DNA of 56,362 nucleotides, taken from positions 1 to 56,362 of the forward strand of contig CALXRR010000004.1 in assembly GCA_944390905.1 (NCBI GenBank), read 5' to 3'. The DNA comes from an uncultured Alphaproteobacteria bacterium. GTDB lineage: Bacteria; Pseudomonadota; Alphaproteobacteria; RF32; CAG-239. Position 1 is the stretch's first letter. Each line of letters opens with the position of its first letter. A program made the position numbers and the translations under genes. Below, one piece after another: positions 1 to 56,362 of the stretch. The notes below the pieces were generated by a model, which did no database searches, was not told the origin of the DNA, and was given only the letters and a program-made list of their open reading frames with translations.

Positions 1-64
1 TCTAGGCTCGCGGTGGTCGCGGTTGCTCCCTTGCTTGCCAAGAAGTTCCGAAGATTTTGCAGAT

Positions 65-90
65 ACAAAAGCAACGTTGGTTGCTTTTGT
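65..90. terminator. Perfect hairpin, probable terminator
   Basis: An 11-bp perfect stem (ACAAAAGCAAC with GTTGCTTTTGT) closes a 4-nt loop. It probably ends a gene lying to the left of the window. It is symmetrical, with a T-run at the right end and an A-run at the left, so it could act in both directions. Confidence 0.5.
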
Positions 91-133
91 CCTTAGCAAT
101 CCTGTCGCATTTTTATCCAACTCTTATTATATG

Positions 134-226
134 TCTCATTCTCCGAACTTTTACCGTGCCAGAGATTGAGATTGTATAATTTCTCATTCTCCGAACTTTT
201 ACCGTGTCAGAGGTTGAGATTGTAGT
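134..226. repeat. Two tandem ~48-bp repeats (TCTCA...TGAGA family)
   Basis: Two near-identical units start at 134 and 182. Each begins TCTCATTCTCCGAACTTTTA and ends with CAGAG, TTGAGA and TTGTA. The ends TCTCA and TGAGA are complementary, so each unit can form a stem. Two related copies lie at 43058-43190. The right end abuts a relic of the Cys-rich gene family. Confidence 0.75.
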
Positions 227-281
227 GGTGCCGGTGCAGGTGAGGGTGAAACCAAGATCATTACAGATTTCCGAAATTTTT
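226..281 (-). pseudogene. Relic of a fourth Cys-rich DUF1566-family gene
   Basis: The minus strand of this stretch reads a peptide resembling SE-CN--GFTL-CTGT, the middle of the N-terminal Cys-rich domain of the genes at 5392-6336 and 28164-29108. At nucleotide level it aligns with about 28882-28940 at roughly 80 percent by eye. There is no start, signal peptide or downstream domain, and the fragment begins exactly where the tandem repeat ends. I read it as the remains of a deleted paralog. Confidence 0.55.
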
Positions 282-363
282 ATTTGTTTCAATTATTATT
301 TTTAGCAAAGGGCGGAAAAGAGGGCAAAAAAATAAATGCCGGTGCTGACGCGTCGGTGTTCTC

Positions 364-435
364 CTCTCCAGACGGCTCAGCTGTCGACCTATCCCTGCTT
401 GAGAGAGAAAAATGTTTGGGTGCAGTTGGTATAAA
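364..435. repeat. Degenerate CTCTCC/GAGAGG hairpin repeat
   Basis: This stretch resembles 29789-29854 and, in part, 30158-30205. It has a CTCTCC block, a GACGGCTCAGC block, a second pyrimidine block, a purine-rich complement and then AAATGTTTGGGTGCAGTTGG. This copy is the most decayed. The pyrimidine and purine blocks can pair. No coding potential is convincing here. Confidence 0.5.
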
Positions 436-436
436 T

Positions 437-472
437 AAAAAAGGTTCCAAGTTTTGGCTTGGAGCCTTTTTT
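437..472 (+). terminator. Intrinsic terminator
   Basis: The stem AAGGTTCCAAG/CTTGGAGCCTT with a 6-nt loop is followed by a T-tract. The T-tract runs directly into the -35 box of the next promoter at 474. Confidence 0.7.
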
Positions 473-473
473 G

Positions 474-542
474 TTGACTTTCGTCTAACTATGGTGTAGC
501 TTGGCTATGATATTGTATTATTTTAATTTAATTTTTATAATT
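474..542 (+). promoter_or_regulatory. Promoter of the TTGACTTTTGTCTA class with SD-less leader
   Basis: The -35 is TTGACT (474-479), followed by a 17-nt spacer that contains TTCGTCTAA and ends GGTG, then the -10 TAGCTT (497-502). The leader is AT-rich (TTGTATTATTTTAATTTAAT) and runs to ATGGA without any GGAG-type ribosome binding site. The same layout precedes 22709, 33629, 39050 and others. Confidence 0.55.
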
Positions 543-1079
543 ATGGACAAAGTAAAATTTTTACAAAGCATTAAAGAAGCTTTAGACGAGGCCGGATTGT
601 CCGTCAATGATTTGGTGGAATATTATAACTCTATCAAAAAGGCTAATCCGCAGAAATTGGATTTGGAAGTGATGTATGAAGGTATGGTGCGGTCTAGCAT
701 TATCCTTGAAGGAAAAAAGCCTTTGGGTGTTGTGCTGCATAATCATCTTGTGTTGTTGCATGATTCTCCAGAACCAATGAACTGGTTGGAGGCGATGGAT
801 TATTGTCTGAATATTGAGTTTGATGGTAAGCCTTGTTCTGCCTATTCAATTGAATTTTGGTTGGGTATGCAGGCTGATGAGCTTAATAAGCTGGATGATA
901 CCTTGGAAAAACTCGGCGGAACTCCGTTGGGAACCAAAAAGCGTTGGAGTACGTCTTTGTATAGCCTCAATACAGCAAAGGTGTTTGGGCGAGAAAGCAG
1001 AGACACTGCATTTAAAGACGATATTTGTTATAAGGAATCAGAGCAAAAATATTTGGTGCGTCCGGTATTGCCTTTGTAA
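543..1079 (+). CDS. Small DUF1566-like (C-type-lectin-like) protein, no signal peptide
   Basis: The product is 178 aa. I chose ATG 543 over the upstream in-frame start at 501 because 501 lies within the promoter. The C-terminal ~110 residues follow the DUF1566 pattern: KKPLGVVL, NWLEAMDYC, a GK-containing segment, LGGTPLG, a WST motif and a final YLVRPVLPL. The N-terminus (about 1-55) is helical and charged. No signal peptide, membrane segment or Cys-rich module is present, so it is probably cytosolic. It stands alone between its own promoter and a terminator. The function is unknown; the domain assignment is by eye and moderately sure. Confidence 0.75.
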   Translation: MDKVKFLQSIKEALDEAGLSVNDLVEYYNSIKKANPQKLDLEVMYEGMVRSSIILEGKKPLGVVLHNHLVLLHDSPEPMNWLEAMDYCLNIEFDGKPCSAYSIEFWLGMQADELNKLDDTLEKLGGTPLGTKKRWSTSLYSLNTAKVFGRESRDTAFKDDICYKESEQKYLVRPVLPL

Positions 1080-1086
1080 AGCTGTT

Positions 1087-1121
1087 AAAAAAAGGCTCCA
1101 AGCCAAAACTTGGAGCCTTTT
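1087..1121. terminator. Bidirectional terminator
   Basis: The stem AAAAGGCTCCAAG/CTTGGAGCCTTTT has a short loop. It lies between two convergent genes (543-1079 and grpE) and can serve both. Its sequence is close to the terminator at 437-472. Confidence 0.75.
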
Positions 1122-1130
1122 GCTTTATGG

Positions 1131-1739
1131 TTATTTTCCGCCTTTGGTGACGACGACCATAGCTTCACGCAGGATGCGGTCGTTTATCATGTATCCGGTT
1201 TGGAGCTCGGCTACAATGGTGCCGGCGGGTTTGTCTTTGTCCTCAACCTCTTGGATAACCTGATGGAAGTTGGGATCAAAGTGTTTGCCTTCAATATCCA
1301 TCTTTTTGATGCCAAACTTCTCAAAAACTTTATCAAGCTCGTGCTGGGTCATTTCAACGCCGGCAAGCAGGCTCTTTAAGTGTTCGCAATCATTCTTTTT
1401 ATCTTCGGGAATCGATTTTAAGGCGCGGTCAAGGTTGTCGGCGACGCTTAAAAGGTTTTTGGCAAAGGAAGATACGGCGTATTTGTTGTTCTTTTCAATC
1501 TCTTGAGTGCAGCGGCGTTTGGTGTTCTCTGCATCAGCATAGGCTCGCAAAAAGTCTTCTTTCAGCTTTTTGTTTTCGGCTTTGAGGGTTTCAATCTCGT
1601 CAAGCTCAGGTGCGGCGGCTTCGGCCGTGGCTATATTTTCAGCTTGAGGTTGAGCTTCAGCCGGAGTTGCTACGGCAGCGCTTTCTTCAACAGAAGAAGT
1701 TTCTTTTGCCTCTGAACCGTGATTTTTGTTGTGTTTCAT
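1131..1739 (-). CDS. grpE: GrpE, nucleotide exchange factor for DnaK
   Basis: GrpE is the cytosolic factor that releases ADP from DnaK in the Hsp70 cycle. The product is 202 aa, the usual size. It has a disordered Ala/Glu-rich N-terminus (about 1-45), a long coiled coil (about 48-110, with ENTKRRCTQEIE) and a C-terminal beta domain ending in the family signature around GYMINDRILREAMVVV. ATG 1739 is preceded by an AGAGGAAA-type site. No CIRCE operator or hrcA neighbour is visible. It is transcribed divergently from the glycogen synthase gene. Confidence 0.96.
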   Translation of the reverse strand: MKHNKNHGSEAKETSSVEESAAVATPAEAQPQAENIATAEAAAPELDEIETLKAENKKLKEDFLRAYADAENTKRRCTQEIEKNNKYAVSSFAKNLLSVADNLDRALKSIPEDKKNDCEHLKSLLAGVEMTQHELDKVFEKFGIKKMDIEGKHFDPNFHQVIQEVEDKDKPAGTIVAELQTGYMINDRILREAMVVVTKGGK

Positions 1740-1858
1740 ATCTTTTCCTCTTTAAATCTTGGAGATTTATGTTAATTTATTATCTGTTATAAAACTTAGT
1801 GATTAAATCTTGTTAAGTCAAGAGCTGAAAGTGCTTTTTGCCAAATGCGGAGGAGAAA

Positions 1859-3898
1859 ATGCCTGAATGGGTTGAGGCTTTGAAAATGTCTGATTTTAAA
1901 ATGTTAATGCCGGATTTTAACCGCAAAAAGAAAGCTCCGTATTATTGGCTGCCCAAAACACCAAGAATTAAGCAAATGCAAAACTTGGGTAAAGTCCAGT
2001 GTCATGGTTTGATTGAGTGGCCAGAAATTGAAGAGCTAAAAGCGTGGATGATTTCAGCTGAGACGGCTCAGTTTATGAAAATGGGCGGGCTGGGTATGAT
2101 TGCATCTGAGCTGCCGGAGGCGTATAATCGGATGTATGCCGGTGAAGGTGATGATATTAAAGTGGTGACCCCGTTGTATTTGGGTAATACCGGAAAGAAA
2201 AAAGCATCATTTGAAGACGGAGTGTATTATGGTGCTGAGGGCAAAAGCGCCAAGCTTGATAAAGTTACCACAATTGAAGTGCCGTTTTGTGATGACGGGG
2301 CAAAGCTTTCTAACCACAAAGTGGTGGTGTGGAAGTGTGAAGTCAGCGGTGTGACTTATATTTTGCTGGAAAACGAGCGTTTCTTCTCAATCAATCCGCA
2401 TAAGGAGAATCCATCAGCTCAGGACGGCTGCTATGTGTATAATATTCATGGAGTTGATGAAACCGAACGGTTTGCCTTTTTTACTAAGGCGGTGTATGTG
2501 TTACTCAAAGATGTGTATGAAAATACGCACAAAAAGTTTGTGCAGCCTAATTTGATGATTGCGAATGATTGGCATAGCGGTGAGCTGGCAGGGCTGCTTA
2601 AGTATTTGACCTTGGCTCAAGAGGAGCAGGGGGTGATTAATTCTAAGTTGGCTGAAAAGCTGCAGCAAATTCCGGTGGTGCATATTGCGCACCATTTGGG
2701 ATATCAGGGCTGGGATTATAAAAATACGGCGCGCCTGTTGAACTCGCTGTATGAATATTCAACCGCGATGGTGTATCGTAATGCCAAGCCGATTAAAAAC
2801 ACTAATCCGCGGACGCAAAACGTGTTGGTGGTGTATGATTGTTTTAATCAGGCCGGTTGCAACTTTCATCTGGCAGACAGAGTAGTGACCGTGTCTAAAA
2901 ACTATTTGGAAGAAGTGTCAAGGTTTTTGGACTTTGGCTGGGATTTTCGCGATGTCTTGAAAATCAGAAAAGACCATGGGACTTTCCTTGGCATTGTCAA
3001 TGGTTATGATAAAGTCAAAATCACCCCAAGTGCCGAGAAAATTAAAGCCGTAAATGCCTTTTTTGAATGTACGGATTTTGTGCCGTATGATGAAAATAAT
3101 CTGGAGGCCAAAAACCATAATAAAGCCGAGTTCTTAAAGCTGCTTGGAAAGCTTAGCTCCGATAAAGCTTATAAAGAAAAGAAGCTGCCGTTGGTGGAGT
3201 TTTATAAGTTTGATGACATCAGCAGGGAGGTGAAGAATCCGGCTGAAGCTCCGGTCTTTTGCGCAACCAGCAGAATGGTGGAGCAAAAGGGTTATGATAT
3301 TGCCGCTAAGTCAATTATGAAACTAACCGAAAAATATAAAAATGATACTGATAAAGTTGAAGTGCCGCTGTTTGTGATGGGTGGTGCCGGTGATGTGAAG
3401 TATTTTAATTATCTGAAAAAGCTTAAAGATGATGCGGCTAAAATCAACCCCAAAGCGGCAAAGCGAATCTTTGTGTTCAAGGGGTATAAGGACGAGTTTG
3501 CTTATGCTATTCAGTTGGCGTCAGATTTCTATATGATGCCGTGCAGGTTTGAGCCTTGCGGATTGACCCAGATGGAGGCTATGGCTAAGGGGGCTTTGCC
3601 GGTGGCAATGTCTACCGGAGGATTGGTGGATACGATTGATAACGGGGTCGACGGATTCAGAACCGAGGTGTTCTTTGTCGGCAAAGACAGAATCTATGGC
3701 AGCAATTTGGCGGCGCAGCGCCTCAAAAACAACGTAAATGCTTATGCGGATACTTTGCAAAATATTCTTGATATTTTTTATCATAATCCCGATATTATCA
3801 ACGTTATGAAAAAGCACGCCATGCAGAAAGATTTTAGCTGGAATCAGGGTGCAATACAGGCGTATCATTCATTGTTTCATAAAGGTTATGTAGCTTAA
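1859..3898 (+). CDS. glgA: Glycogen/starch synthase (GT5), long form
   Basis: The enzyme transfers glucose from ADP- or UDP-glucose to alpha-1,4-glucan chains. I chose ATG 1859 because GCGGAGGAG lies just upstream; an in-frame TTG at 1838 lacks a site. The product is 679 aa against about 480 for typical bacterial GlgA. The glucan synthase nucleotide loop KMGGLG is at residues 74-79, after a ~65-residue N-terminal extension. The C-terminal GT1-fold signature FEPCGLTQMEAM is at about 564-575, with the two acidic residues of the E-X7-E motif. No glgB, glgC or glgP is adjacent, so the glycogen pathway is not clustered here. Family assignment is firm; the sugar donor is not. Confidence 0.9.
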   Translation: MPEWVEALKMSDFKMLMPDFNRKKKAPYYWLPKTPRIKQMQNLGKVQCHGLIEWPEIEELKAWMISAETAQFMKMGGLGMIASELPEAYNRMYAGEGDDIKVVTPLYLGNTGKKKASFEDGVYYGAEGKSAKLDKVTTIEVPFCDDGAKLSNHKVVVWKCEVSGVTYILLENERFFSINPHKENPSAQDGCYVYNIHGVDETERFAFFTKAVYVLLKDVYENTHKKFVQPNLMIANDWHSGELAGLLKYLTLAQEEQGVINSKLAEKLQQIPVVHIAHHLGYQGWDYKNTARLLNSLYEYSTAMVYRNAKPIKNTNPRTQNVLVVYDCFNQAGCNFHLADRVVTVSKNYLEEVSRFLDFGWDFRDVLKIRKDHGTFLGIVNGYDKVKITPSAEKIKAVNAFFECTDFVPYDENNLEAKNHNKAEFLKLLGKLSSDKAYKEKKLPLVEFYKFDDISREVKNPAEAPVFCATSRMVEQKGYDIAAKSIMKLTEKYKNDTDKVEVPLFVMGGAGDVKYFNYLKKLKDDAAKINPKAAKRIFVFKGYKDEFAYAIQLASDFYMMPCRFEPCGLTQMEAMAKGALPVAMSTGGLVDTIDNGVDGFRTEVFFVGKDRIYGSNLAAQRLKNNVNAYADTLQNILDIFYHNPDIINVMKKHAMQKDFSWNQGAIQAYHSLFHKGYVA

Positions 3899-3911
3899 AG
3901 GAATGCAAAAA

Positions 3912-4622
3912 ATGAGAACTGACGGCAGAAGTAACGACGAGTTGCGAAAGGTGGAGCTGATAGCGGGCTTTAACCCTTATGCGGAAGGTTCGTGCTTGAT
4001 TAAAAGCGGTAATACGCATGTGATTTGTACGGCAAGTGTGGAAGAAAAAGTGCCAGCGTGGTTGAAAGATTCCGGCAAAGGTTGGATAACCGCCGAATAT
4101 GCCATGCTGCCGAGAGCAACCCAGACCCGCGTGCCGCGCGAGAGCAAAAAGCCTTCAGGACGCTCAGAAGAGATTAAACGCCTTATCGGGAGAGCTTTGC
4201 GCGGTGGTGTGGATTTGACCAAAATGCCCGATATTTCAATCACGATTGACTGTGATGTTATTCAAGCAGACGGCGGGACGCGCACTGCCTCAATCACCGG
4301 CGGTTTTGTGGCGCTGTATATTGCCTTAAACAAGCTGGTAAAAGACGGTGTGTTGGCGGAGAATCCGGTGCGTGAGTTTGTGGCGGCGGTGTCTTGCGGA
4401 ATTTGCAACGGGCAGGCGGTGCTTGATGAAAATTATGAGGAAGATTCATCTGCACAGGCCGATACTAATTTTGTGCTGACCGAAAACGGCGGAATTATTG
4501 AAGTGCAGGGAACAGCCGAGGGCGAGCCTATCAGTGATAAACAGTTTGCTGAGTTGATGGCTTTGGCACGGAAGGGAATCGCTGAATTGGTTGCTAAGCA
4601 AAAGCAGGTTTTGGGAGTGTAG
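3912..4622 (+). CDS. rph: RNase PH
   Basis: RNase PH is a phosphate-dependent 3'-to-5' exoribonuclease that trims the 3' ends of tRNA precursors. ATG 3912 gives the canonical start MRTDGR and lies 9 nt after AAAGGA; the ATG at 3903 is too close to that site. The product is 236 aa. It contains the phosphate-binding region RATQTRVPRE, GRSEEIKRLIGRALR, and the catalytic-side DCDVIQADGGTRTASITG. It starts 13 nt after the glycogen synthase stop and runs into rdgB with a 3-nt gap, so the two are probably co-transcribed. Confidence 0.96.
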   Translation: MRTDGRSNDELRKVELIAGFNPYAEGSCLIKSGNTHVICTASVEEKVPAWLKDSGKGWITAEYAMLPRATQTRVPRESKKPSGRSEEIKRLIGRALRGGVDLTKMPDISITIDCDVIQADGGTRTASITGGFVALYIALNKLVKDGVLAENPVREFVAAVSCGICNGQAVLDENYEEDSSAQADTNFVLTENGGIIEVQGTAEGEPISDKQFAELMALARKGIAELVAKQKQVLGV

Positions 4623-4625
4623 AAA

Positions 4626-5219
4626 ATGATTAAAATTGTTAAGTTGTTGTTGGCTAGCCATAATCGCGGCAAGCTGAATGAAATGTCTGAGATGTTAAAA
4701 CCTTTTAATATTGAAGTTGTGTCAGCGGCGGATTTACATATGGCCGATGTGGAAGAGACAGGTACCACGTTTGAGGAAAACGCACGCCTTAAGGCCGAGA
4801 CTTTGGCCAAAATGAGTGGATTTGTTTGTTTGGCCGATGATTCCGGTTTGTGTGTGGATTGTTTGCGAGGACGGCCGGGGGTGTTTTCGGCTCGCTATGC
4901 CCCGAATCGAGACTTTGATAAAGGAATGGATATGTTACTGGAGGAGATTGCGGCTACCGGAGACAAAAAACGGACGGCGCATTTTGCTTGTGTATTGGCG
5001 TTGGCTGACCCCAATGGTAAGACGCATATTTTTGAAGGGCGTGTCAATGGGCATATTCAGGAGCACAAAACCGGTGAAAACGGTTTTGGTTATGACCCGA
5101 TTTTTGTGCCAGATGGGTTTGACAAGAGTTTTGCCGAGATGAGTGCGGAGGAAAAAGCGAATATTTCGCACCGAGGGAGGGCGATGGAGAAGTTTATTTC
5201 TTATCTGCAAGCTCATTAA
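4626..5219 (+). CDS. rdgB: RdgB/HAM1 non-canonical purine NTP pyrophosphatase
   Basis: RdgB hydrolyses dITP, ITP and XTP to monophosphates, keeping deaminated purines out of DNA and RNA. The product is 197 aa, the usual length. Key motifs are the N-terminal ASHNRGKLNEM, the ETGTTFEENARLKA segment, the DDSGLCVDCL metal-binding stretch and the C-terminal GFGYDPIFVPDG and ISHRGRAMEKF. GGGAG lies 8 nt before the ATG. The rph-rdgB pair is typical of Alphaproteobacteria, where hemW often follows; here hemW is about 9.4 kb away beside hslU. Confidence 0.96.
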   Translation: MIKIVKLLLASHNRGKLNEMSEMLKPFNIEVVSAADLHMADVEETGTTFEENARLKAETLAKMSGFVCLADDSGLCVDCLRGRPGVFSARYAPNRDFDKGMDMLLEEIAATGDKKRTAHFACVLALADPNGKTHIFEGRVNGHIQEHKTGENGFGYDPIFVPDGFDKSFAEMSAEEKANISHRGRAMEKFISYLQAH

Positions 5220-5243
5220 AAAGAGGGAGTTTTGGGGAGTTTG

Positions 5244-5260
5244 CAAGCTGTGCCAGCTTG
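5244..5260. terminator. Small hairpin after rdgB
   Basis: CAAGCTG and CAGCTTG form a perfect 7-bp stem around a 3-nt loop. There is no T-tract on the plus strand. It resembles the second hairpin of the repeats at 6803, 6964, 29581 and 29877, so it may be a repeat fragment rather than a terminator. Confidence 0.35.
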
Positions 5261-5287
5261 ACCCCATCAGTTAGCGCCAGATAGATT

Positions 5288-5321
5288 GGGGCAGAGGACG
5301 AACTGCGTTCGCACCCTGCCC
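5288..5321. repeat. GGGGCAG...CTGCCC hairpin downstream of Cys-rich gene 1
   Basis: Nested stems (GGGCAG/CTGCCC, then CGAAC/GTTCG around a 3-nt loop) form a strong hairpin. The same element follows the second Cys-rich gene at 28119-28153. Here it lies about 70 nt past the stop of the minus-strand gene because a REP-like palindrome separates them. Confidence 0.65.
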
Positions 5322-5338
5322 GTTGAGGGTTCTGGGAA

Positions 5339-5370
5339 CTGGATCCCCGGGTCAAGCCCGAGGATGACAG
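5339..5370. repeat. Alphaproteobacterial REP-like palindrome
   Basis: The palindrome centres on CCCGGGTCAAGCCCGAGGAT flanked by CTGGAT and GACAG. This GTCATCC-CGGGCTTGACCC type of intergenic palindrome is widespread in Alphaproteobacteria. I see one copy in the window, sitting between the stop of Cys-rich gene 1 and its downstream hairpin. Confidence 0.65.
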
Positions 5371-5391
5371 TGCCGGTATAGGGATAAAAAT

Positions 5392-6336
5392 CTAGAAAGC
5401 CATGACCGGGCGAACGGAGAAACGATCTGCGGCATCGTTTTTACTATAATGAAACATAGAGTTATTACCGTTAGTAGCTGCGAAAAAGTTCCAAGGTTCA
5501 TAAATAGAATACGCTGATGATGATAAAATAATCTCCCCATAGTTGGCTACATTACCGAGCGTGGTACCTCCTGCAGTGGTAATACCAGCATTGACTTTAG
5601 AAAAATTGACGGCATTATTAATATGATTTAATAATCCTGCGGATGGAAGACACCAGCTTTTACCACTTGGGGTGCCGGTTGGACTATAATTTTTAGCGGC
5701 CCATACTGCCGGATATTTTGAACTATTGCCATATGTCGCAATAATCTCCGTATTGGTACAGCTGGCGTGTATATCAGTTAAATTGGTGTTTGATGTGGTT
5801 GTTAAAATGCCATCAATATTAACAAATTCGTTAGACCACATTATTTTAGTTGCTGATGGTTTATATGCTATTATCCAACCGTTTTCGCTGGCGGATTTTT
5901 CATAGATTACTACACCCAGCAAAGTTTTAGAGCTTTCAAGTTTATCAGAGCAAGTACCGTCACTGTAATACAATGCTCCGATGACGCAGTTGGTCTTGTA
6001 GTCGTATCCACATATTTTATTAGTTGCGTCCCAAGTGTAACCGTTGACACAAGAACAATAATTATATTTCCCATTGCAGGCTTTTCCGACCCCTCCAGAA
6101 TATCCGGTGCCGATGCAGGAAAGAGTGAAGCTGTATTCATTGCAAAATTCCGATTCAGATTTGAAGCATGCCCATTTGTTGCCAAAGGGGCATTTGACGC
6201 CAGAGCCGCCGGAGCAGCTTGTTTCGGTATAGCCCAAAGTGGCGCAATCTTGGGTGGCAACACACTGGGCAGAGGTTAAACTTGGGATTAAGGATAGACT
6301 TGTCCCGATAAATAGAAAAAGTTTAGTATTAGTCAT
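5392..6336 (-). CDS. Secreted Cys-rich protein with DUF1566-like C-terminus (paralog 1)
   Basis: The product is 314 aa. Residues 1-23 are a Sec signal peptide ending at an SAQC-type cleavage region. Residues ~24-115 are Cys-rich, opening with a stretch shared with both paralogs (QCVATQDCATLGYTE, then GVKCPFGNKWACF). The rest is DUF1566-like, with a GVVIYEKSA strand, a WCLPSAGLL motif and the terminal SVRPVMAF. DUF1566 domains often adopt a C-type-lectin-like fold, so a surface binding role is plausible but unproven. The last 28 nt are identical to those of 28164-29108. A ~235-nt structured leader lies upstream. Confidence 0.85.
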   Translation of the reverse strand: MTNTKLFLFIGTSLSLIPSLTSAQCVATQDCATLGYTETSCSGGSGVKCPFGNKWACFKSESEFCNEYSFTLSCIGTGYSGGVGKACNGKYNYCSCVNGYTWDATNKICGYDYKTNCVIGALYYSDGTCSDKLESSKTLLGVVIYEKSASENGWIIAYKPSATKIMWSNEFVNIDGILTTTSNTNLTDIHASCTNTEIIATYGNSSKYPAVWAAKNYSPTGTPSGKSWCLPSAGLLNHINNAVNFSKVNAGITTAGGTTLGNVANYGEIILSSSAYSIYEPWNFFAATNGNNSMFHYSKNDAADRFSVRPVMAF

Positions 6337-6340
6337 TTCA

Positions 6341-6577
6341 CAACACCCTTTGTCTTAATGGTTATAAAAACAACGTCCACTCTTTGATGACAAAGGGCGG
6401 ACGGGTGTTGCAAACCGTAACAGTATATACGGCCCGGCATTTTCAAGCCAAGGCTCTTATAGTACCGGCACCCGCCCCAAGAGGCATATAAGCACCGGTA
6501 ATCATTATTTTAAGTCGTTATACCTAAACGACTATACTGTGAAGGGTTTGCACGCCCTGACGGACAGACTTTGTCCG
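6341..6577 (-). promoter_or_regulatory. Structured 5' leader of Cys-rich gene 1
   Basis: On the minus strand, in transcript order, I see hairpin A (6561-6577, CGGAC/GTCCG), hairpin B (6543-6558, AGGG/CCCT), hairpin C (6514-6532, GTCGTT/AACGAC), a TTAAAAT linker, hairpin D (6464-6499, ACCGG/CCGGT) and a three-way junction (6341-6410). The junction has an outer stem CAACACCC/GGGTGTTG, an arm at 6375-6402 and an arm at 6350-6373 with TAACCA in its loop. The likely Shine-Dalgarno AAAGGG overlaps the 3' side of the outer stem. The same order of elements, with different paired bases, precedes 44712. Confidence 0.7.
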
Positions 6578-6802
6578 CTAATCGAAATTTTAGCATAACA
6601 GAGCTTAAAAATCAATGAATAAGTCTTGAGAGATAGAAATATCTTGGAATGATGGTACTTAGTATTATTTGGTTGATTTTGTCTAGTAGTTTTTAGAGAG
6701 GAGTGATTAAAGAGGAAGAGTTGGAGGAGAATGAAGGAGGGCAAGGATTGGAGGGAGGAGGGGCGTTTGGGAAAATGGGGAGAGGTAAGGAGAAAGGGAA
6801 AG

Positions 6803-6842
6803 GCTCCGGCTTGAGCCGGAGGCACAAGCTATTCAGCTTGTG
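6803..6842. repeat. Double-hairpin repeat, copy 1
   Basis: Two adjacent hairpins: CTCCGGC/GCCGGAG with loop TTGA, then CACAAGCT/AGCTTGTG with loop ATTC, followed by GGATGG and TTTTTTATAA. Further copies are at 6964, 29581 and 29877. Confidence 0.7.
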
Positions 6843-6963
6843 GAGGATGGTTTTTTATAATGGTATAGGTTTGAAGTTAATAAAGAGATATTGCCCTGCA
6901 ATGAGCACTATTTAAGCAACGCGTTTTCTTTGTCTCTATCCCTCAATAGCTAAGTTAGGGGGT

Positions 6964-7019
6964 GAAGCTGGCACAGCTTCTCCGGCAGGGGCCGGAGGCA
7001 CAGGCTGAAACAGCCTGTG
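6964..7019. repeat. Hairpin repeat, copy 2 (three hairpins)
   Basis: Three consecutive hairpins: GAAGCTG/CAGCTTC, CTCCGGC/GCCGGAG and CACAGGCTG/CAGCCTGTG. Compared with the other copies the third stem carries a paired A-to-G and T-to-C exchange that keeps the pairing. It is followed by GGATG and a T-run. Confidence 0.7.
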
Positions 7020-7251
7020 GTGGATGTTGTTTTTATAAGGCATGCTGAAAGATAAGGTTTTGAGTGGTTGGTTTGGGTAAGGTTATGTATTGTGGTTAAT
7101 TTTGTCTGGCAGAGGAGAAAGGGGAGGGAGGAAAAAGAAAAGAGGCTGTACAGTTGCGGCGGGGATAAGGGACGAAGTGAAGGGCGAGGAGTGTTTAATA
7201 CTTATTTGGTTCGGCTTGACCTCTATGATAAGCTGAGATAAAATCTCGGTT

Positions 7252-10140
7252 ATGAAAAAGAGAATCTATAATATACCGGCGAGCTGCCCTTTTGTTGATG
7301 TGTTGGCGCGAAACTTCTTAGCAGAATATCGCGACAGTCCTTTAGAATTGGCTGATGTTTTGTTCTTGCTGCCTAATCGGCGTGCTTGTCAGAGTTTGCG
7401 CGAGGCTTTTGTGCGGGAGCAAGGGTTGGCTCCGACCCTGTTGCCGCAAATGCGCCCAATCGCCGATGTGGAAGAAGATGCTTTGTTTGTGGCGGGGTTT
7501 GATGCATCTGAGGTCTTGCCCAATTTGCCGCCGGCTATTGATGCTGTGAGCCGTTTGTTGTGGTTTACCAGACGGATTATGGATGAGCCTGGAAAGTTCG
7601 GGCTGGAAAAGTTTTCTGCCGCGCAGGCTTGCTTCTTGGCGCAGGAAGTTTGCTCTTTGGCTGACCAAGTGCAAAATGAGGAATTATCTTTTCAAAACCT
7701 GCAAAAGTTGGTGCCGGAAGAATATGCCGCGCATTGGTTGGAAACACTCGATTTTTTGGAGTTGATTACGGCGGAATGGCCGCAGTTTCTTAAAAGCAAA
7801 GGTTTGGTTGATGTGGCGCTCAGGCGGTGCCAGATTATGGATCTGCAATGCGCTTTGTGGCAAAAATATCCGCCGCAAAAAAGAATCGTGATTGCCGGTA
7901 CAACCGCGACTTTTCCGTATATGAAGCGTTTGGTGCAGGTGGTCTTAAACCTGCCCCGCGGGGAAGTCGTGCTGTCTGGCTTGGATAAAGAGTTGGATAA
8001 TAAGGCTTGGGAGGCAATTGATGAAGTGCATCCCCAATTTGAGCTCAAAGATTTGCTCAATTTTTTGCAGATAGACCGCCAAGAGGTTGAAGATTTGTTG
8101 CCGCCGGAGAATCCGCCTCGGGAGAGCTTAATCTCAGAGTTGATGCGTCCGGCCAAGACTACCGATAAATGGCGACAACTGGCGGATTGTAAGTGGGCGG
8201 AGCAGGCAATGGACGGCTTGCGGGTGATTGATTGTGCTGATGTTAGGCAGGAGGCGTTGAGCATTGCTTTGATTATGCGTCAGGTGTTGGAAACTCCTGA
8301 AAAAACAGCGGCACTGGTGACAACTGACCGTAATTTGGCGCGGCGGGTGGCGGCGGAGCTGGTTCGCTGGGAGATTAAAGTTGATGATTCTGCCGGTTGC
8401 CCGCTGCACTTGACGCCGGTGGGGGCTTTTTTGCGCTTGATGGCGGCGGCTTGCGCAGAAGAAGATGCTATCGGAATAGAAAAATTGAGCCTGTTGAAGC
8501 ATCCGTTTATGGCGATGGGCAAAGACTATGGGGCTTTGCGGCGAGAAGTGCGCGATTATGAAAAACTGGTGCTGAGGGCGGATAAGCCGGAAGATAATCT
8601 GCCCTTGGCTGAAGAGCTGGAAAAAGAGCTTAAGCCTTTGGCTGATTTGCTCCGGAGCCGTGAAGCAAGCTTTAAAGAAATCTTGAAAGTGCATATTCAG
8701 ACAGCGGAGAAATTGGCTACAACACCGCTAAAAGACGGGACATCTGTGCTATGGAAAGGTGATGCCGGAGAGGCGGCGGCGCGTTTTGTGGCGGATTTGT
8801 TTGCCCAAGCGGAGATGTTGGGTGATGTTGCCGGTGATGAATATGGTGGCCTGCTTGATGCGTTGATGGCGCAGGTCACGGTGCGTCCGCGATATGGAAC
8901 GCATCCGCGGTTGAAAATCTTGGGCCCGATAGAGGCCAGATTAAACCGTTTTGATATAATGATTATCGGCGAGGTAAACGAAGGGGCTTGGCCTAAGCCG
9001 GCTAATGCCGACCCGTGGATGTCGCGCCCGATGAAAAAAGATTTTGGCCTGCCGACGCCGGAAAAAGCGATTGGCGTGTTGGCGGCTGATTTGGCTCAGT
9101 TTATGGCGGCGCCAAAGGTGTTTTTGACCAGAGCAGAGCGGGTGCAAGGGACGCCGATGGTAAAGTCGCGTTGGTGGATGCGCTTGGCGACGGTGTTGAA
9201 AGCGGCCGGAGCGGGAATCGAAGAACTAATCGAGCGCGAGTATCCGCAGCAGGCAGAAAAACTCGATGAGGCGGATAAGTATGAGCCGATAAACCCGCCG
9301 GCTCCGTGTCCGCCGGTGGATAAACGTCCGCGTGAGTTGTCGGTGAGCGCTATTGAGCAATTGATGCGCGACCCGTATATTATTTTTGCCAAATATATTT
9401 TGCGCCTTAAACCTCTGAAGGACTTGAACCCTGAGGCAGAGTTTTTTGATTATGGCAATATCGTGCATGAGGTATTGGACGAGTTTAATAAAAAATATAA
9501 TACCGATTTTCCGCCTAACGGAAAAGAAGAGCTGTTGGCCTTGGGTAAAAAGTATTTTGCCTGCCATGAGATTGCCATGGAGACAAGGGCTTTTTGGTGG
9601 CCGAATTTTGTGAAGAGTATTGATTGGTTGGCAGACAAAGAGCGCGAGTACCGTCAGGAGATTAAACAAGTACACAGCGAGGTTAAAGGACAAATTGTGC
9701 TCAATGCACCTGAAGGGCCTTTTGTGCTGAAAGCGCGTGCGGACAGAGTTGATGAAACCAAAGACGGACGCGTAAACGTGATTGACTATAAAACCGGACA
9801 AGCCCGCAGTATTGCCGAGATGAAAAAAGGTTATGCTCCGCAGCTGCCCTTGGAAGGGGTGATTGCCGAGCATGGCGGTTTTGAGGGAATTGCTAAAAAA
9901 GAAGTGGCCAAGTTGTTGTATTGGCAGCCGGCCAAAAAAGAAACCGTGGTGGATGATGCGGTAGAGGAGATTTTGACCAATAATCTGGAAAAAGCCCACA
10001 AACTGATTGCAATGTTTGATTTGCCGACCACACCATACATCAGCCAGCCCAACCCCAAATATGCCCCCAAGTATTCAGACTATGAGCATTTGGCGCGGAT
10101 TGCCGAGTGGAAAGTGGTGGAAGAAGGCGGCGAGGAGTAG
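7252..10140 (+). CDS. addB: AddB, helicase-nuclease subunit for double-strand break repair
   Basis: AddB is the partner of AddA in the alphaproteobacterial AddAB complex, which resects double-strand ends to load RecA. The product is 962 aa. The N-terminal part (FLLPNRRACQSL at ~38) is the inactivated helicase-like region. The C-terminal PD-(D/E)XK nuclease motif VIDYKTGQA is at about 842-850, preceded by a RecB-nuclease-like segment (KARADRVDE). The gene stop is only 2 nt before the addA start, so the two are translationally coupled. Upstream is the purine-rich repeat region. Confidence 0.93.
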   Translation: MKKRIYNIPASCPFVDVLARNFLAEYRDSPLELADVLFLLPNRRACQSLREAFVREQGLAPTLLPQMRPIADVEEDALFVAGFDASEVLPNLPPAIDAVSRLLWFTRRIMDEPGKFGLEKFSAAQACFLAQEVCSLADQVQNEELSFQNLQKLVPEEYAAHWLETLDFLELITAEWPQFLKSKGLVDVALRRCQIMDLQCALWQKYPPQKRIVIAGTTATFPYMKRLVQVVLNLPRGEVVLSGLDKELDNKAWEAIDEVHPQFELKDLLNFLQIDRQEVEDLLPPENPPRESLISELMRPAKTTDKWRQLADCKWAEQAMDGLRVIDCADVRQEALSIALIMRQVLETPEKTAALVTTDRNLARRVAAELVRWEIKVDDSAGCPLHLTPVGAFLRLMAAACAEEDAIGIEKLSLLKHPFMAMGKDYGALRREVRDYEKLVLRADKPEDNLPLAEELEKELKPLADLLRSREASFKEILKVHIQTAEKLATTPLKDGTSVLWKGDAGEAAARFVADLFAQAEMLGDVAGDEYGGLLDALMAQVTVRPRYGTHPRLKILGPIEARLNRFDIMIIGEVNEGAWPKPANADPWMSRPMKKDFGLPTPEKAIGVLAADLAQFMAAPKVFLTRAERVQGTPMVKSRWWMRLATVLKAAGAGIEELIEREYPQQAEKLDEADKYEPINPPAPCPPVDKRPRELSVSAIEQLMRDPYIIFAKYILRLKPLKDLNPEAEFFDYGNIVHEVLDEFNKKYNTDFPPNGKEELLALGKKYFACHEIAMETRAFWWPNFVKSIDWLADKEREYRQEIKQVHSEVKGQIVLNAPEGPFVLKARADRVDETKDGRVNVIDYKTGQARSIAEMKKGYAPQLPLEGVIAEHGGFEGIAKKEVAKLLYWQPAKKETVVDDAVEEILTNNLEKAHKLIAMFDLPTTPYISQPNPKYAPKYSDYEHLARIAEWKVVEEGGEE

Positions 10141-10142
10141 CG

Positions 10143-13100
10143 ATGGTAGATATTGCACAGGCTAAACAAATTAGGGACCAAAGGGGCGAAACCGCAACCA
10201 GACAGCAGCGGCGGGCGGCGAATCCGCAAAAGTCGGTATGGGTGGAGGCTTCAGCCGGAACCGGTAAAACCAAAGTGCTATCAGACAGGGTGTTGCGCTT
10301 GCTGTTGAACGGGATTAGTCCGGCCAAAATCTTGTGCTTGACTTATACCAAAGCGGCGGCAGTGGAGATGAGTTCGCGTATTGCCGGAAGGCTCAGCCAA
10401 TGGGCGGTGGCCGAAGATGCCGATTTGGAAAAAGAGCTTGTTAAACTGTTGGGAGAATTGCCCCCTGATTATAAGGCAACCTTAGAGCTGAAAGCCCGTG
10501 CCAGACAGTTGTTTGCGCGCCTGCTGGATACTCCGGGGGGAATGAAAATCCAGACCATACACAGCTTTTGTCAGGAGATTTTGAAACGCTTTCCTTTGGA
10601 GGCTAAGATATCGCCTTATTTTGAGGTTATGGATGACCGCGCCGCCAAAGAAGCCTTGCAGGAGATTAAGCTGGCGTTGCTCAAAAAAATTGAGCTGGAG
10701 CCGGAGAGCCAAGCGGCTAGGGCTTTGGCCTTTTTAACGCAAAAGGTGTCAGAAACCGACTTTGTGAAGATTTTGAACAGCATTGCCGAAGATCGTAACA
10801 AAATTATTCGCCTCTTGGTGCGCTACCAAAGTTTAGATGATTTGCTGGCAGATATTGCTGCCCGCTTGGGTGTGGCGCTTGATGATGATGAAACCAAGGT
10901 GAAGGAAGCGTTTTGGGCTGATTGGCCGCGGGCAGAAATGCTTGACTTGGCAGAGGCTTTGAGCCTTGGTACCAAGGTTGATTTGCAGCGCTCCGAGGTG
11001 CTGTATAAAGTGGCGCGCGGAGAGTTTAATCGCGATGAGTGGGCAACTTATCGCGGTGTGTTTATGAACCTTAAGGGCGAGCCTAAGTCTGCTACAAAAG
11101 CGGTTTTGGCAGTGCGATCCGATGTGCCGGAGATAGTCAAGCGCGAGGCTGAACGCTGTTTGGCTTTTGAGGCCAAGTTAAAGGCCGTGCGTTTGATGGC
11201 TTCAACCGCGGCGGTGTTGCGGCTGGCCGAAGAATTGATTGCCGGATATATGAAGTACAAAAGTCTGCATTCCAAAATGGATTATGAAGACTTGATTGTG
11301 CTGGCCAGAAACCTGCTGGAGAATCCGGAAGTGGCGCAGTGGGTGCTCTATAAACTCGATGGTGGTATTGACAGCGTGCTGATTGATGAGGCGCAAGATA
11401 CATCGCCTGACCAATGGGCGATTGTCAAAGCTTTGACGGAAGAGTTTTTTGCAGGTGAAGGGGCTGATGATTTGCTGCGGACAGTGTTTGTGGTGGGTGA
11501 CCGCAAGCAGTCGATTTATAGCTTTCAGGGCGCTGACCCCGAAGAGTTTGAAAATATGCGGCGGTACTTTAAAAGCGCCGATGAAAACTTTGAGGAAGTG
11601 CATTTGGATGTGTCTTTCCGCTCGACATCAGCCGTGCTGGAAAGTGTTAATACCGTATTCAGAGATGAGGAGCTTAAAGACGGAGTGGTCTTGCCGGAGC
11701 AAGATATTACGCATTTGCCATTCCGTTTCGGTGAGGCCGGAAAGGTTGAAATATGGCCGTTGATTGAGCCGCAGGAAGGTGAAAATCAAGACGCTTGGCG
11801 CCCGCCGGTGGAGAGAGTGGTGGCAGATTCAACCAGCTCGCGCTTGGCACAGGGAATCGCCCAAAACATTAAGTCTTTGGTGGAGCGCGGAGATATTTTA
11901 ATCTCGAAAGGAAGGCCGCTCTGTTATGGGGATTTTATGGTTTTGGTGCAGCGCCGCAACAGCTTTGTGGAAGAGCTGGTCAGAGCCTGCAAAAATGTGG
12001 GCGTAAATATTGCCGGTGTTGATAAAATCAAGCTATTGGAGCAGATTGCCATTCAAGATTTGGTGGCGGTGGGGCGCTTTTTGCTGCTGCCGACCGATGA
12101 CCTGACTTTGGCTGAGATTTTGAAGTCGCCGCTGTGGGGGCTCGATGATGATGATTTGCTCGAGCTGTGCTATGGCCGCGGGGCAGCAACCCTATGGACC
12201 AGACTGGGTGATAACCCCAAATATGCCAAGGTTTATGCCGAGCTGCAGAGCTTGTTGAATATGGCGGATTTTGTACGCCCCTTTGAGCTGTATGCTTATA
12301 TTCTGAACAAATTGGGCGGACGCCAAAAGTTTGTTAAACGTATGGGCCCCGAGGTTGAAGACGGAATCGACGAGTTTGTGAACCTTACCCTATCTTTTGA
12401 GCAAGAGCATATTCCCAGTTTGCAGGGCTTTGTGGAGTGGGTGACGCAAGATGATGTCGAAATTAAGCGCGAGCAAGAGCAGAGCAATACTGATGCGGTG
12501 CGGATTATGACCGTGCACGGCTCCAAAGGTTTGCAGGCGCCGGTGGTGATTTTGCCAGATACTGTAAGAGTGCCGCAAAGCAAACGTGAAGGCGGAATCT
12601 TGTGGAGCGACGTGATGTTTTATCCGCTGCGGGCCGATGACTATGACCCTAACTGCGAGGCCATCAATCAAGACAAAAAACGCAAGGCTTTGCAAGAGTA
12701 TCGCCGCTTGTTGTATGTGGCTTTGACCCGTGCCGAAGACCGCTTATATATTTGTGGGTATAAAGGCAAAAACGCCGTCAAAGAAGAATCTTGGTATGAG
12801 GGATGTGTGCGCAATTTGCAAAAAATCAGCACCGAGCAAGAAGACGGAGTGTTTGATTTTGCCTGTGAGCAGGTGTTGGCGGTGGAGCCAGGCAAAACCA
12901 AGCCTAAAGCTGAGGTCAAGCTAGAAAAATGGGATTGGCTCTACCAAACAGCTCCCGAAGAAGATGCCTTGGCCAAGCCTTATACCCCTTCAAAGCCTGA
13001 TGAAGATGAGGAAGAGCCGGCGATGTTGTCGCCGATTGCCGTAGGAGATGAAAATCGCTATCGTCGCGGGCAGGTGATTCATACCTTATTGCAGTTTTTG

Positions 13101-13520
13101 CCGGATGTTCGCTCGGCTGACAAAACAAGAGTTATGCAGGAGTTTTTGGATGCTAATGCGCCGGAGCTGAAAGACTACCAAAAGCTCAGAATCGTGGAAG
13201 AGGTCGGTTTGTTGCTCCAAGATAAGCGCTTTGCCAAAGTGTTTGGCCCGAACTCTAAGGCCGAGGTGCCGGTGATGGGAATGGTTGAAGGCAAGATTAT
13301 CTCCGGTCAGATTGACCGACTGGTGGTTGATGATGATGAGGTGCTGATTGTGGACTTTAAGACCAATCGTCCGGCGGCAGATACTTTGGCCGAGGTGCCG
13401 GATGTTTATTTGAAGCAGTTGCGCGCTTATCGGCAGTTGGTGGCGGCGGTGTATCCGCAAAAAAAGGTGCAGACCTTAATTTTGTGGACGGATACCGCGC
13501 ATTTGATGCCGGTTGAGTGA
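10143..13520 (+). CDS. addA: AddA, UvrD-type helicase with C-terminal nuclease
   Basis: AddA is the active helicase subunit of AddAB. I chose ATG 10143, just after GAGGAG inside the end of addB; in-frame codons further upstream overlap addB. The product is 1125 aa. Helicase motifs are Walker A ASAGTGKT (36-43), Walker B LIDEAQDTSPDQW (~412), motif III GDRKQSIYSFQGADPE (~450) and motif VI VALTRAEDRLY (~857). The C-terminal nuclease motif IVDFKTNR is at ~1067. All catalytic motifs look intact. Confidence 0.95.
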   Translation: MVDIAQAKQIRDQRGETATRQQRRAANPQKSVWVEASAGTGKTKVLSDRVLRLLLNGISPAKILCLTYTKAAAVEMSSRIAGRLSQWAVAEDADLEKELVKLLGELPPDYKATLELKARARQLFARLLDTPGGMKIQTIHSFCQEILKRFPLEAKISPYFEVMDDRAAKEALQEIKLALLKKIELEPESQAARALAFLTQKVSETDFVKILNSIAEDRNKIIRLLVRYQSLDDLLADIAARLGVALDDDETKVKEAFWADWPRAEMLDLAEALSLGTKVDLQRSEVLYKVARGEFNRDEWATYRGVFMNLKGEPKSATKAVLAVRSDVPEIVKREAERCLAFEAKLKAVRLMASTAAVLRLAEELIAGYMKYKSLHSKMDYEDLIVLARNLLENPEVAQWVLYKLDGGIDSVLIDEAQDTSPDQWAIVKALTEEFFAGEGADDLLRTVFVVGDRKQSIYSFQGADPEEFENMRRYFKSADENFEEVHLDVSFRSTSAVLESVNTVFRDEELKDGVVLPEQDITHLPFRFGEAGKVEIWPLIEPQEGENQDAWRPPVERVVADSTSSRLAQGIAQNIKSLVERGDILISKGRPLCYGDFMVLVQRRNSFVEELVRACKNVGVNIAGVDKIKLLEQIAIQDLVAVGRFLLLPTDDLTLAEILKSPLWGLDDDDLLELCYGRGAATLWTRLGDNPKYAKVYAELQSLLNMADFVRPFELYAYILNKLGGRQKFVKRMGPEVEDGIDEFVNLTLSFEQEHIPSLQGFVEWVTQDDVEIKREQEQSNTDAVRIMTVHGSKGLQAPVVILPDTVRVPQSKREGGILWSDVMFYPLRADDYDPNCEAINQDKKRKALQEYRRLLYVALTRAEDRLYICGYKGKNAVKEESWYEGCVRNLQKISTEQEDGVFDFACEQVLAVEPGKTKPKAEVKLEKWDWLYQTAPEEDALAKPYTPSKPDEDEEEPAMLSPIAVGDENRYRRGQVIHTLLQFLPDVRSADKTRVMQEFLDANAPELKDYQKLRIVEEVGLLLQDKRFAKVFGPNSKAEVPVMGMVEGKIISGQIDRLVVDDDEVLIVDFKTNRPAADTLAEVPDVYLKQLRAYRQLVAAVYPQKKVQTLILWTDTAHLMPVE

Positions 13521-13614
13521 TTTTTTTTGCTATTATTGAGATAAAATACTTTTATTATTGAAATAAATTAACTATATTAGATAAAGCACAACGATAAAAT
13601 GAAAGGTTTGTAAC

Positions 13615-13929
13615 ATGAAGGCTATTACTGATGCTCAGTTTAATGATGAAGTTTTGAATGCCAAAGGTTTGGTTTTGGTTGATTTTTGGGCGGAGTGGTG
13701 TGGTCCGTGCCGCCAGTTGATTCCGGTCTTGGAAGAAATCTCCAAAGAAATGAGCGATAAAGTTAAAATTTGCAAAATCAATGTTGATGAATCTCCGGAC
13801 AAGGCCGCTGAAATGGGTATTCGCAGTATTCCGTCGGTCTTTTTATTCAAAGACGGCAAGCAATTGGATGTGAAAGTGGGGCTGAATTCTAAGTCGGCGT
13901 TAATTGAGTGGATTGAAAAATTCGCATAG
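13615..13929 (+). CDS. trxA: Thioredoxin
   Basis: This is a cytosolic dithiol-disulfide oxidoreductase. The product is 104 aa with the active site WCGPC at 28-32 and the cis-proline motif SIPSVF near 72. It follows addA by 94 nt, an arrangement common in Alphaproteobacteria, and has its own GAAAGG site. Thioredoxin could supply electrons to the class I ribonucleotide reductase encoded at 17722-21097, but nothing in the sequence shows that it is the dedicated donor. A long palindromic repeat begins directly after its stop codon. Confidence 0.96.
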   Translation: MKAITDAQFNDEVLNAKGLVLVDFWAEWCGPCRQLIPVLEEISKEMSDKVKICKINVDESPDKAAEMGIRSIPSVFLFKDGKQLDVKVGLNSKSALIEWIEKFA

Positions 13930-14076
13930 GAGTTTGCTCTTCAGGCGTCATGCTTGCAATTTTTTCGCTCGTGTACTGGTTTTTGTACACCGCGTCGCAA
14001 ATCTGCGGCGTAGCATAAGGGTTTATCAAACTCTTGGATTCCATATTTTAAAGGCTCGTCATTGCGACGAGCCTTT
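13930..14076. repeat. Palindromic repeat P, copy 1, with terminator
   Basis: A 104-bp nested palindrome runs from GAGTTTG (13930) to CAAACTC (14027-14033). Its centre is GTGTAC, a short loop, then GTACACCGCGTCGC. A fixed spacer follows and then a perfect 11-bp terminator hairpin AAAGGCTCGTC/GACGAGCCTTT (14050-14076) with T-runs. The last ~100 bp are nearly identical to 27998-28097. Related elements lie at 40743, 40874 and 41002. The unit sits directly behind trxA and supplies its terminator. Confidence 0.75.
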
Positions 14077-14400
14077 TGGTTTTTTTAGAATGTCATTTGG
14101 AAATTTTTAAGACAATTTTTTTGGTGAGAATGGTGGATTTACAAGTGCTTGAAGTTATGCTTTTTCTTATATCTTTTATTACTTTATTATGTTTTTCTGA
14201 TACAAAAGTTTTGAAAAAAAACCTACAAAAAGACTTGATTTTATGGTCGGAATGATTAAATATCATTTATTAGTTGTATTCATGCTAATGGTCTTGCGGC
14301 GGTGAATGTGCTGCGGGGGTGAACTATCGGACTGGCCTTTACTTCCCTCCTCTCTTTAGAAATAAGAGTATACCAAATATTTGTTGTTGTGGAGGTTCTT
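14077..14400. other. Gene-free spacer
   Basis: AT-rich for the first 200 bp, then a short G-rich stretch (about 14292-14330) and a pyrimidine-rich stretch. I see no gene, repeat or clear promoter. The G-rich part might hold a small RNA, but I cannot support a structure. Confidence 0.3.
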
Positions 14401-14667
14401 ATGTGTGGTGAAGATGATGCTTTTGTTATGCAGATGCTGAAAAAACAGGTCAGAGACAAGATTTGCGGCCTCTTACAGCAAAGAAAAGCTGACTGGCCTT
14501 ATATCGCTCAGGCGACGGGAATCGATGTGGCTCGGCTGATGAAAATGTGCGAGAGCAAAAGTTATGATTTTTCTGTTGAAGAAGTGGCTAAAATTATGGA
14601 TGCAGTCGGGTATTTTGATGCCGAAAAGGCTCTTTTACAAGAGGCGGAATCCAAGCTAAAGGAATAG
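14401..14667 (+). CDS. Small XRE-like helix-turn-helix protein
   Basis: The product is 88 aa. ATG 14401 follows GGAGG by 5 nt; the upstream GTG at 14389 overlaps that site. Residues ~18-70 resemble a Cro/XRE fold: RDKICGLLQQRK, then WPYIAQATGIDVARLMKMC as the helix-turn-helix, then VEEVAKIMDAVGY. It is probably a DNA-binding regulator, possibly antitoxin-like, but no toxin gene is beside it. Its 3' end overlaps the end of hemW on the other strand by 12 nt. Confidence 0.75.
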   Translation: MCGEDDAFVMQMLKKQVRDKICGLLQQRKADWPYIAQATGIDVARLMKMCESKSYDFSVEEVAKIMDAVGYFDAEKALLQEAESKLKE

Positions 14668-15792
14668 TTCTTCAATAATTTTGTTCATGACCAGAAAACC
14701 CGAATCCGTCAGCCGGATGGAATCGGAGGTATTTATCAATAGTCCGAGTGTTGTAAATTCACTTATTTTTTGAGGATTGCAGAGGTCATCAAAGTTTAAT
14801 CCGCAACGCTTGGCAAAGTAGTTTTTATTTATGCCGTCAGTTAATCTGAGACCCATAATCAAGAGTTCTTCCGCGCGCTCAAACGGAGTTAGCTCCTCTT
14901 GCCGGCGGTGGTGGGTGAGGGCAAAAAAGCGCCCGTCTATGCTTAGTCTTCCGTGGGCGGAGGGGCCTATGCCCAGATAATCATCCCCTTGCCAGTAGAG
15001 CAGGTTGTGCCGGCTGTGGTAAGCGGGCTGCGCAAAGTTGGAGACTTCATAACGGGGGTAGCCGTGTTGGCGCAAGTAATCACAAGTATAAGTGTACATC
15101 GGGGCGGCTTCATCATCACTCAAAGCCTGAATGCCTTTGCGGGCAAAGACGGTGCCGTCTTCAATGGTCAATTGGTACAAGGACAAGTGTTTGAAGCCAA
15201 AACTTGCGGCCTGAGCCAGCTCTGCCTGCCAATCAGGCAGAGTTTGGCGGGGGCGGGCGTAGATTAAGTCCATAGAATGGTTGGTAAAGGTGTTGAGCAC
15301 TTTGTCTATGCTGTTAAGGGCTTGGCTGAGGCTGTGAGTGCGCCCCAAAAACTTGAGGTCAGAATCGTTTAAGGCTTGGACACCGAGTGACAAGCGGTTG
15401 ATGCCGGCGTGTTTGAGGTCAGTAAAAAGAGTGCCGTTATCCGTATTGGGATTGGCTTCTAAAGAGATTTCAACTTTGGGGGATACATGCCATAGGCGGC
15501 TGATGTGATTGATAATCGCCTCTATCAGTGATGGTTTGAGCAGCGAAGGAGTGCCGCCGCCAAAAAAGATGGAGCTTACCAGTCGCTCGGGGGTCAAGTT
15601 GTGGTAGTAATCCAAATCAGCCAGATAAGAGTTGATAATTGCCTCTTGGTCCAGATGTTTGGGAACTTGGCTGAAAAAGTCGCAATAAGGGCATTTGCTG
15701 CGGCAATACGGCCAGTGGATATAAATCCCAAAAGGGCGGCACTCTTGGGGGAGTGTCGCCGGAGTGAGGGATTTATTTGGCAAGTCAGACAT
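14656..15792 (-). CDS. hemW: HemW, radical SAM heme chaperone
   Basis: HemW binds heme and a 4Fe-4S cluster and is related to coproporphyrinogen dehydrogenase HemN. The product is 378 aa. The radical SAM cysteines C30, C34 and C37 are in YCRSKCPYCDF, followed by FFGGGTPSLL (SAM-binding GGGTP) and a SLGVQALND stretch. It lacks the longer N-terminus of true HemN. It is the third gene of hslV-hslU-hemW, 6 nt after hslU. Confidence 0.93.
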   Translation of the reverse strand: MSDLPNKSLTPATLPQECRPFGIYIHWPYCRSKCPYCDFFSQVPKHLDQEAIINSYLADLDYYHNLTPERLVSSIFFGGGTPSLLKPSLIEAIINHISRLWHVSPKVEISLEANPNTDNGTLFTDLKHAGINRLSLGVQALNDSDLKFLGRTHSLSQALNSIDKVLNTFTNHSMDLIYARPRQTLPDWQAELAQAASFGFKHLSLYQLTIEDGTVFARKGIQALSDDEAAPMYTYTCDYLRQHGYPRYEVSNFAQPAYHSRHNLLYWQGDDYLGIGPSAHGRLSIDGRFFALTHHRRQEELTPFERAEELLIMGLRLTDGINKNYFAKRCGLNFDDLCNPQKISEFTTLGLLINTSDSIRLTDSGFLVMNKIIEELFL

Positions 15793-15798
15793 TGGCGC

Positions 15799-17112
15799 TT
15801 ATAAAATAAATTTCGACAAGTCTGAGGCTTCAGTATATTTATGGAGCTTTTCTTCAACCATAGCCGCGGTGATGGTTTCGCTCTGGCCGCTGCGGTCCGA
15901 GGCGTTGAAACTGATGTCTTCAAGCAAAATTTCAAGCACGGTATGCAGGCGGCGGGCGCCGATGTTTTCGATATTTTCATTAATCGCGACGGCGATGTCG
16001 GCGATTTTTTCAATGGCATCGGGAGCAAACTCAAGTTTGAAGTTCTCAGTACCAAGCAAGGCTATGTATTGCTCAATGAGGTTGGCCTCAGGCTCTTGCA
16101 AGATTTTGATGAAGTCTTCTTTGCTGAGGGCTTGGAGCTCAACGCGGATGGGCAGACGCCCTTGCAGCTCGGGCAAAAGGTCGGATGGTTTAGAGATATG
16201 AAAAGCACCGGAGCAAATAAACAGAATATGGTCGGTTTTGACAGGGCCGTATTTGGTGTTGACAGTGGTGCCTTCAATCAAGGGCAATAAGTCTCGTTGG
16301 ACGCCCTCGCGAGAGACATCGCCGCCGCGGCGGTCGTCTTTGCCGGTTATCTTGTCAATTTCATCAATAAACACGATACCGTCGTTTTCAACCGATTTGA
16401 TGGCGGCGTTAATGATGGTTTCGTTATCTAAGAGCTTGTCGCATTCTTCTTCCATGATGATTTTAGTGGCCTCGGATACCTTCATTTTGCGAGTTTTGTA
16501 TTTGTCGCCGAAAGGTTTGCCGAGCAAATCACCCAAGCTTATCATGCCCATTTGGGCACCGGGCATGCCGGGGATGTCTATGGTCGGCATGGTGTTGGAA
16601 GAGTTGTCAATAACGCTGATTTCAATCTCTTTATCATTGAGGCTGCCGGAGCGCAGCATATCACGGAATTTGAGCTTGGTGTCTTCACCGGCTTCAAGCC
16701 CGACAAGAGCCTCAAGTATGCGCTCCTCAGCGGCAATTTCGGCCTTGGCGCGGACTTGTTTGCGCATCTCAACCTTGGTGGTGTTAATGGCTATTTCAAC
16801 CAAATCGCGGATGATGGATTCAACATCACGGCCGACGTAGCCTATCTCAGTGAATTTGGTAGCCTCAACTTTAACAAAAGGGGCTTTGACCAACTTGGCT
16901 AAACGGCGGGATATTTCAGTCTTGCCAACGCCGGTCGGGCCGACCATCAAGATGTTTTTGGGGACGATTTCTTCTTTAAGGGCATCGCTTAATTGCATGC
17001 GACGCCAGCGGTTGCGCAGGGCAATGGCTACGGCCTTTTTGGCCTCGGTTTGGCCGACAATAAAGCGGTCAAGCTCGGATACGATTTCGCGCGGACTAAA
17101 ATTGGCTGTCAT
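15799..17112 (-). CDS. hslU: HslU, ATPase subunit of the HslUV protease
   Basis: HslU is the AAA+ unfoldase that feeds HslV. The product is 437 aa. Walker A GPTGVGKT is at 58-65, the pore-type GYVGRD loop just after, the I-domain in the middle, and Walker [10 protein letters not shown] near 245. The C-terminus ends LSKFIL, the conserved tail that inserts into HslV. It starts 10 nt after hslV. Confidence 0.97.
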
Positions 17113-17122
17113 TTGGGGTACC

Positions 17123-17644
17123 TTATATTTTTTCTATAATTACGTTATGGTTGGTGTAAACATCTATATCACCGGCAATTTGCATGGCCTTGCGGGCGAT
17201 GTCTTCGGCGGAGAGCCCCTCAACCTCGTTTAAGGCTTTGGCCGCGGCCATGGCGTAGTTGCCGCCGGAGCCAATGCCGATGATGCCGTCGTCAGGTTCC
17301 ATGACTTCTCCGGTGCCGGATATTACCAACGAGATGTCTTTGTCGGCTACAATCATAAAGGCCTGAAGTTGGCGGAGGTATTTGTCCATTCTCCAGTCTT
17401 TGGCTAAGGCAACGGCGGCGCGCTTGAGCTGATAGGCGTTTTTTTCAAGCTTTTCTTCTAAGCGCTCAATTAAGGTGATGCCGTCGGCTGCTGCACCAGC
17501 AAAACCGGCAATAATCTTGCCATTGCCAATGCGGCGGACTTTTACCGATGTGGCCTTGAATATGACGGACTCGCCAAGCGTGGCTTGTCCGTCACCGGCC
17601 ATGACGACTTCGTTATTTTTGCGAATACACAAGATGGTGGTCAT
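17123..17644 (-). CDS. hslV: HslV, peptidase subunit of the HslUV protease
   Basis: HslV is a proteasome-like peptidase with an N-terminal threonine nucleophile. The product is 173 aa, starting M-T-T-I, so Thr2 becomes the nucleophile after Met removal. The conserved [10 protein letters not shown] and GFAGAAADG segments are present. It is the first gene of the minus-strand hslV-hslU-hemW group. I see no obvious heat-shock promoter upstream. Confidence 0.97.
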
Positions 17645-17721
17645 GCATAATACCTTTCAATAAAAAATATGACTTGTTATTGTATGTAGGTATTATTATT
17701 TATGAATGCAAGCCGCCGGAG

Positions 17722-18756
17722 TTAAATTTCATCCCAGCCTTCAATTGCGGTACTTTGGTTGTAAGATGATACGTTGGCCTCAAAGAAGTTGCCCTTGACG
17801 CTGCCTTTGCCGTTGGTGTCGGCAATGTTTTCAAGCTGTTGGTAGGGGTTTTTATCAAAGCCGTCATAAAGCGGTTTGAGCCCGATGTCTTTGAGTCTTT
17901 TGTTGGCGATGAACTTGGTGTATTGCTCAATGGAAGTGGGGCTGATGCCGCTGATGTTGCTGCCAATTATGTGGTTGCTCCAGTTGATTTCTTGTTCAAC
18001 GGCTTTGCGGAACATCTCGTAAGTTTCGTCTTCATTGAAAAAGTTGCTGTCTTCGGCGGCAATCTCTTTGATGATGTTAGCAAACAAAACGCAATGGGTG
18101 AGTTCGTCGCGGTTAATGTATTTGATTTCATCAGCGGTGCCAATCATTAAACTGCGGGCCGCAAGGTTGTAGAAAAAGTTGAACCCGTTGTAGAAATAAA
18201 CGCCTTCTAAGAGGTAGTTGGCAATCAAAATGCGGGCGAAGTTTTTGTCAGTTTGGTGGTTGACAAAGTCTTGGTAAATGTCAGCAATATATTGGTTGCG
18301 CTCAAGCAAAACCGAATCCGTGCGCCATTTGTCATAAATTGCCGCGCGTTTGTCTGCGGGGATAATGCTCTCAATGATATAAGCGTAGCTTTGGGAGTGA
18401 ACCGCTTCTTGATATGTTTGGATGGAGAGAACCAGGTTGACCTCCGGTGCGGTGATGTATTCGTTAATATGTGGGAGGTTGTTGGTTTGGATACTGTCCA
18501 AAAATACCAAAAAAGATAATATGCCGTCGTAGGCTCTTTGTTCATCTACGGTGAGTTCATTATAGGCTCGTTTGTCATCAAAAAGGGAGACTTTTTCCGG
18601 AATCCAAAAGTTTTCCATCATCAAACGGTAGAGCTTGTTGGCCCATTGGTATTTGACGTTGTTGAGGTTGAAAAGGTTGGTGACGTTGCCGCGAATCATT
18701 TTGCGGTGGACGATGCTGTCGTCACCATTGATGTTGAATAAGAGTTTTTGTTGCAT
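17722..18756 (-). CDS. nrdB: Class I ribonucleotide reductase, small subunit NrdB
   Basis: NrdB carries the diiron-tyrosyl radical cofactor used by NrdA to make deoxyribonucleotides. I chose ATG 18756 (MQQKLLFN), 8 nt after AAGGA; a longer frame to 18930 overlaps the end of nrdA and lacks homology. The product is 344 aa. Metal and radical residues follow the NrdB pattern: D87 in FLDSIQ, E117 and H120 in EAVHSQSY, radical Tyr124. It lies 49 nt after nrdA. Confidence 0.95.
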   Translation of the reverse strand: MQQKLLFNINGDDSIVHRKMIRGNVTNLFNLNNVKYQWANKLYRLMMENFWIPEKVSLFDDKRAYNELTVDEQRAYDGILSFLVFLDSIQTNNLPHINEYITAPEVNLVLSIQTYQEAVHSQSYAYIIESIIPADKRAAIYDKWRTDSVLLERNQYIADIYQDFVNHQTDKNFARILIANYLLEGVYFYNGFNFFYNLAARSLMIGTADEIKYINRDELTHCVLFANIIKEIAAEDSNFFNEDETYEMFRKAVEQEINWSNHIIGSNISGISPTSIEQYTKFIANKRLKDIGLKPLYDGFDKNPYQQLENIADTNGKGSVKGNFFEANVSSYNQSTAIEGWDEI

Positions 18757-18805
18757 TTTATGGTCCTTAAAAAATTTTTTTAGCTTATAATGGTTAGTAG
18801 ATTTT

Positions 18806-21097
18806 TTAGCCGGCGCAGCTGACGCATTCTTCTTTTTCGGCGGAGGAGCCGTCTTTTTGAATGGTGCGGGTGTAGTAAAGGGTTTTGAGGCCTTTCTTCC
18901 AGGCATCCATAATGGTGTTGTAGACATCAACAGCGCGGATGTTGCGGTTGAGGTTGTACATCAGCTCAATAGAAATGCCGGTGTCTATCCATTTGTTTAT
19001 GCGGGACATAATGTCAATTACGGTTTGTTGGTTGATGTTTTTGTTTTCTTGATAAAACCAGAATTTGTCGCGGATAAACGGCGGGCAGTTGGGAACGGAG
19101 CCTTTGCCGTGAGTCTCAATAAAGAATTTGCTGTAAATGGGCAAAACCGAGGCCGAGCAGCCCTGAATTAATGAGGAGCTGGTGTTGGGGGCAATGGCGG
19201 AGAGCTGAGAGTTGCGAATGCCGAATTGTTGGAGCTTGGCAAAAATTTGTTTCCAAGCATCGGGGTGGCGCGCATTTTGGCTGAACCATGCTGCCTGGTG
19301 TCCAAAGATTATGCCGCGGCTCCAGTCTGAACCTTCATAAGCTTCAAAGCTGCCTTTGTCTTTGGCGATATCGATACTGGCGTTGATGTTGTAGATGGCA
19401 ATTTTTTCAAAAAGTTCATCAACATAGTCCGCAGATTTGATATAGGGAATGGATTTTTGAGCCAGATGATCAGCCAAGCCCATGGCGCCAATGCCAATAG
19501 TGCGGTAGCGGCGGTTGTGCAAGGTGCCTTCCAAAATCGGAACCGTAGTTAAATCGATAGCGTTATCAAGAATACGGACCGATGTTTGGCAGGTGCTTTC
19601 AAGCTCGGCATCGTCTTCAATAAAAGCCAAATTGATGGAAACCAGATTGCAAACGTGAACCAAGCCATCAGATGTCTTTTGAATGATGTTGTTGTCTTTA
19701 TCAAAAGTTTTGGGGTAAAACTTGGTGGGGCGGACGTTGCTGTGAGATTCCGTGCAGAGGTTGGTGCCGACGATGAGGCCGTCGTGCTTGTTGGGGTTGC
19801 AGCGGTTGAGCGTGTCTTTGAAGGCAATGTAAGGCATACCGGTTTCTATTTGGGACTGCATAAGCTTTTTTAACAGCTCTTTGGCCGGATAAAATTTGCT
19901 CATTTCAAGCTTGCCGAACTCCGCATCAAGGTAGAGCTGGTTGTAGAGGTCTTCAAAGGCTTTGCCCCATAAATCGCCAAGCTCAACGCCGTATTTGTCG
20001 CGGATTTCGTGCGGGTCTACCAAAAGCCATTTTTCGTTGTTTTCAACCTTTTTCATAAATAAATCGGGGATAACAACTTGGGGGAAAATGTCATAGGCTT
20101 TCATACGTTGGTCACCGTTTTCGGTGCGGAGCTCCAAAAAGTCTTCAATATCGCGGTGCCAAATGTCTAGGGAGACGGTAACCGCTCCTTTGCGCTTGCC
20201 TTGTTGGTTGACGGCTACGGCGGTGTCGTTGATGATGCGAATCCACGGGATAATGCCGCCGGAGGCGTTCTTGATGCCTTTGATGCGTGAGCCCTTGCAG
20301 CGGACGCGCGAAATGTTGACACCTACGCCGCCGCCAAATTTGGAAATGGCTGAAATTTGGTCAATGACATAGAAAATTGAATCTCGATTGTCGTCCATCA
20401 TGGTAATAAAGCATGAGCTTAAGTTGCCGTTGGGGCGGCGGAGGTTCATCAATAACGGGGTGCCAAGCGAGATTTTGTGGTTGGCCAATTTGTTGTAAGT
20501 ATCGCGGACTTTGGCCATGCGGGTGGCGGGGGACTCGTTTTGTTCAAGCAAAAGCGCAATGCTTAAAAACATATCTTGCGGGAGTTCAACAATATGGTCG
20601 TTGTATTCACAAAGGTAGCGTTTGATGAGGAGGTTGATGCCGGCATAGTCATAGAGAAGGTCATAGTCGGGGTTGATGAAGGCAGCGGCTTGGCTTAGCT
20701 CTTTAGAATCGTAGTGATTGAGGATATCGGCGCTATAAACATTGTGTTTAACGGCAAAGTCCAAAAATCGGAGATAGTCATAGGGAATCGGCGAGCCTTG
20801 GTGATTGGTGCCACGGGTGATGGAGACTTGTTTATATAAGGCAAAAAGTTTGAGGCGGCCGGCGGCGTTTTTCCACTCTGGTTCTTCAACTGAGGTAAGG
20901 TTGAGGGCGGCCAAAGTCAGGTCGTTCATCAGCTGAGAAGAGCTGATTTGCTGCGGAAGGGCGGAAAGCAGGTTGTCTAAAGGCTTGTGAGGGTCAAGCG
21001 GAAAATTGCGGCACGCCAGATTGAGAATCTGCATGATTTTGTCAGCGTTAAAGGGTTCGGGTTGTTGATTGCGTTTGATAATAAGTTGATTTTCCAT
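18806..21097 (-). CDS. nrdA: Class I ribonucleotide reductase, large subunit NrdA
   Basis: NrdA is the catalytic subunit that reduces ribonucleoside diphosphates. I chose ATG 21097 (MENQLI), 7 nt after GGAAGG; the in-frame extension to 21205 runs through the NrdR boxes. The product is 763 aa. It has an N-terminal ATP cone (~5-90), the first redox Cys in NLSSCF (~229), the thiyl radical Cys in NLCTES (~448), and a C-terminal Cys pair in ECVSCAG that relays electrons from thioredoxin or glutaredoxin. Two NrdR boxes upstream indicate repression by NrdR. Confidence 0.96.
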   Translation of the reverse strand: MENQLIIKRNQQPEPFNADKIMQILNLACRNFPLDPHKPLDNLLSALPQQISSSQLMNDLTLAALNLTSVEEPEWKNAAGRLKLFALYKQVSITRGTNHQGSPIPYDYLRFLDFAVKHNVYSADILNHYDSKELSQAAAFINPDYDLLYDYAGINLLIKRYLCEYNDHIVELPQDMFLSIALLLEQNESPATRMAKVRDTYNKLANHKISLGTPLLMNLRRPNGNLSSCFITMMDDNRDSIFYVIDQISAISKFGGGVGVNISRVRCKGSRIKGIKNASGGIIPWIRIINDTAVAVNQQGKRKGAVTVSLDIWHRDIEDFLELRTENGDQRMKAYDIFPQVVIPDLFMKKVENNEKWLLVDPHEIRDKYGVELGDLWGKAFEDLYNQLYLDAEFGKLEMSKFYPAKELLKKLMQSQIETGMPYIAFKDTLNRCNPNKHDGLIVGTNLCTESHSNVRPTKFYPKTFDKDNNIIQKTSDGLVHVCNLVSINLAFIEDDAELESTCQTSVRILDNAIDLTTVPILEGTLHNRRYRTIGIGAMGLADHLAQKSIPYIKSADYVDELFEKIAIYNINASIDIAKDKGSFEAYEGSDWSRGIIFGHQAAWFSQNARHPDAWKQIFAKLQQFGIRNSQLSAIAPNTSSSLIQGCSASVLPIYSKFFIETHGKGSVPNCPPFIRDKFWFYQENKNINQQTVIDIMSRINKWIDTGISIELMYNLNRNIRAVDVYNTIMDAWKKGLKTLYYTRTIQKDGSSAEKEECVSCAG

Positions 21098-21117
21098 AGA
21101 ACTGCCTTCCATTTTAT

Positions 21118-21165
21118 ATACTATATAATGTGGTAACACGTTAAGACTTATACAATATATAGTGT
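21118..21165 (-). promoter_or_regulatory. Tandem NrdR boxes upstream of nrdA
   Basis: On the minus strand, ACACTATATATTGTAT (21150-21165) matches the NrdR consensus very closely, and CCACATTATATAGTAT (21118-21133) is a second box. Their starts are 32 bp apart, about three helical turns, the usual spacing. A TTTACA-like -35 lies just upstream of the first box, so NrdR binding would cover the promoter. nrdR is not in the window. Confidence 0.8.
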
Positions 21166-21326
21166 TAATAAAAAGTGTAAATACTAAAATTAAGCATCTG
21201 TGCATGATGGTTGTTGACGGTATAACATGGTTTGGAATGAGGGGGTAGATTTTATTGTGAGTTTTTCAGTATTTATTAAGGGTGGTGGTGTAGAATGAGG
21301 CCTTGGTATTGGATAAGGGGCAAAAA

Positions 21327-22613
21327 ATGCTGCAGAAATGGCTCAATGCGATTAAGATTTATGCCGACAGGCGTATGTTGATTATGACCGGATTTGGTTT
21401 TTCAAGCGGGTTTCCATTGATGTTGGTTAGTGGAACGCTTAGCTTGTGGCTTGATGCTTCGGGGATTTCTTATGCTTTAATCGGGATGTTTTCCTTGGTT
21501 AAAACGCCATATAGCTTTAAGTGGCTGTGGGCGCCGATTATTGACCGTGTGCGGTTGCCATTGTTTGGGCGATTGGGACGTAGGCGCGGTTGGGCCTTGT
21601 TTACGCAGTTGGTGATGATGATGGCTCTGTGGACGATGGCCTCAATTAATCCGGCAGAGCATACTTGTTGGCTGGTGTTGGCGGCGTTGGCGGTAGTGGG
21701 AGCTTCGGCCTCGCAAGACGTGGTGCTGGATGCCTACCGAATAGAAATGTTTAGGCCTAAAGAGCAGGGTGCAGCGGCGGCGATATTTGTTTTGGGGTAT
21801 CGCTTGGGGCTGATTTTTTCAGGTGCGGTGGCTTTGTGGTTGGCGTCGTATATGAGTTGGAATGAAGTATATTGGATTATGTCGCTCGGGGCTATTGTGG
21901 GAATGGTAACCGTGTTTGCTGCCCGTGAGCCGGCTAAAGACCGCCTCTATAAAGAGCCCAAAGTCAGAGGGTCTTACCGCAAGAGGATAAAAGAGTTTTT
22001 GAAAAAAGCGGTGATTGCTCCGTTTAGCGATTTTATGCAAAGGGCAGACTGGAAGCTGATTTTGCTGTTTGTGTTTCTGTATAAAATGAGTGATGCTTAT
22101 ATGGGGCCGATGGCCAATGTGTTTTATGTTAAAATGGGTTTTACGACGGCGCAGATTGCTTATGTGTCAAAGTTTTTTGGAATGTTGGCGACGATTGCCG
22201 GCGGAATTGTCGGCGGGGCAGTGGTCAGCCGTTATGGAATCTTTAAGTCTTTGTGGATTTGCGGGGTGCTGCAAGGGGTAACGACTTTGGTTTTTGTCGG
22301 GCAGGCTTATGCCGGTAACAACTTGTATGTGCTGACGGCCTGTATATCATTAGATAATATTGCCGGTGGAATGAGTGTGGCGGCGTTTGTGGCTTATTTG
22401 TCATCATTATGCAGTGTGGCTTATACCGCAACGCAGTATGCTTTGTTGTCATCATTAATGACTTTGGCAAGAGATGCGGTGTCGGCAACTTCAGGCAAAA
22501 TGGTGGAGTTGGTCGGATGGCCGATGTTCTTTACGCTTACGGCGCTGATGACCGTGCCGGGGTTAATTGTCCTCTATGTGATTGAAAAGCGCGAAAAGCA
22601 GCGGCAGATTTGA
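21327..22613 (+). CDS. ampG: AmpG-like muropeptide permease (MFS)
   Basis: AmpG imports anhydro-muropeptides released during peptidoglycan turnover. The product is 428 aa with about 12 hydrophobic segments. ATG 21327 has AAGGGG 6 nt upstream; the TTG at 21303 does not. Family motifs include GFSSGFPLMLV near the N-terminus and SQDVVLDAYRIE in the middle, which is typical of AmpG. No beta-lactamase or other recycling gene is adjacent. The AmpG subfamily is likely but not proven. Confidence 0.85.
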   Translation: MLQKWLNAIKIYADRRMLIMTGFGFSSGFPLMLVSGTLSLWLDASGISYALIGMFSLVKTPYSFKWLWAPIIDRVRLPLFGRLGRRRGWALFTQLVMMMALWTMASINPAEHTCWLVLAALAVVGASASQDVVLDAYRIEMFRPKEQGAAAAIFVLGYRLGLIFSGAVALWLASYMSWNEVYWIMSLGAIVGMVTVFAAREPAKDRLYKEPKVRGSYRKRIKEFLKKAVIAPFSDFMQRADWKLILLFVFLYKMSDAYMGPMANVFYVKMGFTTAQIAYVSKFFGMLATIAGGIVGGAVVSRYGIFKSLWICGVLQGVTTLVFVGQAYAGNNLYVLTACISLDNIAGGMSVAAFVAYLSSLCSVAYTATQYALLSSLMTLARDAVSATSGKMVELVGWPMFFTLTALMTVPGLIVLYVIEKREKQRQI

Positions 22614-22628
22614 TCTTGTACTTTTTTG

Positions 22629-22708
22629 TTGACTTTTGTCTAATATAGTGATAATAGCAGAGATGTTTAGCTATTATTGTATTTATTAATATTAAAAAAT
22701 TAAAAATT
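22629..22708 (+). promoter_or_regulatory. Promoter of the TTGACTTTTGTCTA class with SD-less leader
   Basis: The -35 is TTGACT (22629-22634), with TTTGTCTAA directly after it. The 17-nt spacer ends AGTGA and the -10 is TAATAG (22652-22657). A T-run and G precede the -35. The leader is almost pure A/T and ends AATTATGGA, without a Shine-Dalgarno. Confidence 0.65.
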
Positions 22709-23131
22709 ATGGAAACAATTAAGAATCCGTTTGAGTTCGAGTTTACGGTTATTTATGCCAATGGCGAAAAGTCAAGAGTTCCGCTGGCGGCGCGTCGGCC
22801 GAGGGCAATCTTGATTAATGGTTTTGCTATCTTGATGAACGACGTTAAGGGCAAGACATTTAATGAAGTAGAGAAACAGTGCCAAAATGTGTTGGTGAAC
22901 GGAAGAGCGGGAGGGCTTCCTCCGCAGCATTTTTTCCATGCTATGTTTGCCAGAAGAGAGGCTTTGAATTCGGTCCTGAATAAGGTAGGAGGAGAGCCTC
23001 TGAAAGATAAGGATTATGTCTTTATCTCCGGTGAAATGAGGGTATTGTGCAATCCGATGACCGGGGAGGTAAAGCCTTCGGTCGAAGATACTGAGTTGGT
23101 TGCAAGGCCGGTTGTGTACGTCGGACGATAA
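22709..23131 (+). CDS. Small DUF1566-like protein, no signal peptide
   Basis: The product is 140 aa. It follows a reduced DUF1566 pattern: GFAILMND strand, FNEVEKQCQNVLV in place of the W-E-A helix, GGLPPQHFF, NKVGGEPL, and a final LVARPVVYVG. It is related in layout to 543-1079 and shares its promoter type and ATGGA start. There is no signal peptide or membrane segment. The aromatic residues usual for the domain core are partly lost, so the fold call is tentative. The function is unknown. Confidence 0.7.
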   Translation: METIKNPFEFEFTVIYANGEKSRVPLAARRPRAILINGFAILMNDVKGKTFNEVEKQCQNVLVNGRAGGLPPQHFFHAMFARREALNSVLNKVGGEPLKDKDYVFISGEMRVLCNPMTGEVKPSVEDTELVARPVVYVGR

Positions 23132-23145
23132 TTGTTGTGCTAATT

Positions 23146-23174
23146 AAAAAGGCTCGCTGTTTGGCGAGCCTTTT
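23146..23174. terminator. Bidirectional terminator
   Basis: AAAAGGCTCGC and GCGAGCCTTTT form a strong stem between the convergent genes 22709-23131 and 23183-25990. Confidence 0.8.
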
Positions 23175-23182
23175 GTTTTTGG

Positions 23183-25990
23183 TTATTTGCGTTCAGCCTT
23201 GTCCATCGGCAGAGGCTCTTTGGAGCCGCTGTTGAACAAAATGGCGTTGCTGATTTCGGTGTTGCGTACCGGTATGTCGGTGATACGCTTGCCGCAAATC
23301 TCAAGCCCGACGCTCTTTAAGGCGGTGGCTATCGGCAAGTAAAGGTCGGTGTTGCCGGTGCCGTTCTTGCCGGCGTGGGCAAAGCCCGTAATCGTACCTT
23401 TCTTGTCTATCAGAGCACCGCCGAGGGTGGTGTCCTGAACATAGCTGTCAACGATAATCTCCGTACCGCGAGATTCTGAATAACGGTAGCCGCTGACTTT
23501 GCCGGAATCTTCAAGGTAGCCCTCACCGGTGTCAAAGTCTAAGATACCAAGCGAGAGGTAGGTGTCAGAGTTTATCGGTGGAAGCTCAAGATTGAGCGAC
23601 AGCGGGGTGTATTCAAGCGATTTGTCAAGGTACAACAGCGCGGTGTTCTTTTCCGGATTAATACGGACGGCTTTGCCGGTGAAGGCGCCTCCGTTAATTG
23701 TGCGGAGATTGTAGCTGTTGATGTCTTTGGTTATCAAATCAGCTGAGGTCAGAACAAAGCGCTCGTCTACCAACAGACCGGCTCCTTGTTTGCCGTTGTG
23801 GTTGGAGATGGACACAATAGAGGTGCGAATCTTGTAAATGTCATCAGCCGAAAGCGGAACGGCATAAGCCTCACGGTCAACAATGCAGAGCATGTTTTGA
23901 GCCTCAATCGCGCCCTTATCATCAGTCGGGACGTTAATCCAGCTTTCTTTGCTGATGCTGCCGGAGCCGGTGACGCCGCCTTTTTCTTCAGCGTCGGCAG
24001 GAATCGGGCAAACCTTCTTGTCTTTGTCACAGCATGAGAAGATGCTGTCGCAGGCATCGCATTGGTCGGTTAGTTTGTTGTCTTCACAGCCGCCATAGAA
24101 CTTGTTGTCTTCACAACCGCCGTAAATCTTGTTGTTGCAATCGCAATCAGGGCCAAATAAGGTCATGTTATTGCAAGGTTTGGGCGGAGTGACCGGAAGC
24201 CCGATGCCTGGTACTACGCCACTTGGTGTTTCAGGCGTGGTTTCGGTTAAGTTGACTTTAATTTCAGCGCTCTCTTCAATCTGGCCGTATTTGTCTTCAG
24301 CTGATTTGACTGACATGCTGGGGTCAAATGGTTCAGGTGCGGCCTCTTTGCTGAGCAAAATGTCTGCCGGTGCGGGCTGGGTTTCCTCAACCGACAAGTT
24401 GTCGATAACCACTGTTTCGGATGGAGGCTCGGTAATAGTGGTAGTCGTTGTGGTTGTGGTGGTGGTAGAAACCGCTGGCAAAGGTTCCGGTGTGGGCAAA
24501 GGTGCCGGAGGGGTAATCGGCTCAATCGTGCCGTCAGAGCGTTTTTCTACCACAGCGCCGCCGGGCATGCGGGCAATAACCGTCGGGGTCGGAACGCGTT
24601 GTTCAACAACTGCTTCTGGCTGTCTTTCAATAACCGAAGGTTTGTGCTCAATAGTAGTGGTGGTTGTGGTAGTAATTGTGGTCTCTGCCGGTTTGCGGTT
24701 CTCAGGTGTATAAACGTATTTGCTAACCTGATTAGCCTCAGTATCGTGCTGGGTGTATTGGCATTTGACCGGATTGAGAGCCTTTTCGGTCTCGATAAGT
24801 TGAATGCGCTGGCTTTCTTTTTCAGCCGGTGAGAAGCGGCGGCTAACCTGACGCAGGAAGTAAGGATTGTTGCGGAGGTTGTTGGCGGCATCGGCAAAGG
24901 CTTTTTCAACCAAAATAACTTCACCGTTGGGTTCGCCGCGGTTGAGTTCGCCGTAGCCATCAGTTTCACCGCTCCAGTAGACCTTGGTCTTGTTGATGTC
25001 GGTTACGGTCCAGCGAACGGTTATTTCTGATGAGCCGATACGCTTGTCAGCACGGACGCTGTCATCCCAGTTATATTTGTCACAGATGTTCATGAAATAG
25101 TTGGTGATTTCGGCCGTAATCAGGTATTCAGGCAAGGGGCTCGGGGTGACCTCGGTACACAAATCATTAGGAATTTTTACAATATTGAAGCAGTCTTTGA
25201 GCTCGTTGTCAAAGGCTGAAATTAAGCGGAAATTGCGCTCCATTAAGCGGCCTTGGTTGAGTACGGCCTCTTTGGTAAAACGGCGGCAACCGAAAATGCG
25301 GAAGCGATAGTTGCCGAGCTTTTGTGCCATGCTGCCGTTGATGTCTTCTTCATTAAGGCGAAATTCAACCCATTCCAGCTGGATGGGGGCGTATTTGCCG
25401 CATTTTTGGTGGATGCTGGCATAAACATCGCGCCGCGGACGCTGGATATAGTTGCGGACAAAGTTGTAACGGATAGTATCAGGTGTTTCAACCTCGGTGG
25501 CCATGACTTGGCGTTTGGCAGGGCAGTTGCCGGCGCGAGTGCAAGGAGCGGCTTTAACCGCAACGGTTTGCTTGCAGCTGTCTTTGTCGCATTTGTTAGC
25601 GGGGGTGCCACAGCCTTGTCCGGGGAAAATGGAGTTGTCTTCAGAGGCGGAGGCTTCACAGCAAGTGCCGCCGAAAATGCTGCCATCACGATAAGTTTTG
25701 CCGGTAGTACGCTTGGTGTAATCTATCGGTTTGAGGTTGCGTTGGCGGACTTGAAGGCGGGTATCGGCTTGGCCGGCAAGTGAAGGAGAGGAGCCTTGAG
25801 CTTCATCAAAAAAGCCCATTGTATGGCTGAGGCCGCTGTATTCAACCCTGACGGTTTGGCTGCCGTAGGCGGTGTCTTCACGGTAAGAATTGTTGTATTG
25901 TGAAGCAAAGGCGGCCGAGAAGGCAATGCTGCTTACGGCCATAGACAAGGCGGCGTAAGTTAAAGGCTTGAAATATCTATTGATTTTCAT
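23183..25990 (-). CDS. Large secreted Cys/Thr-rich protein with inactive trypsin-like domain
   Basis: The product is 935 aa. It has a signal peptide (~1-29), a Cys-rich stretch (~105-160), a folded middle (~175-390) with EITVRWTVTDINK, two Thr-run linkers (TTTTTTT at ~447 and a second at ~515), tandem YGGCEDNK repeats in a second Cys-rich stretch (~645-680), and a C-terminal S1/HtrA-like domain (~725-900). The three catalytic positions are changed: His to Asp in VLTSAD (751), Asp to Asn in KNTALLYL (782), Ser to Leu in TTLGGAL (856). It is therefore likely a non-catalytic binding or scaffold domain in the cell envelope. It lies 12 nt after comM, so it may be co-transcribed with it. Confidence 0.88.
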   Translation of the reverse strand: MKINRYFKPLTYAALSMAVSSIAFSAAFASQYNNSYREDTAYGSQTVRVEYSGLSHTMGFFDEAQGSSPSLAGQADTRLQVRQRNLKPIDYTKRTTGKTYRDGSIFGGTCCEASASEDNSIFPGQGCGTPANKCDKDSCKQTVAVKAAPCTRAGNCPAKRQVMATEVETPDTIRYNFVRNYIQRPRRDVYASIHQKCGKYAPIQLEWVEFRLNEEDINGSMAQKLGNYRFRIFGCRRFTKEAVLNQGRLMERNFRLISAFDNELKDCFNIVKIPNDLCTEVTPSPLPEYLITAEITNYFMNICDKYNWDDSVRADKRIGSSEITVRWTVTDINKTKVYWSGETDGYGELNRGEPNGEVILVEKAFADAANNLRNNPYFLRQVSRRFSPAEKESQRIQLIETEKALNPVKCQYTQHDTEANQVSKYVYTPENRKPAETTITTTTTTTIEHKPSVIERQPEAVVEQRVPTPTVIARMPGGAVVEKRSDGTIEPITPPAPLPTPEPLPAVSTTTTTTTTTTITEPPSETVVIDNLSVEETQPAPADILLSKEAAPEPFDPSMSVKSAEDKYGQIEESAEIKVNLTETTPETPSGVVPGIGLPVTPPKPCNNMTLFGPDCDCNNKIYGGCEDNKFYGGCEDNKLTDQCDACDSIFSCCDKDKKVCPIPADAEEKGGVTGSGSISKESWINVPTDDKGAIEAQNMLCIVDREAYAVPLSADDIYKIRTSIVSISNHNGKQGAGLLVDERFVLTSADLITKDINSYNLRTINGGAFTGKAVRINPEKNTALLYLDKSLEYTPLSLNLELPPINSDTYLSLGILDFDTGEGYLEDSGKVSGYRYSESRGTEIIVDSYVQDTTLGGALIDKKGTITGFAHAGKNGTGNTDLYLPIATALKSVGLEICGKRITDIPVRNTEISNAILFNSGSKEPLPMDKAERK

Positions 25991-26002
25991 AAATTCTCTC
26001 CA

Positions 26003-27526
26003 TCATTTGCTTCTATTCATATTGGGCAGGCGGTAGGATAAAGCCTCGGCGATATGTATTTTTAACACATTTTCATTATTTTGCAAGTCCGCAATTGTTC
26101 TTGCTAACCGTAAAATACGGTGGTAGGCGCGGGCTGAGATGTTGTTTTTGGCTGCAAAATTGATTAATAGCTTTTCAGAATCCGAATCGAGTTTGGTGAC
26201 TTCGGTCAGGAGGTCGCCCTTAAGCTCGGCGTTGGTGTGCAGTTTGGGGGCGCCGAGGCGCTTGAAGCGTTCGCGCTGGATGCGGCGGGCGTTCATTACC
26301 CTTTCAAGGATGGCGGCGGAGCTTTCGCCGGGTTTGACATCGGCTAATTCCCAAGGGCTGACGGCGTGGACTTCAATCTGGAGGTCAATACGGTCAAGCA
26401 AAGGGCCAGAGATTTTGGATTGGTAGTCCAATGCACATAACGGGGCGCGCGGGCATTCGTGTCCGGGGATGCCCAAGTTGCCGCAGCGGCAGGGGTTCAT
26501 GGCTGCAATGAGTTGGAATTTGGCGGGATAGGTGGTGTGGGCGTTAACGCGAGAGATGGTGATAACACCGTCTTCTAAGGGTTGGCGCAGTGCCTCTAGG
26601 GTGGCGCGGTTGAACTCGGGTAATTCATCAAGAAACAAAACCCCGTTGTGCGCCAAAGAGATTTCTCCGGGGACGGCTTTACGCCCGCCGCCGACCAAGG
26701 CCGGAGTTGAGGCGTTGTGGTGAGGGGCGCGGAAAGGACGCTCCGTACAGATACGGCCGTCTTTTAAGGCGCCGGCGATGGAATGAATCATGCTGGTTTC
26801 AAGCGCTTCTTCCGGTGATAATGGCGGGAGAATGCTCGGCAGGCGAGCTGCCAGCATTGATTTGCCAGACCCAGGAGGGCCAATCATCAGCATATTATGC
26901 CCGCCGGCAGCGGCAATCTCAAGCGCGCGTTTGGCGCTTTCTTGGCCTTTGACATCTTGCATATCAAGATGAGCTTTGGCGGATTTGGGTGCGGCAGGCA
27001 AGGGCTGAGCTATGAGCTGCGTGCCTTTGAAGTGATTGATAATCGATAATAAATCCGGTGCGGCCAAAATGTCTTTTAAGCCAGACCACAGAGCCTCGGA
27101 GCCTTGTTTGGCAGGGCAGATTAAGCCAAGCTTTTTGCGGTTGGCGTGGATGGCGGTCGGTAAAATGCCGTTGACCGGCAGGATAGAGCCGTCAAGTCCG
27201 AGTTCGCCTAAGGCTATGTAGCGGCTGATTTCTTCCAGCGGGACGGCGTTCATGCAGGCTAAAATACCCAAGGCAACGGCTAAGTCATAGTGCGAGCCTT
27301 CCTTGATTAAATCAGCCGGAGCCAAGTTGATGGTAATGCGCTTGGCGGGCAATGACAAGCCCATAGAATTAAGTGCGGCGCGGACACGTTCGCGGCTTTC
27401 GCCAACGGCTTTATCAGGTAAGCCGACTATGGTAAAAGCCGGTATGCCGGAGGTGATTTGGACTTGTAAATCAACGTCTAAAGTTTCAAGACCATTAAAG
27501 GCTATGGTATTGATACGCGATAACAT
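26003..27526 (-). CDS. comM: ComM/YifB-type AAA+ ATPase (Mg-chelatase-like)
   Basis: ComM-family proteins are hexameric helicases that promote branch migration during integration of incoming DNA. The product is 507 aa. I use ATG 27526 (MLSRINTIAFNG) because it follows AAGGTGG; a GTG 9 nt upstream overlaps that site. An N-terminal Lon-protease-like ChlI domain (~1-165) precedes the AAA+ domain with Walker A GPPGSGKS (~216) and FLDELPEF as Walker B, then a C-terminal Mg-chelatase domain. The lipoprotein gene upstream stops 2 nt before this start, implying coupling. Confidence 0.93.
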   Translation of the reverse strand: MLSRINTIAFNGLETLDVDLQVQITSGIPAFTIVGLPDKAVGESRERVRAALNSMGLSLPAKRITINLAPADLIKEGSHYDLAVALGILACMNAVPLEEISRYIALGELGLDGSILPVNGILPTAIHANRKKLGLICPAKQGSEALWSGLKDILAAPDLLSIINHFKGTQLIAQPLPAAPKSAKAHLDMQDVKGQESAKRALEIAAAGGHNMLMIGPPGSGKSMLAARLPSILPPLSPEEALETSMIHSIAGALKDGRICTERPFRAPHHNASTPALVGGGRKAVPGEISLAHNGVLFLDELPEFNRATLEALRQPLEDGVITISRVNAHTTYPAKFQLIAAMNPCRCGNLGIPGHECPRAPLCALDYQSKISGPLLDRIDLQIEVHAVSPWELADVKPGESSAAILERVMNARRIQRERFKRLGAPKLHTNAELKGDLLTEVTKLDSDSEKLLINFAAKNNISARAYHRILRLARTIADLQNNENVLKIHIAEALSYRLPNMNRSK

Positions 27527-27528
27527 GT

Positions 27529-27867
27529 TTACCACCTTGGGGTGCGCTCGTGCTCTCGCCAGCGGCGGGTGGGATAAGTCTCGCGAGTGAGAAAGTCGTA
27601 TTTGGCGGTTTTGTAAGGAATATCGCGGTAGCGGACGTAGTTCTTTTGCTCATAATGACGGGCGCATTCTTCCGCCAGACCGCCCTCACCAAAGCAGTGG
27701 ATGATGTAACGCGTGGTCGGGTTAAGCAGGCTGATTTTGCTTTGCTCATTAGCGTATCCGGCCGGTGCGGGAATGTAATGAGTGACTCCCCCAGGGGCAA
27801 AATTGTCATGTTGGCAAGAGCTTAAAATAAGTGCCAGCAGGCTATATGTAAAAATTTGTCGGAGCAT
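27529..27867 (-). CDS. Small lipoprotein
   Basis: The product is 112 aa. The N-terminus is a lipoprotein signal (LLALILSSC, lipobox cysteine at 18). The mature part is polar and has two more Cys residues (HCFGEGGLAEEC). I do not recognise a family. Its stop codon is 2 nt before the comM start, and the comM ribosome binding site lies in its last codons. Confidence 0.75.
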   Translation of the reverse strand: MLRQIFTYSLLALILSSCQHDNFAPGGVTHYIPAPAGYANEQSKISLLNPTTRYIIHCFGEGGLAEECARHYEQKNYVRYRDIPYKTAKYDFLTRETYPTRRWREHERTPRW

Positions 27868-27951
27868 TGCCGTTTATCCGCTTAAAGATAGTTAATGAGG
27901 CTATGATAAGGGTAAATGTTTAATATATATTTAAGGGAAGGGAGTTCTTGG

Positions 27952-28097
27952 GAGTTTGCAAAACCCTTATCATACTAGCAGATTTGCTCCTTATGTACTG
28001 GTTTTTGTACACCGCGTCGCAAATCTGCGGCGTAGCATAAGGATTTATCAAACTCTTAGAATCCATATTTTAAAGGCTCGCCATTGCGACGAGCCTT
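27952..28097. repeat. Palindromic repeat P, copy 2, with terminator hairpin
   Basis: A 104-bp palindrome runs from GAGTTTG (27952) to CAAACTC (28049-28055). Inner arms are GCAGATTTGC and GCAAATCTGC around GTAC-loop-GTAC. The same spacer and AAGGCTCGCC hairpin as copy 1 follow. This copy is more perfectly palindromic than 13930-14033. It lies between the lipoprotein gene and the second Cys-rich gene. Confidence 0.75.
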
Positions 28098-28118
28098 AGG
28101 GTTAGTGGTTGGTAGATA

Positions 28119-28153
28119 GGGGCTAAGGACGAACTTCGTTCGCACCCTGCCCC
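28119..28153. repeat. Hairpin just downstream of Cys-rich gene 2
   Basis: GGGGC/GCCCC, AGG/CCT and CGAAC/GTTCG form a nested hairpin with a 3-nt loop. It begins 10 nt after the stop codon of the minus-strand gene. It matches 5288-5321. It may terminate transcription; it also resembles the hairpin found downstream of variable repeats in diversity-generating retroelements. Confidence 0.65.
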
Positions 28154-28163
28154 TGTTGGGTAC

Positions 28164-28310
28164 CTAGAAAGCCATGACCGGGCGAACGGAGGTGTGGTAG
28201 CCGTTGTACTTACCGTTGCCGTGCATATTGAACGAACCATTCGGATTGGCGCTGAAGCTCCACGCGTCGTAGTAGGAGTACTCAGACGACGACCAAACGC
28301 TCTCAGCGCC
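28164..28310 (-). other. Candidate variable repeat at the 3' end of Cys-rich gene 2
   Basis: The last ~49 codons are GC-richer than the rest of the gene. Many are NNC codons: TAC, TCC, GAC, AGC, CAC, AAC and ACC fill the positions after the WSSSE motif up to the terminal SVRPVMAF. Random change of AAC codons at their two adenines would give exactly this set. The final 28 nt are identical to those of gene 1 and could act as the priming end. No template repeat or reverse transcriptase is in the window. Confidence 0.4.
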
Positions 28311-29108
28311 GTTGTAAGTGTTTCCTAGGATTGTTGCTGCACTGGTACCTGCTTTGGACTGAATTTCCAAAATAGCAGCGTTGAATTTGGTGAAGTTAGC
28401 TGAATTATCTAAGGCGTTTCTTAATAATCCGCCTGATGGCAGGCACCATGTTTTACCTCCTTCTTTATAATTCTTAGTTGCCCATGCCGCAGGATATTTT
28501 GAGCTGTTACCTTGAGCGGTAATTTTATCCGTATTGGTACAACTTGCCTGAATATCGGTCAAACTTGATTCTGATGTTATGTTAGTAAGCCCCGGAATAT
28601 CAGTTTCATATCCACCCCATGCAATATCGGTAGCTACTGGCTTATGCGTCATCACCCAACCATTCTGGCTGGCTGATTTTTCATAGATTACAATACCAAG
28701 CAATTTCTTGCTGGAAATATAATCATTTGAGCAAGTACCATCAGCATAATACAACGCTCCGATGGTACAGTTCGCGGTATTAGCCTCGCAGGATTTGGTA
28801 TCCGCGTTCCATGTAAGATTCGCAGCACATTTACAGATATTGTATTTGCCGTTACAGGCTTTGCCGGCGCCGCCGGTTTGGTTGGTGCCAGTGCAGGAGA
28901 GGGTGAAGCCATATTCATTACAGAATTCCGAATCGGATTTGAAGCAAGCCCATTTGTTGCCGAAGGGACATTTGACGCCATTGCCGCCGGAGCAAGAGGT
29001 TTCGGTATAGCCCAAAGTCGCGCAATCTTGAGTGGCGACGCACTGGGCAAAAGTTAAATTTGGGATTAAGGACAGAGATGTCCCTATCAATAAAAAGCGT
29101 ATTTTCAT
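28164..29108 (-). CDS. Secreted Cys-rich protein with DUF1566-like C-terminus (paralog 2)
   Basis: The product is 314 aa, the same length as paralog 1. It has a signal peptide (~1-21) and a Cys-rich N-terminal domain starting QCVATQDCATLGYTE and continuing GVKCPFGNKWACF. The DUF1566-like domain has GIVIYEKSA, WCLPSGGLL, VWSSSEYSYYDAW and SVRPVMAF. The first ~90 residues are close to paralog 1, the central part much less so, and the last 9 codons are again identical at nucleotide level. A long structured leader precedes it. It is probably exported and surface-exposed, with a binding role inferred only from the fold. Confidence 0.87.
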   Translation of the reverse strand: MKIRFLLIGTSLSLIPNLTFAQCVATQDCATLGYTETSCSGGNGVKCPFGNKWACFKSDSEFCNEYGFTLSCTGTNQTGGAGKACNGKYNICKCAANLTWNADTKSCEANTANCTIGALYYADGTCSNDYISSKKLLGIVIYEKSASQNGWVMTHKPVATDIAWGGYETDIPGLTNITSESSLTDIQASCTNTDKITAQGNSSKYPAAWATKNYKEGGKTWCLPSGGLLRNALDNSANFTKFNAAILEIQSKAGTSAATILGNTYNGAESVWSSSEYSYYDAWSFSANPNGSFNMHGNGKYNGYHTSVRPVMAF

Positions 29109-29114
29109 AACTGA

Positions 29115-29293
29115 AGCTCCATTGTTTTTATAGTTAAAACAAATGCCGCTTAGTTATGGAACCAAGACGGCATGGAGCTCAAAAACTGTCTAGATAGCAG
29201 TCGCTGTTATTCAATATATTACCAGCACTCCACACCAAGGTGGAATTTTATCTAGAGGTGTTTTTGAGACACCACAGCCGGTTCATCCAACTG
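29115..29293 (-). promoter_or_regulatory. Structured 5' leader of Cys-rich gene 2
   Basis: In transcript order on the minus strand: hairpin CAGTTGG/CCGGCTG (29275-29293), hairpin GGTGT/ACACC (29257-29273), a TAAAATT linker, hairpin GCTG/CAGC (29203-29226), then a three-way junction (29115-29179). The junction has a perfect 8-bp outer stem AGCTCCAT/ATGGAGCT, an arm closed by ATGCCG/CGGCAT (29143-29173) and an arm TTGTTTT/AAAACAA (29122-29142) with AACTA in the loop. GGAG, 8 nt before the start codon, is inside the outer stem. Confidence 0.7.
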
Positions 29294-29580
29294 CAGATTC
29301 AGAATACCACTTTGGGGCAAAGGTTGCAAGCGGTTTTTGATGTAATGGTGTAATATCAATTTTCAAGGCAGAATGGTGGTATTTAAAGTTGTTTGGCTAA
29401 TTTTGTCTAGCAATTTTAGGGAAGGGGAAGGTAAAGGAGGAGTAGAATAGGGAGGCAGGGGATTGAAGAATGGAGTAGTTGAAGGAGGGTAAAGATTGGC
29501 GGGAGGAGGGGCGTTTGGGGATAGTTGGGATTGAAGAGAAGTTTAGGAAAATGTGGGCTGGCTAAGGGTAAGGGGAAAGG

Positions 29581-29619
29581 CTCCGGCAGAGCCGGAGGCA
29601 CAAGCTGTACCAGCTTGTG
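29581..29619. repeat. Double-hairpin repeat, copy 3
   Basis: CTCCGGC/GCCGGAG followed by CACAAGCTG/CAGCTTGTG, then TTGGATG and a T-run. The ~80 bp after it, ending in a TTTTGTCTAGCAG box, align with the sequence after copy 2 (7020-7109). Confidence 0.7.
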
Positions 29620-29876
29620 TTGGATGTTTTTTATAAAGAGTTCTGAAAAATAAGAATTGAATATTTGGTTGGGGTAAAATTGTATTTGCGGCTAATTTTG
29701 TCTAGCAGATTTAAGGTAGGAGGTATCAAAGGAAAGGAGGTAAAAAAAGGTTAAAAAAATAATTCCGGCTCAAGCGTGCTGGGGCTGCCCTCTCCCGACG
29801 GTTCAGCCGCTACCCTCTCCCTGCACGGGAGAGGGAAATGTTTAGGTGCAAGTTGGTAAGAAGAACGGTGAAAAGG

Positions 29877-29916
29877 CTTCGGCTTTCGCCGGAGGCACAA
29901 GCTGTACCAGCTTGTG
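29877..29916. repeat. Double-hairpin repeat, copy 4
   Basis: CTTCGGC/GCCGGAG (one G-T pair) followed by CACAAGCTG/CAGCTTGTG, then TTGGATGG. A TTTTGTCTA box follows at 29952. Confidence 0.65.
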
Positions 29917-30298
29917 TTGGATGGTTGATTTTATAACTGTTGCAACATATAGGCAATTTTGTCTATCACAAAAGAAGAAGAGGAAAAAGAAATTAGTGAG
30001 GAAAAGGGGCGCAAGAGGATATGAGCTAAGGGATTAGATGAGTAGAGTAATTTAGTTTGATAGATAATTTTGTCTGGCAGCTCAGAGGGTATAGCTTATA
30101 AGTAAGGAAAAATGGGAAGAAAGGTAAAAAAGGCCAGAGCTTTGCTCTGGTGATTCCCCTCTCCCGACGGCTTAGCCGCTACCCTCTCCGCCGGAGAGGG
30201 ATTTTAAGGGAGGCAATTAATTAGAGGAGATGAGGGGTGCTTGGAAAGGGGGAGGTAAATGCCATAAGTCTGTAGTTGGGAAAAAGATTTTGCTTTGC

Positions 30299-30340
30299 TT
30301 GACAAAAAATGCTTGCAAAATAAATAAATTTGTGTATAGT
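30299..30340 (+). promoter_or_regulatory. Promoter of the rpsF operon
   Basis: The best pair is TTGCAA (30313-30318), 16 nt, TATAGT (30335-30340), preceded by a second -35-like TTGACA at 30299-30304. TGTG stands just before the -10, as in the accessory promoters. Confidence 0.6.
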
Positions 30341-30448
30341 GCAATCGTTCCTTGCTCGAGTTTGATGATGAATTCGGGCTATACAGTGTATTAATGTCTG
30401 GGCTTTGTCGGCTCAGGCTTTTGTTGAGAATCCATAAGGAGATTTTGT
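30341..30448 (+). promoter_or_regulatory. rpsF leader with two hairpins
   Basis: Two 8-bp hairpins precede rpsF: GCTCGAGT/ATTCGGGC (30354-30379) and GTCTGGGC/GCTCAGGC (30396-30418, loop TTTGTCG). AAGGAG precedes the start codon. In other bacteria an S6:S18 complex represses this operon through its leader; whether these hairpins are that site is inference. Confidence 0.45.
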
Positions 30449-30790
30449 ATGACTAATTATGAAAGCGTGCTCATTGCACGTCAGGACTTGGGTGCTTCTC
30501 AAGTAAACAGCATTGTGGAAGATCTCTCCAATGTTATTAAAAAAGAAGGCGGCGAAGTCGTTAGAGTTGATAACTGGGGTTTGAAAAACCTGGCTTATCG
30601 TATTAAGAAAAACCGTAAGGGTCACTATGTTTTGATGAACATTTCTGCTCCTGCTACCGCTATTGCCGAATTTGAACGTGTTATGCGCGTTAATGAAGAT
30701 ATTATCCGTTATATGACGGTTAAAGTCGAAGAGTTCAGCAATGCTAACGAGGCTGACAGCGATAAAAATGCTGCTGCCGTTGAAGAATAA
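30449..30790 (+). CDS. rpsF: 30S ribosomal protein S6
   Basis: S6 binds the central domain of 16S rRNA together with S18. The product is 113 aa. It opens with [11 protein letters not shown], has the [23 protein letters not shown] core and an acidic C-terminal tail. It is the first gene of rpsF-rpsR-rplI, with AAGGAG upstream. Confidence 0.97.
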
Positions 30791-30802
30791 GGAGTGTGGA
30801 TT

Positions 30803-31030
30803 ATGGCTAAACAGGTTTTCTTCAGAAGAAAAAAAGCTTGTCCGTTTTCTGGCGAAGACGCTTTGAAAATTGACTACAAAGATGTTAAGCTCCTTTCAAG
30901 ATATATTTCTGAAAAAGGAAAAATCATCCCGAGCCGTATTACCTCGGTTTCTGTTAAAAAACAAAGAGAGCTGGCCAGAGCTATTAAACGTGCTCGTTAC
31001 ATCGGCTTGCTTCCGTTTGTGGCTGATTAA
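30803..31030 (+). CDS. rpsR: 30S ribosomal protein S18
   Basis: S18 forms a heterodimer with S6 on the 30S platform. ATG 30803 ([11 protein letters not shown]) is 9 nt after AAGGAG; a GTG at 30794 is too close. The product is 75 aa with the conserved [19 protein letters not shown] and [10 protein letters not shown]. It lies between rpsF and rplI. Confidence 0.97.
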
Positions 31031-31048
31031 TCGGAAGGAGTGTTAAAT

Positions 31049-31534
31049 ATGGAAATTATTCTTCTGGAACATGTTGATAAACTCGGTAAAATGGGTGACA
31101 AAGTTAACGTTAAAAACGGTTATGCTCGTAACTATTTGTTGCCGGCTAAAAAGGCTTTGCGTGCAACTGAGGCTAACGTTGCTTTGTATGAAAAGAAAAA
31201 AGCTGAGCTGGAAGCTCACAACAAGGCTTTGTTTGATGAAGCTAGCAAAACCGCTGAGGCTTTGAAAGGCTTTAGTGCGATTTTGATTCGTCAAGCTGCC
31301 GAAACCGGTCAATTGTACGGTTCTGTTACCATTCGTGACATTGCCGCTGCGATTAAAGAAGCTGGTTTTGCAGTTGAACGCCGTTGTGTATTCCTTGATA
31401 AGCCGATTAAGGATTTGGGTGTATATGAAGTTCGTTTGGACTTGCATCCGGAAGTTAATCAGACCATTCTGGTTAATGTAGCCAGAACTGAGGATGAAGC
31501 TAAAAAGCAAGCTAAAGCTTATTCTGCTGAATAA
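31049..31534 (+). CDS. rplI: 50S ribosomal protein L9
   Basis: L9 bridges the base of the L1 stalk and affects frame maintenance. ATG 31049 (MEIILLEHVDKLG) is preceded by AAGGAG. The product is 161 aa, with the N-terminal RNA-binding domain (VKNGYARNYLLP), a connecting helix and the C-terminal domain. It is the last gene of the operon, before a terminator. Confidence 0.97.
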   Translation: MEIILLEHVDKLGKMGDKVNVKNGYARNYLLPAKKALRATEANVALYEKKKAELEAHNKALFDEASKTAEALKGFSAILIRQAAETGQLYGSVTIRDIAAAIKEAGFAVERRCVFLDKPIKDLGVYEVRLDLHPEVNQTILVNVARTEDEAKKQAKAYSAE

Positions 31535-31560
31535 TATAAAGCAGAGCTTTGTTGAAAAGA

Positions 31561-31590
31561 CCTTGGGCCGCGTGGCTCGGGGTTTTTTTT
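31561..31590 (+). terminator. Terminator of rpsF-rpsR-rplI
   Basis: CCTTGGGCC/GGCTCGGGG with loop GCGT, followed by eight T. Confidence 0.88.
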
Positions 31591-31653
31591 ATGCTTGATT
31601 ATATGAATTGGCAATGCTATAGTAAGCTTAACTTGGGTATGAGGAGAAAATTG

Positions 31654-32046
31654 ATGGCAGAGAAAGAGCCGTCCCAGCGTCAGCTCAGAGTGGGACAAGA
31701 AATCAAAAAAATTATTGCTAAGCAGATTGAGCGTGATGAAATTCGCAATTTGCAAAATGTGGGGACTTTGGTGACAATTATGGAGGTCAAAGTATCACCG
31801 GATTTGAAATATGCGACGGTATATGTGATTACTTCGGATAAAAACAAAGAGCTGGAGGTTATCGGTGGCTTGCAGCTGGCGTCAAACTATTTGCGCAAGG
31901 TGATTATGGCTAAGACCGAACTGCGTTATGTGCCGGAGCTTAACTTCAAAATTGATAAAAGTTTTGAAGAGGTTGATAAAATCGAAAAGTTGTTGCGTGA
32001 CCCGAAAGTAGCACGAGATTTGCAGGCGCCGAAAACTGAAGAGTAA
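31654..32046 (+). CDS. rbfA: Ribosome-binding factor A
   Basis: RbfA assists late maturation of the 30S subunit. I chose ATG 31654 (MAEKEPSQRQ), 7 nt after GAGGAG; the ATG at 31639 includes that site and the frame upstream crosses the rplI terminator. The product is 130 aa with RVGQEIKKIIAKQI and VSPDLKYATVYV typical of the KH-like fold. In most Alphaproteobacteria rbfA is in infB-rbfA-truB-rpsO-pnp. Here it follows rplI, and three orphan genes plus a lipoprotein separate it from truB. Confidence 0.94.
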   Translation: MAEKEPSQRQLRVGQEIKKIIAKQIERDEIRNLQNVGTLVTIMEVKVSPDLKYATVYVITSDKNKELEVIGGLQLASNYLRKVIMAKTELRYVPELNFKIDKSFEEVDKIEKLLRDPKVARDLQAPKTEE

Positions 32047-32060
32047 TTGAAACTTTTGAG

Positions 32061-32094
32061 AAAAAGCCGTCCTTTAATCAGGGCGGCTTTTTTA
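32061..32094 (+). terminator. Terminator of rbfA
   Basis: AAAGCCGTCC pairs with GGGCGGCTTT around a short loop, followed by T. The next promoter's -35 starts at 32095, directly after the T-tract. Confidence 0.8.
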
Positions 32095-32172
32095 TTGACT
32101 CTTACCAAACTTGTGCTAAAACGAAGGTATTCTTAATTATAATTATGTTTAATTTTTAATAGCTTATTTATT
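32095..32172 (+). promoter_or_regulatory. Accessory-gene promoter with SD-less leader
   Basis: TTGACT (32095-32100), a 16-nt spacer ending TTGTGC, then TAAAAC (32117-32122). The spacer has CTTACCA in place of TTTGTCTA. The leader ends TTTAATAGCTTATTTATT before ATGGA. Confidence 0.5.
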
Positions 32173-33048
32173 ATGGAAAGAGAGAAAAAATTTTTTTCGG
32201 TTAATATGTATTTTTCAGGACGGAAGATAGCTCAGCGCTTGCAGGGGAAGTTTGAAGCTTTGCAACGTTTGAATTCGGCAGGAGATGCGGAGAGCATTGA
32301 TTGTCGTGGAAAAAAGTATCATCCGGAGGCAAATGATTTATTGGTTGTCAGAGAAAAGGATGGACTGACCTTGTATCGCTATAATTCCGGAAGCCACTGT
32401 TTTGAGAAAGGTCCGGTTGGGGTTGAGAAATATATTTCTTGTAAAATTGGATTTTTGTTCTGGGCTCTTGAGAAATGGCAGTATATGTCTTTTGAGGCTC
32501 CGATTATGCATGAAACTTTGGGAAGTCAATGCGATTACAGAAGTTTTTTTAACGGATTGTTGTTTCGGAATACTAGCTACGAATTTTTTCAGTATATGTT
32601 GGTGGGATGGAAAAAATTGTACCATTTTGATTGGGTGAATGTGAATTTGTACGGAGTGTTTAAGCACAGAGGAATGTTTATGTTTGCTCAGCGGAGAGAC
32701 GGTTTGTATGATGTTTTGACTAGTGTGGGACGTTGGTTTGTGCCACGGAAGTTTTGCATTTTGAAGGCCGTTGTTGCTGAAATAGGGTATGGTATGGTGT
32801 TTGCTTGGGATGAAAAAGAGCAAGGATTCCGAAAACTATATGACGGAAAAGACTGGATGCCGGCGCTTAATCTGGTTATGGATTATAAAGACGGCTTAGT
32901 AAAGTTATACGGAATTACGCCGGAGGGGTTGAAACTTTTGGCGGAAGGTGAAAAACTGACTGCTAAGCATGATAAATCTTTGGTGTTGGGCGGTAAGGAG
33001 TTTAAACTGCGAAAAGGGCATGACCTGTGGTATGATTTTGATGCATAA
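32173..33048 (+). CDS. Orphan protein, possibly WG-repeat-like
   Basis: The product is 291 aa and I do not recognise its family. There is no signal peptide or membrane segment. It is rich in aromatic residues and alternating beta-strand patterns. The segment RRDGLYDVLTSVGRWFVP resembles a WG repeat (nG-yGlid--G--vvP), and weaker versions occur near LVVREKDGLTLYRYN and VMDYKDGLVKLYG. A beta-sheet repeat protein is possible. It has its own promoter and terminator and no Shine-Dalgarno. It is the first of the orphan genes placed between rbfA and truB. Confidence 0.75.
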   Translation: MEREKKFFSVNMYFSGRKIAQRLQGKFEALQRLNSAGDAESIDCRGKKYHPEANDLLVVREKDGLTLYRYNSGSHCFEKGPVGVEKYISCKIGFLFWALEKWQYMSFEAPIMHETLGSQCDYRSFFNGLLFRNTSYEFFQYMLVGWKKLYHFDWVNVNLYGVFKHRGMFMFAQRRDGLYDVLTSVGRWFVPRKFCILKAVVAEIGYGMVFAWDEKEQGFRKLYDGKDWMPALNLVMDYKDGLVKLYGITPEGLKLLAEGEKLTAKHDKSLVLGGKEFKLRKGHDLWYDFDA

Positions 33049-33065
33049 TCGAAAAAATATTAAAA

Positions 33066-33102
33066 AACGCGTTGTTCATGGAGAACAGCGCGTTATTTTT
33101 TT
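33066..33102. terminator. Bidirectional terminator
   Basis: AACGCGTTGTTC pairs with GAACAGCGCGTT around 5 nt, followed by a long T-run; it separates two convergent genes. Confidence 0.8.
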
Positions 33103-33477
33103 TTACTCTTCGAGTTCAAGGTACAAGCCATGGTCGTCACGAATGTAGAGAACACGGCCGTGGTAAAGAATAATATCTTCAGTGGTGGGGACGGTTAAGC
33201 GTGTCTCATATTCGGGAACAAAATAACTTGTTCCATAGATTTCCATTAAGAAGTTGTCTTCTTCAGCATCAACAAGCCAAACCGGACGGTTGTGATAAAT
33301 GGTGAGCTGGACGTTTTTTACCTTGAAGCCTGTGCTTTCAAAGTGTTGTTTGACCTCGTCAGGCGTGAGGAGGAAGTATTCACTCCAGAGCTGTGACGAC
33401 GATGGTTGATAACTCTTACACGAAGGTAGGGCGATGGCGCTTATCAGCACCAAAAGCCAAAGTGTTATTGCTTTCAT
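33103..33477 (-). CDS. Small lipoprotein
   Basis: The product is 124 aa. The lipobox is in IALPSC (Cys at 20). The mature protein contains a WSEYFLLTPDEVKQHFESTGF helix segment and beta-rich remainder ending GLYLELEE. The family is unknown. It is the only minus-strand gene in the inserted block. Its leader is AT-rich and also lacks a clear ribosome binding site; a TTGACT lies about 55 nt upstream of the start codon on the minus strand, without a convincing -10 partner. Confidence 0.75.
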   Translation of the reverse strand: MKAITLWLLVLISAIALPSCKSYQPSSSQLWSEYFLLTPDEVKQHFESTGFKVKNVQLTIYHNRPVWLVDAEEDNFLMEIYGTSYFVPEYETRLTVPTTEDIILYHGRVLYIRDDHGLYLELEE

Positions 33478-33553
33478 AATATATAAATTATAGTTTGATG
33501 TGATGATTATGAGAGGTAAATGCTAAAAAGTCAAGATTTTTGTAAAAAAATAG

Positions 33554-33628
33554 TTGCTTTTTGTCTAGATGTGGTGTAGAGTGGCGGGGATTAATGGTTT
33601 TTATGTTTAATTATTTAATTATTATTAT
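33554..33628 (+). promoter_or_regulatory. Promoter of the TTGACTTTTGTCTA class with SD-less leader
   Basis: TTGCTT (33554-33559), a 17-nt spacer with TTTGTCTAGATGTGGTG, then TAGAGT (33577-33582). The leader ends GTTTAATTATTTAATTATTA and reaches ATGGA without a Shine-Dalgarno. Confidence 0.6.
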
Positions 33629-34426
33629 ATGGAAAAAAGAGTAACTTTGCAGAATGGCAAATTAATTTTGGCTGACAAAGGTTGCGGAAAGTATGAGATT
33701 GTTGACGCCAAAGGCGGAAAGGTAGAAATCCTTAACGATGAGGCGGCTTTGTTTGTAGCTGATGATACAAAAAAGGCGGATTTGGTTGACTTTAGTCGAG
33801 CAAGAATTGTGGCTGAAGATGTCTTTGAGGTGGAAAAACTCAACGACGGCAGGATATTGTTCGGCGTTAGGGCTTCAAATAGCTTCTTTATGTATGGGCA
33901 AAATAATACCTATCATCTGGGGGCTAAGTATCAGGATGGAGCTTATTTTTGCCAAGGGTCGAATTTTGCTTGGCGAGAGTTGACCGATACAGGTGAAGTC
34001 TATCATACATTATGGTATGCTTTGGTCGGCGAAAATGAGCTGAATAATCGGCATATAGTTTGCCGCCAGTTGTATAATCCCGGATATGATGTTTATTTGT
34101 GCTTTGAAAGCAAAGGACGGAAGTATCTGCGCAAAAGCCAAGCCAGCTTGATTTATTGTCGGGTGAAAGGAGAGGAATTTGTGCTGCATTTTAACCCTAA
34201 CAAGGGGGAGTATGAACGGATTTCACTCAGGCGGCCGAGTATGCGACGGAGATGCAATGAAGTGTTTGCTAATGAAAACTTCATTGTGAAAAATCCTAAG
34301 AGTTATGGCGATTTTATGGCGCCAAGAACTTTAGGAGAGTTCTTGTATGATGTTAAAGAGCGTATTGCCGGTTGGTGCGATAGGCTTTATATTAAAGCCC
34401 GTTACAACGGCAAATGGATGTGGTAA
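33629..34426 (+). CDS. Orphan cytosolic protein
   Basis: The product is 265 aa of unknown family. No signal peptide or membrane segment is seen. The first ~75 residues are short beta strands (LQNGKLILADKGCGKYEIV, then GKVEIL). The middle is rich in Tyr, Phe and Trp, and the C-terminus is basic (RRPSMRRRCNE). Repeated G-x-Y-x-hydrophobic patterns hint at a beta-propeller-like fold related to its neighbours, but this is weak. The codon use is as AT-rich as in the neighbours. Confidence 0.72.
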   Translation: MEKRVTLQNGKLILADKGCGKYEIVDAKGGKVEILNDEAALFVADDTKKADLVDFSRARIVAEDVFEVEKLNDGRILFGVRASNSFFMYGQNNTYHLGAKYQDGAYFCQGSNFAWRELTDTGEVYHTLWYALVGENELNNRHIVCRQLYNPGYDVYLCFESKGRKYLRKSQASLIYCRVKGEEFVLHFNPNKGEYERISLRRPSMRRRCNEVFANENFIVKNPKSYGDFMAPRTLGEFLYDVKERIAGWCDRLYIKARYNGKWMW

Positions 34427-34442
34427 GTAAAGTTATGAAGAG

Positions 34443-34479
34443 AAAGGGTTTTGAGGTTATTACTCAAAACCCTTTTTTT
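34443..34479 (+). terminator. Intrinsic terminator
   Basis: AAAGGGTTTTGAG pairs perfectly with CTCAAAACCCTTT across a 7-nt loop, then T-run. Confidence 0.85.
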
Positions 34480-34506
34480 GTGGGATGTGAGGGGAGAGAT
34501 TGGAAC

Positions 34507-34578
34507 TTGACTTTTAAGCAAAATTTGTCTAATATGCAAACAAAGATGTATTATTGTATGTTTAATTATTTGTGGATT
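34507..34578 (+). promoter_or_regulatory. Accessory-gene promoter with SD-less leader
   Basis: TTGACT (34507-34512), a 17-nt spacer, then TAATAT (34530-34535). The ATTTGTCTAA element is present but shifted next to the -10. The leader contains ATTATTGTATGTTTAATTAT and ends in ATTATGGA. Confidence 0.5.
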
Positions 34579-35265
34579 ATGGAAAAAGATGAATTTCCAT
34601 CTTATAAGGTGGTAGAAAAAGGTTCAGTGAAGATATTGATGCAGCTGAATTTGACTACAGGGCAATATCGGGCAGTTGGTGTCGGAGCTCGGGGGTATTA
34701 TGGCGGAAATGCTTTGGTTTTGTGGGATAAACAAAATCATGGGGAGCTGTTTTGGCTGAGTGAGGATATGGAAAATTGCCGGTTGGTTTTTGGCGCTAAA
34801 ACCGGAGAATCCGTAAAGAAAATTGTACGTATCGGCAGTATGTTTTTGGTGGAACTTGAAAAAGATGGCCGGCATTATTACAAGGCTATCGGAGTGCAGA
34901 AAGCGGGAAGTTATGATTATAATATTGCGTTTAAGCAGTTTCGTGAAGCGCAAATCGAAGCTGATTATAGTGCTCCGCAAAAGTATGTAAGCTGTGATAT
35001 AGATTTTTGGGAAGAAGAGGATTCCGACAGAACAACTTATGATGTGGTTTTGTGCGGGGAGAAAGTTAAGGCGCCGGAAAATGTGCATGCTTTTTGGAAC
35101 GGCAAGGTCTTTACGATGTTGGGACGTTATTTTCCGATGTATTTTTTGGTTCGAGAGGAGTGCAAAAGCTTTCGGGCTGAGGTGGAAGGATTTGTGCTGA
35201 CCAGAAAAGACGGTACGAAAGATTTGTTTCCGTATTGTCCGTTTAAGCTTGAGTGTGAAGCTTAA
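34579..35265 (+). CDS. Orphan cytosolic protein
   Basis: I use ATG 34579 (MEKDEFPSYK) because the frame upstream runs through a terminator and the promoter. The product is 228 aa with no recognised domain. It shows alternating beta-strand segments such as VKILMQLNLTTGQYRAVGVG, LFWLSEDMENCRLVFG and FLVELEKDGRHYYKAI. It shares size, promoter type and aromatic-rich character with 32173-33048 and 33629-34426, so the three may be diverged paralogs. Confidence 0.7.
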   Translation: MEKDEFPSYKVVEKGSVKILMQLNLTTGQYRAVGVGARGYYGGNALVLWDKQNHGELFWLSEDMENCRLVFGAKTGESVKKIVRIGSMFLVELEKDGRHYYKAIGVQKAGSYDYNIAFKQFREAQIEADYSAPQKYVSCDIDFWEEEDSDRTTYDVVLCGEKVKAPENVHAFWNGKVFTMLGRYFPMYFLVREECKSFRAEVEGFVLTRKDGTKDLFPYCPFKLECEA

Positions 35266-35272
35266 AAAAAAT

Positions 35273-35300
35273 AAAGCTCTGCTTATGGCAGGGCTTTTTT
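35273..35300 (+). terminator. Intrinsic terminator
   Basis: AAAGCTCTGC pairs with GCAGGGCTTT around 5 nt, then T-run. Confidence 0.82.
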
Positions 35301-35375
35301 AAGTTTAAATTGGTTGACAGGGGAGGGTTTATCATTTATCACCAAAAAAAAGAGGATGAAAATATTGGGCGGAAG

Positions 35376-36284
35376 ATGAAACATAATAAAGGTAATGACA
35401 TAAACGGCTGGGTGGTAGTGGATAAACCGCGAGGTATGGGTTCAACTGATGTGGTGCGCAAGCTGAAGTTTTTCCTTAAGCCCAAGAAAATCGGGCATGC
35501 CGGAACCTTGGACCCGTTTGCGACAGGTGTGTTGCCCGTGGCGTTGGGTGAGGCTACCAAGCTGCTGCCGTTTGTGACCGATGGAGCAAAAGAATATGAG
35601 TTTATTTTGCAATTTGGTGCTGAAACAGATACTGATGATTCTGATGGTCAAATAATATCCAAGACTGACAAAATTCCGACCCAAAGCGAAATTGAAAAGG
35701 TGATACCCAGCTTTAGGGGCAAGATTGTTCAGGTGCCGCCGGCTTATTCAGCCATAAAAATCAATGGGCAGAGAGCTTATGATTTGGCGCGTAAAGGTAT
35801 AGAGGTTGAAATTCCACCCCGCGAAATTGAAATTTATGATTTGAAACTGCTGGAAATGCTGCCAGAGAATCGGGCAAGGCTAAAAGTGTGCTGCTCAAAA
35901 GGGACTTATGTGCGGACGCTGGGCAAAGATATTGCCTTAAAAACCGGCTCAAAAGGCTACCTGCAAGAGTTGCGAAGAATAAAATGCGGTAATTTTGACT
36001 TGAAACAAAAGATTTTACTGGAAAATTTAGAAAAAATGGTGTATGGTGAGCACCTAAAAGAATTTTTGCTGCCGATGGAAACATTTCTGTGCGACATCAC
36101 GGTTATTGCTGTATCGGAAGCAGATGCCGCTAAGCTTAAAATGGGACAGGCCTTGTCCCCCAAGGCTTTTGACATACAAAAGAGTGTGCCGGAAGACGGG
36201 GTGGCCGTGTGTCAGGGTAAGTTGGTGGCGGTGGTGCGAATCGACGGTCGAAGAATCGCTCCGGTTCGCGTGTTTAATTTGTAA
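35376..36284 (+). CDS. truB: TruB, tRNA pseudouridine-55 synthase
   Basis: TruB makes pseudouridine in the T-loop of tRNAs. I place the start at ATG 35376 (MKHNKGND); the weak site GGCGG lies just upstream. The product is 302 aa. The catalytic motif GHAGTLDPFATGVL carries the nucleophilic Asp, and KGTYVRTLGKDIA and VPPAYSAIKINGQRAY are also present. It precedes rpsO and pnp as in other Alphaproteobacteria. Confidence 0.93.
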   Translation: MKHNKGNDINGWVVVDKPRGMGSTDVVRKLKFFLKPKKIGHAGTLDPFATGVLPVALGEATKLLPFVTDGAKEYEFILQFGAETDTDDSDGQIISKTDKIPTQSEIEKVIPSFRGKIVQVPPAYSAIKINGQRAYDLARKGIEVEIPPREIEIYDLKLLEMLPENRARLKVCCSKGTYVRTLGKDIALKTGSKGYLQELRRIKCGNFDLKQKILLENLEKMVYGEHLKEFLLPMETFLCDITVIAVSEADAAKLKMGQALSPKAFDIQKSVPEDGVAVCQGKLVAVVRIDGRRIAPVRVFNL

Positions 36285-36308
36285 TTTATAAAATAAAGGA
36301 AAATATAG

Positions 36309-36578
36309 ATGTCGATTACTAATGAAGAGAAAAAAGAAATTGTTAGCAAATTTGGTTTGAATCCGAATGATACCGGTTCTCCGGAAGTTCAGATTGCTAT
36401 TTGGACTGCTCGTATCAACAAATTGATTGAGCACTTCAATACTCACAACAAAGATTTGCACTCTCGTTTGGGCTTGATGAAGATGGTTAGCCGTCGTCGT
36501 CACCTGTTGGATTATCTGAAAAACAAGAATAGTGACAGATATCAGGAAATCATTAAGAAGTTAGATTTGCGTAAGTAA
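36309..36578 (+). CDS. rpsO: 30S ribosomal protein S15
   Basis: S15 is a primary 16S rRNA binder. The product is 89 aa with the conserved [20 protein letters not shown] and [21 protein letters not shown] lies upstream. It is 24 nt after truB. Confidence 0.97.
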
Positions 36579-36588
36579 TAAACTTCGG

Positions 36589-36674
36589 GCGTTTGGAAGG
36601 AAGGTGGCCGTCGTCGGATGGCCGGTGGGGAAAAGTTGTTGAACCCAATGTGGCTTTCTTCCAAGCGCTTTTTT
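36589..36674 (+). terminator. Large rpsO-pnp intergenic hairpin
   Basis: A 15-bp outer stem (GCGTTTGGAAGGAAG with CTTTCTTCCAAGCGC) encloses an inner hairpin GGCCGTC/GATGGCC (36606-36623) and a further loop, and is followed by a T-run. It can end rpsO transcription. In enteric bacteria the hairpin between rpsO and pnp is cut by RNase III in PNPase autoregulation; a similar role here is inference. Confidence 0.7.
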
Positions 36675-36717
36675 GCCCTTTAGGGGTTTGTGTTAATTAT
36701 TATGCTTTATATAAAGT

Positions 36718-36742
36718 CCTAGGCTCTTAAGACCAGCTTAGG
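36718..36742 (+). promoter_or_regulatory. Second hairpin in the pnp leader
   Basis: CCTAGGCT pairs with AGCTTAGG (one G-T) around 9 nt, followed by GAGG and six T. It may be a second terminator or a pnp leader element. Confidence 0.5.
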
Positions 36743-36791
36743 TGAGGTTTTTTATAAAGATGTTAAAGATGAAATGAAAGGTATTAGAAAT

Positions 36792-38915
36792 ATGGTCGAA
36801 TTGAATATTTGCCGCAAAGAAATGGAATGGGGCGGCAGAAAACTAGTGTTTGAAACAGGTAAAATTGCCAAGCAGGCTTTGGGTGCCGTTGAAGTAACTT
36901 ATGGAGGAACGGCAGTCTTGGCGACTGTTTGTGCTGCAAAAGAGGCAGCTCCCGATCAGGATTTCTTCCCTTTGACTGTTAATTATCAAGAAAAATATTA
37001 TGCTACCGGTAAAATCCCCGGCGGATTTATGAAACGTGAAGGTAAGCCTTCAGAGCGTGAAGTGTTAATCTCGCGCTTGATTGACAGACCTATTCGCCCG
37101 CTGTTTCCGGATGCTTTCAAAAATGAAGTTCAGGTTATTTGTACGGTGTTGTCTCATGACCAACAGACAGACTCTGATGTTGTAGCAATGTTGGCGGCAT
37201 CTGCGGCTTTGGCAGTGTCGGGAATCCCGTTCTTGGGGCCTATCGGTGCGGCTAAAATCGGTTATAAAGACGGTGAATATATTTTGAACCCGACTACCGA
37301 ACAGCAAAAAGAATCACAGTTGGAATTGGCAGTTGCCGGTACGACTGACGGCGTGCTGATGGTGGAATCTGAAGCGCAGGAACTCTCAGAAGAGGTTATG
37401 CTCGGTGCGGTTATGTTTGGTTTTGAAAACTTCCAGCCGGTGATTAAGCTGATTAATGAGATGGTAGAAGAAGCCGGTAAACCGCGTTGGGAAGCTCCGA
37501 AGTTTCCGCCGGAGTTCGATGAGCTCTATGCTAAGTTAGAGAAAGGCTTTAGCGCTAAGTTTGAAGAGGCTTTCAAAGAAACCGATAAGCTTAAACGCGG
37601 GGAGTTGGTGGCTGCCGCGTCAGAAGAATTTAAGGCAACTTTGGATCCTGAAAACGAATTGGAGCAAAAGTTTGCTCAAGATGCAATTGAAAAGTTGATG
37701 CACAAGGTTGTGCGTGAGAAGGTTTTGACCACAGGTCACCGTATTGATGGTCGTGATACCAAAACCGTTCGCCCGATTTGGTGCGAGGTTGATGTGTTGC
37801 CGATGGCTCATGGGTCGGCTATATTTACCCGTGGTGAAACTCAGGCCTTGGTGGTTACTACCTTGGGTACCGGTGATGATGCTCAGATTGTTGACGGTTT
37901 GATGGATGAGTATAAAGAAGACTTTATGCTGAATTATAACTTCCCGCCGTTCTCAGTTGGTGAATGCGGTCGTATCGGCAGTCCGGGGCGTCGTGAAATC
38001 GGCCATGGAAAACTGGCTTGGCGTGCAATCCACCCGATGATGCCGAAAAATAAGGATACTTTCCCTTATACGGTACGCGTAGTATCTGAGATTTTGGAAT
38101 CTAACGGTTCTTCATCAATGGCTACCGTGTGCGGTACAACACTGTCTTTGATGGCAGCCGGTGTGCCGATGGCTAAGCCGGTGGCCGGTATTGCCATGGG
38201 CTTGATTAAAGAAGATGACGGCCGTGTGGCGGTGTTGACTGATATTTTGGGTGATGAAGACCACCTCGGCGATATGGACTTTAAGGTTGCCGGTACTAAA
38301 GACGGTGTTACCGCTTTGCAGATGGATATTAAAATTACGTCCATTACCAAAGAGATTATGCAGACGGCTTTGGCTCAGGCGCATGAGGGGCGTATTCACA
38401 TCTTGGGTGAAATGGCTAAAGCTATCAGCGAGCCGCGTCCGCATGTATCAGACAAAGCTCCGCGGATTGTGGCAATTAAGATTCCGGTTGATAAAATCCG
38501 TGAGGTTATCGGCTCAGGTGGTAAGGTTATTCGTGAAATTACCGAAACAACCCACACCAAGATTGATATTGCCGATGATGGTGTGATTAAAATTGCTTCA
38601 ATGAAAAAAGAAGACGGCGATGCTGCTCTGGATTGGATTATGGGCATTGTGGCTGAACCGGAAGAAGGCAAGATTTATCACGGTGTGATTACTAAGATTA
38701 TGGACTTTGGTGCGTTTGTTCGTTTCTTGGGACAGACGGAAGGCTTGGTTCATATCTCAGAAATCAAAAACGAGCGTATTGCCTCAGTTTCAGACTTCTA
38801 TAAAGAAGGTGATGAAATGTGGGTTAAATGCTTGGGTACTGATAACCGCGGCAAGATTAAATTGTCAGCTAAGCGCGTTAATCAGGAAACCGGTGAAGAT
38901 TTGGAAAAGAAATAA
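36792..38915 (+). CDS. pnp: Polynucleotide phosphorylase
   Basis: PNPase is a phosphorolytic 3'-to-5' exonuclease of the RNA degradosome. ATG 36792 ([16 protein letters not shown]) lies 10 nt after GAAAGG. The product is 707 aa. It has two RNase PH domains ([22 protein letters not shown] in the first, [20 protein letters not shown] in the second), a KH domain ([11 protein letters not shown]) and a C-terminal S1 domain ([16 protein letters not shown]). The long intergenic hairpins upstream suggest autoregulation. Confidence 0.97.
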
Positions 38916-38943
38916 AAATCTTGACCATATAGCGCAAGTTGTT

Positions 38944-38975
38944 AAAGGTTCTGGTGAAAATCAGAGCCTTTTTTT
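38944..38975 (+). terminator. Terminator of pnp
   Basis: AAGGTTCTG pairs with CAGAGCCTT across a short loop, then seven T that run directly to the next -35 box. Confidence 0.8.
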
Positions 38976-38976
38976 G

Positions 38977-39049
38977 TTGACTTTTGTCAAGTAAAAGATT
39001 ATGTTGACCTTGTTTTAGGTATTATTGTTTAACTTTATATTTTTGTTTT
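38977..39049 (+). promoter_or_regulatory. Promoter of the TTGACTTTTGTCTA class with SD-less leader
   Basis: TTGACT (38977-38982) followed by TTTGTCAA, 17-nt spacer, TATGTT (39000-39005). The leader includes GGTATTATTGTTTAAC and ends TTTTATGGA, without Shine-Dalgarno. Confidence 0.55.
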
Positions 39050-39547
39050 ATGGATAGAATTATAATTATTGAGACAGTTATGCGTGGGCTGATAGTGCTT
39101 AATCTTGCGGTGTTTGTCGGCGTGTATTTTGTTAGGCCTTTTTTGCAGAGAAAGCAACGCTTGTTGTGGGATACGCTTGCCGTGGTTGTGATGTTGGCGG
39201 AGGTATTGATTCCGATTTGGGCCATGGCGGAGGGTTTTGAAAACTCGTGGTGGCATACGGTGGAAATCTTGCTGCTGATACTATCCGGGGTGATGATGGC
39301 TTCCGGGACGGTTATGTTTTTGAACCGGACGTTCTTTGAGGTGGTTTTTAATAATTTTCATGTGATGAAAATTACTGAAATCAGCGAGTATGGTATTTGG
39401 GGCGAGATTTGCGTGAGGAAATTTAGGTATAATGTTCGGCTCCAAGAGACTCCTTTGATACAGCGAAAGCGCTGTGTCGGAGAGATTTTGAACGTGCGGG
39501 TCGTGAATATGCTTAATCATCATGAATTTGAAGTTGCACCGATATAA
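39050..39547 (+). CDS. Orphan membrane protein
   Basis: The product is 165 aa with three predicted membrane segments (about 5-30, 40-62, 70-92) and a soluble C-terminal half (FNNFHVMKITEISEYGIW onward) that may be cytoplasmic. I do not recognise a family. It is followed after 12 nt by a second small membrane protein, so the two form an operon under one promoter of the accessory class. Confidence 0.72.
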   Translation: MDRIIIIETVMRGLIVLNLAVFVGVYFVRPFLQRKQRLLWDTLAVVVMLAEVLIPIWAMAEGFENSWWHTVEILLLILSGVMMASGTVMFLNRTFFEVVFNNFHVMKITEISEYGIWGEICVRKFRYNVRLQETPLIQRKRCVGEILNVRVVNMLNHHEFEVAPI

Positions 39548-39559
39548 AATTTTTGCGCT

Positions 39560-39868
39560 ATGGAAAGTGTTGTGTCTTATTTGGTATTGCTGGTAATGGT
39601 GATTGCTATGATTATCATGCTGGCTGATTGCAGAAAAGGGTTTTCTCGACGGAGGTTTCGGGAAAAATTGCTCTATTCTTGTATATTTGTGGTGGGTTGT
39701 TTGCTGGGAGTGTTGCTCCTTTATGCTTTTGACTTGCTGTTATGGAGCGAATTATGGATATTACTTGGAATAGCGGCAATATTAGATGTGGGCTATTTTA
39801 TTTGGATTTGGTGGCGGCGCCAAAAAAGAATGGTGGAACGAGCCAGAGCCAGAAGAATGCTTAATTAA
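39560..39868 (+). CDS. Small membrane protein
   Basis: The product is 102 aa with three hydrophobic segments (about 4-22, 35-55, 58-82) and a basic C-terminal tail (WWRRQKRMVERARARRML). The family is unknown. It begins ATGGAAAG like other accessory genes, and has no clear Shine-Dalgarno. Confidence 0.7.
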   Translation: MESVVSYLVLLVMVIAMIIMLADCRKGFSRRRFREKLLYSCIFVVGCLLGVLLLYAFDLLLWSELWILLGIAAILDVGYFIWIWWRRQKRMVERARARRMLN

Positions 39869-39871
39869 GCT

Positions 39872-39908
39872 AAAAAAGGTTATCTTCAAAGAGAAGATGA
39901 CCTTTTTT
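39872..39908 (+). terminator. Intrinsic terminator
   Basis: A perfect 16-bp stem (AAAAAAGGTTATCTTC with its complement) ends in six T, directly followed by the next promoter. Confidence 0.88.
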
Positions 39909-39909
39909 G

Positions 39910-39980
39910 TTGGCAATTTTGTCGAATTATGGTAGGGCTAAAGGCGGAAATTTATTATTAATCTAAAAAAATAATTGGGT
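39910..39980 (+). promoter_or_regulatory. Promoter of the TTTTGTCTA class
   Basis: TTGGCA (39910-39915), 17-nt spacer with ATTTTGTCGAATTATGG, TAGGGC (39933-39938). The -10 is poor. The leader is AT-rich and ends GGGTATGGA. Confidence 0.45.
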
Positions 39981-40295
39981 ATGGAACAGATTATTGTGAG
40001 CATTTTGCTGGTGTTGGCGGCAATTGCGAATTTGGCTTTTTGCATACATGCGCTGGAGTATGATGAAGCGGTGGAGAAACGTGAGCAGTTGACAGCTGAG
40101 CATTGGTTCTATTTCAGCGAAATCTCTTTGATGGTGACGTTAGTGGCATCATGGTTGCAGAAAGAGGCTATTGGGACTGCCAGATTGGGGATTATGAGGT
40201 GTGTATTGCTGCTGGCAAGTGTAGTATTTGGTGTTGTGGCTTGTTGGTCGTTTTATTTGAAATCTAAATCACAAGGGAATTCCAGCAAAGAATAA
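39981..40295 (+). CDS. Small membrane protein
   Basis: The product is 104 aa starting at ATG 39981 (MEQIIVSILL). Three hydrophobic segments lie at about 3-23, 45-60 and 72-94. The family is unknown. It is the third small membrane protein between pnp and rplY and has its own promoter and terminator. Confidence 0.68.
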   Translation: MEQIIVSILLVLAAIANLAFCIHALEYDEAVEKREQLTAEHWFYFSEISLMVTLVASWLQKEAIGTARLGIMRCVLLLASVVFGVVACWSFYLKSKSQGNSSKE

Positions 40296-40309
40296 CCAAT
40301 AATAAAAAA

Positions 40310-40342
40310 ACAGGAGATGGGTGACCTCTCCGGATTTTTTTG
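40310..40342 (+). terminator. Intrinsic terminator
   Basis: GGAGA pairs with TCTCC inside a CAGGAGA...TCTCCGG hairpin, followed by seven T. Confidence 0.65.
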
Positions 40343-40352
40343 TATAAAATAC

Positions 40353-40380
40353 TTGTAATTTAAAAAAAATGTTGTATAAA
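40353..40380 (+). promoter_or_regulatory. Promoter of rplY
   Basis: TTGTAA (40353-40358), 16 nt, TATAAA (40375-40380). Confidence 0.55.
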
Positions 40381-40453
40381 TCCTTCTGAATGGTGAAAAC
40401 ACCCCTGGAGGTTTTTGCCTAAATAATAGTTAATTGATAAAAGGAATAATAAA

Positions 40454-40744
40454 ATGGCTGATTTGATTTTAAATGCTAAAAAGCGTGAAACAGCAGGTAA
40501 GGGGGCAGCGCGCGCATGTCGTCGTGAAGGACGTATCCCTGCCGTTATCTATGGTGGAAAACAAGAACCGGTGATGATTAGTTTGGATCCGGTTGAAGTT
40601 GAAAAAGCTTTGGATATGGCCGGCTTGTATAAATTCGCTATCGAAGTTGATGTTGAAGGCAAAAAATATGCCGTTAAATGTCAGGATGTACAATTCCATC
40701 CGGTTAGTGATAAGGCTATTCACGTCGACTTCCTCAGAAAATAA
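40454..40744 (+). CDS. rplY: 50S ribosomal protein L25, short form
   Basis: L25 binds 5S rRNA. The product is 96 aa and covers only the N-terminal L25 domain (NAKKRETAGKGAARACRREGRIPAVIYGG to VDFLRK). Alphaproteobacterial L25 is usually the long CTC form of about 200 aa with a second, TL5-type domain. The protein stops at the domain boundary, and a palindromic repeat overlaps the stop codon, which suggests the second domain was lost through repeat insertion. AAAGGA precedes the start. Confidence 0.94.
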   Translation: MADLILNAKKRETAGKGAARACRREGRIPAVIYGGKQEPVMISLDPVEVEKALDMAGLYKFAIEVDVEGKKYAVKCQDVQFHPVSDKAIHVDFLRK

Positions 40745-40845
40745 TTTGCAAAAGGGACGTCATACTTGTTATAAATTCGCTCGTGTACCTTTTTATTGTA
40801 CACGTCGCTCATTGATAACTACGTAGCACGTCCCTTTATCAAATT
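40743..40845. repeat. Palindromic repeat P, copy 3
   Basis: A 103-bp nested palindrome with outer AATTTG/CAAATT, AAAGGGACGT/ACGTCCCTTT and central GTGTAC-loop-GTACAC. It overlaps the last bases of the rplY stop codon. Elements shared with copies 1 and 2 are CGTCAT, TTCGCTCGTGTAC, GTACAC, GTAGCA and TTTATCAAA in the same order. Confidence 0.75.
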
Positions 40846-40873
40846 ATTTTATAGGGAGTCTTATTTTGAAAAT

Positions 40874-40976
40874 AATTGGCAAAAGGGACGTCATATTTGT
40901 TATAAATTCGTTTGTGTACCTTTTTATTGTACACGTCGCTCATTGATAACTACGTAGCACGTCCCTTTATCAAATT
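40874..40976. repeat. Palindromic repeat P, copy 4
   Basis: Almost identical to 40743-40845, including length. The two are 131 bp apart start to start. Confidence 0.78.
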
Positions 40977-41001
40977 ATTTTATAGAGAGTTGTTTTTTGT
41001 T

Positions 41002-41052
41002 TCAAAAGGGGCGTTGCTCAGATGATTATGTAGCACGTCCCTTTATCAAATT
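41002..41052. repeat. Palindromic repeat P, internally deleted copy 5
   Basis: It keeps the outer arms (CAAAAGGGGCGT and TAGCACGTCCCTTTATCAAA) but lacks the central GTGTAC hairpin. The spacing 41053-41142 before pth holds no other feature. Confidence 0.65.
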
Positions 41053-41142
41053 ATTCTACTCGATGGCTCATTTTCAATTTATATTAAGAAAATATCTGTA
41101 TGATGCTTGGCGTGGGGGCCACTGGCTTGGAAAGGTGATGTT

Positions 41143-41715
41143 ATGTTTTTGATTGTTGGACTGGGAAACCCCGGAGATGAATACGCCTCAACCAGGCATA
41201 ATGCCGGTTTTATGGCTGCGGATGCTTTGCACCAAAAATACGGATTTGCGCCGTTTCGTTCTAAGTTCGACGCCCTTATCGCCGAGGGTAAAATTAATGG
41301 CGAAAAGGTTTTTTTGCTGAAACCTCAGACTTATATGAATTTATCAGGCAATGCCGTGGTTAAAGCGGCTCAATTCTATAAAATTCTGCCCCAGAATGTG
41401 ATTGTTTTTCACGATGATTTGGATTTGCCGGTCGGAAAGCTGAAAGCTAAAATCGGTGGCGGCGCCGGTGGGCATAATGGCTTGAAGTCTATTGATGCTG
41501 CGATATCACCTAATTATAATCGCATACGTATCGGTGTGGGGCATCCTCAGGGGCGCGGTGATGAGGTGGTTAATTATGTGTTGGGCGGTTTTGCAAAGGC
41601 AGACAAGGCCTTGGTTGATAAAGCAATAGAAATTGCTATAGATGCGCTGCCCGTGTTGCTGGAGAAAGGAATGCCCCAATATTCAAATGAACTGGGGATT
41701 AAACTGCGTCAATAA
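41143..41715 (+). CDS. pth: Peptidyl-tRNA hydrolase
   Basis: Pth recycles tRNA from peptidyl-tRNA dropped by ribosomes. ATG 41143 (MFLIVGLGNPG) follows an AAAGGTGA site; the longer frame to 41107 lacks homology. The product is 190 aa. Catalytic Asn9 and His19 are in VGLGNPGDEYASTRHNAGF, and the Asp is in FHDDLDLPVG. It keeps the usual rplY-pth-ychF order. Confidence 0.96.
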   Translation: MFLIVGLGNPGDEYASTRHNAGFMAADALHQKYGFAPFRSKFDALIAEGKINGEKVFLLKPQTYMNLSGNAVVKAAQFYKILPQNVIVFHDDLDLPVGKLKAKIGGGAGGHNGLKSIDAAISPNYNRIRIGVGHPQGRGDEVVNYVLGGFAKADKALVDKAIEIAIDALPVLLEKGMPQYSNELGIKLRQ

Positions 41716-41733
41716 TAGTGAGTAGTAAAGTTG

Positions 41734-41767
41734 AATCGCCGAATGCTGGTTCGGCGGTTTTTTTTAT
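41734..41767 (+). terminator. Terminator of pth
   Basis: AATCGCCGAA pairs with TTCGGCGGTT around 6 nt, then a T-run. Confidence 0.85.
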
Positions 41768-41837
41768 GTTGAAATGACGGAAATTATGGGATATAAGAAA
41801 AACAATTTGAAAAAAGTTTGGTTGTAAGGAGTTTTTT

Positions 41838-42950
41838 ATGGGCTTTAATTGTGGTATTGTCGGTTTGCCGAATGTCGGGAAATCAACCTTGTTTAATGCT
41901 TTAACACAGACGATTGCCGCACAGGCGGCAAACTTTCCGTTTTGTACGATTGAACCTAATACCGGAAGAGTGGCCGTGCCGGATAAACGCTTGGCTCAGC
42001 TAACCGAGCTGGTTAAGCCGCGGATGGTAACCCCGACCCAGCTTGAATTTGTGGATATTGCCGGCTTGGTCAAAGGGGCTTCAAAAGGTGAAGGTTTGGG
42101 TAACCAGTTCTTGGCTAATATTCGCGAGGTTGATGCGATTATCCATGTGTTGCGCTGTTTTGAAAATGAAAATATTACTCACGTTGAAGGCTCGGTTGAC
42201 CCTTTGCGTGATGCTGAAATTGTTGACACCGAGCTGATGATTGCCGACCTTGAGTCCTTGGAAAAACGCTTTGAACAGACCAAGAAAAAAGCTCAGACCG
42301 GCGGTGATAAAGAATCTAAAATACGGGCACAGGTGATGGAGCCGATTATTGGGGCTTTGCGCGCAGGAAAACCGGCTCGTACTGCTGCCCCTAGCAAAGA
42401 TGATAAAGAGGCCTGGAAGCAATATGAAATGCTCCAGTTGTTGACTTCTAAGCCGGTGTTGTATGTGTGCAATGTTGATGAGGAATCAGCTGCAACTGGT
42501 AATGCTTTCTCGCAAAAAGTGGCGGAAAAAGCCAAAGCTGAAGGTACTGAGGCAGTGGTGATTTCAGCTGAAATTGAGGCCGAAGTGGCTCAGCTTGAAA
42601 ATGAAGACGAGAAAAAAGAGTTCTTGGAATCTTTGGGGCTGGAAGAAACCGGTTTGGCGAAAATTATTCGTGCCGGTTATAAGCTCCTTGGGTTGCAGAC
42701 ATATTTTACCTGTGGCCCCAAAGAAGTCAGAGCGTGGACTTTTCTCAAAGGTTCAAAAGCTCCGCAATGTGCCGGAATTATTCACTCCGATTTTGAGCGT
42801 GGATTTATTCGTGCTGAAACCATCTCTTTTGACGATTTTATAAAATTCGGCGGAGAGCAAGGTTGCAAAGAGGCCGGAAAGGTTCGCTCCGAAGGCAAGG
42901 AGTATGTGGTGCAAGATGGGGATGTGTTGGAGTTTCTTTTCAACGTATAA
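41838..42950 (+). CDS. ychF: YchF/OLA1-family ATPase
   Basis: YchF is an Obg-like ATPase that associates with ribosomes. The product is 370 aa. The G1 motif GLPNVGKST is at 9-17, followed by FCTIEPN, G3 [16 protein letters not shown] and a C-terminal TGS domain ([16 protein letters not shown]). AAGGAG lies upstream. It starts 122 nt after pth. Confidence 0.97.
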
Positions 42951-42983
42951 ATAAAATCCCGCTCTGTGGATGCCTAATACAGA

Positions 42984-43046
42984 AAAAAAGTTTTAAGGCT
43001 AAGTCATGTATCAGTACATACACTCCTGTCGCCTTAAAACTTTTTT
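42984..43046. terminator. Long palindrome after ychF
   Basis: A perfect 16-bp stem (AAAAAAGTTTTAAGGC with its complement) encloses ~31 nt that itself contains TGTA-TACA arms. It can terminate in either direction. Its outer-stem-plus-inner-TAC-hairpin plan resembles repeat P, but the sequence differs. Confidence 0.7.
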
Positions 43047-43057
43047 CTTATTATCCA

Positions 43058-43190
43058 TCTCACATATCGGAATTTTAGTGTGCCAGAGGGTGAGATTGTA
43101 TAATGACTCGTTCTCCGCATTTTTTTTGACACGTATTTGGGGTATCTCACATATCGGAATTTTAGTGTGCCAGAGGGTGAGATTGTATAT
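43058..43190. repeat. Two ~46-bp TCTCA...TGAGA repeats
   Basis: Two copies identical over 44 nt start at 43058 and 43145; each begins TCTCACATATCGG and ends GGGTGAGATTGTAT. Between them lies a decayed middle copy (GTTCTCCGCATTTTT) resembling the version at 134-226. The family therefore has two subtypes in the window. Confidence 0.75.
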
Positions 43191-43215
43191 ATAAAAATAA
43201 ATTTGTGACAAAAAC

Positions 43216-43279
43216 TTGACAATATTGTTTTTCTGTGCTATAAATTAGGGCATTGTTTAATTATTTAAATCATATAATT
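43216..43279 (+). promoter_or_regulatory. Accessory-gene promoter with SD-less leader
   Basis: TTGACA (43216-43221), 17-nt spacer ending CTGTGC, TATAAA (43239-43244). This is the best -35/-10 pair of the set, but it lacks the TTTGTCTA box. The leader contains TTGTTTAATTATTTAAATCA and ends AATTATGA. Confidence 0.65.
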
Positions 43280-43768
43280 ATGAATAGAGATTGGGTTACT
43301 GACAGATTAGTTGATTGTTTTGAAACAATTACAGGTAAGGGTGATGCCGATATTGATACGTATGTTGCTCCTGAGCATCGCAAGCAGATGGCCGAAGAAG
43401 TTAGTCGGGCTTTCCCGATGTTGAAGCTGAAATTTAATTACCGTTTGTCAACAATCGCAGATTATTTGGCAGAGGTTACCAAAGAAGTATCAAAACGGCA
43501 GCGGATTTTGCGCGTGATTTTGGAAGAAGCTAATAAAATCAGCGGCAAAGTCTATAAAAAAGACGAGCTTCCTTTGGCTGAGATGCTGCCAAATGAGGCA
43601 CAATGTGCTTCGGTACGTGAATTTAATGACAAAAAATTTGCACATTATTTGGCCTATATGAAATTTATGGTCAGAGTGCAGAACCGCGTTAAGTTTTGGC
43701 CTCAAGATGATCGTTTGTGGAGGGTACATAATCTCTCGGAAATTGTAGATGTTTTGTATCAACGTTGA
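43280..43768 (+). CDS. Orphan cytosolic protein
   Basis: The product is 162 aa. I use ATG 43280 (MNRDWVTDRL). It is largely helical and charged, with no signal peptide or membrane segment. The segment FPMLKLKFNYRLSTIADYLAEV looks like the C-terminal half of an acyl-carrier-like helical bundle, but the serine motif of carrier proteins is absent, so I do not assign one. The function is unknown. It has its own promoter and terminator. Confidence 0.72.
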   Translation: MNRDWVTDRLVDCFETITGKGDADIDTYVAPEHRKQMAEEVSRAFPMLKLKFNYRLSTIADYLAEVTKEVSKRQRILRVILEEANKISGKVYKKDELPLAEMLPNEAQCASVREFNDKKFAHYLAYMKFMVRVQNRVKFWPQDDRLWRVHNLSEIVDVLYQR

Positions 43769-43786
43769 AAGAGATTATTTACTTTA

Positions 43787-43820
43787 GAGTTCGGTTGAAC
43801 CAACCGAACTCATTTTTTTT
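43787..43820 (+). terminator. Intrinsic terminator
   Basis: GAGTTCGGTT pairs with AACCGAACTC around 5 nt, followed by A and eight T. Confidence 0.88.
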
Positions 43821-43896
43821 GTGTGTTTGGGGATTGCGTTTTGGGTAAAGAGGGGATAAAGTGGGCATTATTTGATTGTAATAAGTGAGGTATAAA

Positions 43897-44361
43897 ATGC
43901 GTTTGGCGTTGTTTCAGCCGGATATTCCCCAAAATACGGGGACTTTGCTACGCTTGGGGGCTTGTGTGGATTTACCTTTGGATATTATTGAGCCGTGCGG
44001 TTTTATTTTTAATGAAAAAGCAATGCGGCGCGCCGGTATGGATTATTTGGAGCAGGTGTCTTATCGGCGGCATAATTCTTGGGCGGAGTTCTTGGCTTAT
44101 CGCGCCGCAAACCCTGATGAATATGGGCGGATTGTGCTGATGACTACCCATGCAGCCATGCCTTATACCGAGTTTGAATTTAAGCCGAATGATGTTATTT
44201 TGATGGGGCGGGAAAGTGCCGGTGTGCCGGAGGAAGTGCACCAAATTGTCGATGCGCGTTTGTTGATTCCGATGAACCCGAAGGCGCGCTCGATTAATAT
44301 GGCAGTGTCTGCCGCTATGGTGGTGGGGGAGGCTTTGCGCCAAACCAGATGGCGGAAGTGA
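43897..44361 (+). CDS. trmL: TrmL-like tRNA (cytidine/uridine-34-2'-O)-methyltransferase
   Basis: TrmL methylates the wobble-base ribose of tRNA-Leu. ATG 43897 (MRLALFQPDIPQNTG) follows GTGAGG; the GTG at 43885 is less likely. The product is 154 aa. SPOUT-fold motifs are IPQNTGTLLRLGACV, LMGRESAGVPEEVH and IPMNPKARSINMAVSAAM. It stands alone on the plus strand. Confidence 0.93.
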   Translation: MRLALFQPDIPQNTGTLLRLGACVDLPLDIIEPCGFIFNEKAMRRAGMDYLEQVSYRRHNSWAEFLAYRAANPDEYGRIVLMTTHAAMPYTEFEFKPNDVILMGRESAGVPEEVHQIVDARLLIPMNPKARSINMAVSAAMVVGEALRQTRWRK

Positions 44362-44478
44362 TTTGTTAATACATAGTTTCATTTTATTGTAACTGCTTGA
44401 ATTTTTTATTTTAGTATTTATATGTTTTTTGCTTATTGCTTATTGCTTTTTTAGGCTTGTTATGTTAAAATAGTGATA

Positions 44479-44711
44479 GCTGGTAAGGATATACCAGCTA
44501 GGGTTTTACCGCCCTTCCGTACGGGTCGTTTAGCATAACGACTTAAAATTGATATGCTGGCATTTGTATATTTTTATATGCGGGTGCCAGCGTCATAAAG
44601 GCTCCGCCTGAAAGCGCTGGGGCTGTTCGTATGGCAGTCGGTAAACACCCGCTCCTTTGATTGGTTTCAAAGGGGCGTTCTTTTAACCATAAAAGATAAG
44701 GTGTTTAGACT
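44479..44711 (+). promoter_or_regulatory. Structured 5' leader of Cys-rich gene 3
   Basis: Elements in order: hairpin A GCTGGTA/TACCAGC (44479-44498), hairpin B AGGG/CCCT (44500-44515), hairpin C GTCGTT/AACGAC (44525-44542), TTAAAATT linker, hairpin D GCTGGCA/TGCCAGC (44556-44591), then a three-way junction (44643-44706). The junction has outer stem AAACACC/GGTGTTT, arm 1 with an 11-bp stem (44650-44677) and arm 2 CTTTT/AAAAG with AACCAT in the loop (44680-44695). AAGG, the likely Shine-Dalgarno, overlaps the outer stem. The ~115 bp before it (44362-44478) are AT-rich and probably hold the promoter. Confidence 0.72.
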
Positions 44712-45488
44712 ATGATTAATACTAGATTATATTTAATTATTGGGACTTCTTTGTCCTTAATACCAACTTTTGCTTACGCTCAATGTGTTGCTACGCAAGA
44801 TTGTGCTGCTTTGGGATATACCGAGGCAAGCTGTTCGGGCGGCAGCGGTGTAAAATGTCCGTTTGGTAATAAATGGGCTTGTTTTGAAAATGAAGAAAAT
44901 ATTTGTAAAAAAAATGGTTTTACAAAATCATGTACAGGAACCGGATATGTCGGAGGTGAAGGTCAGGCCTGCGGCGGAAAGTATGCTCAGTGTTTGTGTG
45001 CAAACGGATATGAATGGCAAAATGGAAGTTGTCAGTTCTGGAATGGTGAAAACGGAAATTTATATTATTGTAATGGGAAGGTTATTGGAGTGAAAACTTC
45101 CGGTATGGAGTTTTATGTTGCAATGAAAGATATTGGTGTGTTTGAATGGAGTGATGCTGACAGTAGTTGTCGGAATCATAGTTTTTGTAGCGGTATTAAT
45201 GGAAAATTACCAACAAAAAATCAGCTTGAAACAATTTATAATAATAAATCTTCACTCAATAATTTGATGCTTGCAAATACAGGAAATAAGTTGGTTGAAG
45301 GTTTTTATTGGTCGGCTTCGTCTGAAAGAGTATGTTCTTGTGCTGGTGCGAATCCTCAGGGATGTACCCCCGATAATCCTTTTACAACTTGTTCTTATGA
45401 ATATGTCGTGGTAAATATGGCTAATGGTTCAGCAACTACAAAAAATAAGAGTAGTAGCTATAATGTAAGGGCTGTATTTAATCCTTAA
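44712..45488 (+). CDS. Secreted Cys-rich protein with DUF1566-like C-terminus (paralog 3)
   Basis: The product is 258 aa, shorter than its two paralogs. It has a signal peptide (~1-23) and the shared Cys-rich start QCVATQDCAALGYTE, then GVKCPFGNKWACF. The DUF1566 part is more canonical than in the others: KVIGVKTSG, INGKLPTKNQLETIYNN, FYWSASSERV and a final YNVRAVFNP. An extra Cys-rich insertion (CSCAGANPQGC) lies before the last strands. It does not share the conserved 28-nt 3' end or the downstream hairpin of paralogs 1 and 2. Confidence 0.86.
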   Translation: MINTRLYLIIGTSLSLIPTFAYAQCVATQDCAALGYTEASCSGGSGVKCPFGNKWACFENEENICKKNGFTKSCTGTGYVGGEGQACGGKYAQCLCANGYEWQNGSCQFWNGENGNLYYCNGKVIGVKTSGMEFYVAMKDIGVFEWSDADSSCRNHSFCSGINGKLPTKNQLETIYNNKSSLNNLMLANTGNKLVEGFYWSASSERVCSCAGANPQGCTPDNPFTTCSYEYVVVNMANGSATTKNKSSSYNVRAVFNP

Positions 45489-45504
45489 AACTGAATTGGC
45501 AGGA

Positions 45505-46872
45505 TTAGCTCTGATTTAAGGCGCGGCGGGTGCGGGCTATGCCGGTTGTGACTTTTTTGATGTCACCGGATTGTTGCAGGTTCTCATAAATATAAAGGGC
45601 GTCGTGGTAGTATTCTAAGGCCTCCTCAAAGTGAGAGCGGCCGCCGCCGTTTTGACCTAAGTGGTAGTGAATGTCGGCAATGCTTTCTTGGATGCGACCC
45701 CAGGCCAGTGGGTTGCGTTTCTCACTTACGATTTTTTGTTGATTGCGGTAGCTGGTGATGGCTACTTCCGAAATCTCCGTGCTTTTGGTGATGCTGCCCA
45801 GCAAGGCCAGCATTTGTCCGAGCTTGCCCTGAATCTCGGCCCAGAATTTGGGAAATACGGCGTAAGTGTAAATCTTTTCGGCTTCGCGGAGTTGGAAAAC
45901 CGCGTCGCGAAGGGCTTGGAGGTCTTCGGTTTGTTTCCAATAATTAAAGAACAAATCCGCAAGTTTATAGGAGATATAGCCGTAGTCATAGGCGTAGGTG
46001 TATTTGCTTAGGTATTTTTGAGCTTGGCGGTAGTAACTGATGGCACCTTTGAAGTAGCCGGACGGATTGCGGGTGGTGTAAACCGTGGCCGAATCATAAA
46101 GTTGGGCTATGTGGTAATAAATGCAACCCAAGTGTATCGGGTTGGTAATAAGGTCTTGGTGTTTGAGTGCCGTGTTGAGAAGATTGTGAATCGTTTTGAA
46201 GTTGCGGCCGTCGTTTTGGTCATAAGCGTAGCTTAAGTAGATGATGCCTAAAAAGTTCATGATATAAGGCAGGTATTCTACCGAAAGCTGTTTGGCGGAG
46301 TTGTCTTGGGTTAGGGTGTAGATGGTCTTTTTCAAAAGGTAGCGGCGATATACGCGGCTTTCGGTATCAGTCGGGGTGAGGGCGCTGAGAACGGCCCCGA
46401 AAATAAGGCTTAATAATGCCGGTGGAAACAAAGCCGGATTTTCAAGTGCGGCCGCCGGAATATAAAGGCTGTCAAGCAAAGTGACAAATGATTTGTCTTC
46501 AATCTCGTATTGTTTGCCGGTTTGGAAGTTGAGGCGAATCTTGCCTCCTTCGCGGTAGCCCCAGATGATGACGTCGGCGCCGGTCTTGTCAATAATGGCT
46601 TGGCCGCGGTCTATCATGTCAAAAATGGTGCGGCTCTCTAGGGACAAAAAGGCTTTGCCGAAGGGTTCATCAATATAGAAAACCTGAAGGCTGTCAGATT
46701 GCCCCAGCAGGCGGCCGAGAACTTTGCCGCTGTCGCTTTCGACATTGTCGGCGAATTCGACAATGCCAACCCTAAAAGATATGTGTTGATAATCTGTTGG
46801 GTCTATGTCTTCAGCGGAGGCGGGGTGTGCTGACTTGATAAAAAGGTTTTTTAGGCGTTCTAAAAGGCTCAT
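45505..46872 (-). CDS. TPR-type protein
   Basis: The product is 455 aa. The N-terminal ~150 residues form an alpha/beta domain with TGADVIIWGYREGGKIRLNFQT, a pattern seen in other alphaproteobacterial proteins of unknown role. The rest is helical repeats of TPR type (for example GYFKGAISYYRQAQKYL and HFEEALEYYHDALYIYENL). No signal peptide is seen. Its ATG overlaps the stop of the upstream membrane protein gene by four bases (ATGA), so the two are translationally coupled and may act together at the membrane. Confidence 0.78.
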   Translation of the reverse strand: MSLLERLKNLFIKSAHPASAEDIDPTDYQHISFRVGIVEFADNVESDSGKVLGRLLGQSDSLQVFYIDEPFGKAFLSLESRTIFDMIDRGQAIIDKTGADVIIWGYREGGKIRLNFQTGKQYEIEDKSFVTLLDSLYIPAAALENPALFPPALLSLIFGAVLSALTPTDTESRVYRRYLLKKTIYTLTQDNSAKQLSVEYLPYIMNFLGIIYLSYAYDQNDGRNFKTIHNLLNTALKHQDLITNPIHLGCIYYHIAQLYDSATVYTTRNPSGYFKGAISYYRQAQKYLSKYTYAYDYGYISYKLADLFFNYWKQTEDLQALRDAVFQLREAEKIYTYAVFPKFWAEIQGKLGQMLALLGSITKSTEISEVAITSYRNQQKIVSEKRNPLAWGRIQESIADIHYHLGQNGGGRSHFEEALEYYHDALYIYENLQQSGDIKKVTTGIARTRRALNQS

Positions 46873-47894
46873 GACGGCTCCTTCTGATTGGGGGCTTGAG
46901 ACGCTTTGTCAAAAGAGCCGGACGGTTGAAGCTCAAAGTTGCGCCAATGGTTGAGCCGATAGCCAAACCATGCAGTGCTGATTAAAGCCAGCAGCGGAAC
47001 CGAATAGCGGTTGGGGGCAAAGGCTTCAAAGCAGCCGAATATTACTAATAAAAGCATTAGTTTGCTGATGGCGGAGCAGATGTCTTGCGGAGACAGGCCG
47101 TTGAGGTTGGCTTGCATATAATCGCTGTTGTGTGAAAAGTTGCGGTGTTCCGGACGGAGAGAAAACTTTTTGACCGTGCTGATAAAAATTTCATAAATAA
47201 AAAACATAATAAAGCAGGTGATGCAGGCGCCGCTACCTTCCATGCCACAAAGGAATATCAGCCAGCCGAAGATAAAACCTATTGCGCTGCTGCCGGCGGG
47301 GCTTAAACGGAGGTGAGCGGGGTAGGATTCAAACAGCAACCAAGCCAGAGAGATGCCGCAGAAGCTGATGCTTATAAGTGAAATCAACCACGGAGCACAG
47401 CCTAAAAAGTAAAGCAGAGCAATGCCTCCGAATAAGGCTAAGCTTTGGCGGCTTTGCAGTCCGTTAAGGGTGCCAAGCCAGCGGAAGCTGTAGGCAAAAA
47501 GGCTCCAGCCCAAAATGCTTAAAATACTATCAGCCCAGATGGGAAGCGACGGAGATATGAGGTTTTGGTCGGGAGCAATAAAATAGTAGCAGATTTCGGC
47601 TCCGATGATTAAGAATAAAAAGTTGTAACGCGACAACCGCGGAATACGGCAGAGGGTAAAAATCAGCAAAGAGCAGATTATTACCGAGATGATTTCAGCC
47701 CAGTAAAGTTCATGCAAAAAATCAGACGAAGACGGAAACAGAAAGAAAAGAACCAGAAGAGACAGACACATGGGAAGATACAGCGGAAAAAACGTCTCTT
47801 TACGGCCGCGGAGCAGGCTGTATTTCAGAAAAATAAAGCTGCTGATGAAGCCGAGGATAAAGGCTGCCGTGATAATCAAAAGTTGGTTTTCCAT
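46869..47894 (-). CDS. Polytopic membrane protein resembling a degenerate GT4 (MraY/WecA-like) transferase
   Basis: The product is 341 aa with about 10 membrane segments. Its order of segments resembles the polyprenyl-phosphate sugar-1-phosphate transferases. FRWLGTLNGLQSRQSLALFGG sits where those enzymes have NxxDGxDGLA, and LSPAGSSAIGFIFG where they have MGDAGSxFLGF. The acidic catalytic residues of both motifs are missing, so it may be inactive or the resemblance may be only structural. It is coupled to the TPR gene downstream. Confidence 0.7.
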   Translation of the reverse strand: MENQLLIITAAFILGFISSFIFLKYSLLRGRKETFFPLYLPMCLSLLVLFFLFPSSSDFLHELYWAEIISVIICSLLIFTLCRIPRLSRYNFLFLIIGAEICYYFIAPDQNLISPSLPIWADSILSILGWSLFAYSFRWLGTLNGLQSRQSLALFGGIALLYFLGCAPWLISLISISFCGISLAWLLFESYPAHLRLSPAGSSAIGFIFGWLIFLCGMEGSGACITCFIMFFIYEIFISTVKKFSLRPEHRNFSHNSDYMQANLNGLSPQDICSAISKLMLLLVIFGCFEAFAPNRYSVPLLALISTAWFGYRLNHWRNFELQPSGSFDKASQAPNQKEPS

Positions 47895-47969
47895 GGTCTT
47901 TGCATTGGGGTTAAGGGCATTAATTAGGTTTATACTAATGAATTATTGATTATTCTTCAACAGTTGTTA

Positions 47970-48884
47970 TCAGGTTATACTAAGATATATCTCATAAATG
48001 CGTGCCATGAGCTCATTTAGAACAGGGGTTTTGACATTGGCTTGGCGGGCGGATTGTTTGATTAGGCTTGAAATGCGGTGAAAATCGCGGTGGCGTCCGG
48101 TGCGAAAGTCATTGTGCAAGGGAAAGATATAGCCTCCGGGGATGGACATGATGGTATCCATTATATCAGAAAAGTTCATTTTGACATCATCAGCGGCGGC
48201 TAGGGTTATGAATTCATTGATGATTTCATCAAGCTGGGTGCGGAACTGTTTGTTCTTTAAGATTTGATGGATGGGTTTGTCGTAGGCTGAGCAAATGATA
48301 GAACAAGCGGCGTTGAGAGTGAACATCGGCCAGAAAAAGTCTTTTTCTGAGTCGAGAAAAGAGATTTCAAATCCGGCGGAGTTGAACAGGGCAGAGAGCT
48401 TTTGTTGGGTGGAGTTGTTGATGGTGGAGTAGATATTGATTGTGGGTTGGCGCCCCTTGAGGCTGATTTGCTGATCGTGTTTGTTGAGCCAGCCGGTGAA
48501 ATGAGCTTTGCAAACCGGAGTGCCTAAAATGTCTTGAATATAGCCGCTGTCTTTGAGAAGGCTGAAGCAGAGCAAGGGAGCGTTGTTGATTTTGTCGCGG
48601 GAGATGAAGGCCAGTGCACTGTTGAGCTCGCTTGATGTGACGGTGATGATGACGGCCTTGGCGTCGGTGGTCATAATTGAAGCGGTGGAAAAACGATAGT
48701 GCTTTTTGCGAAGAGTGGTAAATTCTTCTTTGATGGTAACACCGTTAGTGGAGAGGTCTTTGGTGTTGGACGGTGATGATAAAATGATGGGATTTTCATC
48801 AATGTCTTGAAAATGTGCGGCAAGGTAGCAGGCGAGGGCATCGTCGCCAATGATATATATGGGATTGGGTTGAGGTGAGGTCAT
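47970..48884 (-). CDS. Ketopantoate reductase (PanE/ApbA)-like protein, probably altered
   Basis: The product is 304 aa with the two-domain PanE outline: an N-terminal Rossmann-like start (IYIIGDDALACYLA) and a C-terminal helical domain ending SARQANVKTPVLNELM. Two of the three glycines of GxGxxG are gone (GDDALA, 13-18). The position of the catalytic Lys of PanE (LWRKLAVN) is Met187 here (FWPMFTLN). It is therefore unlikely to be an ordinary ketopantoate reductase. It is 1 nt from rsmB and surely co-transcribed with it. Confidence 0.72.
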   Translation of the reverse strand: MTSPQPNPIYIIGDDALACYLAAHFQDIDENPIILSSPSNTKDLSTNGVTIKEEFTTLRKKHYRFSTASIMTTDAKAVIITVTSSELNSALAFISRDKINNAPLLCFSLLKDSGYIQDILGTPVCKAHFTGWLNKHDQQISLKGRQPTINIYSTINNSTQQKLSALFNSAGFEISFLDSEKDFFWPMFTLNAACSIICSAYDKPIHQILKNKQFRTQLDEIINEFITLAAADDVKMNFSDIMDTIMSIPGGYIFPLHNDFRTGRHRDFHRISSLIKQSARQANVKTPVLNELMARIYEIYLSIT

Positions 48885-48885
48885 C

Positions 48886-50163
48886 TTATTTTACCTTTTG
48901 CAATTTAGCGATGAAAAATGCATCAACTCCGCCAAAGCTTGGGAGCATAGATGGCAGTGTGCTGACAAAGCCTTCCGGAGTTATTAAAGGAGAGAGGTCA
49001 GCCGAGGTTGAAGGCAAAAGCTCGCCTGCGGTTATGGGCTGAGGGGCAAAAGTGCCGGCAGAGCGCTTCAAAAAGCTACGGATTTGTGCAACTCCTTCAG
49101 CCTTGGCAATGGAGCAGACGCAATAAGCCAGCAAGCCATGGGGCGCCAAAACGCGACTGAGGATATCTAAAATTTGTTTTTGCAGAGCGGCTTGTTTTTG
49201 TACGTCAGCTTTGGTCTTGAAGTGGATGATTTCCGGATGGCGGCGGAAAATGCCGGTGGCAGAACAAGGGGCATCAAGCAAAATAATGTCAAAGGCAGGC
49301 CCTTGATAAGTTTGCAGCCATTGCAGAGCGTCAGCGGCGATGATTTCGGGCTCGGCAAAGTGCAGGCGTTTAAGGTTTTGGCGCAGAGTTTGCAGGCGCT
49401 CGGCAGACGAATCCAGCGAGGTGACAATGGCTCCGGCATTGATGAGTTGGGCAGTTTTGCCTCCGGGGGCGGCGCAGAGATCCAACACGCGCTTGCCTTT
49501 GATGTTGCCAAGCGAGGTTACGGCGATGGAGGCGGCGTAGTCTTGAACCCACCAAGCGCCGTCATTAAATCCGGCCAGAGCAGGAATTTTGCCGGCGTTG
49601 CGCAAAATGACGGTATTAGCCGCAAGGTGCAAGCCGCCTAAGCGCTCGGCCCAAGCCTGGGCATCAGCTTTGACGCTTAAAGCCAGAGGCGGCTCAGAAA
49701 GAGAGGCTTGAGCAATATCATCAATAGCTTTTGCCGGATAGTCTTGCTTGAGAATCGATAAAAAGGAATCCGGAAAAAACTTGGGCGGTTGAGCCAAAAA
49801 GGTTGATTTGTTTGTCGAAAGACGGCGCAAAACGGCATTGGTCATGCCGCCAAGAGCAGAGTTGCCAAGTTTTTTGGCCAGAGAAACCCACTCGTTGAGG
49901 CAGGCGTAGTCTGCCGTATTCATAAACAAAAGCTCGGTTGCGCCAAGGCACAAAAGCTGGTAAATTTTCTGGTGTTTGGCAGGCAAGGGTTTATGCAGCA
50001 AGTGCGACAAAATCTGCCTGATGTCGGTCAAGCGGCGAAACGCGGTGGTGGTAAGCATATGCACAAAAGGAGAATCCGGACAGTCAGCCTCAATGGTCAG
50101 AAAAGTTTGCTCGTTAAGGCTGCGGCTGAAGTAATGTAACGCGTATTCTCGGGCGTTGGGCAT
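48886..50163 (-). CDS. rsmB: RsmB-like 16S rRNA m5C methyltransferase
   Basis: RsmB makes m5C967 in 16S rRNA. The product is 425 aa. An N-terminal NusB-like helical domain (~1-140) is followed by a Rossmann methyltransferase. SAM motif LDLCAAPGGKTAQL, the catalytic-region LLDAPCSATGIFRRHPEI and the second Cys motif YCVCSIAKAEG are intact. Substrate assignment is by family only. Confidence 0.9.
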   Translation of the reverse strand: MPNAREYALHYFSRSLNEQTFLTIEADCPDSPFVHMLTTTAFRRLTDIRQILSHLLHKPLPAKHQKIYQLLCLGATELLFMNTADYACLNEWVSLAKKLGNSALGGMTNAVLRRLSTNKSTFLAQPPKFFPDSFLSILKQDYPAKAIDDIAQASLSEPPLALSVKADAQAWAERLGGLHLAANTVILRNAGKIPALAGFNDGAWWVQDYAASIAVTSLGNIKGKRVLDLCAAPGGKTAQLINAGAIVTSLDSSAERLQTLRQNLKRLHFAEPEIIAADALQWLQTYQGPAFDIILLDAPCSATGIFRRHPEIIHFKTKADVQKQAALQKQILDILSRVLAPHGLLAYCVCSIAKAEGVAQIRSFLKRSAGTFAPQPITAGELLPSTSADLSPLITPEGFVSTLPSMLPSFGGVDAFFIAKLQKVK

Positions 50164-50237
50164 AGGCAGAATCTCCGTTGGTAATCAGAATATGGGGTAT
50201 TTTAATGCTTTTCGCGTTAATTACAAGTTAAAGTCTC

Positions 50238-50265
50238 TTGTAATTTTAATCAACTTATTTATAAT
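50238..50265 (+). promoter_or_regulatory. Promoter of the DUF3576-leuS group
   Basis: TTGTAA (50238-50243), 16 nt, TATAAT (50260-50265). Confidence 0.65.
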
Positions 50266-50299
50266 GAAGCGAAAAGTTTTAGATTTAGAGGATAGATAA

Positions 50300-50788
50300 A
50301 TGAAAAAACGTTTAGCTCTTGTTTTGGGCGCGATGTTGTGCTTGAATGCTTGCTCAATGTGGCGCGAGGTTATGCCAACTTGGTTGGGCGGAGAAGAAGA
50401 AACGACTTCTCCGGAAGATCAAAATTGGAATTTGGCCGAGGAAAACTCTGAAAATGAAAACAGTGATAAACTCGGAGTTAATCCTTATTTGTGGCAGGCT
50501 GCCTTGGACAAGCTATCCTTTATGCCGCTTGCTTCTACCGATGCTAAAGGCGGGGTGATTATTACTGATTGGAAGCAAATGGCCGTCGATGAAGAGTTTA
50601 AGGTTAATGTGACGATTTATACGCAGAAACTTACTACTAACGGGCTTAAAGTTGAGGTATTTAAACGCGTGATGAGTAAGGGTATGTGGAAAGATGCTAC
50701 CCCTGATAAAGCATTGGCCGAAGAATTGGAAAAAGCAATTATTTTGCAAGCCAAAAATTTGTATCACAGAGATGTGGTGACCAGATAA
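50300..50788 (+). CDS. DUF3576 lipoprotein
   Basis: The product is 162 aa. The lipobox is in MLCLNACS (Cys at 18). A polar linker rich in Glu and Asn (about 30-55) leads to the DUF3576 domain starting LGVNPYLWQAALDKLSFMPL. The same gene commonly precedes leuS and lptE in Alphaproteobacteria. Its function is unknown; the company of lptE suggests a role in the outer membrane. A strong promoter lies upstream. Confidence 0.85.
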   Translation: MKKRLALVLGAMLCLNACSMWREVMPTWLGGEEETTSPEDQNWNLAEENSENENSDKLGVNPYLWQAALDKLSFMPLASTDAKGGVIITDWKQMAVDEEFKVNVTIYTQKLTTNGLKVEVFKRVMSKGMWKDATPDKALAEELEKAIILQAKNLYHRDVVTR

Positions 50789-50818
50789 GTTTTGTTGAGA
50801 AAATAGGAGTTGTTTGAT

Positions 50819-53302
50819 ATGACCGGAAAAGCCAGATATAACGGCAAGGAATCTTTTGCAGAATGGCAGAAAGAATGGGCTTTGGAAGACAGATATAATT
50901 TTAGAACCATTGAAGATAAGTGGCAAAAAATTTGGGATGATGAAAAAGCCTATAAGGTAGAAATTGATAAATCAAAAGAAAAATTTTATGCTTTGGTAGA
51001 ATTTCCGTACCCGTCAGGTGCCGGTTTGCACGTGGGGCATCCGCGCTCGTATACTGCGCTTGATGTTATTGCCCGCAAAAAAAGAATGCAGGGCTTTAAT
51101 GTGTTGTATCCGATGGGGTTTGATGCATTTGGTCTGCCGGCGGAAAACTATGCAATCAAAACCGGTGTGCATCCGGCTGTATCTACAAAGGCCAATATTG
51201 AGACGTTTACCCGCCAGTTGAAGTCACTCGGCTTTAGCTTTGACTGGGACAGATGTATATCTACTTGCGACCCTGAGTATTATAAATGGACGCAATGGAT
51301 GTTTATTAAGCTGTTTGAAAAAGGGTTGGCTTATAAAGACAAAATCGCCATTAACTGGTGCCCGTCATGCAAAGTGGGCTTGGCTAACGAAGAAGTGGTT
51401 AATGGCTGCTGCGAACGCTGTGGAGCCCAAGTGGTACGCAAAGATAAAGAGCAATGGATGGTGGCGATTACCAAATATGCCGATAGATTGATTGATGATT
51501 TGGACGACCTTGACTTTATTGATCGAGTTAAGTCGCAACAGGTCAATTGGATTGGACGTTCGGAGGGTGCTGAGCTTGATTTTGAGCTGTGTGGGGAAGA
51601 TGGAACCGCGCTGAACAAAAAGATGAAGGTGTTTACAACGCGTCCGGATACGGCATTTGGTGTGACTTATATGGTTATGGCGCCGGAGCATAAGTTGGTG
51701 AATGAGCTGATGAGCAAGTTCAGCAATGCCGATGAGGTACAGGCTTATGTGGCTGAGACAGCCAAAAAGTCAGACTTGCAGCGTACGATGGATGACAGTA
51801 AAACCGGCGTTGAGCTCAAAGGAATTAAGGCGCGGAATCCGTTTAACAATACTTTGATTCCGGTATTTATTTCTGATTATGTATTAACCGGATATGGTAC
51901 CGGTGCGATTATGGCGGTGCCGGCGCATGATCAACGTGACTATGATTTTGCCAAGAAGTTTAATCTGCCGATTATTCAGGTTTTGGAAGGTGGCGATATC
52001 AGCGAAAAAGCTTGGGAAGAAGATGGGGCGCATATTAATTCCGGCTTTATGAACGGGATGAACAAAGAAGACGGTATGCGCGCCGCCATAGATTATGCTA
52101 CTAAAAACGGTTTTGGTAATTCGAAGATTAATTATAAACTGCGTGATTGGGTATTCTCGCGTCAGCGTTATTGGGGCGAGCCGATACCGATGGTATATTG
52201 TGAGCACTGCGGTTGGCAGCCAATACCGGAAAGCGAGTTGCCGTTGACCTTGCCGGAAGTGCCGGATTATCACCCCAATGATGAGGGAGAATCGCCTTTG
52301 TCAAAGGCTGGAGCTTGGTTGGAGGCTACTTGCCCGAAGTGTGGCGGAAAAGCGCGCCGCGAAACCGATACTATGCCTAACTGGGCTGGGTCTTCGTGGT
52401 ATTTCTTGCGCTATTGCGACCCGCATAATGACAAAGAGTTTGCCTCTAAAGAGGCTTTGGAATACTGGATGCCGGTGGATTGGTACAACGGTGGTATGGA
52501 GCATACAACCTTGCACTTGTTGTATTCGCGCTTCTGGCACAAGTTTTTGTATGACTGTGGGTTGGTTCCGACCAAAGAGCCGTATCGCAGACGTACATCA
52601 CATGGTATGATTTTGGCTTCAAATGGTGAAAAAATGTCAAAATCACGCGGAAACGTGGTTAATCCTGATGATATTGTTGCCGCGTATGGGGCGGATACAT
52701 TCCGTTTATATGAGATGTTTATTGGTCCGTTTGACCAAGTGGCAATGTGGTCGGAAGAAAGCTTGATGGGTGTTTATCGTTTTGTGGGCAAGGTGTTTGC
52801 TTTGTTCAAAAAAGTGATGAAAGATGCTAAACCTTCGGACAAAGATTTGCGCGCAATGCACAAATGTATTAAGGAAGTGACCGAGCGTATTGACCAGATG
52901 AAGTTTAATACCGCAGTATCAGCTTTGATGTCTTATGTAAACTATTTGAGTGATAAGCAAGAGATTGCTCCGGAGTTGTATGAAACTTTGATTAAGCTGT
53001 TGTGTCCGTTTACACCGCATTTGGCTGAAGAAATGTGGGCAAGAATGGGGCATAATACTCTGGCAGTTAAAGAAAGCTGGCCGCAGTTTGTTAAAGAGCT
53101 GGCTGAGGACAATGTGGTAACCATTGCCGTACAGCTGAACGGTAAAATGCGCGGGACTATCGAAATGCCCAAAGATGCTGCTAAAGATGAGGTTGAAAAA
53201 GCCGCTTTTGCTTTGGAAAACGTACAGCGCCAGACCGAGGGCAAACAAATCCGCAAGGTGATTGTGGTTCCAAACAAAATCGTGAATATTGTGGCAGCTT
53301 AA
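50819..53302 (+). CDS. leuS: Leucyl-tRNA synthetase
   Basis: LeuS charges tRNA-Leu. I use ATG 50819, downstream of AGGAG; the TTG at 50810 is too close to it. The product is 827 aa. The class I signature HVGH is at 71-74 and KMSKS at ~604. The editing domain includes TTRPDTAFGVTYMVMAPEH. A Zn-type CPSC/CCERC region is present near 180-200. The N-terminus has ~25 residues before the usual RYNFRTIE start. It is followed by lptE. Confidence 0.97.
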   Translation: MTGKARYNGKESFAEWQKEWALEDRYNFRTIEDKWQKIWDDEKAYKVEIDKSKEKFYALVEFPYPSGAGLHVGHPRSYTALDVIARKKRMQGFNVLYPMGFDAFGLPAENYAIKTGVHPAVSTKANIETFTRQLKSLGFSFDWDRCISTCDPEYYKWTQWMFIKLFEKGLAYKDKIAINWCPSCKVGLANEEVVNGCCERCGAQVVRKDKEQWMVAITKYADRLIDDLDDLDFIDRVKSQQVNWIGRSEGAELDFELCGEDGTALNKKMKVFTTRPDTAFGVTYMVMAPEHKLVNELMSKFSNADEVQAYVAETAKKSDLQRTMDDSKTGVELKGIKARNPFNNTLIPVFISDYVLTGYGTGAIMAVPAHDQRDYDFAKKFNLPIIQVLEGGDISEKAWEEDGAHINSGFMNGMNKEDGMRAAIDYATKNGFGNSKINYKLRDWVFSRQRYWGEPIPMVYCEHCGWQPIPESELPLTLPEVPDYHPNDEGESPLSKAGAWLEATCPKCGGKARRETDTMPNWAGSSWYFLRYCDPHNDKEFASKEALEYWMPVDWYNGGMEHTTLHLLYSRFWHKFLYDCGLVPTKEPYRRRTSHGMILASNGEKMSKSRGNVVNPDDIVAAYGADTFRLYEMFIGPFDQVAMWSEESLMGVYRFVGKVFALFKKVMKDAKPSDKDLRAMHKCIKEVTERIDQMKFNTAVSALMSYVNYLSDKQEIAPELYETLIKLLCPFTPHLAEEMWARMGHNTLAVKESWPQFVKELAEDNVVTIAVQLNGKMRGTIEMPKDAAKDEVEKAAFALENVQRQTEGKQIRKVIVVPNKIVNIVAA

Positions 53303-53322
53303 AAGCCAAGAGAGAGGTGTGG

Positions 53323-53898
53323 ATGAAAGGGATTAAAATATCAGCCATAAAGTTTTGCTGCTTGATGTTGGCTTTTGCATGTTGTTTGAGTGCCTGCGGC
53401 TTTCAGCCTTTGTATGTGCAACGTGAAAAAGTCGGCGGCTGGTATTTTAATTCCAAATTTGATACTACTATCTTGGGTGAAATGAAACAGGTGAAGGTAG
53501 AGCCAATTGCGGATCGTTTTGGGCAATTGATTCGTAACCAGTTGCTCGACTCACTTACACCTACCGGTGTGCCGAAAAAGCCTAAGTATCGCTTGTTTGT
53601 GACTTTGAAAAGCAGAGAAGTTTATCAGCAGGCTTTGCGCGAGGATATTACCGCTACTCGTGAAATGATTATATTTAAGGTTGATTATCGGATGATGAAA
53701 GGCAGTAAGCAGCTGTTTGTTGGAGATAGTGTGGCTTATGTCAGCTATGATATTTTGAAAAATCCGTATTCAACTACAATCGCTCAGCAGAAGGCGGAGA
53801 AGAATGCCGCCAAAATAATTGCCGATGATATTACTTTGCGTATTGGGGCTTATTTCCATTCCGTAGAATCTAAGCAAGGAGCTGTAAGTGATTTATAA
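53323..53898 (+). CDS. lptE: LPS assembly lipoprotein LptE
   Basis: LptE plugs and stabilises the outer-membrane LPS translocon LptD. ATG 53323 (MKGIKISAI) follows an AGAGAGG site. The product is 191 aa with lipobox LSACGFQPLY, the hallmark of the alphaproteobacterial family. Its last codons contain the holA ribosome binding site AAGGAG, and the genes overlap by 11 nt. Confidence 0.9.
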   Translation: MKGIKISAIKFCCLMLAFACCLSACGFQPLYVQREKVGGWYFNSKFDTTILGEMKQVKVEPIADRFGQLIRNQLLDSLTPTGVPKKPKYRLFVTLKSREVYQQALREDITATREMIIFKVDYRMMKGSKQLFVGDSVAYVSYDILKNPYSTTIAQQKAEKNAAKIIADDITLRIGAYFHSVESKQGAVSDL

Positions 53899-54937
53899 AG
53901 CGGCACAAGTCGAAAAATATTTGAAAAAGCCTGATAATACCGTCAAATGCTGGTTGGTGTATGGGGCTAATGAAGGTTTGGTCGCAGAATATGTGAAAAA
54001 ACTGACCGCGGCTATTTGTCCGGATATTTATGATCCGTTCCAAGTGGTGTATTTGGACGGAGATGCCGTCAATGCCGACCCTGGGGCGTTAATCGGCGAG
54101 TTTAATGCCCAATCTTTGATGGGCGGGCGCCGCGTGGTGGTGGTCAAAGACGTGGACAATAATCTGACTAAGCATATTAAAGGTATGTTTGACGATGCTA
54201 AGTCGGATACTTTAGTGATTCTTTATTCCTTGTCTTTAAACAAAAAGTCTTCTTTAGTAAAACTGGGAGAAGACAGTGCTGATTTTGGTGTGATTGCCTG
54301 TTATGAAGACCGCGATGAAGATGTGTTTGCTACCGTGAAGGAGGTGTTGGTGGCGAACTCTATTACTATCGGTAATGAGGCTTTGCAATTGATGTGTGCC
54401 AGACTCTCAAATGACCGCAAAAGTAATTTGGGTGAAATTGAAAAGCTGATTACTTATATTGGTGGGCGGCGAAATGTGACGGTAGATGATGTGCAAAAGG
54501 TAATCAGTGATACATCGGCTTCATCTATGGATGATGTTTGTTTTGCTGCAGCAGGTGGGCAGAAAGACAAAACAATGCAGGCTTTTGAACGGTTGATTAA
54601 TGAAGGGACAGAGCCGGCGCTGATTATACGGAGTTTAGTGTATCATTTTTATCGAATCCTGAACTGTTTGGCTTTTATGGAAAATGGAGAATCGGTGGAT
54701 AAGGCGGTGATGAAGCTGGTGCCAAGGGTGATTTTTTTCCGTGAGAGCAGTTTTAAAAAGCAATTGGCTTTGTGGAATAAAGAGCGTGTATTCAGTGTGT
54801 TGGAGCTGCTCGGAAAGTGTGAGCGAGATACCAGAAATGCTAATATGCCGGTGGAAGATGTGGTGAGTTATACTTTGATGCAGGTGGCTTCAGCGGCGGC
54901 AAATGCGGCGGCTAAGTTGAACCGTGGATATTATTAG
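53888..54937 (+). CDS. holA: DNA polymerase III subunit delta
   Basis: HolA opens the sliding clamp in the clamp loader. It starts with GTG 53888, 6 nt after AAGGAG and inside the end of lptE. The product is 349 aa. The N-terminal domain has WLVYGANEGLVAEYVKKL and SLMGGRRVVVVKDVD, followed by the delta AAA-like and C-terminal collar helices. Its stop overlaps the stop of the convergent gene by 4 nt. Confidence 0.92.
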   Translation: MIYKAAQVEKYLKKPDNTVKCWLVYGANEGLVAEYVKKLTAAICPDIYDPFQVVYLDGDAVNADPGALIGEFNAQSLMGGRRVVVVKDVDNNLTKHIKGMFDDAKSDTLVILYSLSLNKKSSLVKLGEDSADFGVIACYEDRDEDVFATVKEVLVANSITIGNEALQLMCARLSNDRKSNLGEIEKLITYIGGRRNVTVDDVQKVISDTSASSMDDVCFAAAGGQKDKTMQAFERLINEGTEPALIIRSLVYHFYRILNCLAFMENGESVDKAVMKLVPRVIFFRESSFKKQLALWNKERVFSVLELLGKCERDTRNANMPVEDVVSYTLMQVASAAANAAAKLNRGYY

Positions 54938-55242
54938 GGGTTGATGCCAAAGGTGATTCTTTGATAGGTGGAGGATGTTAAAACGCCTTTGATATGGAAT
55001 ATCTTATAGCCGGATTTGAGCAGACGGCGGGCATAGGCGGTGTTGTACCGGAGTGCGTATATCGGGCAACCAAGCCCTAATGTTGTAATCTCAAGAAAAA
55101 GGAGGAACAGTACACCTTTCCAGTCACGGCGATAGAGTGGAACTAAAAAGCTCAAAAAGCAGACGCTCCATGAATAACCTAATGGGGCTACTTTGTAGCT
55201 GTTCTTGGCCGGATTTTTGAAGATGATTTCGTTTTTGCTCAT
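54934..55242 (-). CDS. DUF2628-like small membrane protein
   Basis: I use ATG 55242 (MSKNEIIFKNP); the frame upstream crosses a terminator. The product is 102 aa. It has the DUF2628 pattern: GYSWSVCFLSFLVPLYRRDWKG, one or two membrane segments, then YNTAYARRLLKSGYKI. The function is unknown. It is convergent with holA. Confidence 0.72.
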   Translation of the reverse strand: MSKNEIIFKNPAKNSYKVAPLGYSWSVCFLSFLVPLYRRDWKGVLFLLFLEITTLGLGCPIYALRYNTAYARRLLKSGYKIFHIKGVLTSSTYQRITFGINP

Positions 55243-55307
55243 GGCGATAGATTCTGTTCTTGATGTTTTATTGTTGTCGGTATAGCACAGATTTGGATTT
55301 TGGCAAC

Positions 55308-55340
55308 AAAAAAACATTCTCGGAAAGAGAATGTTTTTTT
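55308..55340. terminator. Intrinsic terminator
   Basis: A 14-bp perfect stem with loop GGAAA (AAAAAAACATTCTC and its complement) ends the DUF378 gene on the minus strand. Confidence 0.82.
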
Positions 55341-55361
55341 GGAAGAAGGATACTTTCATTT

Positions 55362-55556
55362 TTAGGCTTTACGTTTGATGTAATCCAAAATGAGGTATAC
55401 ACCGGAAAGTCCGACCAATGAGTAAACAATACGGCTTAACAAGCTTCCGGCTCCAAATATCATGGCTACCAAATCAAAGTTGAAAACACCTACCAGTCCC
55501 CAGTTGAGGGCGCCGATGATAACCAGAAGATAAGCTATTTTAGTTACTATATTCAT
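55362..55556 (-). CDS. DUF378 membrane protein
   Basis: The start is ATG 55556 (MNIVTKIAYLLV), 6 nt after AGGAG. The product is 64 aa with two membrane segments and the DUF378 core IGALNWGLVGVFNFDLVAMI and IVYSLVGLSGVYLI. The function of the family is unknown. It is divergent from the methyltransferase gene. Confidence 0.88.
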   Translation of the reverse strand: MNIVTKIAYLLVIIGALNWGLVGVFNFDLVAMIFGAGSLLSRIVYSLVGLSGVYLILDYIKRKA

Positions 55557-55571
55557 GGGTTGTCTCCTAAA

Positions 55572-55613
55572 ATATGTTGTTTGTTTACACAACTTATAAT
55601 ATATGTTGTTTGT
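55572..55613. promoter_or_regulatory. Direct repeats in a divergent promoter region
   Basis: ATATGTTGTTTGT occurs at 55572-55584 and again at 55601-55613, 29 bp apart, around TATAAT (55595-55600). This may be an operator pair between the divergent genes; no regulator is identified. Confidence 0.4.
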
Positions 55614-55633
55614 AATTTTTCAAGGGTGAAAAA

Positions 55634-56344
55634 ATGTATAGTGAAAAGTTTCAGAAGTTTATTGAAATGTGGCAGAAAGATTTTGCTATTGAGCGGACGA
55701 TTGATGAAAAGGTTTGTGTCGACCGTGATGGAAATCCTATTCCTTGGTATACATATCCGGCGATTGAGTATTTGTCGCAGTTTGATTATGCGGAAAAGAC
55801 TATCTTTGAGTTTGGATGTGGTTATTCATCTTTGTTTTGGGCCAGACGTGCCAAAAGAGTAGTCAGTATTGAGGATAATCCAAAGTGGTTTGACAAGTGG
55901 CGTGGGGAGTTCAACGAGCCTAATTTGGAAGTAAAATGGCGTGATGAGGGTGAGGGGTATTATAATGCTATTTTTGAGGAAGGCCAAAAGTATGATGTGA
56001 TTGTGGTGGACGGCAAAAGACGGGCCGATTGTGCGCGTTGTGCCGTGCAGGCAATGACTGATGACGGAATGATTATTTTGGATGATAGTGACAGAATTAA
56101 TACCAGTCAGGAGTACAAAGATGCGGTGGCGGCACTGAGGGCGGCAAATTTGTTGCAAGTGGATTTTTATGGTTTTTGCCCGATGAATAATTATACCAAA
56201 ACGACGTCGCTGTTTTTATCACGCAAGTTTGATTTTGTATCGCGCTTTGAGGTGCAGCCGATTAATGGGTGGGGAAATTTGTGGAGTATGGAGCGAAAAG
56301 CCAGAAAGGCTTTGTTTCAGAAAGATAAAAAAATTCCGGAGTAA
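55634..56344 (+). CDS. Class I SAM-dependent methyltransferase-like protein
   Basis: The product is 236 aa with AAGGGTG upstream. The SAM-binding motif I is FEFGCGYSSLFWA (about 60-72), motif II is VVSIEDNPKWFDKW, and a later VIVVDGKRRADCA and GMIILDDSDR correspond to motifs of small-molecule or sugar O-methyltransferases. The substrate is unknown. The gene is complete and ends 18 nt before the window edge. Confidence 0.8.
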   Translation: MYSEKFQKFIEMWQKDFAIERTIDEKVCVDRDGNPIPWYTYPAIEYLSQFDYAEKTIFEFGCGYSSLFWARRAKRVVSIEDNPKWFDKWRGEFNEPNLEVKWRDEGEGYYNAIFEEGQKYDVIVVDGKRRADCARCAVQAMTDDGMIILDDSDRINTSQEYKDAVAALRAANLLQVDFYGFCPMNNYTKTTSLFLSRKFDFVSRFEVQPINGWGNLWSMERKARKALFQKDKKIPE

Positions 56345-56362
56345 AAAACAATCCAATTTATG

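Follow-up and report, generated by a model that had tools for sequence, protein, structure and literature searches.

Leaders of a variable surface-protein gene family in an uncultured gut alphaproteobacterium resemble the C4/sRNA-Xcc1 antisense RNA module

The window (the whole stretch of DNA analysed, 56,362 nucleotides) contains three intact genes for cysteine-rich paralogs, each preceded by a long leader. The leaders were found where an earlier note on this DNA had placed them, at 44479-44711 on the plus strand (type A) and at 6341-6577 (type B) and 29115-29293 (type C) on the minus strand, and the stems named there are present. Their predicted fold energies are -100.5, -91.6 and -61.1 kcal/mol for types A, B and C, corresponding to z scores of -7.4, -5.0 and -4.7 against dinucleotide-preserving shuffles, with 0 of 200 shuffled sequences equally stable. 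At the level of sequence, a promoter-like element is located a few bases 5' of each leader start, rather than inside or downstream of the junction that faces the start codon, and the leaders are therefore probably transcribed. Consensus promoter scans did not pick up the elements of types A and C, which were read by eye only; the TTATGYTARAAT of the type A extended -10 is kept in type A and B copies. Long pyrimidine-rich stretches, possibly involved in cassette exchange, lie directly upstream of the type B and C leaders (6580-6830 and 29380-29500, both on the minus strand).

The earlier note described a three-way junction with the Shine-Dalgarno sequence (SD) buried in its outer stem. The stem hiding the SD is supported by the folds, and the SD pairs at about -12 kcal/mol with the 3' strand of an upstream enclosing stem (referred to below as the C4-type stem). 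The rest of the junction is better read as this SD/anti-SD stem, P7, surrounding a terminator-like hairpin, P8, with the U-rich tail of P8 forming P9. The terminator is imperfect in the window copies, and the type B P8 was not called by the terminator scan. Coordinates of these and the remaining features are collected in Table 1.

Table 1. Predicted features of the three window leaders, and of the retroelement locus L067 elsewhere in the same genome (L067 coordinates are those of its own stretch).
Feature	Position	Strand	Basis
Type A leader promoter, extended -10 (TTATGTTAAAAT)	44460-44471	+	read by eye
Type A hairpin P1	44479-44498	+	fold; one covarying pair
Type A hairpin P2, a1-like box in loop (a1 44504-44511)	44499-44515	+	fold, covariation, phage P1 a1/b1 layout
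Type A b1-like box, strand S (partner 44628-44634)	44517-44523	+	cis duplex energies, covariation
Type A hairpin P4 and linker TTAAAAT, sequence nearly invariant	44525-44549	+	copy alignment
Type A hairpin P5; 3' strand GCGGGTG (44580-44586) doubles as 5' strand of C4-type enclosing stem	44556-44591	+	fold
Type A C4-like antisense module, enclosing stem GCGGGTG/CACCCGC and P6 hairpin	44580-44652	+	duplex energies, covariation
Hairpin H of type A C4-like module, b' box 44628-44634 in loop	44623-44637	+	duplex energies, covariation
a' box of type A module	44639-44645	+	duplex energies, covariation
AACACCCGC, 3' strand of C4-type stem and anti-SD (5' strand of P7)	44644-44652	+	fold
Type A P8 terminator-like hairpin, tail TTCTTTT	44650-44684	+	terminator scan: 11 pairs, 6 G-C, tail TTCTTTTAAC
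Type A SD and start codon region AAGGTGTTTAGACTATG	44698-44714	+	sequence
Cys-rich secreted protein with Lcl_C-like C-terminal domain (putative regulated gene)	44712-45488	+	PF07603, E 4.6e-7, below cut-off
Type B leader promoter TTGATT-17-TAAAAT, TG ahead of -10	6587-6615	-	promoter consensus scan
Type B hairpin P2 with a1 box (6545-6552, TGCAAACC) and b1 box (6533-6540, ACAGTATA)	6533-6559	-	duplex energies
Type B C4-like module	6391-6477	-	RF02221 match, 32.4 bits, E 4.1e-4 in 271 nt; E 5.9e-4 genome-wide
Type B b' hairpin (b' 6420-6427)	6415-6432	-	
Type B a' box	6409-6416	-	
Type B enclosing stem	6469-6477 / 6402-6409	-	
Type B P8 hairpin, then TTGTTTTT	6374-6403	-	fold
Type B SD and start codon region AAGGGTGTTGTGAAATG	6334-6350	-	sequence
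Type C leader promoter TTGCAA-17-TATTCT	29301-29329	-	read by eye
Type C hairpin P2 with a1 box (29260-29268, CTCAAAAAC) and b1 box (29249-29256, TCTAGATA)	29249-29273	-	fold
Type C b' hairpin 29185-29201, a' box 29178-29186, anti-SD GAGCTCCATGCC 29169-29180	29169-29201	-	
Type C SD and start codon region ATGGAGCTTCAGTTATG	29106-29122	-	sequence
L067 template repeats	2449-2577, 2719-2847, 2988-3130		
L067 reverse transcriptase	1087-2421	-	
L067 Avd	3218-3610	-	

Leaders were collected from stretches fetched around copies of the gene (76 matches to the plus-strand gene in its own genome, up to 126 in a sister species), yielding 56 type A/B leaders and, for type C, 42 stretches, some of them truncated at contig ends. 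Covariation among 48 copies was scored with a G-test and average product correction, against a null in which substitutions are reassigned to randomly chosen columns on a FastTree tree (our own R-scape-like script, not R-scape itself). Nine of 27,966 pairs were significant (E < 0.05), all nine Watson-Crick consistent in most alignment rows: one in P1, four in a pairing designated L2.S' and four in a pairing designated S.LH, with none elsewhere. Selected RNA structure, as proposed from the three window copies, is thus borne out by the z scores and by covariation, while the significant pairs fall only in P1 and in two pairings that the earlier note had not seen.

These two pairings are long-range. 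In L2.S' the loop of P2 (box a1) pairs with the strand (box a') immediately 5' of the anti-SD, and in S.LH the strand after P2 (box b1) pairs with the loop of the later hairpin H (box b'). They are both the most variable and the best supported pairings of the leader: the box sequences are different in nearly every copy and yet complementary in cis. Across 47 type A/B leaders the boxes pair at -19.2 kcal/mol in cis versus -8.7 with the partners of other copies, the cis partner being the best in 45 of them; for leaders of other genera the values are -21.1 in cis versus -9.3 in trans (cis best in 44 of 47). In type B the boxes diverge (0.41-0.46) to about the same extent as four-fold sites of the genes do (0.475-0.483), so the variety can be explained as drift with pairing kept, and neither selection for diversity nor hypermutation is needed. 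Between P4 and P6 divergence amounts to 0.02-0.27, and P4 with the TTAAAA linker is the most conserved sequence of the leader. In type B, covariation extends to the base preceding AACACCC and the one following the SD stem (Watson-Crick in 15 of 21, permutation p < 5e-5). The one near-identical pair seen by eye, the window plus-strand copy and locus L077, keeps its key of boxes.

Approximately 50 copies of the leader are present in the 1.63-Mb genome, nearly each with its own matched box pair, and many precede genes of the variable surface-protein family. A covariance model spanning P2 to S' (R1, 149 positions) recovered 23 copies in this genome, where a DNA pattern search located the 3' end of type C leaders at 27 additional sites. 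Searching with R1 detected the RNA in eight of 11 genomes of the genus; across the order it occurs in 113 of 153 genomes and 15 of 17 genera, mostly at 1-3 copies each. This entire order of uncultured gut Alphaproteobacteria would have kept a C4-type RNA in common use ahead of its genes.

Leader anatomy is cleaner in the other genera, reading AGGGCGT-NNN-AACCCTT, S strand, P4, GCCGT-LH-ACGG-TT-S'-AACATCCGCCCGC, with a C4 enclosing-stem sequence that hardly varies. On the 3' side of S' follow a G+C hairpin with a U-tract, cleaner than the one after P8 in the window copies, and then AAGGATGTT ahead of an ATG that usually lies ~50-70 nt past S'. The downstream genes in other genera are varied, encoding a PEGA lipoprotein, a pilin-type N-methylation protein, an EcoRI-type methylase, an outer-membrane barrel, a glycosyltransferase and Cys-rich relatives; no metabolic theme was found among downstream genes. 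At one locus (L094, G009:C120) a divergent leader ends at the start of MAELPILSVASLLRALGNERRLALMFYML, and the gene there looks by eye like one for an ArsR-type regulator rather than a Cys-rich protein.

At gathering threshold, Rfam 15 returned no match in the whole window and no known riboswitch or leader family, and a ligand riboswitch of a known class was set aside on this ground. Below threshold, the sRNA-Xcc1 model (RF02221) identified 25 places in the genome at E up to 1, of which 23 fall on type A/B or C leaders. The gathering threshold of 53 bits was not reached anywhere in this genome (best score 36.9) and the type A window leader gave no match; the type B window copy and 12 type C copies other than that of the window are matched. 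At a relaxed threshold RF02221 also matches the leader in 13 of 16 loci from other genera. Leader scores against the model range from 23 to 39 bits, and about half of the copies in this genome align to the full length of the model through their C4-like part. The C4 model itself (RF01695, gathering threshold 45 bits) matched nothing in this genome and gave 25.1-28.1 bits at leaders of other genera, scores too weak for a direct label.

Elements of the module could nevertheless be recognised in the leaders: upstream a1 and b1 boxes complementary to a' and b' in a downstream C4-like domain, and within that domain an enclosing stem, an inner hairpin, a hairpin with b' in its loop and a single-stranded a'. 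We therefore read the leaders as a chromosomal form of the C4/sRNA-Xcc1 antisense module that has diverged, occupies a novel setting and has an altered target site. A leader without an explanation is in this way connected with a long-known antisense RNA of phages. The view that no described family has this layout does not survive, as the a1/b1-a'/b' order is described for phage P1 and the RF02221 model picks out 23 leaders; nor does anything point to the ligand or temperature switch offered with it. An integron attC or other recombination site, suggested by the dyad structure and the integron context of RF02221, was rejected since the copies are scattered and C4 accounts for their complementarity. 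A phage origin of the present copies was also discarded, the P4/linker pattern being unmatched in viral contigs.

C4 is the antisense RNA by which phage P1 silences its antirepressor, and it is the differing a and b boxes that make immunity specific in phage P1 versus P7. In the phage P1 record a1, b1, C4, a2 and b2 occur in this order ahead of icd and ant, and in refolded C4 the loop of the final hairpin contains b', with a' on the strand directly after it. The order a1, b1, enclosing stem, tetraloop hairpin, b' hairpin, a' is common to P1/P7 C4 (RF01695, c4-a1b1) and the leaders, as is the divergence of complementary boxes between loci. The differences concern the target and the setting. Phage C4 belongs to one phage operon and controls the icd-ant antirepressor genes, whereas the leaders are dispersed chromosomal copies preceding secreted, envelope and other chromosomal genes, and carry, unlike C4, a terminator-like hairpin ahead of the SD. 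The phage a2/b2 target boxes lie at the SD; gene-specific a2/b2 boxes at the SD were not found in the present lineage, where the SD pairs instead with the C4-stem strand and its region shows no preference for the boxes of its own copy (-3.5 in cis and -3.2 in trans against b', -3.9 and -4.0 against a'). Relative to known C4, what appears new is a mass expansion among genes related to targets of a diversity-generating retroelement, with neither gene-specific a2/b2 nor a phage antirepressor. It has been reported that RNase P cuts C4 from a longer transcript, that one box blocks the ribosome-binding site and that the variable boxes give specificity (PMC5320573); the c4-a1b1 motif is listed in PMC2864571.

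Chromosomal C4-like copies have a precedent in the group 1 C4-derived sRNAs of Acinetobacter baumannii, which exist in many copies differing mainly in the a' box, are abundant and are apparently cut from longer transcripts (PMC5320573). While many chromosomal copies are common to both systems, the A. baumannii sRNAs maybe act on other targets, whereas here each copy lies in the 5' UTR of one gene and keeps its matching a1/b1. For sRNA-Xcc1, which has been described ahead of symE in integron cassettes (PMC12444791), the loci are of integron-cassette, plasmid or phage-like type in Pseudomonadota, and genes downstream of RF02221 loci include those for Bro-N, P22_AR_N, pRha and SymE proteins. Both share the enclosing stem, the b'-loop hairpin and the a' strand, together with a matched a1/b1 hairpin upstream that is omitted from the Rfam model. 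After b1 the sRNA-Xcc1 loci have a strong terminator-like hairpin, where the present leaders have P4 and place their terminator-like hairpin after the C4 part; the former also often carry a2/b2 over the SD. This arrangement of a1/b1 hairpin, terminator-like hairpin and often a2/b2 over the next SD was seen, for example, at L251, L255, L266-L269 and L277. An X/Y/Z energy test of RF02221 loci with long upstream stretches was not specific (cis best for X in 11 of 21 and for Z in 8 of 21), so the evidence for boxes in this class is visible complementarity, as at L251 (CTCAAAACC/GGTTTTGAG and CAAGTAG/CTACTTG). The comparison suggests that what is annotated as the trans-acting sRNA-Xcc1 corresponds to the 3' portion of a longer leader that has an a1/b1 of its own.

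The anatomy, covariation and distribution of the leaders and their resemblance to RF02221/C4 are observed directly, and from them we infer how the RNA might be processed and terminated, which way the switch might work and that it might act in trans. We consider it likely that the leader is a chromosomal C4-type module (c4-a1b1 plus a C4/sRNA-Xcc1-like RNA) within the 5' UTR of its own target gene, exerting gene-specific control of an antisense/attenuator type that would be off by default. A transcript starting at the promoter just upstream would first expose a1 in the P2 loop and b1 in strand S. Next would come the C4-like domain, comprising the enclosing stem, a hairpin and a second hairpin showing b' with a' alongside, followed by the terminator-like hairpin and, last, the SD. 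The strand after a' would be contested by the P5 3' strand, by the SD and, through its last bases, by the 5' arm of P8. In the off state the C4 stem would be open, its 3' strand (AACACCC, AACATCC or AGCTCC) pairing with the SD and the terminator being complete; many transcripts would then end at the terminator, producing a short C4-like RNA. If that strand instead closed the C4 stem with the P5 3' strand, the SD would be freed and the terminator would lose part of its 5' arm.

The pairings a1.a' and b1.b' would link the part of the transcript made first to the C4 domain, either in cis or through released RNA in trans, and as the boxes are matched only within one gene, this contact would be gene-specific. 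Because neither a' nor b' finds a gene-specific complement in the SD region, the leaders are unlikely simply to repeat what phage P1 does; they may instead feed back on a1/b1 of newly made transcripts or act solely in cis. If gene-specific boxes work, the result would be RNA-based addressing of each gene in a bacterium with dozens of variable surface proteins. A bolder version, which we put forward tentatively and hold to be rather doubtful, is that the bacterium has domesticated an immunity RNA of phages and uses it to address genes across its whole chromosome. Here some fifty leaders with mostly distinct boxes would each tune one surface-protein gene independently, perhaps with few expressed at once, and released RNA would act on a1/b1 of new transcripts as attenuation feedback, unlike P1 C4, since a2/b2 are lost.

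Three other explanations of the leaders were weighed against gene-specific antisense control. They could be C4-derived by descent and now act purely as intramolecular control of translation or termination, with the boxes only shaping the leader and no antisense function. A box divergence close to that of four-fold sites, for which drift suffices, and an SD lacking gene-specific a2/b2 are both consistent with this. However, C4 ancestry makes a free RNA plausible, a terminator-like hairpin stands ahead of the SD and the boxes are located in loops that open to partners, and we regard a purely intramolecular role as unlikely. Alternatively, the leader could be a new riboswitch or protein-binding element, with P4 and the TTAAAA linker as sensor, P5/P7/P8 as expression platform and a C4 likeness that is convergent. 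The conservation of P4 and linker fits such a sensor, the anti-SD, competing strand and terminator resemble a classical expression platform, and the wide variety of downstream genes is regulon-like. Against this, RF02221 detects the leaders independently, the order a1/b1/a'/b' is that of C4, a hairpin directly follows b1 in phage C4 leaders too, and the genes have no metabolic theme. Moreover, since the boxes that pair vary between copies, they cannot be read by any common factor, and gene-specific RNA-RNA pairing is the more economical reading. A sensor of this kind is, in our judgement, very improbable. Chance or repeat-driven folding of AT-rich upstream DNA has only the general ease of folding in its favour, against z scores of -4.7 to -7.4, nine covarying pairs and conservation of the RNA in 15 of 17 genera, and its probability is close to nil.

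The gene family itself appears to be in part the target of a diversity-generating retroelement. At locus L067 of the same genome (G000:C61) such an element combines genes for Avd and a reverse transcriptase with three template repeats in tandem. Several paralogs match these repeats at their 3' ends, the one in the window (28245-28297) weakly. At L044 and L065 the differences from the template repeats are mostly at template A (17 of 21 in one of the two, 11 of 15 in the other). The other matches are 62-71% identical with a weaker A bias, and most copies are therefore better called relatives of targets than proven targets. Orthologous chromosomal sites in a sister species, with flanks up to 98% identical, hold another paralog and a leader of another type or key. 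In the comparison of window 6580-7250 with L113 (G010:C17), the flank is 97.8% identical over 851 nt, while the leader is type B in G000 and type C in G010. From such sites, gene and leader seem to turn over together as cassettes. Elsewhere in the same genome, the leaders of L056, L058, L064 and L066 are cut in the middle of P5 with loss of the 3' half, and are joined to a different short upstream region with a promoter (TTGAAA-17-TATACT) close to the start codon; the remnant boxes of L064 are those of the intact L128.
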